IMG/VR virus record: IMGVR_UViG_3300042380_000665
Coordinates: 1-38,284 of that record
Length of the DNA: 38,284 nt
Reading direction: 5' to 3' (one strand)
Source of the DNA: a virus
The notes beneath the pieces are model-generated. The model saw only the letters and a list, made by a program, of their open reading frames with translations. It did no database searches and was not told the origin of the DNA. Shown here in pieces: positions 1 through 38,284 of this stretch. Numbering within the stretch: the stretch's first letter is position 1; the number at the start of each line of letters is the position of its first letter. Made by a program: the position numbers and the translations under genes.

Positions 1-22
1 GTAGCTCCGTAATAAACGGGTG

Positions 23-51
23 TTGCCAACGGTGTTATTTTATGCTATGAA
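23..51 (+). promoter_or_regulatory. putative integrase promoter
   Basis: A -35-like TTGCCA at 23-28 is followed after 17 bp by a -10-like TATGAA at 46-51. Transcription would start near 58, exactly where the three 11-bp CCGTGCAAAAC-type repeats begin. If those repeats bind integrase, the protein would sit on its own transcription start and could repress itself. The promoter is read by eye against a sigma70 consensus and is untested. Confidence 0.45.
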
Positions 52-58
52 TCTAAAA

Positions 59-91
59 CCGTGCAAAACCTGTGCAAAACCCGTGCAAATT
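59..91 (+). repeat. three tandem 11-bp repeats, likely integrase arm-type sites
   Basis: Units at 59-69 (CCGTGCAAAAC), 70-80 (CTGTGCAAAAC) and 81-91 (CCGTGCAAATT) form a head-to-tail array with about one helical turn per unit. Two more copies in the same orientation lie at 37975-37996, on the other side of the tRNA-like attP core, which is the usual arrangement of tyrosine-integrase arm sites. The array ends directly against the integrase ribosome binding site (GGAGG, 92-96). Confidence 0.6.
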
Positions 92-101
92 GGAGGACCA
101 A

Positions 102-1211
102 ATGAACGTATTTCAGCGGAAACCTGGTGGAAATTATTATGTCCGGACGGAAGTCCGGGGCGAAAAGGTTTTCCAGTCGCTCAAAACGACGCGTAAGGCC
201 GTGGCGATGGACCGGGCGAAGGCGATTGTGGGGAAGATGCGGGAAGGGCAGTTCGCGGCGGTGAAGGCGGTTCGGTCGAAGTCGGAGGCCCCGACGTTCG
301 GCGAGCTGGTGGAGGCCTACCGGGCTGCGGCGCTGTCCCGCGGGCTGAAGCCGAAGTTCATTCCCGGGAACATCGCCTGTCTGCGGCGCGTGGTGGGAAT
401 GGAGGAGGCCGCGTTCAAGACGGCGCGGCTGCACCTGGACGAGAAGACGCTGGCGGACTACGTGGACCGCTCCAGGCCGGCTGAGCATACGCCGGAAGGC
501 CTGCTGCGCTGGCGGCGGTCGGCGCGGGCTACTATCCGCAAGGCGCGGACCCTATTCGCGGCCTGGGCGCTCCAGGAGTACCGCCGCAAGGGGTTTGCTC
601 TGCCTGACCTGAAGGCGTTCCTGAAGGCTGAGCTGGTCCCTGGCAAGGGCGTGGCGAAGAAGTACACGCGCCCCCCACAGGAGCAGGTGGACGCGGTGAA
701 GGCCGGTGCGCGGGTGCTGCGGGAAGAGGGCAGCCCGCTCTACACGGTGTTCCTGCTGACCTATTCCCTGGCTCTGCGCGCGGAAGAGGCCGCGTTCGCG
801 CGTCGGGAATGGCTGCGCAACGGCCCGGAAGGCTGGGAGCTGACCGTTCCGGTCGATGAGCTGTACATGCCCAAGGGAATGCGCGAGCGTGGGATTCCGG
901 TGCACCCTGACGTTGCGGCGGACCTCGTGGCGGCAGCGGACGCGGTCGGCAGCGGTTATTTTTTGCCGGGAGACGTGTCGGGAGCCCGCTACAACCTGGT
1001 GCAGCGGGAGTTTTCCGCCTGGATGCGCGGGCTGGGCTGGACGCGGCCCCGCTGCGCCCACGAGCTCAGGGCGCTTCAGGGATGCCGCTGGTTCACCGAG
1101 CAGGGTCCTGCGGTCGCGCAGAAGCTGCTGGGTCATGCCAGCGTGGCAACGACCTGTGCGCACTACGCGGAGTATTCACAGGCCGTCACGGCGCTCACAC
1201 CGGACTGGTGA
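102..1211 (+). CDS. int: tyrosine recombinase / phage integrase
   Basis: A 369-residue site-specific recombinase expected to integrate and excise the phage at the tRNA-type attachment site just upstream on the circle. The catalytic set is visible: R226 (in LALRAEEA), H320 and R323 (HELR), H345 (LLGH) and nucleophile Y355 (AHYAEY). The ten-residue H-to-Y spacing and the HY pair are a common variant. Residues 1-55 look like an arm-binding domain and about 70-190 like a core-binding SAM-like domain. ATG at 102 is chosen over GTG at 72 because GGAGG at 92-96 lies five bases before it and the upstream codons fall inside the 11-bp repeats. The gene converges on the repressor, with two bases between stops. 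Confidence 0.97.
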   Translation: MNVFQRKPGGNYYVRTEVRGEKVFQSLKTTRKAVAMDRAKAIVGKMREGQFAAVKAVRSKSEAPTFGELVEAYRAAALSRGLKPKFIPGNIACLRRVVGMEEAAFKTARLHLDEKTLADYVDRSRPAEHTPEGLLRWRRSARATIRKARTLFAAWALQEYRRKGFALPDLKAFLKAELVPGKGVAKKYTRPPQEQVDAVKAGARVLREEGSPLYTVFLLTYSLALRAEEAAFARREWLRNGPEGWELTVPVDELYMPKGMRERGIPVHPDVAADLVAAADAVGSGYFLPGDVSGARYNLVQREFSAWMRGLGWTRPRCAHELRALQGCRWFTEQGPAVAQKLLGHASVATTCAHYAEYSQAVTALTPDW

Positions 1212-1213
1212 TG

Positions 1214-1549
1214 TTACTTGGGATCCACATAGCCGAGCAGGCGGAGCAGATCCATGACGACGTTCTTCGCGCGTGGATCGAGGGCGGCGATGAACATGCC
1301 CACCTGTTCGTTTCTGTGGATTTTCCGGGCGGCTTCTGTTTTGTCCAGGGACTCGATCTGGGAGCGCGACAGTCCGCGCAGCAATTTTTGATAGGTTTTA
1401 TCGGTGATTCCGGCGGGAACGTCCGCTCCGCTGCTGATGCGCGAGAGATAGGCGTGGCTGAGGCCGGTCACGCGGGCACCGGCGGCGAAGGTTTTATGGT
1501 TTTCGAGGATCATTTCGACGATCCTCTTGGGGTTCATATTCAATCTCAT
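1214..1549 (-). CDS. XRE-like HTH protein, candidate lysogeny repressor
   Basis: A 111-residue protein on the opposite strand to nearly all other genes. Residues about 15-60 fit a lambda-repressor-type helix-turn-helix (TFAAGARVTGLSHAYLSRI followed by a likely third helix); the remainder has no peptidase S24 motif, so RecA-type self-cleavage is not expected. The chosen ATG is preceded by AAGGAACC at a suitable distance. Its position, leftward between the integrase and a divergent set of rightward DNA-binding genes, is the classic immunity layout. The role as repressor is inferred from the fold and location. It could instead control only integrase or excisionase expression. Confidence 0.75.
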   Translation of the reverse strand: MRLNMNPKRIVEMILENHKTFAAGARVTGLSHAYLSRISSGADVPAGITDKTYQKLLRGLSRSQIESLDKTEAARKIHRNEQVGMFIAALDPRAKNVVMDLLRLLGYVDPK

Positions 1550-1699
1550 GGCGTTTGGTTCCTTTCATTTCATAGCTTAGTCAATCCGTTACTATTTTAC
1601 AAGTGCGAGGAATGCGGAAGTCGTAAAGCGTTGATTTCCAATAGAATTTAGTAATAGTTACGGCTTGCCCGTAGGTTTAAAAGGGAGTAGTGTAAAGTT
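1550..1699. promoter_or_regulatory. divergent immunity control region with candidate operators
   Basis: This AT-richer gap separates the leftward repressor from the rightward early genes and must hold both promoters. Two related 11-mers face each other: CCGTTACTATT at 1586-1596 and AATAGTTACGG at 1653-1663, inverted copies with one mismatch. The second lies in a small palindrome, GTAA-TAG-TTAC (1651-1661). They are good operator candidates. Promoter boxes are less clear: TTGATT at 1631 for rightward and a leftward TTGTAA-N17-TAAGCT just before the repressor are possible but weak. Confidence 0.5.
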
Positions 1700-1915
1700 A
1701 TGAAACCCGCACACCCCGACGCTATGTATCTTCGCCCCCAGCAGGCGGCCGATTTGATTTCGGCTCACGTAACCACGATCAACCTGTGGATTCGCCGCTT
1801 CCGAGAAACGGGCGGTTCGGATGGCCTCCGCTATTTCAAGACCGGCCACAACACGGTTTTTATCTCGAAGGCTGACCTCCTGGACTACCTCGAGGCCAAA
1901 GGGAAGGTCGTGTGA
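1700..1915 (+). CDS. small HTH DNA-binding protein (excisionase/Cro-like)
   Basis: A 71-residue protein whose whole length fits the MerR/excisionase-like winged helix family (HTH_17 type): YLRPQQAADLI forms the first helix, TTINLWIRRFRE the recognition helix, and TVFISKADLLDYLEAK the wing and closing helix. As the first rightward gene opposite the repressor it is placed to be an excisionase or an early Cro-like switch protein; the sequence does not decide which. Its stop overlaps the GTG start of the next gene by four bases, so the two are probably translationally coupled. Confidence 0.8.
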   Translation: MKPAHPDAMYLRPQQAADLISAHVTTINLWIRRFRETGGSDGLRYFKTGHNTVFISKADLLDYLEAKGKVV

Positions 1916-2595
1916 GCAAGGCGCTTGATGCCGCGTTCGACCTGGCCGCCGCCCGTCTTTTTGCAGGGCAGGGCGAGCAGACCGACCTTTTTGACGACGC
2001 CGCCGTTCTTTTTTGTCGGCGGGTAGAGACCGGGAATCTCCAAGCTATCCCGCGAGAGCTGCAATACACGGCCAGCACGCTCAAGGCCGGGAAGCCGGAG
2101 CTGTACAACCTCGTGGTGTGGATGCTGCTGCAGGGCATGGGAATCCGCCATGCCGCGCGGGTTGCGCAGATCAGCGCGAACACGGTCGGCGCGATTGCGA
2201 AGGAACTGGACCGGAGTGCCGATGTTGACACGGTGCGGGCTGCGCTGGCGGGTAATGCGCGAGCGCTGGCCCGGCTGACGCTGGAGCGGATCGAAGAGAT
2301 TCTGCTGGAGCGCGACCGCGACGAGCTGGACGAAGGGAAGCTGGCCAACCTCTTCAAACACCTGGTCGAGAAGGCAGAGCTGCTGGCCGGGAATCCCACG
2401 GAGCGTATCGAGTGGAAGCCCGAGCCCCGTGAGAAGATCGACTACGCCAAGTACATCGAGGCCGAAGCCGTCGAGATGGGTACCGGCGTCGGAAATTCCG
2501 GCCCGCATGGGACGGCGGCTGCCGGGTCCGATGGGGTTCACCTGGGCCTGCCGGATGCCAGTGTCCAGGTGCCCGACGTGCAGGAGGAAGGATAA
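1912..2595 (+). CDS. HTH and helical-oligomer protein (terminase small subunit-like or regulator)
   Basis: A 227-residue protein. About 75-105 reads as a helix-turn-helix (IRHAARVAQISANTVGAIAK), about 115-165 as long charged helices, and GNPTERIEWKPEP near 170-180 resembles a segment seen after the HTH in some phage small-terminase-like or phage HTH proteins. The C-terminal 40 residues are Gly/Ala-rich and probably disordered. GTG at 1912 overlaps the preceding stop and follows GGGAAGG. A small terminase would normally lie beside TerL (7779), 5 kb away, so an early transcription or replication regulator is equally possible. Function left open. Confidence 0.6.
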   Translation: MSKALDAAFDLAAARLFAGQGEQTDLFDDAAVLFCRRVETGNLQAIPRELQYTASTLKAGKPELYNLVVWMLLQGMGIRHAARVAQISANTVGAIAKELDRSADVDTVRAALAGNARALARLTLERIEEILLERDRDELDEGKLANLFKHLVEKAELLAGNPTERIEWKPEPREKIDYAKYIEAEAVEMGTGVGNSGPHGTAAAGSDGVHLGLPDASVQVPDVQEEG

Positions 2596-2858
2596 TGAAT
2601 CCTCTGTTTCTTCCCAATCTTCCCCAATGTTTACGGTCATTCCGTGCGGATTGCACGGGATTTGCACGGGTGCGGCCTGCGGATCGGGCGGTTTGCGGCA
2701 GGGTGCGCGTGGCGCGTGCGGCGTGGGCGAGCGGGCAGGCGGACGCGGCGTGGGCGCGGTCGCAAGGGGGCGGGGGGGGGGCTGCGGAGCAGCCGGGGGT
2801 CCAATCCATTTATCGCATTCAGTCACCCAGAAAGGAACAACATGTACACGGAAGTTGA
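2595..2858 (+). CDS. possible small coupled frame, 87 aa, doubtful
   Basis: This frame starts at an ATG in a TAATG overlap with the preceding stop, seven bases after GGAGG, so it is well placed for coupled translation. The product is rich in Arg, Ala and Gly, has no fold I recognise, and is partly encoded by a ten-G homopolymer (2772-2781). It would overlap the next gene by 17 bases. The same bases carry inverted CCGTGCAA motifs, which suggests a regulatory rather than coding interval. Kept because of the strong start signal, with low confidence. Confidence 0.25.
   Translation: MNPLFLPNLPQCLRSFRADCTGFARVRPADRAVCGRVRVARAAWASGQADAAWARSQGGGGGAAEQPGVQSIYRIQSPRKEQHVHGS
2642..2669 (-). repeat. distant cluster of the CCGTGCAA arm-site motif
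   Basis: Read on the minus strand, 2669-2659 is CCGTGCAAATC and 2658-2649 is CCGTGCAATC, matching the arm-type repeats around attP. A plus-strand CCGTGC at 2642-2647 makes an inverted pair with the second. The cluster lies 2.6 kb inside the early region, in the gap between two DNA-binding genes, where arm sites are not expected. Confidence 0.5.
2766..2799 (+). other. G-run and hairpin (possible G-quadruplex or slippage tract)
   Basis: Five Gs (2766-2770), one C, ten Gs (2772-2781), then a perfect hairpin GCTGC-GGA-GCAGC (2781-2793) and a final run of five Gs (2795-2799). The plus strand could fold as a G-quadruplex, and a ten-base homopolymer is prone to slippage in vivo and to sequencing error. 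It sits just before the 2842 gene. No function is claimed. Confidence 0.4.
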
Positions 2859-3279
2859 ATTGGTGGAATGGACCGGCCTCCCCAGGGCGGTTCTGCAAAA
2901 AAACCGGGCCGCCCTCGGCGTCCCGGTTGTGTCGCAGCGTCCGGTGGCCTACGACGCGGCGGGGGCGCTCAAGCTCCTGCGGGCGGTGGGCCTCGAAGGA
3001 ACAGACCAGAGCATCCTCGATTGGCTCACCACGCGAAAAACGGCGCGGCTGCCCCGCCTGGCGCGGGTGTTGCGAAGCGCGTGGCGCAACCCCCGGCTGA
3101 TGCGGGCGCAGATTACCGACGCCTCCCGCGAAGTGATTCGCGTGCGGGTGAAAGACGCCAGCCTGTTCAAGGTGGGCGTGATCGTGCAGGTGGTTCCCGG
3201 CGACTGCCACATGTGGCTGATCGACCCCGAGTGGGACCCCAAAAAACTGCGGCAGGCGCGGCGGGGGAAACTGTCATGA
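2842..3279 (+). CDS. uncharacterised protein with N-terminal HTH-like region
   Basis: A 145-residue product. The N-terminal 55 residues (YTEVELVEWTGLPRAVLQKN and following) resemble a small winged or MerR-like helix-turn-helix; the C-terminal half alternates hydrophobic and charged residues as in a beta-rich domain (ITDASREVIRVRVKD, VGVIVQVVPGD). ATG at 2842 is chosen over upstream starts because AAAGGAAC precedes it and the upstream frame runs through the G-rich gap. It belongs to the early rightward group before the structured RNA. Function unknown; a phage regulator is a guess from position. Confidence 0.7.
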   Translation: MYTEVELVEWTGLPRAVLQKNRAALGVPVVSQRPVAYDAAGALKLLRAVGLEGTDQSILDWLTTRKTARLPRLARVLRSAWRNPRLMRAQITDASREVIRVRVKDASLFKVGVIVQVVPGDCHMWLIDPEWDPKKLRQARRGKLS

Positions 3280-3299
3280 AAAAAAATGCGCGACCCCTC

Positions 3300-3329
3300 T
3301 TGACTTTGAAGCGGGTGATGCCCTATGCT
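3300..3329 (+). promoter_or_regulatory. putative strong promoter for the structured RNA
   Basis: TTGACT (3300-3305, five of six to consensus) is separated by 18 bp from TATGCT (3324-3329, four of six). Transcription would begin near 3336-3338, right at the first base pair of the outer stem of the RNA described next. The agreement between the predicted start and the RNA's structural edge supports both calls. Confidence 0.6.
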
Positions 3330-3335
3330 TGCACA

Positions 3336-3452
3336 AGTCTCGGCAAAGACACAAGCATAAGCGCATCATCACGCAGTCTATTCTCGGTCTGTGTGCGTTG
3401 TCCCGAAAGGGACACTGGTCCTTATGCCAGTCTTTGCCGAGCGCACGCAGAC
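3336..3452 (+). ncRNA. candidate structured RNA with two competing folds
   Basis: Seen directly: an outer 12-bp perfect stem (3339-3350 with 3430-3441), an inner 7-bp stem GCATAAG/CTTATGC (3355-3361 with 3421-3427), a hairpin CACGCAG/CTGTGTG (3370-3376 with 3389-3395, one G-U) and a 6-bp hairpin capped by a GAAA tetraloop (3399-3414). A rival 11-bp stem pairs 3387-3397 with 3442-3452; its 3' strand repeats the CACGCAG of the inner hairpin, so both compete for one partner. The rival stem starts immediately after the outer stem, so it could also stack on it as an H-type pseudoknot. The RNA lies between its promoter and the SD of the 3515 gene. It may be a phage small RNA or a leader element controlling that gene. 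I do not recognise the family. Confidence 0.6.
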
Positions 3453-3463
3453 TCTTCTTTGTT

Positions 3464-3481
3464 CCGGGACGGCAAACCCGG
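3464..3481 (+). promoter_or_regulatory. leader hairpin before the 3515 gene
   Basis: CCGGG (3464-3468) pairs with CCCGG (3477-3481) across an eight-base loop, extendable by T-G pairs. No T-run follows, so it is not a normal intrinsic terminator. It sits 20 bases before the SD AAGGAG (3501-3506) and could take part in leader control together with the upstream RNA structure. Confidence 0.35.
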
Positions 3482-3514
3482 GGGAGAGTTTGAAAACCAT
3501 AAGGAGTGTGTGTG

Positions 3515-3811
3515 ATGAACACGACGACGACTGAACTACCGCGCCCGCGCTATATCCGGGTGCGAGGCCTGGAATACTGGGCGGAGAAACTCAACGGGAA
3601 AGAGGCCTGCGTGTTGCTGGCCGCCATCGCCGAATACCAGGTGCCGCTGGGACGCGGCCCCTACCTCCACGAACTGCCCGCCACGATGCAGGGCTGGACG
3701 GAGGCCATGAAGACGCTGCGCCAGCGCAGCATGATAGCCGGGAACGGCGAGACCGAACCCTTCCGCGTCCTCCCCAACGGGCTGAATATTCTGGAAGGGG
3801 TGGCCGCATGA
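3515..3811 (+). CDS. uncharacterised small protein, 98 aa
   Basis: A 98-residue soluble protein, first gene after the structured leader. It begins with a Thr-rich tail, then YIRVRGLEYWAEKLNGKEA and a helical stretch to about residue 70. No known motif is recognised. ATG at 3515 is eight bases after AAGGAG; the upstream GTG at 3506 overlaps that SD and is rejected. Its stop overlaps the start of the next small membrane protein gene (ATGA), which begins an operon of tightly coupled small genes running to the replication genes. Confidence 0.75.
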   Translation: MNTTTTELPRPRYIRVRGLEYWAEKLNGKEACVLLAAIAEYQVPLGRGPYLHELPATMQGWTEAMKTLRQRSMIAGNGETEPFRVLPNGLNILEGVAA

Positions 3812-3981
3812 CCCCGCGCCTGATCGATTCGGAAACGCTGCGCGAGGCCCTGGAGGCCCGCGCGGGCAGGCGGGAGGAGGATGCCCGCCTGGGCGTCGTC
3901 GCCAGTGTCTGCGTGATCATCTACGCCGCCGGAGTGGTGGCATTGTTTGTCCTGAAATTTGGAGGAGGTTTGTCATGGTAA
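3808..3981 (+). CDS. small membrane protein, 57 aa
   Basis: Starts in an ATGA overlap with the previous stop and ends seven bases into the next gene. Residues 1-28 are charged and helical (EALEARAGRREEDARLG); about 29-51 form one clear transmembrane segment (VVASVCVIIYAAGVVALFV); a short Gly-rich tail follows. The charge pattern suggests the N-terminus faces the cytoplasm. The overlap on both sides, matching codon use and a clean hydrophobic helix support it as real. Possible roles include membrane anchoring of early proteins or superinfection exclusion; nothing specific is visible. Confidence 0.65.
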   Translation: MTPRLIDSETLREALEARAGRREEDARLGVVASVCVIIYAAGVVALFVLKFGGGLSW

Positions 3982-4253
3982 AAGCGATTGAACCCGACGA
4001 TGCGGACGTTCCGCAGATCCACACGCACCTCACGCTGATCCAGCCGCCCCTGCCGCCCGTTCCGATGCCGGCTGTGGTGAAGCTGCTGGTCGAGAGGCTG
4101 CGGCACACGACGAACGCATATCGTGAACTTGCCTGCTTTGGGACACAGGGAGACATGTATACAGCGGAATCCGCTGCAATCCGCGATGCTAACCGGCAGA
4201 TCGTCGAAACGATGCTCGGCATTCCGTGGGCGGATGACGAGGTGGAGTCATGA
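3975..4253 (+). CDS. uncharacterised protein, 92 aa, paralogue of next gene
   Basis: A 92-residue product with a Pro-rich N-terminal part (IQPPLPPVPMP) and a helical C-terminal two thirds. GGAGGAGG precedes the ATG. The helical part aligns with the next protein: LLVERLRHTTNAYRELA against LLLERFEYTSDRLFQLA, and AIRDANRQIVETMLGIP against ELREANAAMCRTLFGYE. The two are therefore probably a tandem duplication. No family recognised. Confidence 0.7.
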   Translation: MVKAIEPDDADVPQIHTHLTLIQPPLPPVPMPAVVKLLVERLRHTTNAYRELACFGTQGDMYTAESAAIRDANRQIVETMLGIPWADDEVES

Positions 4254-4465
4254 GTGCTACGATTCCCATTGATTCGAATGCGCTGAGGCTTCTCCTGGAG
4301 CGGTTTGAGTACACGTCAGACAGGCTGTTCCAACTTGCTGCCATGGAGGAAGAGCGCTACCACAGTGGCATGGCAGGCGAATTGAGAGAGGCCAATGCGG
4401 CTATGTGCCGTACCCTCTTCGGATACGAATTTGCAACCGAGGATGGGGAGAAAACAGAAGAATGA
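4250..4465 (+). CDS. uncharacterised protein, 71 aa, paralogue of previous gene
   Basis: A 71-residue helical protein beginning in an ATGA overlap and ending in one, so its expression is tied to both neighbours. It shares the helical core of the preceding protein, without that protein's Pro-rich N-terminal extension, and ends in an acidic tail (ATEDGEKTEE). Function unknown; the pair sits directly upstream of the replication initiator-like gene. Confidence 0.7.
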   Translation: MSATIPIDSNALRLLLERFEYTSDRLFQLAAMEEERYHSGMAGELREANAAMCRTLFGYEFATEDGEKTEE

Positions 4466-5331
4466 GCCCACTCCAACCCTCTGAATTTCCCTCTGGTGCG
4501 GAAGGCTACTTCCGCATCTGGAGGTGTCCGCAGATGGACTTCCTGATCCTCAATCCGAAGGCCCTGCAGCTCTTCATGCTGATCGTTACGACCGCCAGAT
4601 ACAAGGACGGATGGAACGAGCACGGATTGAAGATCAACCAGGCTTTCGTCGGGAAAAACTACGTTGCAAGCAAACTCGGCCTTACGCACCAAGAATATAG
4701 GACCGCAAAGGCAACAATTGAAATGACAGGCGCGGCAACGTTCCATCCAACAAACAAAGGAACCATCGTAACCATTTCAAATGAAGTAGCTTGCATTTAC
4801 ACAGGAATGGAAAGCAACACGCAGAACGACACACCAACCGACAAGCCGGACGCAACACCAAGGACACGCGAAGCAACAAAGCCTCAACAAACCCTCAACA
4901 AACCCTCAACAAACCCTCAACACCTAACTAAGAAAGAAAGAAAGAAAGAAGGGGAAGAAGGAGAGAAGGAACCACACACACACCGCGTGCGCGAGGGGAA
5001 GGCGGAAGAGCCTGCTGAACCCGGCCTGCTGTCCCTGGCGCAGGAGGTAGTCGATGCGCGTTGCGACTGGAAGCTGCGAGTGGACCATGTGGCCCTCGAA
5101 ATCCAGAAGTGCCCCAAGGAACTCCGCGAAGAGGCCGTTGAGCAGTTCGCCAAGGACATGGCCAACCAGGTGGACCCGCCGGACAATCCTCTGGCGTATT
5201 TCCGGAAGTACATGCAGAACGCCGACCGCTATTCTTCGCAGAACTCCGGCAAAAAAATAAACGGCGGGGCCACCGACGACGCGGATGATGCGTGGCGGAA
5301 GAAACTCAAGCGGGGGTTCCAGCAGGGATGA
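4462..5331 (+). CDS. replication initiator / helicase-loader-like protein
   Basis: A 289-residue protein immediately before, and overlapping, the DnaB helicase gene, the usual place for a phage origin-binding or loader protein. Residues about 15-110 read as a winged helix domain (ALQLFMLIVTTARYKDGWNE, NYVASKLGLTHQEYRTAK). Residues about 130-190 are low-complexity, rich in T, N, P, Q, then K and E, encoded by an iteron array and a polypurine run. The C-terminal part (about 195-270) is helical with NPLAYFRKYMQ, like loader or primosome C-terminal domains. ATG at 4462 overlaps the previous stop. The layout parallels lambda O, where the origin lies inside the initiator gene. Role inferred from context and architecture, not a named family. 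Confidence 0.65.
   Translation: MSPLQPSEFPSGAEGYFRIWRCPQMDFLILNPKALQLFMLIVTTARYKDGWNEHGLKINQAFVGKNYVASKLGLTHQEYRTAKATIEMTGAATFHPTNKGTIVTISNEVACIYTGMESNTQNDTPTDKPDATPRTREATKPQQTLNKPSTNPQHLTKKERKKEGEEGEKEPHTHRVREGKAEEPAEPGLLSLAQEVVDARCDWKLRVDHVALEIQKCPKELREEAVEQFAKDMANQVDPPDNPLAYFRKYMQNADRYSSQNSGKKINGGATDDADDAWRKKLKRGFQQG
4882..4971. other. candidate replication origin: iterons plus polypurine tract
   Basis: Three perfect head-to-tail copies of the 11-mer CCTCAACAAAC (4882-4914) and a partial fourth (4915-4922) are followed by an unbroken 42-base purine run (4930-4971) built mainly of GAAA units. Iterons beside a strand-asymmetric purine stretch, inside an initiator gene and just upstream of a helicase gene, match the organisation of the lambdoid origin. 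The alternative is a codon-level expansion coding a flexible linker. Confidence 0.5.
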
Positions 5332-6719
5332 GCACGAAAACCGCAAACACGATTACCCCCCCGCACGACGAGGGCATTGAGCAGGCCGCGCTGGGCGCGA
5401 TGATCGGCAACGACGCTGGCGCAATGCTGGCGCGTGCCGAGCATGGGCTGTCGCCGGAAATGTTCTTCGTTCCGGCCCACCAGTTGATCGTTCGGACGCT
5501 GTACCAGCTTGCCGACGAGCCGAAGTGGAAGGGCTTTATCGACCCGCTGATCCTGTCCAACCGGCTGCGCGAGGCCGGGGTGTTGGAGGAGGTCGGGGGA
5601 TTTGAATACCTGGTGCGCTGTTCGGAGTTGAGCCCCGTGACCGAATTGGCGCGGAACTACTTCGACCAGGTCCGCGTGTATCACGAACGCCGCCGGGTGA
5701 TTCAGGTCTGCCGGGAAGTCGTGGACCAGGCCTACGGCGATGCGCAAGACGGCTTTGTGCAGGGAGTCCCGCAGAGATTCTATGACATTCTGCCGCAAAG
5801 AACCAGCCGCCTGACGCTGGCGGAAAGCCTCCAGGAGATTCGCCAGGAGTGGCGCGAGTTGCAGGAGGGGAAAAAAGAGATGAGCGGTCTGCCCACGGGC
5901 AACGCGAAGATCGACGGAATGCTGGCCGGCTTTCAGCCGGGCAGCTACAACATCATCGCGGCGAGGCCCAGCGCGGGCAAGACGACGCTGGCCGGGGACA
6001 TCGTGAATTTCCACTGCAAGCGCGGGACGCCTGTCGCCTGGGTGAACATGGACATGCCGCGGCGAGACCTCGAAAAACGAATCCTCTGCCGCGAGGCGGG
6101 GGTGAGCCTGCCGAAACTCAACGCGGGACATGCCGGGGAAAAGAATTTCGCGCAGGTGGAACGGGCCATTGTCGAGATTGGCCAGTGGCCGCTGCACATG
6201 CTGCACGCCGTCCGTGACGTGAGCAAGATTTGTTCGTGGATCCGGCTGATGGTAATGCGGCACGGTGTGAAGCTGCTCGTGCTGGACTATGTGCAAAAGC
6301 TGACGGCGGATCATATCAACAGCCATGACCCTGTTCGGTTGATCTCCTACGGCAGCGCGGCCATCAAAGAGCTGTGCCAGGAGCTGGACCTTCCCGTACT
6401 GGTGCTTGCCCAGCTTGGCCGCAGCGACCCGAAAGACCGCCGCCCTCCAACCCTGGAGAGCTTAAAAGGCTGCGGGGACCTTGAGCAGGACGCGCAGACG
6501 GCCATGCTTTTGTACAAATACGAAAAATTTGATTACGAGAACGCGATCGATCCGGCAACGCGCAGGCCCGTGAATGAAGTGACGGACCGGGCGATCTGCC
6601 TGGACGTCGCCAAAAACCAGAACGGCGGCATTGGAGTGTTGGAGTTCTGGTTCCGCACCAGCTATTTCAAGTTTGAAAGCGCCCCGGAAGACTGGGGTTT
6701 CCCGGGAGCCTGCAAGTGA
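5328..6719 (+). CDS. dnaB: replicative DNA helicase, DnaB family
   Basis: A 463-residue hexameric helicase that unwinds DNA at the phage replication fork using ATP. Residues 15-105 match the DnaB N-terminal domain (GIEQAALGAMIGND). The RecA-like C-terminal domain has Walker A ARPSAGKTT with K218 and Walker B LLVLDYVQ with D320; later motifs include LAQLGRSDPKDRRPP and DLEQDAQTAMLLYK. Length is as expected for DnaB. ATG at 5328 lies in an ATGA overlap with the initiator-like gene. No separate primase was recognised, so priming may rely on the host enzyme. Confidence 0.95.
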   Translation: MSTKTANTITPPHDEGIEQAALGAMIGNDAGAMLARAEHGLSPEMFFVPAHQLIVRTLYQLADEPKWKGFIDPLILSNRLREAGVLEEVGGFEYLVRCSELSPVTELARNYFDQVRVYHERRRVIQVCREVVDQAYGDAQDGFVQGVPQRFYDILPQRTSRLTLAESLQEIRQEWRELQEGKKEMSGLPTGNAKIDGMLAGFQPGSYNIIAARPSAGKTTLAGDIVNFHCKRGTPVAWVNMDMPRRDLEKRILCREAGVSLPKLNAGHAGEKNFAQVERAIVEIGQWPLHMLHAVRDVSKICSWIRLMVMRHGVKLLVLDYVQKLTADHINSHDPVRLISYGSAAIKELCQELDLPVLVLAQLGRSDPKDRRPPTLESLKGCGDLEQDAQTAMLLYKYEKFDYENAIDPATRRPVNEVTDRAICLDVAKNQNGGIGVLEFWFRTSYFKFESAPEDWGFPGACK

Positions 6720-6982
6720 GCGCCCTCGAGGAGAGCTGGATCATTGAACTGCACCCGCTGGGAGGCAGCCAGATGCGCCAGGCCCGCGACCTGATGCGCG
6801 AAAACCTGAAGCTGTATGCCGAGGGGAAAAAGCCGGAATGGGTCCCCGTGGCCATGCGCCCCACCTTCGCCGAAGCGCGTGCCGCCCTGGCCGACGTGCG
6901 GCGGGAAAACAGAAAACAACAGTCCCGCGCGTCGGAAGACGCGGTGGAGACGGGTGCCGAAGATCGGAAGGAAACACCATGA
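6716..6982 (+). CDS. uncharacterised small protein, 88 aa
   Basis: GTG start in a GTGA overlap with the helicase stop. The protein is helical and charged, with WIIELHPLGGSQMRQARDLM near the N-terminus and an Arg/Gln/Glu-rich tail after residue 60 that is probably disordered. No motif recognised. Coupling to dnaB suggests an accessory role in early functions, but this is position only. Confidence 0.65.
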   Translation: MSALEESWIIELHPLGGSQMRQARDLMRENLKLYAEGKKPEWVPVAMRPTFAEARAALADVRRENRKQQSRASEDAVETGAEDRKETP

Positions 6983-7224
6983 ACAAACAAGTAAATTGGT
7001 CATATCCTGGCATTGGCGTTTGCGGTGATCCCCTGGATACTTTACGCGTGTCGATCGACCGCACCCGTTACATTCCAGACATACTGATACGGTTCGATGG
7101 AAACCGCGACGGATATGTCATCGGCGGATCATTTTGGTCGGACGCCATCAACGATTTTGAGTTCCGCGAAGTCGCGTTTGTTCCCGAAAGAATTTTGGAT
7201 GATGAGACGGAGGACGTAACGTGA
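6979..7224 (+). CDS. uncharacterised protein, 81 aa
   Basis: An 81-residue product, ATG at 6979 after GGAAACACC, overlapping both neighbours by four bases. The middle reads like small antiparallel beta strands (TRYIPDILIRFDGNRDGYVIGG) and the end is acidic. Third-position G/C is lower than in the helicase gene. No known domain is visible. Confidence 0.6.
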   Translation: MNKQVNWSYPGIGVCGDPLDTLRVSIDRTRYIPDILIRFDGNRDGYVIGGSFWSDAINDFEFREVAFVPERILDDETEDVT

Positions 7225-7535
7225 GCGATCCGGTTCCCGAACTGTTGCTCGTCGAGTGGGTTGACAGCGCTCAGCCTGTTCCTGGCTGGCATTTTCTGGA
7301 AGATGCCCCGGCGCTGGCCGCCGTGCGTTGCCAGAGTGTGGGCTGGATGACTGGAGAATCGGACGAGGTTCTGATGCTGGCCCAAAGCCTGGGCGACATT
7401 GAAGGCGATTCGATCCAGGGTAGCGGGTTTCTCCGGATTCCCAAGTCAGCGATCAAAACAACCAAAGTTTTGTCAGGTAAACCGCACCGACGGGTAAAGC
7501 CGCAAAGAATAAAAACGCAGCAAAAGCACCCATAA
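7221..7535 (+). CDS. uncharacterised protein with odd C-terminal extension
   Basis: GTG start after GGAGGA. Residues 1-75 look like a compact domain (LLLVEWVDSAQPVPGWHFLE through SGFLRIPKSAIKTTKVL) similar in style to small phage proteins that start with an LVEW-D motif; I cannot name it. The last 27 residues are Lys/Arg/Gln-rich and unlike the rest, and lie over the 3' end of the leftward membrane-protein gene. The tail probably arose when that gene was inserted and removed the original stop. Confidence 0.6.
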   Translation: MSDPVPELLLVEWVDSAQPVPGWHFLEDAPALAAVRCQSVGWMTGESDEVLMLAQSLGDIEGDSIQGSGFLRIPKSAIKTTKVLSGKPHRRVKPQRIKTQQKHP

Positions 7536-7680
7536 TTTTCCAAAAAGTACGATCTTCGTCAAAAAAGATCGTAGTAGCTAAAACCATGAAGCTCATAAAC
7601 GTTATGCCACACAGTTTGAAAATGAACGGAACGGTAATGATCAGCATGACAATTTGAAAAAGCGATAACTGGGTGTCCAT
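7453..7680 (-). CDS. leftward small membrane protein, candidate moron
   Basis: A 75-residue, very hydrophobic protein with two or three membrane segments: about 8-24 (FQIVMLIITVPFIFKLC), 27-39, and 50-72 (GAFAAFLFFAALPVGAVYL). A short charged loop DEDR lies between. It is AT-rich compared with its neighbours and, apart from the repressor, is the only leftward gene I accept in the window. It converges on and overlaps the 7221 gene by 83 bases. No strong SD or promoter is seen upstream of its ATG, which lowers confidence. Such isolated, reversed, AT-rich genes in prophages often change the lysogen (superinfection exclusion); a holin is less likely this far from the lysis region. Confidence 0.5.
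   Translation of the reverse strand: MDTQLSLFQIVMLIITVPFIFKLCGITFMSFMVLATTIFFDEDRTFWKIMGAFAAFLFFAALPVGAVYLTKLWLF
7548..7573. terminator. 9-bp perfect inverted repeat, possible leftward terminator
   Basis: TACGATCTT (7548-7556) and AAGATCGTA (7565-7573) flank an eight-base loop. On the minus strand the hairpin is followed by CTTTTTGG, so it could end leftward transcripts; on the plus strand no T-run follows. It lies within the leftward membrane-protein frame and just after the rightward stop at 7535, so its meaning depends on whether that frame is translated to its end. Confidence 0.3.
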
Positions 7681-7778
7681 GCCCTGAGGCTACCACAGAC
7701 ACGCCCCGACAAAAAGAGAAAAATATTTCTTGAATCTGTGACTTTCAGCCGTTACACACGCCGAAACAAACCTGCAAC

Positions 7779-9716
7779 ATGTACACCCGCCACCCAGTTT
7801 TCCGCATGATTACCCCGGACGAAGCCGTCCGGAACGGGAAGGATTGGTTTGAGAAGATGGTGCATGAGCGGGAGCTGGCGATTCACCTGGCGGCGACGGA
7901 CCCGCTGAATCACGGATGGGAGCCGCCGGTGTTCGAGGTGGCCGACGCGCTGCTGGAGGTGAACTGGTTCGAGTGGGGCACGGGGACCTGGGAGGAAAAG
8001 CGGGATCTGAACCGGCGTTTCCGCGAACATCTGGGTTTTCCGGCCCCCGTGACGGCTCTGCTGGTCAACGGCGGCAACCAGATCGGCAAAACGGAGTACG
8101 CGGCGAAGCGGCTGATGCTGACGATGCTGAGCCGTTTGGACGCGGCGGCGTGGTGGTTTCACAGCTCGGAGGACATGAGCAAGGCGAAGGGGTCTCATCA
8201 GCCGCTGTGCTGGAAATACATGCCGAAGAATTTGAAGACGGAAAACGGGATTAAGACCGGGACGACCTACATCGCGTTCAAGGAGAAGACGGGCTTCAGC
8301 GACAACGGGTTTATCCTGCCGAACAAGAGCGCGGTGTCGTTCAAGTTCTACGGGCAGGACCAGGACAAGGCGATGCAGGGACCGAACATTTTCGCGGGGT
8401 TGCTCGATGAGCTGTTCCCGCTGTCGTGGATTCAGGACGTGATGTTCCGCGTGGCGAAACAGGGGGGCTGGGTGCTGGGCACCTTCACGCCGAAGAATGG
8501 CTACAGCGCGAGCTGCGCGTGGTTCTACGAGGGCGCGGAGATCGTGAAGAGTTCCGTGGCGTTCATGTTGCCCGCGGACGGGAAGGGGCCGGATCTGGCG
8601 CGGTCGCTGGGGTTTGCGAACGAGGAGGCCTATGCGCTGGCCTACGAGCGCGGGCGCGACAGTCACGACATTCCCGGCTATGGCCCGAACAGCATTCCGG
8701 AGAATTGCCGGAACTGGCTGGAGGGAAAGCCCTCGCAGCCGGCTGTGCCGGAGGGGAGGAGTTTCGAGACGGTTCCGCGCGTGATGCGCTGCACCCCGCT
8801 GTACTTCAACGGCAAGTGGCGCTACAACCGCGCGGTGCTGTTCTTCCACAGCAGCGACGGTCCGTTCGGAAACCCCGTGCGCATCATCGAAGACGCGAGC
8901 ACGCAGGGCAAGACGGAAATTCGCTGGCGCGTGTATGGTCATGCCCTGAAGCTGACCAGCGCCCTGATCGGCAACTTCGACACCTGGCAGGTGTGCAAGG
9001 CGGAGTCGATTCCGGCGAAGGGCACGAACTACCATTTCATGGACCCGGCTCCAGGCCGCAATCCGTTCCAGACCTGGTTCCGCATTTGCGGTCTCGACGT
9101 GTACCTGTACCGCGAATGGCCCGGAAACTATGAGATTCCTGGCGTGGGCATGCCGGGCCCCTGGGTGGAGCCCAGCGACAAACATCCCGACGGCGCGAAG
9201 GGAAGCGCCCAGGATTCGTTCAACTGGGGCATCCTGAAATTCAAACAGGAGATTGCCCGCCTGGAGGGCTGGAAGGATTTCCGGGCCGACGGCAAGAACG
9301 TGCAGGACTGGAGCGAATCCGGCGCGAAGGAGCGCATCAGCCTGCGCTACATGGACAGTCGCGCGGCCTCGTCGCCCAAGCTGGAGAACGACCGCAGCAC
9401 GACGCTGCTGACGATGTTCGACGACGTGGGGCTGAACTTCCTGCCCACTCCGGCGGAGGACGTGCAGAGCGGCGTGGAGGCCATTCGCGACCTGCTGGAC
9501 TGGACGCCGGAGGATGACCGCGACCCGACGCGCATGCGTCTGCACGTGAGCGAGGAGTGCGTGAACACCATCGCCTGTCTGCGCATGTGGACCAATGCGG
9601 AAGGGCAGAAGGGCGCGTGCAAGGACCCGATTGACAATATCCGGTATTTCGCCCTCAGCGATTTGCAGGACGACGAAACCCACAGCCTGGCCCCCCTGCG
9701 GAGGAACTACGGATGA
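7779..9716 (+). CDS. terL: terminase large subunit
   Basis: A 645-residue packaging motor. The ATPase has Walker A GGNQIGKT at residues 98-105 and Walker B FAGLLDELF with D210 and E211. The C-terminal nuclease domain has candidate metal-binding acids at D422 (YHFMDPAPGRN), D526 (RYMDSRA) and D616/D619 (CKDPIDNIRY). It cuts and pumps phage DNA into the procapsid through the portal encoded two genes on. The start is uncertain: neither ATG 7779 nor ATG 7806 has an SD. It is longer than typical 420-550 residue TerL proteins, with extra sequence between ATPase and nuclease. No small terminase is obvious next to it. Confidence 0.95.
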   Translation: MYTRHPVFRMITPDEAVRNGKDWFEKMVHERELAIHLAATDPLNHGWEPPVFEVADALLEVNWFEWGTGTWEEKRDLNRRFREHLGFPAPVTALLVNGGNQIGKTEYAAKRLMLTMLSRLDAAAWWFHSSEDMSKAKGSHQPLCWKYMPKNLKTENGIKTGTTYIAFKEKTGFSDNGFILPNKSAVSFKFYGQDQDKAMQGPNIFAGLLDELFPLSWIQDVMFRVAKQGGWVLGTFTPKNGYSASCAWFYEGAEIVKSSVAFMLPADGKGPDLARSLGFANEEAYALAYERGRDSHDIPGYGPNSIPENCRNWLEGKPSQPAVPEGRSFETVPRVMRCTPLYFNGKWRYNRAVLFFHSSDGPFGNPVRIIEDASTQGKTEIRWRVYGHALKLTSALIGNFDTWQVCKAESIPAKGTNYHFMDPAPGRNPFQTWFRICGLDVYLYREWPGNYEIPGVGMPGPWVEPSDKHPDGAKGSAQDSFNWGILKFKQEIARLEGWKDFRADGKNVQDWSESGAKERISLRYMDSRAASSPKLENDRSTTLLTMFDDVGLNFLPTPAEDVQSGVEAIRDLLDWTPEDDRDPTRMRLHVSEECVNTIACLRMWTNAEGQKGACKDPIDNIRYFALSDLQDDETHSLAPLRRNYG

Positions 9717-9964
9717 GCGAGACGGTATTCATCACCCAGGGCGAGGCCACGCAGCGGCTGAACCTGAGCAACCGGAGCTTTTACAACCTGGTCGAAGCGG
9801 GCGTGATCCGCAAGCGTCGCCTGATGGGCATGCGTTACGGGAAGTATTTGCGCGAAGACATCCTGCGCCTGGAGCGCGAAGGCCTGCCCGCCATGCCCGG
9901 ACGGGAAGGGGTCATTGAACGATTTTTGCAAACCCTCAAATCCGAACAACGGAAAACCGCATGA
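9713..9964 (+). CDS. small HTH DNA-binding protein between TerL and portal
   Basis: An 83-residue winged HTH protein of the excisionase/MerR-like type (ITQGEATQRLNLSNRSFYNL, VEAGVIRKRRLMGMRYGKY, LREDILRLERE). It overlaps TerL by four bases and the portal gene by four, and GGAGG lies seven bases before its ATG. A DNA-binding protein locked between the two packaging genes could be an unusual terminase small subunit that recognises the packaging site, or a late regulator. The first is attractive because no other TerS lies near TerL, but 83 residues is short for TerS. Confidence 0.75.
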   Translation: MSETVFITQGEATQRLNLSNRSFYNLVEAGVIRKRRLMGMRYGKYLREDILRLEREGLPAMPGREGVIERFLQTLKSEQRKTA

Positions 9965-12117
9965 AAGATGATCTCGTTTTGTCCACCCGCACCCGCCACG
10001 GGAACACCGTAAAACCGGAACTGCTGGCCAGCATGACCAGCGCTTTGCAGGAGCTGGGCGGCGACCAGCTCCGCGCGTACTGGAACACTCTCGACGAAGA
10101 CAACCAGACCCGCCTCTGCATCTGGAACGGCCAGAGCAACGACGGACGCAAGTGGAAGAAAGCCCTGGGCGAAGAGCCCGCGCCTTTCGAGGGGGCCGCC
10201 GACAGCCGGAACTACCTCGTGGATCTGATCCTGAAATTCAAGATCGCCCTGGCGGTGGAGGCCATTACCCGCGCCAACGCCGCCGTGATGCCCGTGACCT
10301 CCGCCGATGCCGACGTGGCCGGTCGCGTGTTCAAGCTGCTGACCTGGCAGGTGCGCAACATCTGGCGCAGCAACGGACGCCGCGCGATCAAGCTGCTGGT
10401 GAACTGGCTGAACAGCGACGGCGGCGCGGCGTTTCACTCGTACTACGCGCCGGTGCTGATCCCGCAGCCGGTGACCGTCACGCTGGAGCAGGTGGTGGAG
10501 GCGTTTGTGGACGCGCTGGCGCAGGAGGCCGAAGACCCGCTGGAGTTCGAACAGGATGCGGAAGTGGTGCGCCGCAGCGTGAGCATGGCACTGCTGGACC
10601 CGGAGCGCGAGGAAGAGGCGCTGGAGCGTCTGTCCGCGATCTTCCCCAACGACCGCCCCGCCGCGCTGAAACGCCTGTTGCGCGACCTGCGCGGCGAAGG
10701 CATGGGCACGCGGGTGGAAACGATTCTCGCCCGCGACAGCATCCGTCCCGTGGCCCTGCGCGTGGGCGTGGATCTGTTCTTTGACCGTGGCGTGGACAAC
10801 ATTCAGGACGCGCCCTACCTGTTCCTCGTGGAGCGCATCAGCTACGCCGAGGGCATGCAGCGCGCGGACGTGGAGGGCTGGGACCCGGCGTTCGTCAAGG
10901 CCGTGTTTGGCAATCCCGACAAGGACGATCCGGGCCTGCGCGGGCAATACGTCATGTTCGAGCAGGAGACCGACACGCTCCAGGAGGAACAAACCGAGGC
11001 CCAGCGCTACGAGATCGTGACCTGCTACCGCAAGGCGATGGACGACGAGGGGCGCATTGGCGTGTACCGCGTGGTGTACTGCCCGGCCCATGCCGACGGC
11101 GCGGCCAACGAAGACGAACTGGTGGACGACGCTTACGGGGAATACCCGCTGGTGTATTTCACCCGCGAGGTGCTCAGCTCCCGGCTTCTGGACAGCCGCG
11201 GCTGGCCGCAGATTGGCGGTCCCGCGCAGAGCCTGATCAAATGGCTCCGCGATTTGGCGATCAATGTCACCGCGCTGAAGACCCTGCCGCCCCTCCGCGC
11301 CCCGCAGAACCGCCGCGAGAGCGAGCTGCTGCTGGCTCCGCTGTCGGTGATCCGCGAGAAGCGTCCGGGCGAGGTCAGCGTGTTCAACGATTTCCAGTAC
11401 CCCCGCGAGGCCCTCGATGTGGCAAAGCTGCTCGAGGAAAACCTCAACCGGCTGGCGGCGGTCCCCATGCCCGGCCAGGCCGACATGGTGGCGGAACTGC
11501 TGCAACAGGACGAGATCAAGGATGTGATGGCCGGCATGGAGGAATTTTACCTCATGGTCATCACGCAGATGCTGCACAACATGAGCCCCGCGCGTCTGGA
11601 GCAGATTGTGGGAGCGCCCATGGACGACATCCGCCCGGAAGACCTGGCCGGACGCGTGGCCATCACCGTGTCCTTCGATCCGCGCCACCTGAATCAGGAG
11701 TTTGTGAAGGGCATGATGGAAGTGTTCAGCAACTTCATTCTGCCCGGCGACACCGGCGCGACGATCATGCGCGACAAAATGACCAAGTTCTTTGTGCGCC
11801 TCTGGGATCCCACCATCGCCGACGAAGTGACGCGCGACGGCAACGACGCCGCCGCCGACGAGGCCCGCGAAGAGCAGGACCAGATCGGCCGCATCCTGGC
11901 CGGGTTCGATCCCGAGCTGTTCGAGTACGAAGACGGCGTGGATTTCCAAGCCCGCATGGACGTGTTGCAGCAGTGGCTCCAGGCCAACGCCGCCCGCCCC
12001 ATGGACGAAATCACCACCGAACGCCTGAAACAGCATATCGACAACCTCACCCAAATGTTGGAACAGCGTCAGAACGTGGGCGTGGGCCGCACGGGTGTGC
12101 GTGCCGGGAACGCCTGA
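9961..12117 (+). CDS. portal protein
   Basis: A 718-residue protein directly after the packaging genes. Residues about 60-90 carry the WKKALGEEPAPFEGAADSR type of motif found near the N-terminus of large P22/T7-like portals (a Trp/Pro-rich phrase then an A-D-x-R and a hydrophobic helix). Long amphipathic helices and the region around PMPGQADMVAELLQQDEIKD fit the stem and wing of such portals; the C-terminus (about 640-700) is helical and probably coiled (TTERLKQHIDNLTQMLEQ). It forms the dodecameric ring at one capsid vertex through which DNA enters and leaves. Size fits podovirus-type portals. Confidence 0.85.
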   Translation: MKDDLVLSTRTRHGNTVKPELLASMTSALQELGGDQLRAYWNTLDEDNQTRLCIWNGQSNDGRKWKKALGEEPAPFEGAADSRNYLVDLILKFKIALAVEAITRANAAVMPVTSADADVAGRVFKLLTWQVRNIWRSNGRRAIKLLVNWLNSDGGAAFHSYYAPVLIPQPVTVTLEQVVEAFVDALAQEAEDPLEFEQDAEVVRRSVSMALLDPEREEEALERLSAIFPNDRPAALKRLLRDLRGEGMGTRVETILARDSIRPVALRVGVDLFFDRGVDNIQDAPYLFLVERISYAEGMQRADVEGWDPAFVKAVFGNPDKDDPGLRGQYVMFEQETDTLQEEQTEAQRYEIVTCYRKAMDDEGRIGVYRVVYCPAHADGAANEDELVDDAYGEYPLVYFTREVLSSRLLDSRGWPQIGGPAQSLIKWLRDLAINVTALKTLPPLRAPQNRRESELLLAPLSVIREKRPGEVSVFNDFQYPREALDVAKLLEENLNRLAAVPMPGQADMVAELLQQDEIKDVMAGMEEFYLMVITQMLHNMSPARLEQIVGAPMDDIRPEDLAGRVAITVSFDPRHLNQEFVKGMMEVFSNFILPGDTGATIMRDKMTKFFVRLWDPTIADEVTRDGNDAAADEAREEQDQIGRILAGFDPELFEYEDGVDFQARMDVLQQWLQANAARPMDEITTERLKQHIDNLTQMLEQRQNVGVGRTGVRAGNA

Positions 12118-12142
12118 AACCAACCCCTGACTAAGGAAAAGT

Positions 12143-12391
12143 ATGACCAACGAACAGAAGATCGAAGCCGCCAAGAAACTCGTCGCATTCGCCAAAAGCG
12201 AACACTTTGACGTGATGCACCAGTTCCTGCAGGATCACACCGACGAAATGACGAACTTTGCCCGCGACCTGCGCGGGACGGCAGAAGAGCGGCTGCGCAT
12301 TCTCAACAACGCGGAAGGCGTGGCGGAAGTGATGGTGCGCCTGGAAGACAGCATTGCCATCGCCGAAGAGCGGCTGCGCAAGGCTGAATAA
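12143..12391 (+). CDS. uncharacterised helical protein, 82 aa
   Basis: An 82-residue, fully alpha-helical, charged protein preceded by AAGGAAAA. It has no cysteine, no membrane segment and no recognised motif; the heptad-like pattern in RILNNAEGVAEVMVRLEDSI suggests a coiled coil. It opens a block of non-structural genes after the portal. Confidence 0.65.
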   Translation: MTNEQKIEAAKKLVAFAKSEHFDVMHQFLQDHTDEMTNFARDLRGTAEERLRILNNAEGVAEVMVRLEDSIAIAEERLRKAE

Positions 12392-12408
12392 TTTGTCCCC
12401 AATAACCC

Positions 12409-12424
12409 GCCCGGGATTCCGGGC
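12409..12424 (+). other. GC-rich hairpin between genes
   Basis: GCCCGG (12409-12414) and CCGGGC (12419-12424) enclose GATT. No T-run follows, so it is more likely an RNA-stability or attenuation element than a terminator. It lies 17 bases before the next ATG, just before the AAAGGAAG ribosome binding site. Confidence 0.35.
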
Positions 12425-12440
12425 ACGAAAGGAAGAAAAC

Positions 12441-12764
12441 ATGAATACATCCCCGGACATTGTGACCGGCAAGAAATTCAGCGACCATGTCGCCGAGTTC
12501 GAACGTGGCGTCCTCGACCACGATCTGAGCAGCAACCTCAACACCCTCGTCAAGGCCGTCCGCAAGACGGGCCGGGCCGGGTCGATTCGCCTGACCATCA
12601 AGGTCAAGCCCACCGACCACAGCGCCACCCAGGTCGAAATCGAAAACGACGTGGCCGTAAACCTGCCCAAGCCCGCGCGTCAGCGCACCCTCGCCTTCAC
12701 CACGGAAGCCGGCACCTTGCAGCGCGATGACCCCCGCCAGATGGGTCTGGAGGGCATTGCATAA
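12441..12764 (+). CDS. uncharacterised phage protein paired with the DUF2303 gene
   Basis: A 107-residue protein starting after AAAGGAAG. The middle is a beta-rich stretch (SIRLTIKVKPTDHSATQVEI) followed by LPKPARQRTLAFTTEAGTL and a conserved-looking end DDPRQMGLEGI. I have seen this pattern (KxKP strands, PxP, then RDPxQ) in small phage proteins that lie next to DUF2303 genes, which is the case here: the next gene starts in a TAATG overlap. Biochemical role unknown; the pair is usually found in early or recombination regions. Confidence 0.7.
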   Translation: MNTSPDIVTGKKFSDHVAEFERGVLDHDLSSNLNTLVKAVRKTGRAGSIRLTIKVKPTDHSATQVEIENDVAVNLPKPARQRTLAFTTEAGTLQRDDPRQMGLEGIA

Positions 12765-13561
12765 TGGACACCCTCACCAGCATGCTTGCCGAGTTTGCCG
12801 CCCTGATCGACCTCAAACGCAACGTGAACGACGGAAAGGTCATTCTCCGCGCGAACGAGCGACTCGAGGACGTGGAGGCCACCCTGCCCGCGCCGCTGCG
12901 CATCAAACGCCGCGTCGTTCACAGCAGCTTTGACAGCTTCCTCCGCTACCTCACCGAGTGGACCAGAGAGGATTTGCGCGTTTTCATCGGCGAAACCGAA
13001 ATCGTCGCCCTGATCGACGCCCAGGTGCCCGATGAACCCAAGTGGGAAGAGCACCGCGCCATCTTCCCTCTGTCGCCCACCCATGCCTTCAAGACCTGGA
13101 GCGCCGCCGTCACCCCGGACGGATCCAAGAGCATCGACCAGGGCACCCTGGCCCTGCTCTTCGACCGCCGCGCGGGCGACGTGCTGAACCCCGCCGCCGC
13201 CACCATGATGGAGATTGCCACCACCCTGGAGGCCAAGCCCAAGGTTGCGTGGAAGAGCGCGGTGCGCCTCGACAACGGCGACCGGCAGTTCCTCTTCGAG
13301 GAAACCACCGACGCCCGCGCCGGGACCAAAGGTGACATCATCATCCCCCAGGCATTCAAAGTCCTGATTCCGCTCTACGAAGGCTGCGACGCGGTGACAC
13401 TCGATGTGAAACTCCGCTACCGCCTCAACGAAGGCAAGATCATGTTCACCCTCGAATGGGCCGACCTCGAGGAGGCCAAGAAGGAAACTGCCCGCCACAT
13501 GGCGGAAGTCCTCCACGACACCACCGGCGAGCAGCCCTACCACGGCACCGCCACCCGATAA
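12764..13561 (+). CDS. DUF2303 / YfdQ-like protein
   Basis: A 265-residue protein matching the YfdQ/DUF2303 family as I know it: a central FPLSPTHAFKTW segment, an EIATTLEAKPKVAWKSAVRL segment, then a QFLFEE strand and a C-terminal RYRLNEGKIMFTLEW strand set. The family occurs in phages and prophages, commonly near recombination or exonuclease genes; its activity is not established. The start shares bases with the preceding stop (TAATG) after GGAGGG. Its location between portal and scaffold is unusual for the family. Confidence 0.75.
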   Translation: MDTLTSMLAEFAALIDLKRNVNDGKVILRANERLEDVEATLPAPLRIKRRVVHSSFDSFLRYLTEWTREDLRVFIGETEIVALIDAQVPDEPKWEEHRAIFPLSPTHAFKTWSAAVTPDGSKSIDQGTLALLFDRRAGDVLNPAAATMMEIATTLEAKPKVAWKSAVRLDNGDRQFLFEETTDARAGTKGDIIIPQAFKVLIPLYEGCDAVTLDVKLRYRLNEGKIMFTLEWADLEEAKKETARHMAEVLHDTTGEQPYHGTATR

Positions 13562-13566
13562 CCCCA

Positions 13567-13595
13567 CCCCACCGGGGGCCGCAAGGCCCCTGGGG
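13567..13595 (+). terminator. GC-rich hairpin with GCAA tetraloop after the DUF2303 gene
   Basis: GGGGCC (13575-13580) and GGCCCC (13585-13590) enclose the tetraloop GCAA (13581-13584); outer CCCCA and TGGGG can extend it. Only a weak T content follows (CTTCAATTTCAATT), so it may be an inefficient terminator or an mRNA-stabilising end. Confidence 0.4.
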
Positions 13596-13624
13596 AACTT
13601 CAATTTCAATTAAGGAAACGCATC

Positions 13625-13921
13625 ATGAAGACCCTCCGCGATATTATGTCCAATGAGGCAGATTTAAAACAACTGTTTTGTGATCTTATTACCGCCCGGT
13701 TAAAAGGGCAGGACGTTCCGCAACGTTTGCTTAAAAAGGATCAGGCAAAAGTTGAGCTGTCAGCATGCACCGACAAAGTGCGTAATTTTTCCCTCTGTGT
13801 CACCCCGGCTGAATATCTCACCATTCTAACGTTTGCATGCGCCTATATGAACGAAGACGGAGAACTGGAATGCCGTTTTGGATGTTACAAAATCAGGCCT
13901 GTAATCAGCGTTGAAATCTAA
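13625..13921 (+). CDS. uncharacterised AT-richer protein, 98 aa
   Basis: A 98-residue product preceded by AAGGAAACG. Its base composition is clearly lower in G/C than both neighbours, and its codons often end in T or A, so it was probably acquired separately. The sequence has a helical N-terminal half (ADLKQLFCDLITARLKGQDV) and four cysteines without a zinc-binding spacing. No family recognised. Confidence 0.6.
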   Translation: MKTLRDIMSNEADLKQLFCDLITARLKGQDVPQRLLKKDQAKVELSACTDKVRNFSLCVTPAEYLTILTFACAYMNEDGELECRFGCYKIRPVISVEI

Positions 13922-13928
13922 ACCCTTT

Positions 13929-13972
13929 TCTCTTCTCTTCAACCAGAAACCTGAAACCAGAAACATGAAACA
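13929..13972 (+). repeat. GAAACC-type degenerate repeat in a leader
   Basis: The gap between genes contains CTTTTCTCTTCTCTTC followed by a run of CCAGAAACCTGAAACC-like units up to the next ATG. I associate such GAAACCTGAAACCAG strings with intergenic DNA of PVC-group bacteria. Here it replaces any recognisable SD for the exonuclease gene. Confidence 0.4.
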
Positions 13973-14513
13973 CATGCTCATAGACTTAGAAACCCTCGGC
14001 CTGCGCGAGGACCTTCCCCCCGGCGTCATGCCGGAAGTCGTTGAAGTCGGCGTCGTCATTTTCGACCCCGACAGCGGCGAAGTCACCGAAGAATTTTCCT
14101 TCTTCCCCGAACCCGACAACGGACAGTGTTCTTCCGCGACCGTCTGCTGGTGGATCGACCTGATCCGCGCGGGGCACCCCGCCGTCTGGCACGCCCGCCG
14201 ACAGGCCAAGGCCACCGACACCCTGAAACACGTTTGCATGTCCATCATTACCGCGTGGAACCGCAACGACTGCCAGGTTGTCTGGGGCAACGATCCCGAG
14301 ATGGACCTCTCCCCGATTGAAGTCTGGATGCGGAACCTCGATCTCCGCCGCCCCTGGGACTTCTTCGAACGGCAGGACCTCCGCACCCTCCGCAACAGCC
14401 TCCGCCTGAAATCTCCCAAACACGAAGGCCAGCACAGCGCCATTGCCGATGCCAAAGCCGAAGCGGAGTTTTGCTCCCGGATGCTCCAGGCGCTGAAAGG
14501 AGTGGCGGCATGA
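13965..14513 (+). CDS. DEDDh 3'-5' exonuclease (Rv2179c/DUF5051-like)
   Basis: A 182-residue RNase T/DnaQ-fold nuclease that removes nucleotides from 3' ends, using two metal ions. Motifs in order: Exo I LIDLETLG with D7 and E9; a WW segment and region to WGNDPEMD with D110 or D114 as the third acid; Exo III HSAIADA with H157 and D162, making it DEDDh. The VWGN-D phrase and PWDFFERQDLRTLRN segment fit the phage and Rac exoribonuclease-like family rather than DnaQ proofreading subunits. Possible role in phage recombination or RNA turnover. ATG 13965 is used; ATG 13974 is possible, and neither has an SD. The stop overlaps the next start. Confidence 0.85.
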   Translation: MKHMLIDLETLGLREDLPPGVMPEVVEVGVVIFDPDSGEVTEEFSFFPEPDNGQCSSATVCWWIDLIRAGHPAVWHARRQAKATDTLKHVCMSIITAWNRNDCQVVWGNDPEMDLSPIEVWMRNLDLRRPWDFFERQDLRTLRNSLRLKSPKHEGQHSAIADAKAEAEFCSRMLQALKGVAA

Positions 14514-14764
14514 ATGAGCCCATCCCATTCCCTGGCGTCCCTTCCGCGCCCGCGCCGTCGATGAAAGCCTCCGCGTCGGTGGTCTACAACGACACCCTGG
14601 GGCAGACGCTGACCATTCACGCGAAGCATGAAGACGGGCAAAACACTCTCGCCATCAACTTCAATCCGCCCCTGCCCAAAGACAAAGCCGTCAAGGATCC
14701 CTGCGGCCTGATCGAAGGGCTGTTTCATATGATCGACTTCCTGCGCGGCGGGGGTGAGGGATGA
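14510..14764 (+). CDS. uncharacterised protein, 84 aa
   Basis: An 84-residue protein coupled to the exonuclease by an ATGA overlap and to the next gene by another. The first 20 residues are Pro-rich (PFPGVPSAPAPSM); the rest has beta-type alternation (VVYNDTLGQTLTIHAKH) and ends DFLRGGGEG. No family recognised. Confidence 0.65.
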   Translation: MNEPIPFPGVPSAPAPSMKASASVVYNDTLGQTLTIHAKHEDGQNTLAINFNPPLPKDKAVKDPCGLIEGLFHMIDFLRGGGEG

Positions 14765-15003
14765 CCCCGAAAACGTTACGGGCGAAGATCGACTTTTTTG
14801 GGCAGAAGTGGTCAAACACAACGTACTGGACGCAGACGGATGTGGAGTGGTGCGGCAAAATGCTGGCGAAGATTGATTATCTGGCCGGCTGGGAGAGAGT
14901 GGCTTCGGAGTCGCCGCGGTTCACAGCGGACCATGTGGCGAAGGCGCGGAAAACCCGCGAAGCGCGGAACCCACAACCGGAAATGCTTTTCAACCACGGA
15001 TGA
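14761..15003 (+). CDS. uncharacterised protein ending in a host-type repeat
   Basis: An 80-residue protein with aromatic-rich helices (FFGQKWSNTTYWTQTDVEWC). Its last residues and its stop codon are supplied by a CACGGATGAACA repeat that begins at 14993, so the original C-terminus was probably cut or replaced by that repeat. Last gene before the terminator at 15053. Function unknown. Confidence 0.6.
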   Translation: MTPKTLRAKIDFFGQKWSNTTYWTQTDVEWCGKMLAKIDYLAGWERVASESPRFTADHVAKARKTREARNPQPEMLFNHG

Positions 15004-15017
15004 ACACGGATGAACAC
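14993..15017 (+). repeat. CACGGATGAA tandem repeat, PVC-type
   Basis: Two units of CACGGATGAA-CA follow an ACC start. The same element occurs, longer and as an inverted pair, at 22824-22986. It overlaps the end of the 14761 gene and provides its TGA stop. Confidence 0.7.
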
Positions 15018-15052
15018 CCGATAACAATACGCCTGTACACCTTTGTTTTAAC

Positions 15053-15083
15053 GCCCCCGGCCCTGCGCCGGGGGCTTTGTTTT
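15053..15083 (+). terminator. strong intrinsic terminator
   Basis: GCCCCCGG (15053-15060) pairs with CCGGGGGC (15068-15075) across seven bases, then TTTGTTTT. This is the most convincing rho-independent terminator between packaging and capsid genes, and implies that the scaffold and capsid genes are transcribed from a start downstream of it. Confidence 0.85.
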
Positions 15084-15258
15084 GTGGTGTTTGTTTTCTC
15101 ATTTTGTTTGTTCGGTTGCGTAAGTCGGCGCGTAAGTAGTAAACAGGACTCGTACTGTTGCCCGTCCTTGCGGGGTGGTCAGCCGGCACTGGAGAGCCGT
15201 GAATCTCCTGAACCCCCGGTCCGCTGGTCAGGACCTAAATCCGACCTGGAGAACGACG
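15084..15258 (+). promoter_or_regulatory. leader region of the capsid operon
   Basis: A 175-base gap after the terminator that must contain the capsid promoter. A TTGCGT at 15116-15121 with TAAACA at 15140-15145 (18-bp spacer) is a weak candidate. The leader also has a GGTCC/GGACC inverted repeat shortly before GGAG, the ribosome binding site of the scaffold-like gene. Nothing else is recognised. Confidence 0.3.
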
Positions 15259-16269
15259 ATGTTTGAAGATACCGACACTTCCGATGCCTTGCATGAGCTG
15301 GACATTTCCGACCTGGCAACTTCCATCCTGGATGACCTGCCCGGCGATGAGCCCGCCCCCGGATCCGCAAAGACTGAAAAGCCGCCCGTGAAGAAGGCCA
15401 CAAAGCCGACGGTGCAGGAAGTCGAAACGGAAGACGATGACGAGGAAGACCTGGAAGAAGAGGACCCGGACGAGGAGGAGGACGACGCGGACGATGAATC
15501 CGCCGAGGACGATTCCGAAGACGGGGAGGATGACGACGAGGAAGAGAAGCAGCCCCCGGCCATTGCGAAGATGCAGAAACGCATCGACACGGTGACCGCG
15601 AAATTCAAGGCGGAGGCCGAACGGGCCGAGAAGCTGGAGCGGGAACTGGAGGAGGCGGAAGCCAAACTTCAGGAACGCGCGGCGGAACGGGCCCCCTCCA
15701 CCTTCCGGACCCCGGCGGACGTGGACCAGCGGGCGGAGAAGCTCACAAGGCTGATTCCGTACCTGGAAAGCGAAATCGCGGGTCTCCCCAGCTTCACCAA
15801 GGACCCGGTCTCCGGGGAGAAGGTGGAGAACATGGTGGAGATCGAGGGTCAGGAATACCCGGTGGCGGCGATCCGCCAGCGCGTGGCGGAGTTGCAGGAG
15901 GAACGGCGTGAACTTCCCGAAACGAAGAAGCGCCTGGAATCCCGCATCACCGAAGACGCGAAGGCCCGCAGTCTCTTCCCGGCGGCCTGGAAGCGGGGAA
16001 CCCCCGCCTACGAGGCCCGCCGCAGCCTGTTGCGCGAACATCCCGAGCTGGCGAATGCCGGTGACCGGGTGGTGGCGCAGGCGGTGATCGGCGTCCTGAC
16101 GCTGAAGGAACGGGAGGCGCGGCGCGTCGCCCCGGGCAAGAAGGCGTCCAAAGGCATGAAGTCGAAAGCGGCGGTGGAAACCCGCGCGCCCAGCAAGACC
16201 CGCAAAACCCCGCGACTGGAAGGCGTGGACGAGGAAATCGGCGATTTGGCCGCCTCGCTCGACGACTGA
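15259..16269 (+). CDS. scaffold-like acidic coiled-coil protein
   Basis: A 336-residue protein just before the capsid gene. Residues about 55-100 are almost purely Asp/Glu, about 110-165 form a long charged coiled coil (AKFKAEAERAEKLERELEEA), about 180-290 are helical, and the C-terminal 40 are Lys/Arg-rich before an acidic end. High charge, coiled coil, a basic C-terminal region and the place before the major capsid gene are all typical of assembly scaffolds, which fill the procapsid and leave on packaging. No protease motif seen. ATG at 15259 has GGAG eight bases upstream. Inferred from architecture, not homology. Confidence 0.65.
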   Translation: MFEDTDTSDALHELDISDLATSILDDLPGDEPAPGSAKTEKPPVKKATKPTVQEVETEDDDEEDLEEEDPDEEEDDADDESAEDDSEDGEDDDEEEKQPPAIAKMQKRIDTVTAKFKAEAERAEKLERELEEAEAKLQERAAERAPSTFRTPADVDQRAEKLTRLIPYLESEIAGLPSFTKDPVSGEKVENMVEIEGQEYPVAAIRQRVAELQEERRELPETKKRLESRITEDAKARSLFPAAWKRGTPAYEARRSLLREHPELANAGDRVVAQAVIGVLTLKEREARRVAPGKKASKGMKSKAAVETRAPSKTRKTPRLEGVDEEIGDLAASLDD

Positions 16270-16302
16270 ACCGAAACCGAAACACATCACGGAGAAACTC
16301 CA

Positions 16303-17301
16303 ATGCCCGGCATTTACGAAGCCCAAATTCCCCTGCGCGACTTGGCACGCATGGACAAGATCATCAACACCAAGGCGCACGACGCGAAATTCTTCAGTGC
16401 GCTCCAGAAGCCCTCCACCATCGCCCAGCTCGACTACTCGTGGCAGCTCGCCGCGCGCAAGCGCACCGGCCACCGCGGCGCGAAGGACGGAGAAGACCAG
16501 ACCACCTTCGACAGCCAGCGGCGCATCGCCGCGAAAATGCGCTGCATGGAGCTGCGCGACGCGTGGCACGTGAGCCAGAAGACGGACGACACCGAGCAGA
16601 TTGCCGGACCTGAAAAGGCCGTGCAGAAAGCCGAATCCTCGATCCGCCTCAAGGAGAAGATCCAGGCCCGCTGTCTCTCCGACGCTGTTCCCTACCAGGA
16701 AGCCGGCGCGGAAGAAGACGCTTTTGGCGGCGTGTTCTGGTGGTTCTTCTCCGGCGTGAGCGACTACTACACCCTTCCCGAAGCCTACCGCGTGAGCAGC
16801 GCCTGTTTGTATCAGGCCGCCCTGGCGGACTTCAGCGAGAAGGATTTCGAAGCCATGATCGCCCAGGCGTTCAAAGACCGCAACGGCGGCGAAATCACCC
16901 TCGACGGCTGGGTGGGCATCGACCTGAAGAATCGCTTCAACGACTTCAGCGCCTACGACACCGACAACAACCTCGGGAACAACCTGCGCCAGTACACCTA
17001 TGACCAGAAGGCCAAAACGGTGATGCGCTGCGTGGACTTCCTGATCATGTCGGAAGGCCTGGTGCGCCTGCACCCCACGACCTACCTGCTGCGCGACCGC
17101 GACACGGGCGACAGCCATGCCGACGCGCACCGTTCGGGCGTGTTCCTGGACATGAATGAGTGGTACTTCCGCTTCAACGTGCCCTTCCGTCACAAGGACA
17201 ACACCGACGAAGGCGGCGGTCCCCGCGGCCACTGGAAATCCACCGGCGTCCTTCACCCCGGCACCGTGGTGGGCCAGCTCGCCATCCGCTGCAACGCGTG
17301 A
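16303..17301 (+). CDS. major capsid protein, SU10/DUF5309-like
   Basis: A 332-residue protein after GGAGAAA. The phrases LDYSWQLAARKRTGHRGAK, LRDAWHVSQKTDDTEQIAG and AVQKAESSIRLKEKIQARC resemble the N-terminal half of SU10-type (DUF5309) capsid proteins: a W-x-x-D/A strand, an H-x-S loop, then a long spine helix with an E/K-rich pattern. The C-terminal half has beta-rich repeats ending in a GTVVGQLAIRCN strand. It would build the icosahedral shell in the HK97 fold. Position between scaffold-like and decoration-like genes agrees. Family call is by eye. Confidence 0.75.
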   Translation: MPGIYEAQIPLRDLARMDKIINTKAHDAKFFSALQKPSTIAQLDYSWQLAARKRTGHRGAKDGEDQTTFDSQRRIAAKMRCMELRDAWHVSQKTDDTEQIAGPEKAVQKAESSIRLKEKIQARCLSDAVPYQEAGAEEDAFGGVFWWFFSGVSDYYTLPEAYRVSSACLYQAALADFSEKDFEAMIAQAFKDRNGGEITLDGWVGIDLKNRFNDFSAYDTDNNLGNNLRQYTYDQKAKTVMRCVDFLIMSEGLVRLHPTTYLLRDRDTGDSHADAHRSGVFLDMNEWYFRFNVPFRHKDNTDEGGGPRGHWKSTGVLHPGTVVGQLAIRCNA

Positions 17302-17393
17302 CCTCTCGGCAACCCCGGCGCGTGACGGCGTTATGACCCGCCACGTTCCGGGGGAGCCACCCAACCTCTCATTCCTTTCTGGAGAAAACGATC

Positions 17394-17975
17394 ATGGAAA
17401 AACATAATCTCACCCTGCAAGAGCAGGCCGCCATCGGGGCCAACACCCTGGTGATCATCACCGCCGACGACCTTACCGAGGCCACGGCGAACACCGCGCA
17501 GACGCTGCAGGTGCTCACCCGCAAAGCCGGACAGGCCGTCCGCTTCGTGAAACACGTGCTTGTGACGCCCTTCAAGGACGCCTCCGACGCCGCGTTCAAC
17601 ACCTGCGCCGCCGTGCTGGGGGATGGTGGCAACACCTCCCGCTACATGGGCAGCACGGAGCTGAATGAAAACGGCACGGAAATCAAGCTGAAGTTCGGCC
17701 AGAGCGCCACAGGGATCGCCGCCCTCACCTCCGCCACCGTGACAACCCCCAACGGTTCCGACGCGGGCACCACCCAGACCCTGGCCAATGCCCTCAAGGC
17801 GGAGATCAACAAGGTCATCGCCGACCTGGGCGCGATCCGCACGGAGCTGATCGAATCGCCGTTCTACATCTACGGCGCTGACGACACGGTGGACCTCGTG
17901 GTCTCCTCCATGGCCGACAAGAGCCTGGTGAACATCGACACGGGTGAACTGCACCTGTTCTTCGACCTGCAATAA
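17394..17975 (+). CDS. head decoration / capsid-associated protein (putative)
   Basis: A 193-residue protein following the capsid gene after GGAG. Phrases such as LVIITADDLTEATANTAQTL, FVKHVLVTPFKDASDAAFNT and LGDGGNTSRYMGSTELNENG resemble small beta-rich proteins found after DUF5309-like capsid genes and thought to decorate the head. No signal peptide or cysteine pattern. Function inferred from location and this resemblance; a minor head protein is the alternative. Confidence 0.6.
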   Translation: MEKHNLTLQEQAAIGANTLVIITADDLTEATANTAQTLQVLTRKAGQAVRFVKHVLVTPFKDASDAAFNTCAAVLGDGGNTSRYMGSTELNENGTEIKLKFGQSATGIAALTSATVTTPNGSDAGTTQTLANALKAEINKVIADLGAIRTELIESPFYIYGADDTVDLVVSSMADKSLVNIDTGELHLFFDLQ

Positions 17976-17989
17976 TCACCTCCCTGGGG

Positions 17990-18031
17990 TCCGCCCGGTC
18001 AGAGTCTCCTTTCCTCTGGGGGCCGGGCGGA
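17990..18031 (+). terminator. stem-loop after the decoration gene
   Basis: TCCGCCCGG (17990-17998) pairs with CCGGGCGGA (18023-18031); inside the loop CAGAG and CTCTG can form a second stem. No T-run follows (ATTCCCACCC), so it may be a partial terminator or a processing or stabilising element that sets the high level of capsid and decoration mRNA against the downstream genes. Confidence 0.5.
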
Positions 18032-18047
18032 TTCCCACCCTTTTGCC

Positions 18048-18488
18048 ATGAGCGACACGATCACCGTCGAAAACACCTCCCTGCGCGACAGCCAACTGGC
18101 GCTGGCGAGGGAACTGCCCGAAACCCGCCCTTTCCTGCACGGAGAGGGGCACATGGGTTTGCGCGTGCATGAAGACGTGTATGAGAACGCCCGCCTGGCC
18201 AACCTCCGCGAAATGAACGGCGGCAACATCTGGGACGAGCCCGAGTTCCGCGCCGACATGCTGCGGCGTCATCCGGAGATCAGCGGGAAAGTCCGATCCT
18301 CCAGCTTCCGCGTGCACCGCACGGCGGGACCGCTGACGGCCCCCAGGAACCGATTTGGAAAAGTGTCGCGGCGCATCTGGTTTGAACCCGGACGCCGCAT
18401 TGAAGAAGCGGACGGGATCCGCGAGATTCACGATTTGGACAGCGGCGCGGTCCGCCGCTACAACATGAAAACCGGGGAGCGGCTGTGA
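18048..18488 (+). CDS. uncharacterised structural-region protein, 146 aa
   Basis: A 146-residue protein with no SD in front of its ATG. It is Arg-rich and helical in the first half (LREMNGGNIWDEPEFRADML) and ends with a KTGERL strand. No family recognised. Its place between head and adaptor genes suggests a head-completion or virion protein. Confidence 0.6.
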   Translation: MSDTITVENTSLRDSQLALARELPETRPFLHGEGHMGLRVHEDVYENARLANLREMNGGNIWDEPEFRADMLRRHPEISGKVRSSSFRVHRTAGPLTAPRNRFGKVSRRIWFEPGRRIEEADGIREIHDLDSGAVRRYNMKTGERL

Positions 18489-19279
18489 GCACGTACCTGG
18501 ACGACTACTACGGGGCGCAGATCCGCACGGTGTCGTTCAAGACGCTGTATGACCGCGTGGTGCGCGAGGTGGGGCTGATCCCCGAGACCTGGAACCCCAG
18601 CGCCTACCAGAAGGACCAGCTTTGCGATTTCATTTCCGATCGCCTCCAGAAAGCCTACGAGGCCGACTGGTGGACGGCGCTAAGTCCCATCATCGAGAAG
18701 GCCGTGAGCGGAGACGCGACCACGGGCTATTACGTGCCCAAGGCCGTGATTCCCAGCGGGGCCGGAGCCCCGGCCAGCGGCGTGAGCCTGGTGCACATGG
18801 ACGCCATTCGCTGGATTACCACTCTCAACCCGGCGGTGGCGAGGCGTCCCAAGGCCTTGCCCTACCGCCTCAGCGACCGGGGGATTGAACTGCCCACGGA
18901 TGCCCCGGCCACCGTGTGGATTCAGTTCCGCCTGGCCCCTCCGCGCGTGACGATCACCACCACCTACAGCGGCGCGGCCAGCTACGGCCGGGACGCCCTG
19001 GTGTACGACGGCAGCGCCCACTGTTACCGCAGTCTCCAGGACAGCAACAGCGGTAACGCCCTCAGCCTGAAGGTGTATTGGGAGAAGCAGCACATTCCCG
19101 CCCTGTTCCTGCGCTACGTGGCGCGGGGAGTGCGGGCCGACTGGCTGCGCCTCCAGGGGGACAGCCAGCAGGCGGCGGACGCCGAAAGCGGCCGAGCCCA
19201 GGCCGAACTGGAACGACTGCAAGGAAACGACCGCGACGCGCAGCGGCAGCAGGAAAGCGCCCATGTTGTACTCACCTAA
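18485..19279 (+). CDS. head-tail adaptor-like protein
   Basis: A 264-residue protein with a GTG start in a four-base overlap. The N-terminal helix region (FKTLYDRVVREVGLIPETWN through LCDFISDRLQKAYEADWW) and the C-terminal helix set (LFLRYVARGVRADWLRLQGD, then an Ala/Glu-rich helix to about 250) match the general form of podovirus head-tail adaptors that bind under the portal. The middle holds beta strands. It is the best candidate for the ring linking the portal to the short tail. Named by position and fold impression only. Confidence 0.55.
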   Translation: MSTYLDDYYGAQIRTVSFKTLYDRVVREVGLIPETWNPSAYQKDQLCDFISDRLQKAYEADWWTALSPIIEKAVSGDATTGYYVPKAVIPSGAGAPASGVSLVHMDAIRWITTLNPAVARRPKALPYRLSDRGIELPTDAPATVWIQFRLAPPRVTITTTYSGAASYGRDALVYDGSAHCYRSLQDSNSGNALSLKVYWEKQHIPALFLRYVARGVRADWLRLQGDSQQAADAESGRAQAELERLQGNDRDAQRQQESAHVVLT

Positions 19280-19294
19280 ACAAGGAACCCCGTT

Positions 19295-19627
19295 ATGAGC
19301 CGCCCCAACGTTACCCAAGTCAATGCCCTACAGAGCCAGATTACCATTGCGGGATCCGGACGCAGCCTCACCGTGGATGCCACCGTGGGAGGCGTTCAAC
19401 TCGTCGCCGCCGCTGTTCCCGAAGACACACGGATCGTGAAGATCCAGGTGCAGGGCGCGGATGTGCGGATGACGACCGACGGAACGGCCCCTGTTGCCAC
19501 CACCACCGGGGATCTGCTGCGGGCGGATACGTGGGTGTATTTGTCGCGGCAGCAGGCCCTGGCCGCGAAGTTTATCCGCGAAACCGCCACCAGCGCGACT
19601 GTCCGGTCCGAAGCCCTCACCTCCTAA
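19295..19627 (+). CDS. uncharacterised beta-rich virion protein, 110 aa
   Basis: A 110-residue protein starting seven bases after AAGGAA. It is composed almost entirely of short strands (QSQITIAGSGRSLTVDATV, TRIVKIQVQGADVRMTTDG) ending in a helix and strand (QQALAAKFIRETATSATVRS). Such small jelly-roll-like proteins in this position are often tail or neck components. No motif allows more. Confidence 0.6.
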   Translation: MSRPNVTQVNALQSQITIAGSGRSLTVDATVGGVQLVAAAVPEDTRIVKIQVQGADVRMTTDGTAPVATTTGDLLRADTWVYLSRQQALAAKFIRETATSATVRSEALTS

Positions 19628-19633
19628 GCCGCC

Positions 19634-21460
19634 ATGCTCGCCGTACAGCCCAACGAACGCCGTGCCAACATTCTCCCGCCGGGCGGAATCCTCCGCAGCG
19701 GGGCGTTGGCGCTGTTGCAGGATGCACCAGCCGATGGGGTTGTGGCCGACCGCAGCGGGGCCGGAAACAACATGGTGCTGGCCTCTGGCCGCTGCATTGT
19801 CACGGACGGCATCACGGATTATGCGTGGTTTCCCAACAGCACAAATTTTAATTTCGCCAGAAAGACGGTTATGATTTCCGTCTGTCTGTTTGTAACCGCA
19901 TGGCCCGCTGCGAACGCCACCATTTTCGAGCGGCAAGGTGGGAGTAATGGAGGTTACTGGTTCCTTTCTGAACACTCATCCAGCACCATGACGTTTATTT
20001 CCCGACAGCCGGCCAGCGCGAGCGTCCACAGCCTGGTCCGTTTCCCCCGTCCCGCATTAAACGCCTGGGCGAAAATCGACCTGACCGTTACAAATGGTGT
20101 TCTCACAGCGGCTACCGTCAACGGAGTCGCGCAAACATTGACGGTTGCAACAGCCCCCACAGGAACCTATGGGGATCGTGCAGACAGACTCTCCGTTGCA
20201 GCTTGGACAAGCGGAAGCGTAACCCCTGCCAGCTTTCTCGCCGCGCGAATCGCGGCTCTTACTTTCACAGAAGGTACGACGCTCCTTTTCCGCGCCCTGC
20301 TCAATTCCCACGCCAGCGGAGACCTCAACACTCTCACCGCGCTGGACTCCAGCGGGAACGGTCTGCACGGAACGTTTGTCGGTTGTGATGGATTGACAGG
20401 AATCGGCATCCCGGCGGAAGTGCGGGGGCTGGGGGCGTATGCGGATTATATGTGGTTCGACGGGGCTTCTAGCGGAGCTGTGGTGCAGATTCCTGCGTTA
20501 ACCATACCCGGTGAGTTCGTTATTGAGTTCTCTGGCAGGTTGATTACTCCTGTGCAGCAACAATACGTTTTCGGGTCAGTCTCAGGAGATTCGCTTATCT
20601 CTATTACAACTACAACGTTCAGAGTACGAAACTCTTCCGGCACACAATCGTCCGCGATCATACCCAACCTAAATGGTACAGATGTGCAAATTCGCATAGT
20701 TCGTAATTCATCCAATGTAATCACATTGTCTAATTTTGGCGTAACGTTAGCCAGTTTAACTCTTTCCGGAACTCTAGTTTTCAACCTCATAGGCGGAGCT
20801 GGGACCAGTAGGTTCAGAGGTTACATGCGCGGGGTTAGAGTTGACGTGGGGGCCACAGGGACGTGGACGTTTGTTGCCGAGGGTAATGGTGTTACGTCCG
20901 CAGCGTGGGGCGGCGGCACCGTTTCCGGCTCCCCGCTGACCATCGGCCAACTGCGCTATATGCCTGTCCCCCAAACGGCGGCGATGGATTGGAACAAGGA
21001 CGGTGCGATGTTGGTTCCGCAAACGCCGAATGGACTGGACGCGCAGGGCAACGCCATTTCCCTTCCCCGCCCGCATCCCGCGTTCCTGAATTTCCCGGAG
21101 CAGGGCGAGAGCGGAGTGATTACCACCGTCCCCGGCGTGCGGACATTTTCCTTCTGGTGTTACTGGGACGGCGTGACGGCGAAGAAATTGATCGACCTGG
21201 GAACGCCGGAAATCAACGTCACCTCCGGTGGAGTGGTTTCAACAACTGGAATTACTTCCCCCACTCTTTATGTGGACGGCGTTGCTTCCACCGCGCTGAC
21301 CGTTGGGTATCACCAGATTGCTGTTACCAGCGCAACGGCGTTTGATTGCACGCCTGTCACGGCAACGGTGCAGAGCGGCGATCATTTGTTTTATTCGACG
21401 GTTCTGACGGCCTCTCAAATCACTCAAAACTTCCGATCCACCAGGAGCAAATACGCATGA
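19634..21460 (+). CDS. tail fibre / receptor-binding protein with lectin-like domains
   Basis: A 608-residue protein with no SD. After a short N-terminal segment (GALALLQDAPADGVVADRSG), residues about 40-220 and about 260-420 each show the strand pattern of concanavalin/LamG-like jelly rolls, including ALDSSGNGLHGTFVG between them, a phrase usual at LamG domain borders. A third C-terminal domain (about 500-605) repeats the theme. Lectin-like domains of this kind mediate host surface or glycan binding, so this is the most likely host-range determinant. The stretch 20440-20860 is lower in G/C than the flanks, as expected if the second domain was swapped in. Confidence 0.7.
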   Translation: MLAVQPNERRANILPPGGILRSGALALLQDAPADGVVADRSGAGNNMVLASGRCIVTDGITDYAWFPNSTNFNFARKTVMISVCLFVTAWPAANATIFERQGGSNGGYWFLSEHSSSTMTFISRQPASASVHSLVRFPRPALNAWAKIDLTVTNGVLTAATVNGVAQTLTVATAPTGTYGDRADRLSVAAWTSGSVTPASFLAARIAALTFTEGTTLLFRALLNSHASGDLNTLTALDSSGNGLHGTFVGCDGLTGIGIPAEVRGLGAYADYMWFDGASSGAVVQIPALTIPGEFVIEFSGRLITPVQQQYVFGSVSGDSLISITTTTFRVRNSSGTQSSAIIPNLNGTDVQIRIVRNSSNVITLSNFGVTLASLTLSGTLVFNLIGGAGTSRFRGYMRGVRVDVGATGTWTFVAEGNGVTSAAWGGGTVSGSPLTIGQLRYMPVPQTAAMDWNKDGAMLVPQTPNGLDAQGNAISLPRPHPAFLNFPEQGESGVITTVPGVRTFSFWCYWDGVTAKKLIDLGTPEINVTSGGVVSTTGITSPTLYVDGVASTALTVGYHQIAVTSATAFDCTPVTATVQSGDHLFYSTVLTASQITQNFRSTRSKYA

Positions 21461-21852
21461 ACGACCCCATTTCAGGAGAACCCGTGATCGCGCCGCAATA
21501 TGTTGTGGTGTCTGCCAACGGCTACCGGACCTTGCCTGTCCCGGATGTGATGCGGGAGCGGCGCGGGCGCATGTTTACCCAGGACGATCCGCCCGTGGAA
21601 ATCGAGCCGACGCTGGACCAGTTCCTGACGTTTCTGAACCAACCCGTTCGTTTCATCCGGGTGGTCGATGGGGTGAAAGTCAACGGGACACCAGATGACT
21701 TCAGTTATTGCGTTTTCAAAATCCCAGGTCTGGACGTCACAGAAATGCAGGCCATGGATCCGCTGCTCACGGCCATGAACAAGAAATGGTACGAGGTCTT
21801 TATCCCGTACTCCAAGGCGCTGGAGCTGACGGCGGTGGAGGATTCGCTGTGA
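21457..21852 (+). CDS. uncharacterised protein after the tail fibre, 131 aa
   Basis: A 131-residue protein with AGGAG nine bases before its ATG, overlapping the fibre stop by four. The sequence QYVVVSANGYRTLPVPDVMRE then helical and strand parts (FIRVVDGVKVNGTPDDFSY) is not recognised. Its coupling to the fibre suggests a fibre chaperone or tail component. Confidence 0.65.
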   Translation: MNDPISGEPVIAPQYVVVSANGYRTLPVPDVMRERRGRMFTQDDPPVEIEPTLDQFLTFLNQPVRFIRVVDGVKVNGTPDDFSYCVFKIPGLDVTEMQAMDPLLTAMNKKWYEVFIPYSKALELTAVEDSL

Positions 21853-22127
21853 AAACGCTTCTGCTGATTCTTTGCCTTGCGCTTTCCGCCTGCGGTTTTC
21901 GCCCTGTGCCTCCGCGCCCACGAGAGAACCCCCCGGAAGCCACAGCCTTCGCGCATGTGGTCGTTGCCACCGTTTCCCATGCCGCCGATGGGGCACCGCT
22001 GGTCCGGGATCCGCAGGGGCGTTTTGCGAAGTGGTACTGGCAGGCAGGACGCCTGCATGTGCCGGAAGGCATCCGCGCCGACGAACTTGCTTTCGCCCTT
22101 GCCCAATCCCCAACCGGAGAACCCTGA
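21849..22127 (+). CDS. small lipoprotein, possible spanin subunit
   Basis: A 92-residue protein with a GTG start seven bases after GGAGG. Residues 1-15 form a lipoprotein signal peptide with lipobox LSAC (lipidated Cys at 15), followed by a Pro/Arg-rich stretch (RPVPPRPRENPP). A small Pro-rich lipoprotein next to a holin-like gene recalls outer-membrane spanins, which would require a Gram-negative host; no matching inner-membrane spanin with a long periplasmic coil is seen. Role inferred. Confidence 0.65.
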   Translation: MKTLLLILCLALSACGFRPVPPRPRENPPEATAFAHVVVATVSHAADGAPLVRDPQGRFAKWYWQAGRLHVPEGIRADELAFALAQSPTGEP

Positions 22128-22130
22128 ACC

Positions 22131-22388
22131 ATGTCGCCCCCTGTCTCTGCCCGTACCCAGCGAATTGACCATGAGGAATGCGCCTTGCCCATGCGTTGCG
22201 TCGAGCACGTCCGGAGGCTGGACGATCTGGAAGGCCGGGTCGAGAACCTGGAAGGGGTTTGTCAGGACCTCAAGACTCTCCCCTCGAAAGTCGCATCCAT
22301 CGCTATCACTCTTCGCGTCCAAACCGTGATCCTCGGCGGCATCGCCGTGGCTCTCCTTCCCAAAATCGTAGAAAGGTTATTCCCATGA
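22131..22388 (+). CDS. holin / XhlA-like protein
   Basis: An 85-residue protein: residues about 20-55 are a charged coiled coil (HVRRLDDLEGRVENLEG) and about 58-80 a single membrane helix (VASIAITLRVQTVILGGIAV) near the C-terminus, ending VERLFP. This order matches XhlA-type holin accessory proteins. It sits between two lipoprotein genes and before a hydrolase gene, which fits a lysis cassette. The two N-terminal cysteines are unexplained. Confidence 0.6.
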   Translation: MSPPVSARTQRIDHEECALPMRCVEHVRRLDDLEGRVENLEGVCQDLKTLPSKVASIAITLRVQTVILGGIAVALLPKIVERLFP

Positions 22389-22810
22389 AAATTCGCCATT
22401 CCCGCTTCCTGTCGATCCTCTGTTTCTGCCTGGCCGGCCTGATGCTGCTGCCGGGTTGCGCCACCACGGGCGGTCCCAAAGTGGACTACAACGCCATCGC
22501 CGCCGCGTATTACGCGCAAAGCAACAGCGTGGAAAATGTGTCGATCAAGATGACCGGCGAAACTTCAGAGATCACCCTGAAAGGACCAATGGAAATCGCG
22601 GTGCGTTCCTACACCCCGCCCAAATCGATGATTCCCCAGGGCGAGGCGGGAAGCCAGTTGGTTTCCGGGGCTCTCTCGGCGGTAAAGTTTGTGGCGGGCA
22701 TGTACTTCGGACGCGACATGTTCAACTCGGCAATCAACGGGGCCTCGAAAGCTCCTGTTGTGGTTGAGCAGCAGGTGCCGTTCTTTGTGCCAACACCTGC
22801 AACGCCGTAA
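22385..22810 (+). CDS. lipoprotein, 141 aa
   Basis: A 141-residue protein coupled to the holin-like gene (ATGA). Residues 1-25 are a lipoprotein signal (RFLSILCFCLAGLMLLPGC; lipobox LPGC, Cys 25). The mature part has a strand-rich middle (VSIKMTGETSEITLKGPMEI), then a Gly/Ala-rich hydrophobic helix (SQLVSGALSAVKFVAGMYFG) and a Pro/Val tail. It could be a second envelope-disruption factor or a lysogenic-conversion lipoprotein. Confidence 0.7.
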   Translation: MKIRHSRFLSILCFCLAGLMLLPGCATTGGPKVDYNAIAAAYYAQSNSVENVSIKMTGETSEITLKGPMEIAVRSYTPPKSMIPQGEAGSQLVSGALSAVKFVAGMYFGRDMFNSAINGASKAPVVVEQQVPFFVPTPATP

Positions 22811-22823
22811 TCAACGAAGAATC

Positions 22824-22986
22824 AAACCACGGATGCACACGGATGCACACGGATGAACACGGATGGGAACGAGCCGAGATGTGCCCATCTGGGGGACAGA
22901 AAGAAAATCAATACCAGACGTGCGGTTAATCCCACCGGCAGACATCCCCACGCCTATCCGTGTTCATCCGTGTTCATCCGTGGTTT
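22824..22986. repeat. inverted pair of CACGGATGAACA tandem repeats (PVC-type element)
   Basis: The left arm (22824-22864) is AAACCACGGAT followed by GCACACGGAT/GAACACGGAT units; the right arm (22956-22986) is its reverse complement with two mismatches and one unit fewer. The 91 bases between contain a small AGATG-TGCC-CATCT hairpin and no gene. The whole can fold into a long stem-loop. The same unit occurs once at 14993. I associate this repeat with intergenic DNA of Verrucomicrobia, Lentisphaerae and Planctomycetes, so it looks acquired from the host chromosome. Confidence 0.75.
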
Positions 22987-22992
22987 GTAAAC

Positions 22993-23034
22993 TCTTCAAC
23001 CTTCCAACGTTTCAACCATTCAACCTTCAACCTG
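22993..23034 (+). repeat. TTCAACC-type degenerate repeats
   Basis: Five spaced TTCAACC or TTCCAACG-like units lie directly upstream of the lipase-like gene and replace any SD. Together with the inverted repeat before them they mark this gap as bacterial intergenic-type DNA. Confidence 0.5.
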
Positions 23035-23044
23035 CCTCCTCCCC

Positions 23045-23851
23045 ATGACCTCCATTACTTCCCGTGAAACCGAAATCGCTGCGGCCCTGGCTGCTGCGCA
23101 ACGAATACAAGCCATGTATGAGCGGCCCAAGGAAGAGGGGCCGTGGACGAACATTGCCACAGCGGAGCTGGACGACCTGTGTCGGGTGCAGCGGATGCCG
23201 GGGCGGATTGTAGTGTCGTTTGCGGGGACGAGGACGAAGGACCAGTGGCTTTCAAACTTTGCGCATCTGGCGCGGATGGGGAAGAATCCGGACGGGACCC
23301 AGTCCCACCGGGGCGCTACGGAGGCGTTCAAGGCGTTTGTCATGCGCCTGGTGCCGCTGTTGCGGGATCTGGGCGGATACAAGTACGAACGGAGTTCCGT
23401 ACCCGTGGACGTGGAAGGGCACTCTCGCGGCGGATTCCTGGCGCTGGAGTTTGTGCGAATCTTCGGGGACCGGGTGAAGATCCGGGACGTGATCACGCTG
23501 GGATGCCCGCGCGTAGGGGATGCCTACCATGCGGAGATGGTTGAGTTTTATGTGACCGGCCGCATTTTCCGCTGGACCCACAACAACGATTTTGTGGTAT
23601 GCATGCCGGGAGCCTGGCGCGGATACCGTCATGTGGGCGAGTTGCGCCACATTGACAGCTCTTGGAGGGTTCGGAACAGCACACTTGGAGTCCTGTCCGG
23701 CTTCACGGATGGCGTCTGGGGACGCCTGAAGGCGGCGGCGAAGCTGAGGGCCTTGGACGGCGTGGACGATCATCGGTTGCCGACGGGATACATTCCGGCC
23801 TTGATCGACCTGGCCTCGGCACCGATGAACACGGAGGGGCAGGCATTATGA
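23045..23851 (+). CDS. class 3 lipase-like alpha/beta hydrolase
   Basis: A 268-residue protein with the fungal/class 3 lipase pattern. VVSFAGTRTKDQWLSNFAHL carries the strand and oxyanion-side Gly-Thr; the nucleophile elbow is GHSRGG with S127; NNDFVV supplies D182; and YRHVG supplies H196. ITLGCPRVGD is the typical strand before the acid. It would hydrolyse ester bonds of lipids, and has no signal peptide, so it acts in the cytoplasm, in the virion or after holin release. It lies after a holin-like and two lipoprotein genes where an endolysin is normally found. Host-type repeats upstream suggest it was taken from a bacterium. Confidence 0.85.
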   Translation: MTSITSRETEIAAALAAAQRIQAMYERPKEEGPWTNIATAELDDLCRVQRMPGRIVVSFAGTRTKDQWLSNFAHLARMGKNPDGTQSHRGATEAFKAFVMRLVPLLRDLGGYKYERSSVPVDVEGHSRGGFLALEFVRIFGDRVKIRDVITLGCPRVGDAYHAEMVEFYVTGRIFRWTHNNDFVVCMPGAWRGYRHVGELRHIDSSWRVRNSTLGVLSGFTDGVWGRLKAAAKLRALDGVDDHRLPTGYIPALIDLASAPMNTEGQAL

Positions 23852-25968
23852 ACGCAGAAGATTTGGTGCACGCGAAAGGGTTGCTGGAGGCCAGCAAGTG
23901 GCATTTGCTGGAAACCGTCGAACTGGGCCTGTTGCCGGACGGGGAGCTGAAGCGTTATGTGGTGAGCCAGACGAAGAGCGAGGCGGACGCGGTTCGTCAG
24001 TTGCTGCTGGACTACGCGGACGCGGCCAACTACACGGCGCCCACTCCGACGATGAAAGCGTTTGTGGATTCGCCCTGGGTGCGCGGAGATTTGCAGCTCG
24101 AGGGCCGCTGGAGGACGATGGATGTGGAGGTGGCCCGCTACGGGAATGGGCAGAAGAATCCGGCAGGGCAGGAATGGCGCGTGATTCAGACTTTGCGCAA
24201 GGGGCTGCTGACATCTCTGACCTACGCGGACGCCCGCCTGGTGCAGGTGCAGGCGACCCCCGGCGACGGCGCGACAAACAGCACGACGGAACGTTACCTC
24301 ACTCTCGAATGGCGTGGCGTGGACCCGGACCAGGTGCAGGCCTTGACGGCGGCCAAAGCCGTGACCACTGTCGTGGCCGACCTGGCACACCGGAAGGTGG
24401 CGAAGGCCGGAACGACGACGACCGTATCCGTGACCGGAGACTGGCATCCGCTGGCCTCCACGGCGGTCATGGAAGACGACGGCAGCGCAACGATTCGCTG
24501 GCTGGTCGCGGATCCCGAGTTTATCCTGGTCGCGTTTGCGGATTGGCTGGGAGCGCGGCAGACGACGCGGACCTATTACTGGAACATTCCACAAGCCCTG
24601 TCCCAGGGCGTGATCGATGCGGCCAAAGCCAAGGGGGTATCCGTTTCCGCCAGCTATGACGCGGAGCGCGGCCTGGTGGACATCACGGTGGATGTGCTCG
24701 ACTTGACCGGCGAAACGATTGCGGACGTGAAGGTGGGGGAAAACTGCGATTCGACGGAGTACGCTTCGTTTGCGTTTGCGGGTGGAGATTCTGCGGCGTT
24801 GCCGATTCCCGGGAGCATTACGGCGGGGACTTCCTACGACCGGAATTTGACCATAAACGGAGATGGGTCCTACAACATCGTGCTGCGCTGGAAGGTGCGG
24901 AAGTACCGGGACATCACGGAATACGACAGTGAATTCCGCGCGGATCAGGGAGTGAAGACCAAGGAATGGAAGGGCTGGACAAACCAGAACCTGGGGACGG
25001 CGCTGAATTCGCAGACGGGGAAAGTGGTGCAGGTGCGCCGCGAGGTGCGCGAGGATTGCAGCGTTGATATCGAGCGGCGGGTGATTACCCCCGCGAATCA
25101 GGCAAGCCAAGAGGCCGAGGCCCGCGCGGACCAGTACACCAACGTCGTAACAAACACGCAGTCAACTGTTGTTCCGCTTCCTGGAACTTTTACGCCCGGC
25201 ACCATTGTTCGGACGTCAGCTAGGCCGACGGAGTTCGGGAGATTCGCCACGCGGGAAGAAATTATCGATGCAATGGACCAAACGACGACGAGCGGGGAAG
25301 TGCGGCATGACCAGTCTTCTGTGATCGAGGAGCACACCCAGGCGGAGGCGGAGGAAGCCGCGCCCACGACTCCCGTGGCCGGATCGATTGTGCGGGTGCA
25401 GAACCGTGAGACGGAGTTCGGCCTGTACACGACCCGGAAGGAAACCATCGAGGCGGCGGCGAAGCTGTCCACTGGCTGGTTCCCTGCGGGGTCGCATGAA
25501 TATGGCTCTATCTACAAGCTCTTGGCGGTGCGCCAGACGGAAGCAGAGGCTAGGGCGATTACGGGAACTGCATACACCACGGCGGGCTACCAGACGACGT
25601 ACACGGTGAGCGGCCCGGATGGGTTTGGACTGTTTGATGTGTCGGGCGTGGCGGTGCCGAAAACGTGGACGGTGAGCATCACGCGGCGGCCGTATGACAA
25701 CTATAAACAAGATATTGTGGGGGTGTTGAAAACGCAGTACAGGCAGGGTCCTGGCGGCGTGACGCAACAGCGGACGCTGACGCTGACGCAACGGTTTGCT
25801 GGAAATGTGGATGAAAGCACGCTGGCGGATAATTTTGAGCTGGCGGACGGGGGGCCGTGGGAGGGGGTGCAGATCAATCCGAATGCGACGGGCACCTATT
25901 TTCAGGGGCAGGGGTACAAAATTACGGGAAGCACGTTGTGGACGAATGATGAGGAGGCGTCCCCATGA
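23848..25968 (+). CDS. large repeat-containing virion protein (putative tail component)
   Basis: A 706-residue protein with GGAGGGG before its ATG, coupled to both neighbours. The N-terminal 80 residues are helical (ASKWHLLETVELGLLPDGEL), the rest strand-rich. Between about 405 and 560 the protein repeats about every 60 residues: VVQVRREVREDCSVDIERRV, then GTIVRTSARPTEFGRFATRE (from about 451) and GSIVRVQNRETEFGLYTTRK (from about 512). No enzyme motif is present. Size, repeats and neighbourhood suggest a tail or spike structural protein. Confidence 0.65.
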   Translation: MNAEDLVHAKGLLEASKWHLLETVELGLLPDGELKRYVVSQTKSEADAVRQLLLDYADAANYTAPTPTMKAFVDSPWVRGDLQLEGRWRTMDVEVARYGNGQKNPAGQEWRVIQTLRKGLLTSLTYADARLVQVQATPGDGATNSTTERYLTLEWRGVDPDQVQALTAAKAVTTVVADLAHRKVAKAGTTTTVSVTGDWHPLASTAVMEDDGSATIRWLVADPEFILVAFADWLGARQTTRTYYWNIPQALSQGVIDAAKAKGVSVSASYDAERGLVDITVDVLDLTGETIADVKVGENCDSTEYASFAFAGGDSAALPIPGSITAGTSYDRNLTINGDGSYNIVLRWKVRKYRDITEYDSEFRADQGVKTKEWKGWTNQNLGTALNSQTGKVVQVRREVREDCSVDIERRVITPANQASQEAEARADQYTNVVTNTQSTVVPLPGTFTPGTIVRTSARPTEFGRFATREEIIDAMDQTTTSGEVRHDQSSVIEEHTQAEAEEAAPTTPVAGSIVRVQNRETEFGLYTTRKETIEAAAKLSTGWFPAGSHEYGSIYKLLAVRQTEAEARAITGTAYTTAGYQTTYTVSGPDGFGLFDVSGVAVPKTWTVSITRRPYDNYKQDIVGVLKTQYRQGPGGVTQQRTLTLTQRFAGNVDESTLADNFELADGGPWEGVQINPNATGTYFQGQGYKITGSTLWTNDEEASP

Positions 25969-26492
25969 ATGAAGAGGTGAAACCGAAAAAGGAATTAACC
26001 AATCAGGATCTGCTGGACAGGCTGACGGTAATGGAAATGCGCCTCCAAGAGCGCGGCGATGTGCTGATGGACGGGCCTGGAGTTGGACGAGGGGTGATGA
26101 ACATCCCGGAATGGGTGCCAGGGGGTGGGGTTGGGCTGGAAGGATTTTGGATTTACCAGGGCAACACGTTGCTGGGGTCGGTCGGCATCGTCACGGCGCT
26201 GGACGGATGGGACCCGGACGCGGAGGCACCGACGGACCCTGACGGGTGGAGTCTGGAGTTTGCTGTCAGCGGTTCGGCGTTGGTGGACTGGGAGACCACG
26301 GCCCCAGTGGGAACCTACGAGACGGACCTTTACGACGGTGACGCAAGCGCGGACCCGGTAGAGCCTCAAACGGTGTACCGCATTCCTATGCGGCGGGATG
26401 GAGAGTGGATTTGCCGGGGCGGAGTGTTCCGGGAGAACCTTATTGTGCGCGGGGCTGCTGGGCCGAGCGTCGAACTGCTGAGGATCGGGTAA
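25965..26492 (+). CDS. uncharacterised virion-region protein, 175 aa
   Basis: A 175-residue protein seven bases after GAGGAGG. The N-terminal 35 residues form a charged helix (TNQDLLDRLTVMEMRLQER) suited to oligomerisation, and the remainder is acidic and strand-rich (GFWIYQGNTLLGSVGIVTAL, then YRIPMRRDGEWICRGGVF). This helix-plus-jelly-roll form is seen in trimeric fibre parts. Not recognised by family. Confidence 0.6.
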   Translation: MNEEVKPKKELTNQDLLDRLTVMEMRLQERGDVLMDGPGVGRGVMNIPEWVPGGGVGLEGFWIYQGNTLLGSVGIVTALDGWDPDAEAPTDPDGWSLEFAVSGSALVDWETTAPVGTYETDLYDGDASADPVEPQTVYRIPMRRDGEWICRGGVFRENLIVRGAAGPSVELLRIG

Positions 26493-27181
26493 TGAGTGCG
26501 CAAGGGTCTTTAAATTGGCCGAACGGGGTGAGGCAACTGGCGCTGGTTCGGATTCCTTATGTGGAGCCGACAGAAGTGATGTTTGAAAACACAGTGACCG
26601 CGGAAACGTATTCCCGCGTTGTCGCGAACATCGCAAATGCATACATTGAATTTGATCGTGGTATTGATCGAGTGACGGCATACGGGTATTCTTTTGATTT
26701 GGACCCGGAGAAAAGAGCGTCTTTACTTGTAATTGATTCGACCGGGGAGGAAACAATAGTTCGTCATTACACGGCGGAGGACTTGTGGGCAACAGGATCG
26801 AACCATTTTCACAATGCTTCAACATATCCAATTCGGGTGAGAGTGCCTGCTGGTGGAACTGTGGTGCTGACATTGGACCCAGGGGAAGATGGCTGGGTGG
26901 AAAACATTGCAGGACTCGATGTGCCTCCGAAAGATGATTTGAGCAAGTGGGCGGCGGGGCAGATTGATGCTTTTTCGTATGAAATAGAATACTTGGATGG
27001 AACGTGGACGTTGATGAGCGACTCATCGGAATACGGGCGGACGTGGAGGCTGCTGTTCTGGATTTTTTTCGACACGGTGGGTTCGTTTCCCGTGGACTAT
27101 ACTGCGGAGAGTTTTGAATTTATCCTGGCCACTTCTTTTGCGGTGTTCAGGTGGCAGTATTTCGAACCCGCGCTGGGATAA
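26492..27181 (+). CDS. uncharacterised virion-region protein, 229 aa
   Basis: A 229-residue protein starting in a TAATG overlap. It is beta-rich and aromatic (RVTAYGYSFDLDPEKRASLL, WTLMSDSSEYGRTWRLLFWI) and somewhat AT-richer than its neighbours from 26570 on. No known motif. Last gene of the block before a new promoter-like sequence. Confidence 0.6.
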   Translation: MSAQGSLNWPNGVRQLALVRIPYVEPTEVMFENTVTAETYSRVVANIANAYIEFDRGIDRVTAYGYSFDLDPEKRASLLVIDSTGEETIVRHYTAEDLWATGSNHFHNASTYPIRVRVPAGGTVVLTLDPGEDGWVENIAGLDVPPKDDLSKWAAGQIDAFSYEIEYLDGTWTLMSDSSEYGRTWRLLFWIFFDTVGSFPVDYTAESFEFILATSFAVFRWQYFEPALG

Positions 27182-27189
27182 TGTATAAT
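27161..27189 (+). promoter_or_regulatory. putative promoter with perfect -10
   Basis: TATAAT at 27184-27189 matches the -10 consensus exactly; TTCGAA lies 17 bp upstream at 27161-27166 and is a poor -35. It overlaps the end of the 26492 gene and would drive the two large genes downstream. Confidence 0.45.
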
Positions 27190-27212
27190 TTCACCACTCA
27201 CTGAGACCCCCA

Positions 27213-27377
27213 ATGCCCTCGCGCCGCCGCCCACTCGACCCGAAGCCAAGAGGAAGCCGGGACGCGGCGGGGAATAGGCTTTCCTCCGGGGCGGTGTGGA
27301 AGCCTTGCGGGTGCGGGAAGAAGAAACCGACATCTGTTTCTTCCCTTTCTGTTTCAGGAATTGATGCCGGGGGATAG
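27213..27377 (+). CDS. possible small protein, 54 aa, doubtful
   Basis: A 54-residue frame in the gap after the promoter: basic at the start (PSRRRPLDPKPRGSRDAA), then WKPCGCGKKKP and a Ser-rich end. No SD precedes the ATG, and 53 bases separate it from the next gene. The CGCGKKK phrase is protein-like but not diagnostic. The rest of the 27182-27430 gap holds no other signal than the CAGGAG ribosome binding site of the next gene. Confidence 0.28.
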   Translation: MPSRRRPLDPKPRGSRDAAGNRLSSGAVWKPCGCGKKKPTSVSSLSVSGIDAGG

Positions 27378-27430
27378 CTGCGGCATGATACGGGCATCCC
27401 TCTTTCCACCTCTGTATCAGGAGTTTTGCC

Positions 27431-28639
27431 ATGGATGATGTTCTGTCCGGTCAGCGTTTTGGTCGCCGCATGCGTGAGCGTGAGGCGGCGGCGGAGTTGC
27501 AGCGTCGCACCGGCTTTGCCGGGCAGTATCGTCGTCAGGCGAATCCCACGGAGGTGTATGAGGAAATGCCTGTCCCTTCGCGTCCTGCGGCGGTTGGCTA
27601 TGGCACGCGTGGAGGCGTGACGGTTGTGCCTGGCGGGAGGGATTTGAACCGAGAGGCCTACAACGCGGCACGGCGTGGGGGATATTCCCCGGAGTTTGCA
27701 AACATCGCGGCAGAAAGCCTGGTGGGTGGGGATGCTTCGAAGCTGAATGCAGCGCCGCGTCCGTGGAAGCCGGAGGAGATGGCGCAGGAGCTGAACCCGG
27801 GGATCCGTTATGCGGGTCCGGCGGAGGGGAAAACGTCTGTGCTGGGGGGCGTGGCGGGGGCGGACTACGGGGGAAGTCTGGCGGAGGTGAACCGGGCGGG
27901 CCTGGCCGGTGCGCGTGATGCCATGCGCATGACCGACGAGCTGCGAGGACGGGCCGGGCAGCGCATGACCATTGAGGCCAAGGATCGTTTTGTCGCAGAC
28001 GTGGACGCACGCAATGAACGCGAAGAGATGCGCAATATCTCCACGCGGGAAGCGGGACTGGACCGCGATGCGGCGGCTGAGCTGGAGCGGATCAAGGCGG
28101 AAGCGGTGGGAAATGTGCGCATCACCGAACTCGACGACGGGACGAAGGTGATTTCCGGGAACGGACAGCCGCAGGTCATTCGTCCGCAAGCTGCGGCGGG
28201 GGCGGTGCAGCCGGCTGTGGATCCCCAGGGCAATGTTCTGGGGAACTGGGTGACGAGTCCGACGGGTGAGCCTCGTTTTGTCCCGGAGAAACAGGAGACC
28301 AAAACGTCTGGCGATCCTTATGCGGAGGAAGCGCGGAGGAAGCGCCGTCAGGAAATTCTCGAGGAGCTGGGCACGCACCAGCGCAAGGTGGCGGAAGGGG
28401 ATCGCCGTCATGGATTTGTTAATATGTTCAGCCGTGAGGAGCGTATCAAGGAGTTGCAGAACGAGATGCGGGCGATGGACGCGTCCGGCTCCGGCAGCGT
28501 GGCTCCGGCGGCGCAGGCCGCGCCGCAGGCTGCTTCTCAGGCTGCTCCTGCGGCTGCTCCCGTGTATGGCAAACACAAGACGACGGGTGAGCGCATGGTT
28601 TCGATGGATGGTGGCAAGACCTGGTCGAAAGCGCAATAA
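27431..28639 (+). CDS. uncharacterised, probably virion-internal protein, 402 aa
   Basis: A 402-residue, highly charged helical protein with CAGGAG before its ATG. Regions: basic helical start (RFGRRMREREAAAELQRRTG), Gly/Ala-rich middle, long coiled stretch (about 180-235, AAAELERIKAEAVGNVRITE), a second helix set at about 295-350, and an Ala/Pro/Gln linker (about 355-375) before a C-terminal MVSMDGGKTWSKAQ. There is no enzyme motif. Charge, helices and linkage to the giant polyvalent gene suggest a protein packed or ejected with the DNA, but this is inference. Confidence 0.55.
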   Translation: MDDVLSGQRFGRRMREREAAAELQRRTGFAGQYRRQANPTEVYEEMPVPSRPAAVGYGTRGGVTVVPGGRDLNREAYNAARRGGYSPEFANIAAESLVGGDASKLNAAPRPWKPEEMAQELNPGIRYAGPAEGKTSVLGGVAGADYGGSLAEVNRAGLAGARDAMRMTDELRGRAGQRMTIEAKDRFVADVDARNEREEMRNISTREAGLDRDAAAELERIKAEAVGNVRITELDDGTKVISGNGQPQVIRPQAAAGAVQPAVDPQGNVLGNWVTSPTGEPRFVPEKQETKTSGDPYAEEARRKRRQEILEELGTHQRKVAEGDRRHGFVNMFSREERIKELQNEMRAMDASGSGSVAPAAQAAPQAASQAAPAAAPVYGKHKTTGERMVSMDGGKTWSKAQ

Positions 28640-28641
28640 CC

Positions 28642-31600
28642 ATGAATCCTCCTGCACAAACCGGGCGTGTATACGACGCTTCCGAAGTGATCGTGGATAC
28701 GTATGACGCCTCCGAGGTGGTTCCGGATCAGCCGGATCGGCCGGTGTTCTATGACGCCGCCGAGGTGACGGTGGATGCTGCGGCTCCGGCGGCGATTTCG
28801 CCACAGGAAGTGGCGCGTCCGGCGGAGAAGCCGGTGCGGATCAAAGTGGAGGCGGGTAAACGTTTCACGGACCCCCAGCGGCCTCCGGTGGAAGGGGCTT
28901 CTCCGGTGGAGGGGAGTGATGGGTTGTTCCGGTTCAAAGCGGCGGACGGCGCGGAGCGTTTGATGCGGCATACCGTTGACGGCTGGCAGGTGGGGAGCGA
29001 TCAAACGGGGTTCGATTTCGTGTATGAGAAGGGGAAGAAGGAAACGCTCAAGGGCACAGTCGCTCCGGAGACGACGCCGAAAATGCCTCTGGACGGCATG
29101 CCGGGGATTCGCCGGAAAAGCGGGAAGCTGGATGAATATGAGTGGAACACGGGTTCCAATCGCTTTGATGTTCGCCGGAAGGGGGATAGATGGGAACTGG
29201 ATGGCAAAGGAGGATACAGGCCTTTGATGCGTGAAAGCGAATTGGAAGAGGGAAAGCGATACACGCGGATCCGCGATGCGCTGTTGCGCGAAACGGCACC
29301 AGACACGTTTGATGTGGATCAGGAAGCCTATTTTGTGGAGGATCGGAAAGGTACGGAAACGCGGCAGGGGCTGACAATGACGCCCGCGCCGAAGCGCGAC
29401 AATGTTCGAACCGGCGCGGCAGCGGTGGGCAAGGCTGGATTGAATTTGGTGGGCCAGTCGCTGAAAGGCGTTGGCGCTGCGGTGGGACCGTTGGCGTCTG
29501 CCATGGGTGAAGAGCTGGAAGTGGTGGATGCGCAGGGTAATGTGTTGCAGCGGCGTCCGTATCGAAATGAAGAACGGTTGATCGGCGGTCTGGGAGGGGT
29601 GTTGACAGACACGGCGGCGCGATTGTACCAGGATCCAAATGCGCAGGGGACATTTCTGGCGGATGCGCTTCCCTCCGGCATAGCTCAGATGGGAGCGCAG
29701 GTGGCAACGGCCTACATCGCCGGACCTGTGGCGGCTGGAGGCCTTATGGTGTCTTCGGCGGCGGGGGCTGGCTACGACGATGCGATTGCGGCGGGAGCGG
29801 ATGAACAGACGGCGGTGATTTCCGCCGCGTTGAATGCGCCGATTGGGGCATTGGAAATGATTCCGGTGTCGGGCTTGATGCGGAAGGTGGACAAGGCGTC
29901 GGGCGGTGGCTTTGTGAAGGCATTGAAGCGGGTGTTGAGCGATTCTCTTTCCGAAGGGGTGGAAGAAGGTATTCAGGAGGCGGTGAGTTCGGTGTTGAGC
30001 AACGCCGTGGCGCAGAAGCTGTACGATGAAGATCGTTCGGTGTATCAGAATTTCTTTCCCAGCGCGGCGGAAGGCGGCGCGGTGGGTGCGATTGCGGCCG
30101 CATTGATGAGCGGCATTGCCAATGCGCGGGCCGGTTCAAAGCGGCGTGGAATCAAAGCTCCGGTTTCTCCTTCCACTCCCGCCGTTTCGCCCGCAGTGGG
30201 GTCCTCCCCCGTGGCGGCGGTGGATGTGGAGGGGATACCTCCGGCACCGGGTTCGGCGGCGCAGTTTAACCAGGTGGCGGCGGCGGGGATCGCGGCGGAC
30301 AAGGCGCGTCGGCAGGCGCGGGTGTTGCCGGAGGTGGCAAAGGGGGAATGGGTGGCGGACACGCCGAAGGGGGAAATGTCGCTGAAGGGGCGCTGGCAGG
30401 TAGTGGATGCGGGGGCGTTGCTGACGAGCGACCAGGCGGCCTACGACCAGAAACTGCAGCCGCGCAACCGGGCGAGCCTGGGGAGCGCGGCGCAGGTGGA
30501 CCAGATTGCCCGAAACCTGAATCCGGCGCGGCTGATGGACAGCGCGACGACGGACGACGGTGCGCCGATTGTGGACGGGAAGGGGCAGGTGATTTCCGGC
30601 AATGGCCGGGTGATGGCGCTGCGGGCGGCCTACGGCATGGGAACGGCGGCGGGCTACCGGGACGCGGTGGCGGCGCAGGCGGAGGCCCTGGGCGTGGACA
30701 CGGCGGGCATGAAGGCCCCCGTGCTGGTGCGCGTGCTGGAGGCGCAGGAGGCCGATCTTCCGCGCATTGCGGAGCTGAGCAACAAACCGAAAATTCTGGA
30801 ACGCAACGCGGCGGAAATGGCGCAGGCGGACGCGGGGCTTTTGACGCCCCAGCTGCTGCTGACGCTGGACCCGACGAAGCCGCTGACGGAGAAGGCGAAT
30901 CCGGAGTTCTTTGCGGGGTTTGTGGCGGCGAGCAAGGACGCGGGCCTGATGCAGAAGGACGGGAGCGTGAGCCCGGCGGCGCGTCCGCGCGTGGCGAATG
31001 CGCTGATCGCGGCGCTGGCGAACGGTCATCCGCAGGCGCGGGAGGTGATCCGCACGCTGACGGAGGACGCGCAGGCGCTGGGCCTGACGAAGCAGCTGGA
31101 CGCCCTGGTGCAGGTGGCTCCGGCCCTGATCCGGACGGGGACGCTGAAACCGGACTACGATTTGCGGCGGCAGTTCGGGGACGCGATGAACACGCTGGTG
31201 CAGGTGACGCGGATGAACCAGGAGCGGAAGGCGAACAAACTGCCTCCCGTGACGCTGGCGGCACTGACGGACCAGGTGGACTGGATCAGTCCCCGGGATC
31301 CCGTGGCGGACAGCCTGGCCCATGCGCTGGTGGATCTGTCGCCGGAACAGTTGGCGCAGGCCCTCGGGGAATACGAGCGTCTGGCCTCGGCGATTGACAC
31401 GAGCACGGGGGACATGTTCGGGACGGCGAACGCGACGAGCCTGGAGCTGATTCAGCGGGCGCTGGCGGGCGTGAAGGTGGACTCGGAGCTGGAGACCCAG
31501 GGGAAGAAACCCGCGCGGGCCAAGGCCGCGATGATGGAGCCCATAAGCGAACCCGCGTCTTTAAGGGTTGCCTCTGCCTCATTGGACTCGCCAATCTCGC

Positions 31601-34600
31601 AGATGCCAACACCGCCCGCGGGTTCTGATCGCAATGTACCGCGAACGGGCGGGAATGTCAACGAGGGAATGGATGTAGGGTTCCGACCTTCGGAACCTGC
31701 CAGCGCAGGCGCTTCCGAGCTTCGGAATGTGCCGCCGGTGGGGGAAAAGGTGCTGGCGCCGGACGGCGGGCGCTGGACGGTGATCGGCGGGCCGGACGCG
31801 GCGGGCCTGGTGGAGGTGGCGAACAGCAACGGGGATCTGCGGCGGGTGGACCCGTCGGGGCTGTCTGTGCTTCCGGCGGAGCTGCGGGAAAGCGGGGCGC
31901 AATATGGTGTTGACTCTGCGGGGCCGGATGGGGTACGCTCTTATCTGGAGGCCCTCAATGTCCCGGAAAACGAAATCGAAAGTGCAGCCCGTGAACAGCT
32001 CGAACTCTTCGGAAGAATCGAAGCGGCGGGTGGTTTACGGCCTTACGCCGCCGTCCCAGCCGTTGATGCTGACGGACCCGCCTCGGACCTACAACGGGAA
32101 AGTGGTGGAGATGGAACTTCCCCAGCTTCTAAGGTAAGGCGCTCGAAGAAAGCTCGGGAAAACGAGCTTCGGATCGCGGCGGCGCTGCGGAATCCGTTGA
32201 AGCCGGGAGTGTGGGACGGGTTGCTGTCGGCGGGGAAATCCGCATTTGCGGTGTTGCGGGAGCGTTTCCAGGGTGAACGGACGGCCTGGCCGGTGCAGGG
32301 GCTGACGGTGCAGGGTCCGCAGGATGCCATGGCGCTGGCGATGATGCTGCGCTCTCCCTACCAGGAATCTTTGAAGGTGTTGGCGCTGGACGGCCAGGGC
32401 AAGGTGCTGGAGGCGCGGGTTTCTACGCTGGGTATCTTGAATGCGTCGTTAATTCACGCGCGGGAATCGCTGGCGAATTTGCCGAAGGGCACGAAGCAAG
32501 TGGTGATGCTGCACAATCATCCGAGTGGTGATCCGAAACCGAGCACGGCGGATTTGCAGGTGACGCGGCAGATGAAGGCGGCGGCAGAGGCTGTGGGGCT
32601 GAAGGTGTTGGACCATGTGATCACGGATAGCTGGGTGGCGCACTCGTTGCGTCAGTCGGGTCTGGTGCAGTTTGACGGGGCTCCAATCCGCTACGCGATG
32701 GACCGGGAGCTGAAGGGCCGGGAAGGGCTGTCGCCGGATGTGGCGGAGCGGACGGCAAACGAGCCGGACCTTGCGCCCTGGGAACTGGTGTCGCGGGAGG
32801 ACTTGAAGAAAATTTATGGTCCGGAAGAGCTGATGGACATGGCGCGGGCGTTGCGCCAGGGGAACCCGGGAACTGGATTCGTGGTGCATTTTGCCACGCG
32901 AATGCAGGTGATCGGCGTGACCGCGGTCGATTTCGGGAAGAAGGGGTGGCAGAAGAGGGTTGGCAAGGCTATGGTGGACGCGCGTGGCAATTCGGCGGCG
33001 GTGATTCTGCCGGAAGGCCTGGGCTCCATGAGCGCCCAGTTTGAAGCGGCGCGGTTTCTGACGGGATTGGGGAAAACGCTGGATATCAAGGTGGAGGATG
33101 TGATCGATACCACGTACCGTTCGCTGCGCGACTCGGGGATTGTGGCGTTTGACGGGGTGTCGGGGTTGCCCCAGCCGTCGCCGGATGTGCTGCGGGAAGG
33201 TGAACCTACTCGTTTGCCGAATGTAAAGGCTTCCGTCAAAGGGGACGCGGCACAGCCGAAGCTGGTGCAGCAGAAGCAGGATTGGGAGGCGGCAAATTAC
33301 CCGGTGGACCAGGCTCGGGCGCTGGTGAACTCGTATTACAAGCCGGAAAACTTTGCGGATCTTCCGAAGGATGCTGTTTTGGTGTCCATGCCCAGCTCTT
33401 CCAAACGGAACATTCTACCGTTCCTTCTTGCTGAGGCTATACAGAAAAGCCACGGGCATTCCGTGGTGAAGGGTGAGGATGTCACGCAGGCCATGCAGAA
33501 AAAGCCCATGAAAGGGAAATCTTTTCTGGACCGCATGGAAGACCCGGCTTCTTATGCGGCGCTTCCCGCCTTGTCGGAACTGGCGAAGATGGGGCGTCCG
33601 GTAGTCATTGTGGATGATATCCACACCACGGGCGACTCGACGCAGGCCTTTGCGGAACTGCTGAGGGCTAAAGGGATTCAGGTGCATTCTGTCGCTGTGC
33701 TGGCGGGCGCTGAAATGCGTCCTCCGTCCGTCAGGGATATCGAACGGCTGGCCGACAAGGTGAGCCGCGCGGCGCAAATGCCGCTTGACGACGCACAAAA
33801 ATTAATCCATGATCACTTCCATGATAAATTCCGTGGATACTTCCGCAAAGCAGATGCCGCAGTCGGCTCTGTCTCGTCTCCAAAACCAGAAGCCGCTCGG
33901 CGACTTGTCGCATTTATCGCCGCAGGAACGCTTCAACGTCCGCCAGGCGGCGGGCAAGGTGATGTCGGAAGCGCTGGACGAGCTGTGTCCGGGCGTAGCT
34001 ATGAAGCTGACGAAAACGGACAACTGAAACTTTTTGAAGCTCCGGCTTCTTATGGTCGCCGCGCCTACGCGGACCAGGGGGATGTGACGGGGCCGGGCTG
34101 GCCGGGGGCGGCGTTGCAGAATGCGTTCAGGCCGAAGCTGGGCAAACGCCCGGAGGCGGCGGATGCGGGCGCGTCGGGGGATTTGTCGCGCTGGATCGGT
34201 GCGCCGGTGCAGATGGATGTGGGTTCTTTGCTGGCGCGGGCCGCCGGGGATCCGAACGCGCGGGCGGAGGAGGTTCTTTCCCTGGACCCGGCGGGCACGG
34301 AGATCCGGGTGGACGTGGACCCGTTCAAGGTGGGGACGGCGGTGGTTGACGCGCGGGATGGATGGGAAGGGGAATGGGATGCGGGCCGGGCGCGGTTCCG
34401 TGCGGATTTGTCGAACGCGGAGGCGCTGGACGCCGTCCGGGCGATTTCCATGCCGGTGGCGAAGTGGGACGCGCTGGGCGGTCGCCTGGATGCGGTAGTG
34501 AAGGATTGGGATGCGCATGTGTCGGAAGAGGGGGTGTTGACGCTGGTGAGGCCGGGCCACATGCGGCAGATGGTGGAGCTTCCGGAGCTGGTGGCGTTCG

Positions 34601-37600
34601 CGCAGGCGATTGGCGAGGGCCGGATCCCGGCGGTGATGGGGCGTTTTAAGAATGCGCGCTGGCTGGGGGTGTTCCGTCCGTCGGAGGGCGGGTCGATCAC
34701 GCTGCGGGCGGATATTTTCCAGTTGATCACGGCGGCGGAGATGCAGCGGATGTCGATCGAGGCGAGTTTGTACGCGGAGAAGATGCGCGAGGCGGACCCG
34801 GACAACATCGACGGGGCGGAACAGATTCGCATTGCGGCGGCGCGGTTCGATTTCCTGGTGGGCGAGGCGAAGCGGAAGGCGCGGGATGCGAATCCGAAGC
34901 TGGCGAGCAAGGTTCTGGCGCACGAGCTGGGGCATTGGGTGGATCATTTGCCGGACAGCATGATCGGCACGCGCGGGAACATCCTGGGACGTCTGGGGTC
35001 GCTGACGCGCTACCTGAAGAGCGAGCTGGCGAAGGATTTGGGCGGTTCGCCGGGGCTTTCAAAGGTGGACCGGAACTGGCTGCGTTCCCAGGCGCGGAAG
35101 CGGGTGAAGGATCAGGGGATCGTTCCCGGGGACCCGCAGTTCAAGGCGCGGGAGAACGAGATGTACCGGAAGCTGCGCGACATGCGGCGGAAGGATCAGG
35201 GACTGGTCACGCGCGACGAGGTGACGGCGGAGCTGTCGGGCTTTTCGGCCTGGTGGCGGGGATCGGCGCAGGTGACTGATTACGAGGCGCGGAGCGAGGA
35301 GCTATACGCGGACCTGATCTCGGGCTACCTGCTGAATCCGGCTGAGCTGGGCCGCCGCGCCCCTCTGGCCTACGAGATGCTGGAATCCTACCTGGTGCGC
35401 AAGCCGGAGGTGAAGGCGCTGTGGGATAAGTTGCAGGACGATATTGCCAGCGGGCAGGTGCAGAAGGACCGCGTGGAGGCGATCCGGGGTATGTTCGCGG
35501 AGGGCGCGAAGGCGGACATGGCGGGGAATCTGGCGCGTCAGTGGACCAAGGCGGACTGGATGGACGCGTTCCGCCTGGTCGCGGACCGGAAGTTCGGGCC
35601 GGTGTACCGGCGCGCGGCGAAGTGGAAGAACGCGAAGGCGGCCCAACTGGTGGAGGCCATTGCCCGTTACCGCTACCGGACGAACCAGCACGAGCGCTAT
35701 GTGCAGGATGTGAACAATTTGGTGATGAAGGGTTTGGTGGACGAAAACCTTTCCTGGATGGACCTCGAGGAATACGTTTTCCACTACCGCGTGATGAACG
35801 AGCGCGAGAACATGGCGAACCCGCTGGGCATGAATGTTTCCACGAGCCGGGACCGTCTGGCGGAATGGGAGCGGAGCCTGGGCGCGGAGCGCTTTGCAGC
35901 CCTGGAGGAGGCGCGGAAGGAGTTGCGCAAACTCTACGTAGAGCACGTTCTGGAGCCTCTGGAACGCGCGGGCGTGCTGGAGCCGGACCTGATGGAGTAC
36001 CTGCTGAAGAACGAGGCCTACGCGACGTTCAGCGTGCACTACGGCGAGCAGGACGCCATCGAGCAGGCTCTGCGCGTGCGCTACGGCGACGGGGTTTCCA
36101 CGCAGATCTACAAGCAGACCGGCACCCTCCAGAAGATCCGGGGTCCGGCGGTGTCCACCATGGAGAAGGGAATCCGGCTGATCAATCTGTCCTACCGCAA
36201 CGAGGCGATCAAAGGCACCGTGGAAATGATGCGCGAGGCCTACCCGCAGGAGATCGTTCCGGCGGAGATGCGCTGGAACGGTCGGCGCCAGGCTCCGGTG
36301 ATGGTGGACAACGAGAAGGTGAAGACCATCGTTTACCTGGACAAGGGCGAGGTGAAGGCGTTCAACGTGCCGAAGCCCCTGGCCGCGGCGTGGGAGACGA
36401 CGCCGAACATCGAGAACATCGTGATGCGGAAGATGAACGAGGTCTTGAGCCGTCCGCTGAAGGCCCTTTTCACGGGCTGGAATTACGGACTGTGGCCTGT
36501 CCTGTGGATGCGCGACGTGCAGGACTTCAAGCGCCGGATGCCGCGCGTCTCGAACCGTCCGGGCGGAGGCCCGCAGTATTGGCGCAACCTGGGCACGGCG
36601 GTGAAGGCGGCGGCGTCTATGGCCTCCGGCAACCCGAACGATGTCGCGCGGGCGGCGATGGATCGAGGCCTGACTGTGTCGAGCGCGAACCTGATGGGGA
36701 TCTGGCAGGACGAGGACGCTATTGTCCGCCTGCTGCGCAAGTACAACCAAAACCCGATGGAGACGCGCAAGGATCATGTGGCGATGGACGTGTTGAATAA
36801 GGCCTGGGGCAAGTACCTCGAGGTGGGGCAGATCATGGAACGCGCGTCGAAGATCGCGGGCATGCTGTACATGGACCAGAAGTTTGGCACCATGCCGGAA
36901 TACCTGCGGAATCAGAAGGTGCGGCAGTTCGCGGGAAGCCAGGACCTTTTGGACACGCCCACCGGCCTGCCCGTGATCGACCTGTTTCAGATGTTCTACA
37001 ATCCCTGGAAGCAGGGATGGAGGAGCGGGATCGAGGCCTGGAAGCAGCACGGGCCCGCCATGTGGGCCTACACGCAGATGAAGTACAGCGTGATTCCCCA
37101 GGTGCTGAAGTATTCGATCCTGTCCGGAGCCGCGCGGAGCGTGCTGGCCGCGCTGTTTGGAGACGACGAGGCGGAGGAAATTCAGCGAATGCTGCGTTCG
37201 GTGTCGGACTTCGACATGGCCGCGAGCCACATCATTCCCCTGGGCTGGGACAACCGGGAAGAGCGCACTGTGCGCTATTTGCGCCTGCCAATGTCCGAAG
37301 AGCAGCGTCTGATCGCGGCCACCGTGTGGCGCGTTCTACAGGCCGTGGACGGCGAGCAGCAGGTGAGCCCTGGCCGCGCCCTCCAGGAGTCCCTGTCCTA
37401 CGCTGGCGACCAGTTGCCGGCCGGAAACCCGCTGATGCAGGTGGGTTCGGCTGTTTGGCGCTACGCCACCGGCGAGAACCCGGTGGATCCGCGCAACGGC
37501 TACGAGATCATTCCTCCGGCGGTGTTCGAGGCCCGCGACGCCCGCGCGGCGGAGCATATTGCCAAGTACGCCTGGAACAATCTGGGCGGAACCGTCATCA

Positions 37601-37971
37601 CCCGATTTCAACTGCACGAGCCGGACCGCGAGCTGAGCCCCTTCGAGAAGATGTTGCAGCAGCCGGTTCTGAGCAACACGCTGGGACGTTTCATCCGCGT
37701 CAGCAACCGGGGCCTCGTGGATGCGCTGCGCCCCACCGACGAGCGAATCCGCACCGAACGCGCCCGCACCCGCCTGGACATCCGGGACGCCGTGCAGGAA
37801 AGCAAACCGTTCACGCCCACCAGCCGAACCGAAGGCGAGATGCTGCGCCGCGAGATGGGCAAGGCCCGTCAAACGAGCATGCAGCGCCTCGAGGATCGCC
37901 TCCTGGACCGCGCCAGCAGCCGCGAAAGCGAAGAAGCCATGCGCCAGCAGTTGCGCGAGATTCTGAACTGA
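28642..37971 (+). CDS. large polyvalent protein, 3109 aa, multi-enzyme
   Basis: Probably packed in the head and ejected with the genome. Regions in order: three YDA(S/A)EV motifs (11-42); hydrophobic Gly/Ala-rich part (257-495); DdrB-like ParB domain (568-950) with LQPRNR at 605-610 and SGNGR to 656; a small SH3/KOW-like strand set (1033-1083); RadC-type JAB domain (1200-1330) with E1257, H1291, H1293, S1301 and D1304; a second JAB-like domain without the metal residues (1379-1507); phosphoribosyltransferase (1552-1760) with VVIVDDIHTTGDS at 1654-1666; zincin metallopeptidase with HELGH at 2094-2098 and SEELYAD from 2218; and an LPD38-like C-terminal region (2270-3109). Such fusions are described as phage and conjugative polyvalent proteins that counter host defence on entry. 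No SD precedes the ATG. Two short frames are nested in its linkers (31958-32137 and 33809-34027). The sequence 31540-31740 is a low-complexity linker. Confidence 0.9.
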   Translation: MNPPAQTGRVYDASEVIVDTYDASEVVPDQPDRPVFYDAAEVTVDAAAPAAISPQEVARPAEKPVRIKVEAGKRFTDPQRPPVEGASPVEGSDGLFRFKAADGAERLMRHTVDGWQVGSDQTGFDFVYEKGKKETLKGTVAPETTPKMPLDGMPGIRRKSGKLDEYEWNTGSNRFDVRRKGDRWELDGKGGYRPLMRESELEEGKRYTRIRDALLRETAPDTFDVDQEAYFVEDRKGTETRQGLTMTPAPKRDNVRTGAAAVGKAGLNLVGQSLKGVGAAVGPLASAMGEELEVVDAQGNVLQRRPYRNEERLIGGLGGVLTDTAARLYQDPNAQGTFLADALPSGIAQMGAQVATAYIAGPVAAGGLMVSSAAGAGYDDAIAAGADEQTAVISAALNAPIGALEMIPVSGLMRKVDKASGGGFVKALKRVLSDSLSEGVEEGIQEAVSSVLSNAVAQKLYDEDRSVYQNFFPSAAEGGAVGAIAAALMSGIANARAGSKRRGIKAPVSPSTPAVSPAVGSSPVAAVDVEGIPPAPGSAAQFNQVAAAGIAADKARRQARVLPEVAKGEWVADTPKGEMSLKGRWQVVDAGALLTSDQAAYDQKLQPRNRASLGSAAQVDQIARNLNPARLMDSATTDDGAPIVDGKGQVISGNGRVMALRAAYGMGTAAGYRDAVAAQAEALGVDTAGMKAPVLVRVLEAQEADLPRIAELSNKPKILERNAAEMAQADAGLLTPQLLLTLDPTKPLTEKANPEFFAGFVAASKDAGLMQKDGSVSPAARPRVANALIAALANGHPQAREVIRTLTEDAQALGLTKQLDALVQVAPALIRTGTLKPDYDLRRQFGDAMNTLVQVTRMNQERKANKLPPVTLAALTDQVDWISPRDPVADSLAHALVDLSPEQLAQALGEYERLASAIDTSTGDMFGTANATSLELIQRALAGVKVDSELETQGKKPARAKAAMMEPISEPASLRVASASLDSPISQMPTPPAGSDRNVPRTGGNVNEGMDVGFRPSEPASAGASELRNVPPVGEKVLAPDGGRWTVIGGPDAAGLVEVANSNGDLRRVDPSGLSVLPAELRESGAQYGVDSAGPDGVRSYLEALNVPENEIESAAREQLELFGRIEAAGGLRPYAAVPAVDADGPASDLQRESGGDGTSPASKVRRSKKARENELRIAAALRNPLKPGVWDGLLSAGKSAFAVLRERFQGERTAWPVQGLTVQGPQDAMALAMMLRSPYQESLKVLALDGQGKVLEARVSTLGILNASLIHARESLANLPKGTKQVVMLHNHPSGDPKPSTADLQVTRQMKAAAEAVGLKVLDHVITDSWVAHSLRQSGLVQFDGAPIRYAMDRELKGREGLSPDVAERTANEPDLAPWELVSREDLKKIYGPEELMDMARALRQGNPGTGFVVHFATRMQVIGVTAVDFGKKGWQKRVGKAMVDARGNSAAVILPEGLGSMSAQFEAARFLTGLGKTLDIKVEDVIDTTYRSLRDSGIVAFDGVSGLPQPSPDVLREGEPTRLPNVKASVKGDAAQPKLVQQKQDWEAANYPVDQARALVNSYYKPENFADLPKDAVLVSMPSSSKRNILPFLLAEAIQKSHGHSVVKGEDVTQAMQKKPMKGKSFLDRMEDPASYAALPALSELAKMGRPVVIVDDIHTTGDSTQAFAELLRAKGIQVHSVAVLAGAEMRPPSVRDIERLADKVSRAAQMPLDDAQKLIHDHFHDKFRGYFRKADAAVGSVSSPKPEAARRLVAFIAAGTLQRPPGGGQGDVGSAGRAVSGRSYEADENGQLKLFEAPASYGRRAYADQGDVTGPGWPGAALQNAFRPKLGKRPEAADAGASGDLSRWIGAPVQMDVGSLLARAAGDPNARAEEVLSLDPAGTEIRVDVDPFKVGTAVVDARDGWEGEWDAGRARFRADLSNAEALDAVRAISMPVAKWDALGGRLDAVVKDWDAHVSEEGVLTLVRPGHMRQMVELPELVAFAQAIGEGRIPAVMGRFKNARWLGVFRPSEGGSITLRADIFQLITAAEMQRMSIEASLYAEKMREADPDNIDGAEQIRIAAARFDFLVGEAKRKARDANPKLASKVLAHELGHWVDHLPDSMIGTRGNILGRLGSLTRYLKSELAKDLGGSPGLSKVDRNWLRSQARKRVKDQGIVPGDPQFKARENEMYRKLRDMRRKDQGLVTRDEVTAELSGFSAWWRGSAQVTDYEARSEELYADLISGYLLNPAELGRRAPLAYEMLESYLVRKPEVKALWDKLQDDIASGQVQKDRVEAIRGMFAEGAKADMAGNLARQWTKADWMDAFRLVADRKFGPVYRRAAKWKNAKAAQLVEAIARYRYRTNQHERYVQDVNNLVMKGLVDENLSWMDLEEYVFHYRVMNERENMANPLGMNVSTSRDRLAEWERSLGAERFAALEEARKELRKLYVEHVLEPLERAGVLEPDLMEYLLKNEAYATFSVHYGEQDAIEQALRVRYGDGVSTQIYKQTGTLQKIRGPAVSTMEKGIRLINLSYRNEAIKGTVEMMREAYPQEIVPAEMRWNGRRQAPVMVDNEKVKTIVYLDKGEVKAFNVPKPLAAAWETTPNIENIVMRKMNEVLSRPLKALFTGWNYGLWPVLWMRDVQDFKRRMPRVSNRPGGGPQYWRNLGTAVKAAASMASGNPNDVARAAMDRGLTVSSANLMGIWQDEDAIVRLLRKYNQNPMETRKDHVAMDVLNKAWGKYLEVGQIMERASKIAGMLYMDQKFGTMPEYLRNQKVRQFAGSQDLLDTPTGLPVIDLFQMFYNPWKQGWRSGIEAWKQHGPAMWAYTQMKYSVIPQVLKYSILSGAARSVLAALFGDDEAEEIQRMLRSVSDFDMAASHIIPLGWDNREERTVRYLRLPMSEEQRLIAATVWRVLQAVDGEQQVSPGRALQESLSYAGDQLPAGNPLMQVGSAVWRYATGENPVDPRNGYEIIPPAVFEARDARAAEHIAKYAWNNLGGTVITRFQLHEPDRELSPFEKMLQQPVLSNTLGRFIRVSNRGLVDALRPTDERIRTERARTRLDIRDAVQESKPFTPTSRTEGEMLRREMGKARQTSMQRLEDRLLDRASSRESEEAMRQQLREILN
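31679..31727 (+). repeat. two adjacent hairpins in a linker (REP-like)
   Basis: GGTTCCG/CGGAACC (31679-31685 with 31691-31697) is followed by TTCCGA/TCGGAA (31713-31718 with 31722-31727). They share the TTCCGA core and lie in the low-complexity linker before the RadC-like domain, where codon use departs from the rest of the gene. They look like an inserted short palindromic repeat. Confidence 0.4.
31958..32137 (+). CDS. nested frame B inside the polyvalent gene, 59 aa
   Basis: Read one frame over from the giant gene. GGAGG (31947-31951) lies six bases before the ATG and a TTGACT-N18-TACGCT pair (31910-31939) just upstream. The product has a basic Ser/Asn-rich start (SRKTKSKVQPVNSSNSSEES) and a second half VVYGLTPPSQPLMLTDPPRT that reads like a real protein. 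By hand count 45 of 59 codons end in G or C, against 25 of 57 for the giant frame over the same bases. This suggests that the nested frame is, or was, the selected one here. Function unknown. Confidence 0.45.
   Translation: MSRKTKSKVQPVNSSNSSEESKRRVVYGLTPPSQPLMLTDPPRTYNGKVVEMELPQLLR
33809..34027 (+). CDS. nested frame D inside the polyvalent gene, 72 aa
   Basis: Uses the same shifted frame as nested frame B and lies in the linker between the phosphoribosyltransferase and the zincin region. The product is helical and protein-like (LGDLSHLSPQERFNVRQAAG, then KVMSEALDELCPGVAMKL). By hand count 54 of 72 codons end in G or C, against 30 of 73 in the giant frame. No SD is visible at the ATGs at 33809 or 33821, or at the later ATG or GTG, so the start is uncertain. 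It may be an overprinted remnant or a translated small gene. Confidence 0.38.
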   Translation: MITSMINSVDTSAKQMPQSALSRLQNQKPLGDLSHLSPQERFNVRQAAGKVMSEALDELCPGVAMKLTKTDN

Positions 37972-37974
37972 AAT

Positions 37975-37996
37975 CCGTGCAAAACCCGTGCATATC
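37975..37996 (+). repeat. two tandem 11-bp repeats, left arm of attP
   Basis: CCGTGCAAAAC (37975-37985) and CCGTGCATATC (37986-37996) match the array at 59-91. They begin a few bases after the stop of the polyvalent gene. A small inverted repeat CGGAC-GTT-GTCCG follows at 37996-38008. Confidence 0.6.
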
Positions 37997-38040
37997 GGAC
38001 GTTGTCCGGTGAACGGCTGTTGATGTGCAACGCCTTGCAA

Positions 38041-38100
38041 ATAAAGGAGAAAAGAATCATAATCCTTTGGTCGTGGGTTCGAATCCCTCCTTCGCCACCA
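38041..38100 (+). other. attP: attP core: 3' part of a tRNA gene
   Basis: From about 38056 the sequence reads as the 3' half of a tRNA: loop with CAT at the anticodon position (38058-38060), variable loop GGTC, T-arm GTGGG-TTCGAAT-CCCTC, acceptor strand CTTCGCC and ACCA ending at 38100. No 5' half is present, so this is not a tRNA gene but the segment that would restore a host tRNA on integration. The T-stem has one T-T mismatch and the anticodon stem one A-C mismatch, so strict identity with the host gene may be limited to the T-loop and acceptor. A tRNA-Met (CAU) target is suggested but not certain. Confidence 0.75.
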
Positions 38101-38106
38101 CCCCTT

Positions 38107-38130
38107 CCCTCGCATTTGCGAGGGTTTTTT
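38107..38130 (+). terminator. intrinsic terminator next to attP
   Basis: CCCTCGCA (38107-38114) and TGCGAGGG (38117-38124) form a tight stem followed by TTTTTT. It directly follows the tRNA segment, so it may be the host tRNA's own terminator carried as part of the attachment identity. It also separates the polyvalent gene from the integrase. Confidence 0.85.
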
Positions 38131-38157
38131 ATTGCCTGCAAAGGATTTCTGATTTGA

Positions 38158-38284
38158 GTAGCTCCGTAATAAACGGGTGTTGCCAACGGTGTTATTTTAT
38201 GCTATGAATCTAAAACCGTGCAAAACCTGTGCAAAACCCGTGCAAATTGGAGGACCAAATGAACGTATTTCAGCGGAAACCTGG
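38158..38284. repeat. terminal direct repeat, copy 2
   Basis: Identical to 1-127. It repeats the integrase promoter, the arm-type array and the integrase start. Confidence 0.9.
38259..38284 (+). CDS. int: duplicate 5' end of the integrase (contig overlap)
   Basis: The first 26 bases of the integrase gene, present a second time only because the circular contig is written with an overlap. On the circle this is the same gene as 102-1211. Confidence 0.9.

Follow-up and report, generated by a model that had tools for sequence, protein, structure and literature searches.

A structured RNA family with competing pairings in front of unrelated small genes in phages of several kinds

The stretch of DNA analyzed here, “the window,” comprises the 38,284 nucleotides of the virus record IMGVR_UViG_3300042380_000665 with genes for an integrase, a DnaD-like loader, a DnaB helicase, and a terminase. 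An RNA element is contained in the intergenic space between positions 3280 and 3514; all features given below are on the plus strand unless stated otherwise. The first gene after this leader is a small open reading frame (ORF) of 98 amino acids (3515 to 3811), for which no family was found. A −35 box TTGACT (3300 to 3305) and a −10 box TATGCT (3324 to 3329) with 18 nt between them can be read directly, as had been claimed before, and form the sole sigma-70-like promoter match between 3200 and 3700, where 0.1 would be expected. Relatives of the element carry TTGA[CT][AT] or TTTACA 34 to 36 nt 5′ of the RNA start; by best match, this −35-like box was present in 11 of the 12 loci, and L010 has TTGATT at the same place. 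The −10 box is good in the window only and poor in the relatives, which suggests that an activator or a different sigma preference may be involved. An inverted repeat surrounds the −10 box at 3316 to 3368 (TATGCTTG ... CAAGCATA, with GATGC ... GCATC). This palindrome had been noticed earlier and is readable in the window, and it is probably incidental because it did not recur, as judged by eye and without a formal test, upstream of the RNA in the relatives.

The predicted 5′ end of the RNA is the AGT at 3336 to 3338, followed by CTC; AGTCTC or a near-match is present in the relatives, and homology ends here. Three bases further on begins the 5′ strand of P1 (3339 to 3350), a helix of 12 bp with 3430 to 3441. 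It encloses P2 (3355 to 3361 with 3421 to 3427), for which 77% of the alignment cells were paired in an imperfect alignment, and P3 (3399 to 3414), a hairpin with a GAAA loop in the window and UUCG or other loops in the relatives. The motif CACGCAG (3370 to 3376) is the 5′ strand of a hairpin, P2b, and competes for 3389 to 3395 with a pseudoknot (PK) formed by the strands PKa (3386 to 3397) and PKb (3442 to 3453). A U-rich stretch follows (3454 to 3463; CTTCTTTGTT in the window, UCUUUUUGUA in most relatives, with a nearly invariant UUUGUA), then the hairpin P4, CCGGG-ACGGCAAA-CCCGG (3464 to 3481), the loop of which (3469 to 3476) repeats the 5′ strand of P1, and finally a 3′ flank of P4 (3482 to 3492), which pairs with 3448 to 3458 and mimics PKa. 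A Shine-Dalgarno sequence AAGGAG was read in the window at 3501 to 3506. The element spans 3336 to 3492, about 160 nt, and is thus larger than first described.

The sequence-only reading had listed a perfect 12-bp stem (P1), a 7-bp inner stem (P2), a 7-bp hairpin (3370 to 3376 with 3389 to 3395, P2b), a GAAA-capped 6-bp hairpin (3399 to 3404 with 3409 to 3414, in P3), and a rival 11-bp stem (3387 to 3397 with 3442 to 3452) that starts where P1 stops and competes with the inner hairpin. All of these can be read in the sequence at the positions given. Covariation in homologues confirmed P1, the inner GNRA- or UUCG-type hairpin, and the rival stem, which is a true pseudoknot and the competition of which with the inner hairpin is conserved across loci. 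What had been missed was the further extension of the element in 3′ direction, P4 plus the pairing of 3448 to 3458 with 3482 to 3492, and a second, stronger competition, the copy of the P1 5′ strand in the P4 loop. A 5′ end at 3336 and a switch between the folds had also been proposed; both are still inferred in the absence of transcript data.

The region from 3336 to 3460 folds at −51.1 kcal/mol compared to a mean of −32.0 kcal/mol for shuffled sequences (z = −5.74; none of 200 shuffles). A protein reading was rejected: open frames cross the RNA in the window (2868 to 3515) and in the virus contig L007 (5161 to 6054), and neither frames nor peptides were conserved. An alignment of terminases retrieved 30 related virus contigs, and scans of viral contigs with single proteins yielded few relatives. 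The RNA itself was found by blastn in L007 (71% identity over 186 nt) and also in L010, which matches L008 (66%); the terminases of L007 and L010 share only about 39% of the amino acids with that of the window. A first covariance model, R1, built from the RNAs of the window, L007, and L010, identified seven homologues (E values of 5.6e-8 to 7e-19) among 346 genomes of one class, which we take to be Kiritimatiellia on the basis of L052, the genome on which the search was centered. A second model, R2, scored the same seven at 1e-24 to 3e-35, but these seven were in its training set. Two further virus contigs, L079 and L080, were added by a motif scan and were matched by R2 without having been part of its training. 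Altogether, 12 distinct loci are available, the window plus 11 others in four virus contigs and seven Kiritimatiellia genomes, with one match per genome in the R1 and R2 scans, and they belong to phages of several kinds.

Beyond the class members already known, no strong match was obtained in a 388-genome sample of the phylum, and none was obtained in 247 genomes of an Acidobacteriota phylum; scoring was limited to the best candidates of each genome, so that absence is not proven in either case. A collection of phage DNA yielded no match, and the closest prophage locus, L051, contains the upstream gene without the RNA. An exact scan for the P1 pattern returned 13 stretches, of which only those in the three known phages were real. 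The model matches L061 to L065 were rejected as weak and lacking the family features, and L077 was rejected as a coding stretch.

Alignment A7 with 10 sequences was fitted to the first model, so that counts from it lean toward the structure. In its 35 nested pairs, 91.6% of the cells were paired compared to 72.3% after shuffling, two-sided changes occurred in 29 pairs, and none of 500 shuffles reached any of these measures; sliding the partner strand by 1 to 3 columns decreased pairing to 37 to 54%. P1 was 100% paired, with changes on both sides in nine of its 12 pairs over 10 loci, and the P4 stem was likewise 100% paired with two-sided changes. P1, P3, the rival stem of the pseudoknot, and P4 all covary. 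The manually annotated helices are present in nearly all 12 loci, with P1 ranging from 10 to 16 pairs and containing at most one mismatch. The pseudoknot was fully paired over the chosen stretches in 11 of the 12 loci, with two mismatches in L007, and own partners matched far better than permuted ones (0 of 50,000 permutations; 1 of 50,000 for a subset of eight). These helices contain G-U pairs, which indicates that the plus-strand RNA is the structured molecule. The covariance search in related phages and PVC genomes, which the sequence-only reading had called for, thus revealed compensatory changes in both of its main stems, in phages of Kiritimatiellia, a part of the PVC group. A family of RNAs with these helices and the pseudoknot exists, and the structural part of the reading as a whole is very likely correct.

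The pairings of this RNA compete in three ways. P2b and the pseudoknot compete for PKa, and P2b with its own PKa had a summed energy of −106.6 compared to −81.7 with those of other loci (4 of 20,000 permutations). The P4 loop, paired to the 3′ strand of its own P1, reached a sum of 226 compared to 154 after permutation (0 of 100,000), and it tracks the changes in the P1 5′ strand between loci (CGGCAAA, CCGCAAA, CCGACAA, CCAGCAAG, CTGCAAAG, and CGATCAA versus CGACCAA). The PK 3′ strand together with the bases following it pairs with the P4 3′ flank, and only 2 of 50,000 permutations were as good. These permutations treat the loci as exchangeable, and kinship may inflate the result; the changes are spread over different kinds of phages. 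From the covarying pairings of the P4 loop and flank it follows that a segment “B,” composed of the P1 3′ strand and the PK 3′ strand, has two sets of partners, segment “A” upstream (the P1 and PK 5′ strands) and segment “C” downstream (the P4 loop and its 3′ flank). The alternative partners of 3430 to 3441 are 3339 to 3350 or the loop 3469 to 3476, and those of 3442 to 3453 are 3386 to 3397 or 3482 to 3492. This A-B-C anatomy is shown, while its regulatory outcome is inferred.

In all 11 intact loci, the start codon of an ORF is located 18 to 25 nt past the modeled RNA end, with a purine-rich, Shine-Dalgarno-like stretch in between. The ORFs are unrelated to each other, comprise 54 to 206 amino acids, and none belongs to a toxin family; a single one reached the Pfam cutoff, and that barely (DUF7557). 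The twelfth locus, L080, appears degenerate, with the RNA running into a broken gene that we read as Bro-N. Genes further away also differ. Operons of dnaD/dnaB are near the RNA in the window, L010, and L066, and L007 has another helicase. An antirepressor gene is two genes down in L069, in the order RNA-small ORF-antirepressor, exists as a broken remnant in L080, and was not seen in the other loci examined. The L071 locus is that of a Mu-like phage, L068 contains a transposase candidate (our reading of the protein, with no name in PHROGs), the RNA of L067 is in the gap behind a tape-measure gene, and that of L079 is near tail genes of a contractile phage, as judged by eye.

Either a phage small RNA or a cis-acting leader for the operon at 3515 had been suggested by the sequence-only reading, and both survive the covariance test; the leader is favored because the start codon remains 18 to 25 nt past the RNA in 11 of 11 intact loci in front of unrelated genes. 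A stand-alone RNA acting in trans on a host factor or mRNA, with the ORF merely in the same cassette and not controlled by the RNA, could be argued from the RNA's own promoter and from its occurrence in unrelated phages at different genome positions, which suggests a common host partner. This constant distance and the lack of a strong terminator after the RNA speak against it, so that it is unlikely. Even less probable is a structured leader that only stabilizes the mRNA or raises its translation without any switching. It would agree with a P1 beginning three bases from the predicted 5′ end and with a Shine-Dalgarno sequence that many predictions show as exposed, at least in part, but it leaves three covarying, competing pairings unexplained.

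The preferred reading is a cis-acting switch leader, forming a separate RNA family, that would work in a way similar to phage P4 CI, P1 c4, and Gifsy-1 IsrK. We propose it by analogy, at a probability of roughly 0.5 and without expression data; the anatomy supports it, and the switching itself is inferred. In this model, a phage-borne 5′ leader of about 160 nt would be transcribed from its own promoter into the small ORF. Segment B can pair with either A or C, A-B and B-C are mutually exclusive, and the P2b hairpin additionally competes with the pseudoknot. Such a strand exchange may gate the small ORF together with the genes that follow, dnaD/dnaB in the window or the antirepressor elsewhere, and it may do so through attenuation close to the U-rich stretch, via translation, or both. 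This stretch, directly 3′ of the PK helix, may provide the tail of a weak terminator or of a pause site, for which P2b would be the antiterminator; this is not shown, and the scores were modest. Action of a B-type RNA in trans is also possible, as in the phage immunity RNAs P4 CI and P1 c4 and in IsrK. Direction and level of control, as well as any action in trans, are inferred.

The model is based on the agreement of the A-B-C order and of the L069 gene order with published systems (PMC4825925). In the P4 leader with seqA, CI, and seqC, a middle segment has one complementary segment on its 5′ side and another on its 3′ side within the same early leader, as is found here; the window family differs by covarying pseudoknots, another architecture, and Kiritimatiellia hosts, and processing and termination are not shown for it. 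Gifsy-1 has the order isrK-orf45-anrP, with alternative IsrK structures gating the small ORF (PMC4825925). The likeness is a phage leader followed by a small ORF, in L069 also by an antirepressor gene, but most loci of the window family lack this gene, and a strong terminator of the IsrK type was not found. The c4 RNA of P1/P7 (Rfam c4 and c4-a1b1) pairs as an antisense RNA with downstream target segments near the ribosome-binding site (PMC12197685), which is again similar. As to the antirepressor gene (ant) behind a small ORF that marks c4, the loci give a mixed picture, with such a gene in L069, the remnant in L080, and none seen in the others examined. In Rfam at the gathering thresholds, no family, including isrK, c4, and c4-a1b1, matched the window, and relaxed thresholds gave nothing relevant there; a single c4-a1b1 match was on the opposite strand with 12.8 bits compared to a cutoff of 46.7. 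The seven homologues likewise yielded nothing relevant, and no isrK, c4, or c4-a1b1 match at E ≤ 1. Open-licence PMC literature on Kiritimatiellia and structured RNA contained nothing on the subject. We classify the element as a new and separate family within the phage leader RNAs whose strands compete, rather than assigning it to c4, CI, or IsrK.

Several points speak against the switch leader. The predicted accessibility of the Shine-Dalgarno sequence did not change consistently between the fold states, so that its simple sequestration by one of two folds was rejected. B-C pairing in cis would need help because C is transcribed only after A-B can form, and a loop pairing of 6 to 9 bp must open a P1 of 10 to 16 bp. 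As a terminator, the U-rich tail would be weak at best, and no strong one follows the RNA. In several loci (L067, L072, and L079), the genes downstream are other than early regulators. Alternatively, the RNA may be a pure cis riboswitch or a protein-binding translational leader, in which A-B and the P2b/PK alternative are the two states, a ligand or host factor is sensed, and no antisense action in trans occurs. For this speak the pseudoknot with its competing hairpin and the fixed distance to Shine-Dalgarno sequence and start codon, the nearly invariant unpaired UUUGUA motif, and a hairpin enclosing the Shine-Dalgarno sequence, which reaches P < 0.05 at 3 of the 11 loci and can be seen at additional ones. 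Against it, the pairing sequences diverge between near-identical phages, a simple riboswitch has no need for a copy of P1 in the P4 loop, and the downstream genes share no common pathway. Known riboswitch aptamer models in Rfam matched neither the window nor the seven homologues. This explanation is considered unlikely.

In two of the phages, L007 and L010, terL is 98.8% identical and the upstream gene about 88 to 100%, and the interval from this gene to dnaD is mostly unrelated. Their RNAs have conserved ends; the core is only 60 to 70% identical, and the changes in its segments A, B, and C are coordinated. An exchange of the whole cassette or a diversification of specificity may both account for this. 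A divergence in step is as expected for a specificity determinant and supports the switch-leader reading.

At positions 5316 to 6390 of L007 and in the matching stretch of L010, the genes surrounding the RNA are completely different; a hypervariable slot separates dnaD from the upstream gene, and the ends of the RNA coincide with the borders of the exchange. This coincidence, together with genes for an integrase, an antirepressor, or replication next to some of the RNAs, could indicate an element acting as DNA (an origin or a site of attachment or recombination) or else an antitoxin RNA of the type III or AbiF kind. In AbiF RNAs (RCd22) and type III toxin-antitoxin systems, a prophage RNA is located beside a protein gene (PMC12373285), which is also the case here; in contrast to type III systems, the window family has one RNA unit per locus without tandem repeats and no homologous toxin downstream. 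Lack of a common toxin-like protein and the single unit argue against an antitoxin. Only in an RNA would the pseudoknot and the G-U pairs be meaningful; the latter turn into mismatches when the other strand is read. Both versions are very unlikely.

Going beyond the switch leader, a bolder and tentative reading would be an RNA-only specificity or immunity cassette that is passed between unrelated Kiritimatiellia phages. Two mutually exclusive pseudoknots would share one strand, with paired sequences that are not the same in different phages. The cassette would control a variable small accessory gene, possibly for counterdefense or the lysis-lysogeny decision. If these sequences set specificity, RNA-based phage immunity would extend far past the enterobacterial examples P1, P4, and Gifsy. 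Independent of this, the analysis provides a new RNA family supported by covariation, together with a covariance model that can be used directly, in unrelated phages (the terL/DnaB group, Mu-like, and contractile-tailed ones) of a bacterial class whose phages have hardly been studied. The constant leader flags diverse unknown small phage proteins, which can be collected by searching for the RNA, and the A-B-C competition can be tested by compensatory mutations.

A few minor observations were made at individual loci. On the minus strand of L078, around 1501 to 1569, a 25-bit model match combines a hairpin resembling P1, a long run of T, TTTGTTTCCGG, and a GCAAACC hairpin resembling P4, with an ATG further downstream; it may be a distant, simplified relative or a chance match. 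In L072, a protein that resembles a PIN domain by eye follows the small ORF, 654 to 1073 bases past the RNA start. In L007 (7227 to 9953), two proteins, one primase/helicase-like and the other short and helicase-like, take the place of the window-type DnaB, with the RNA and the DnaD-like gene kept. Finally, L002 carries tandem genes for DnaB-like helicases (1396 to 3951), the products of which are 56% and 43% identical to the helicase of the window over the matched parts.
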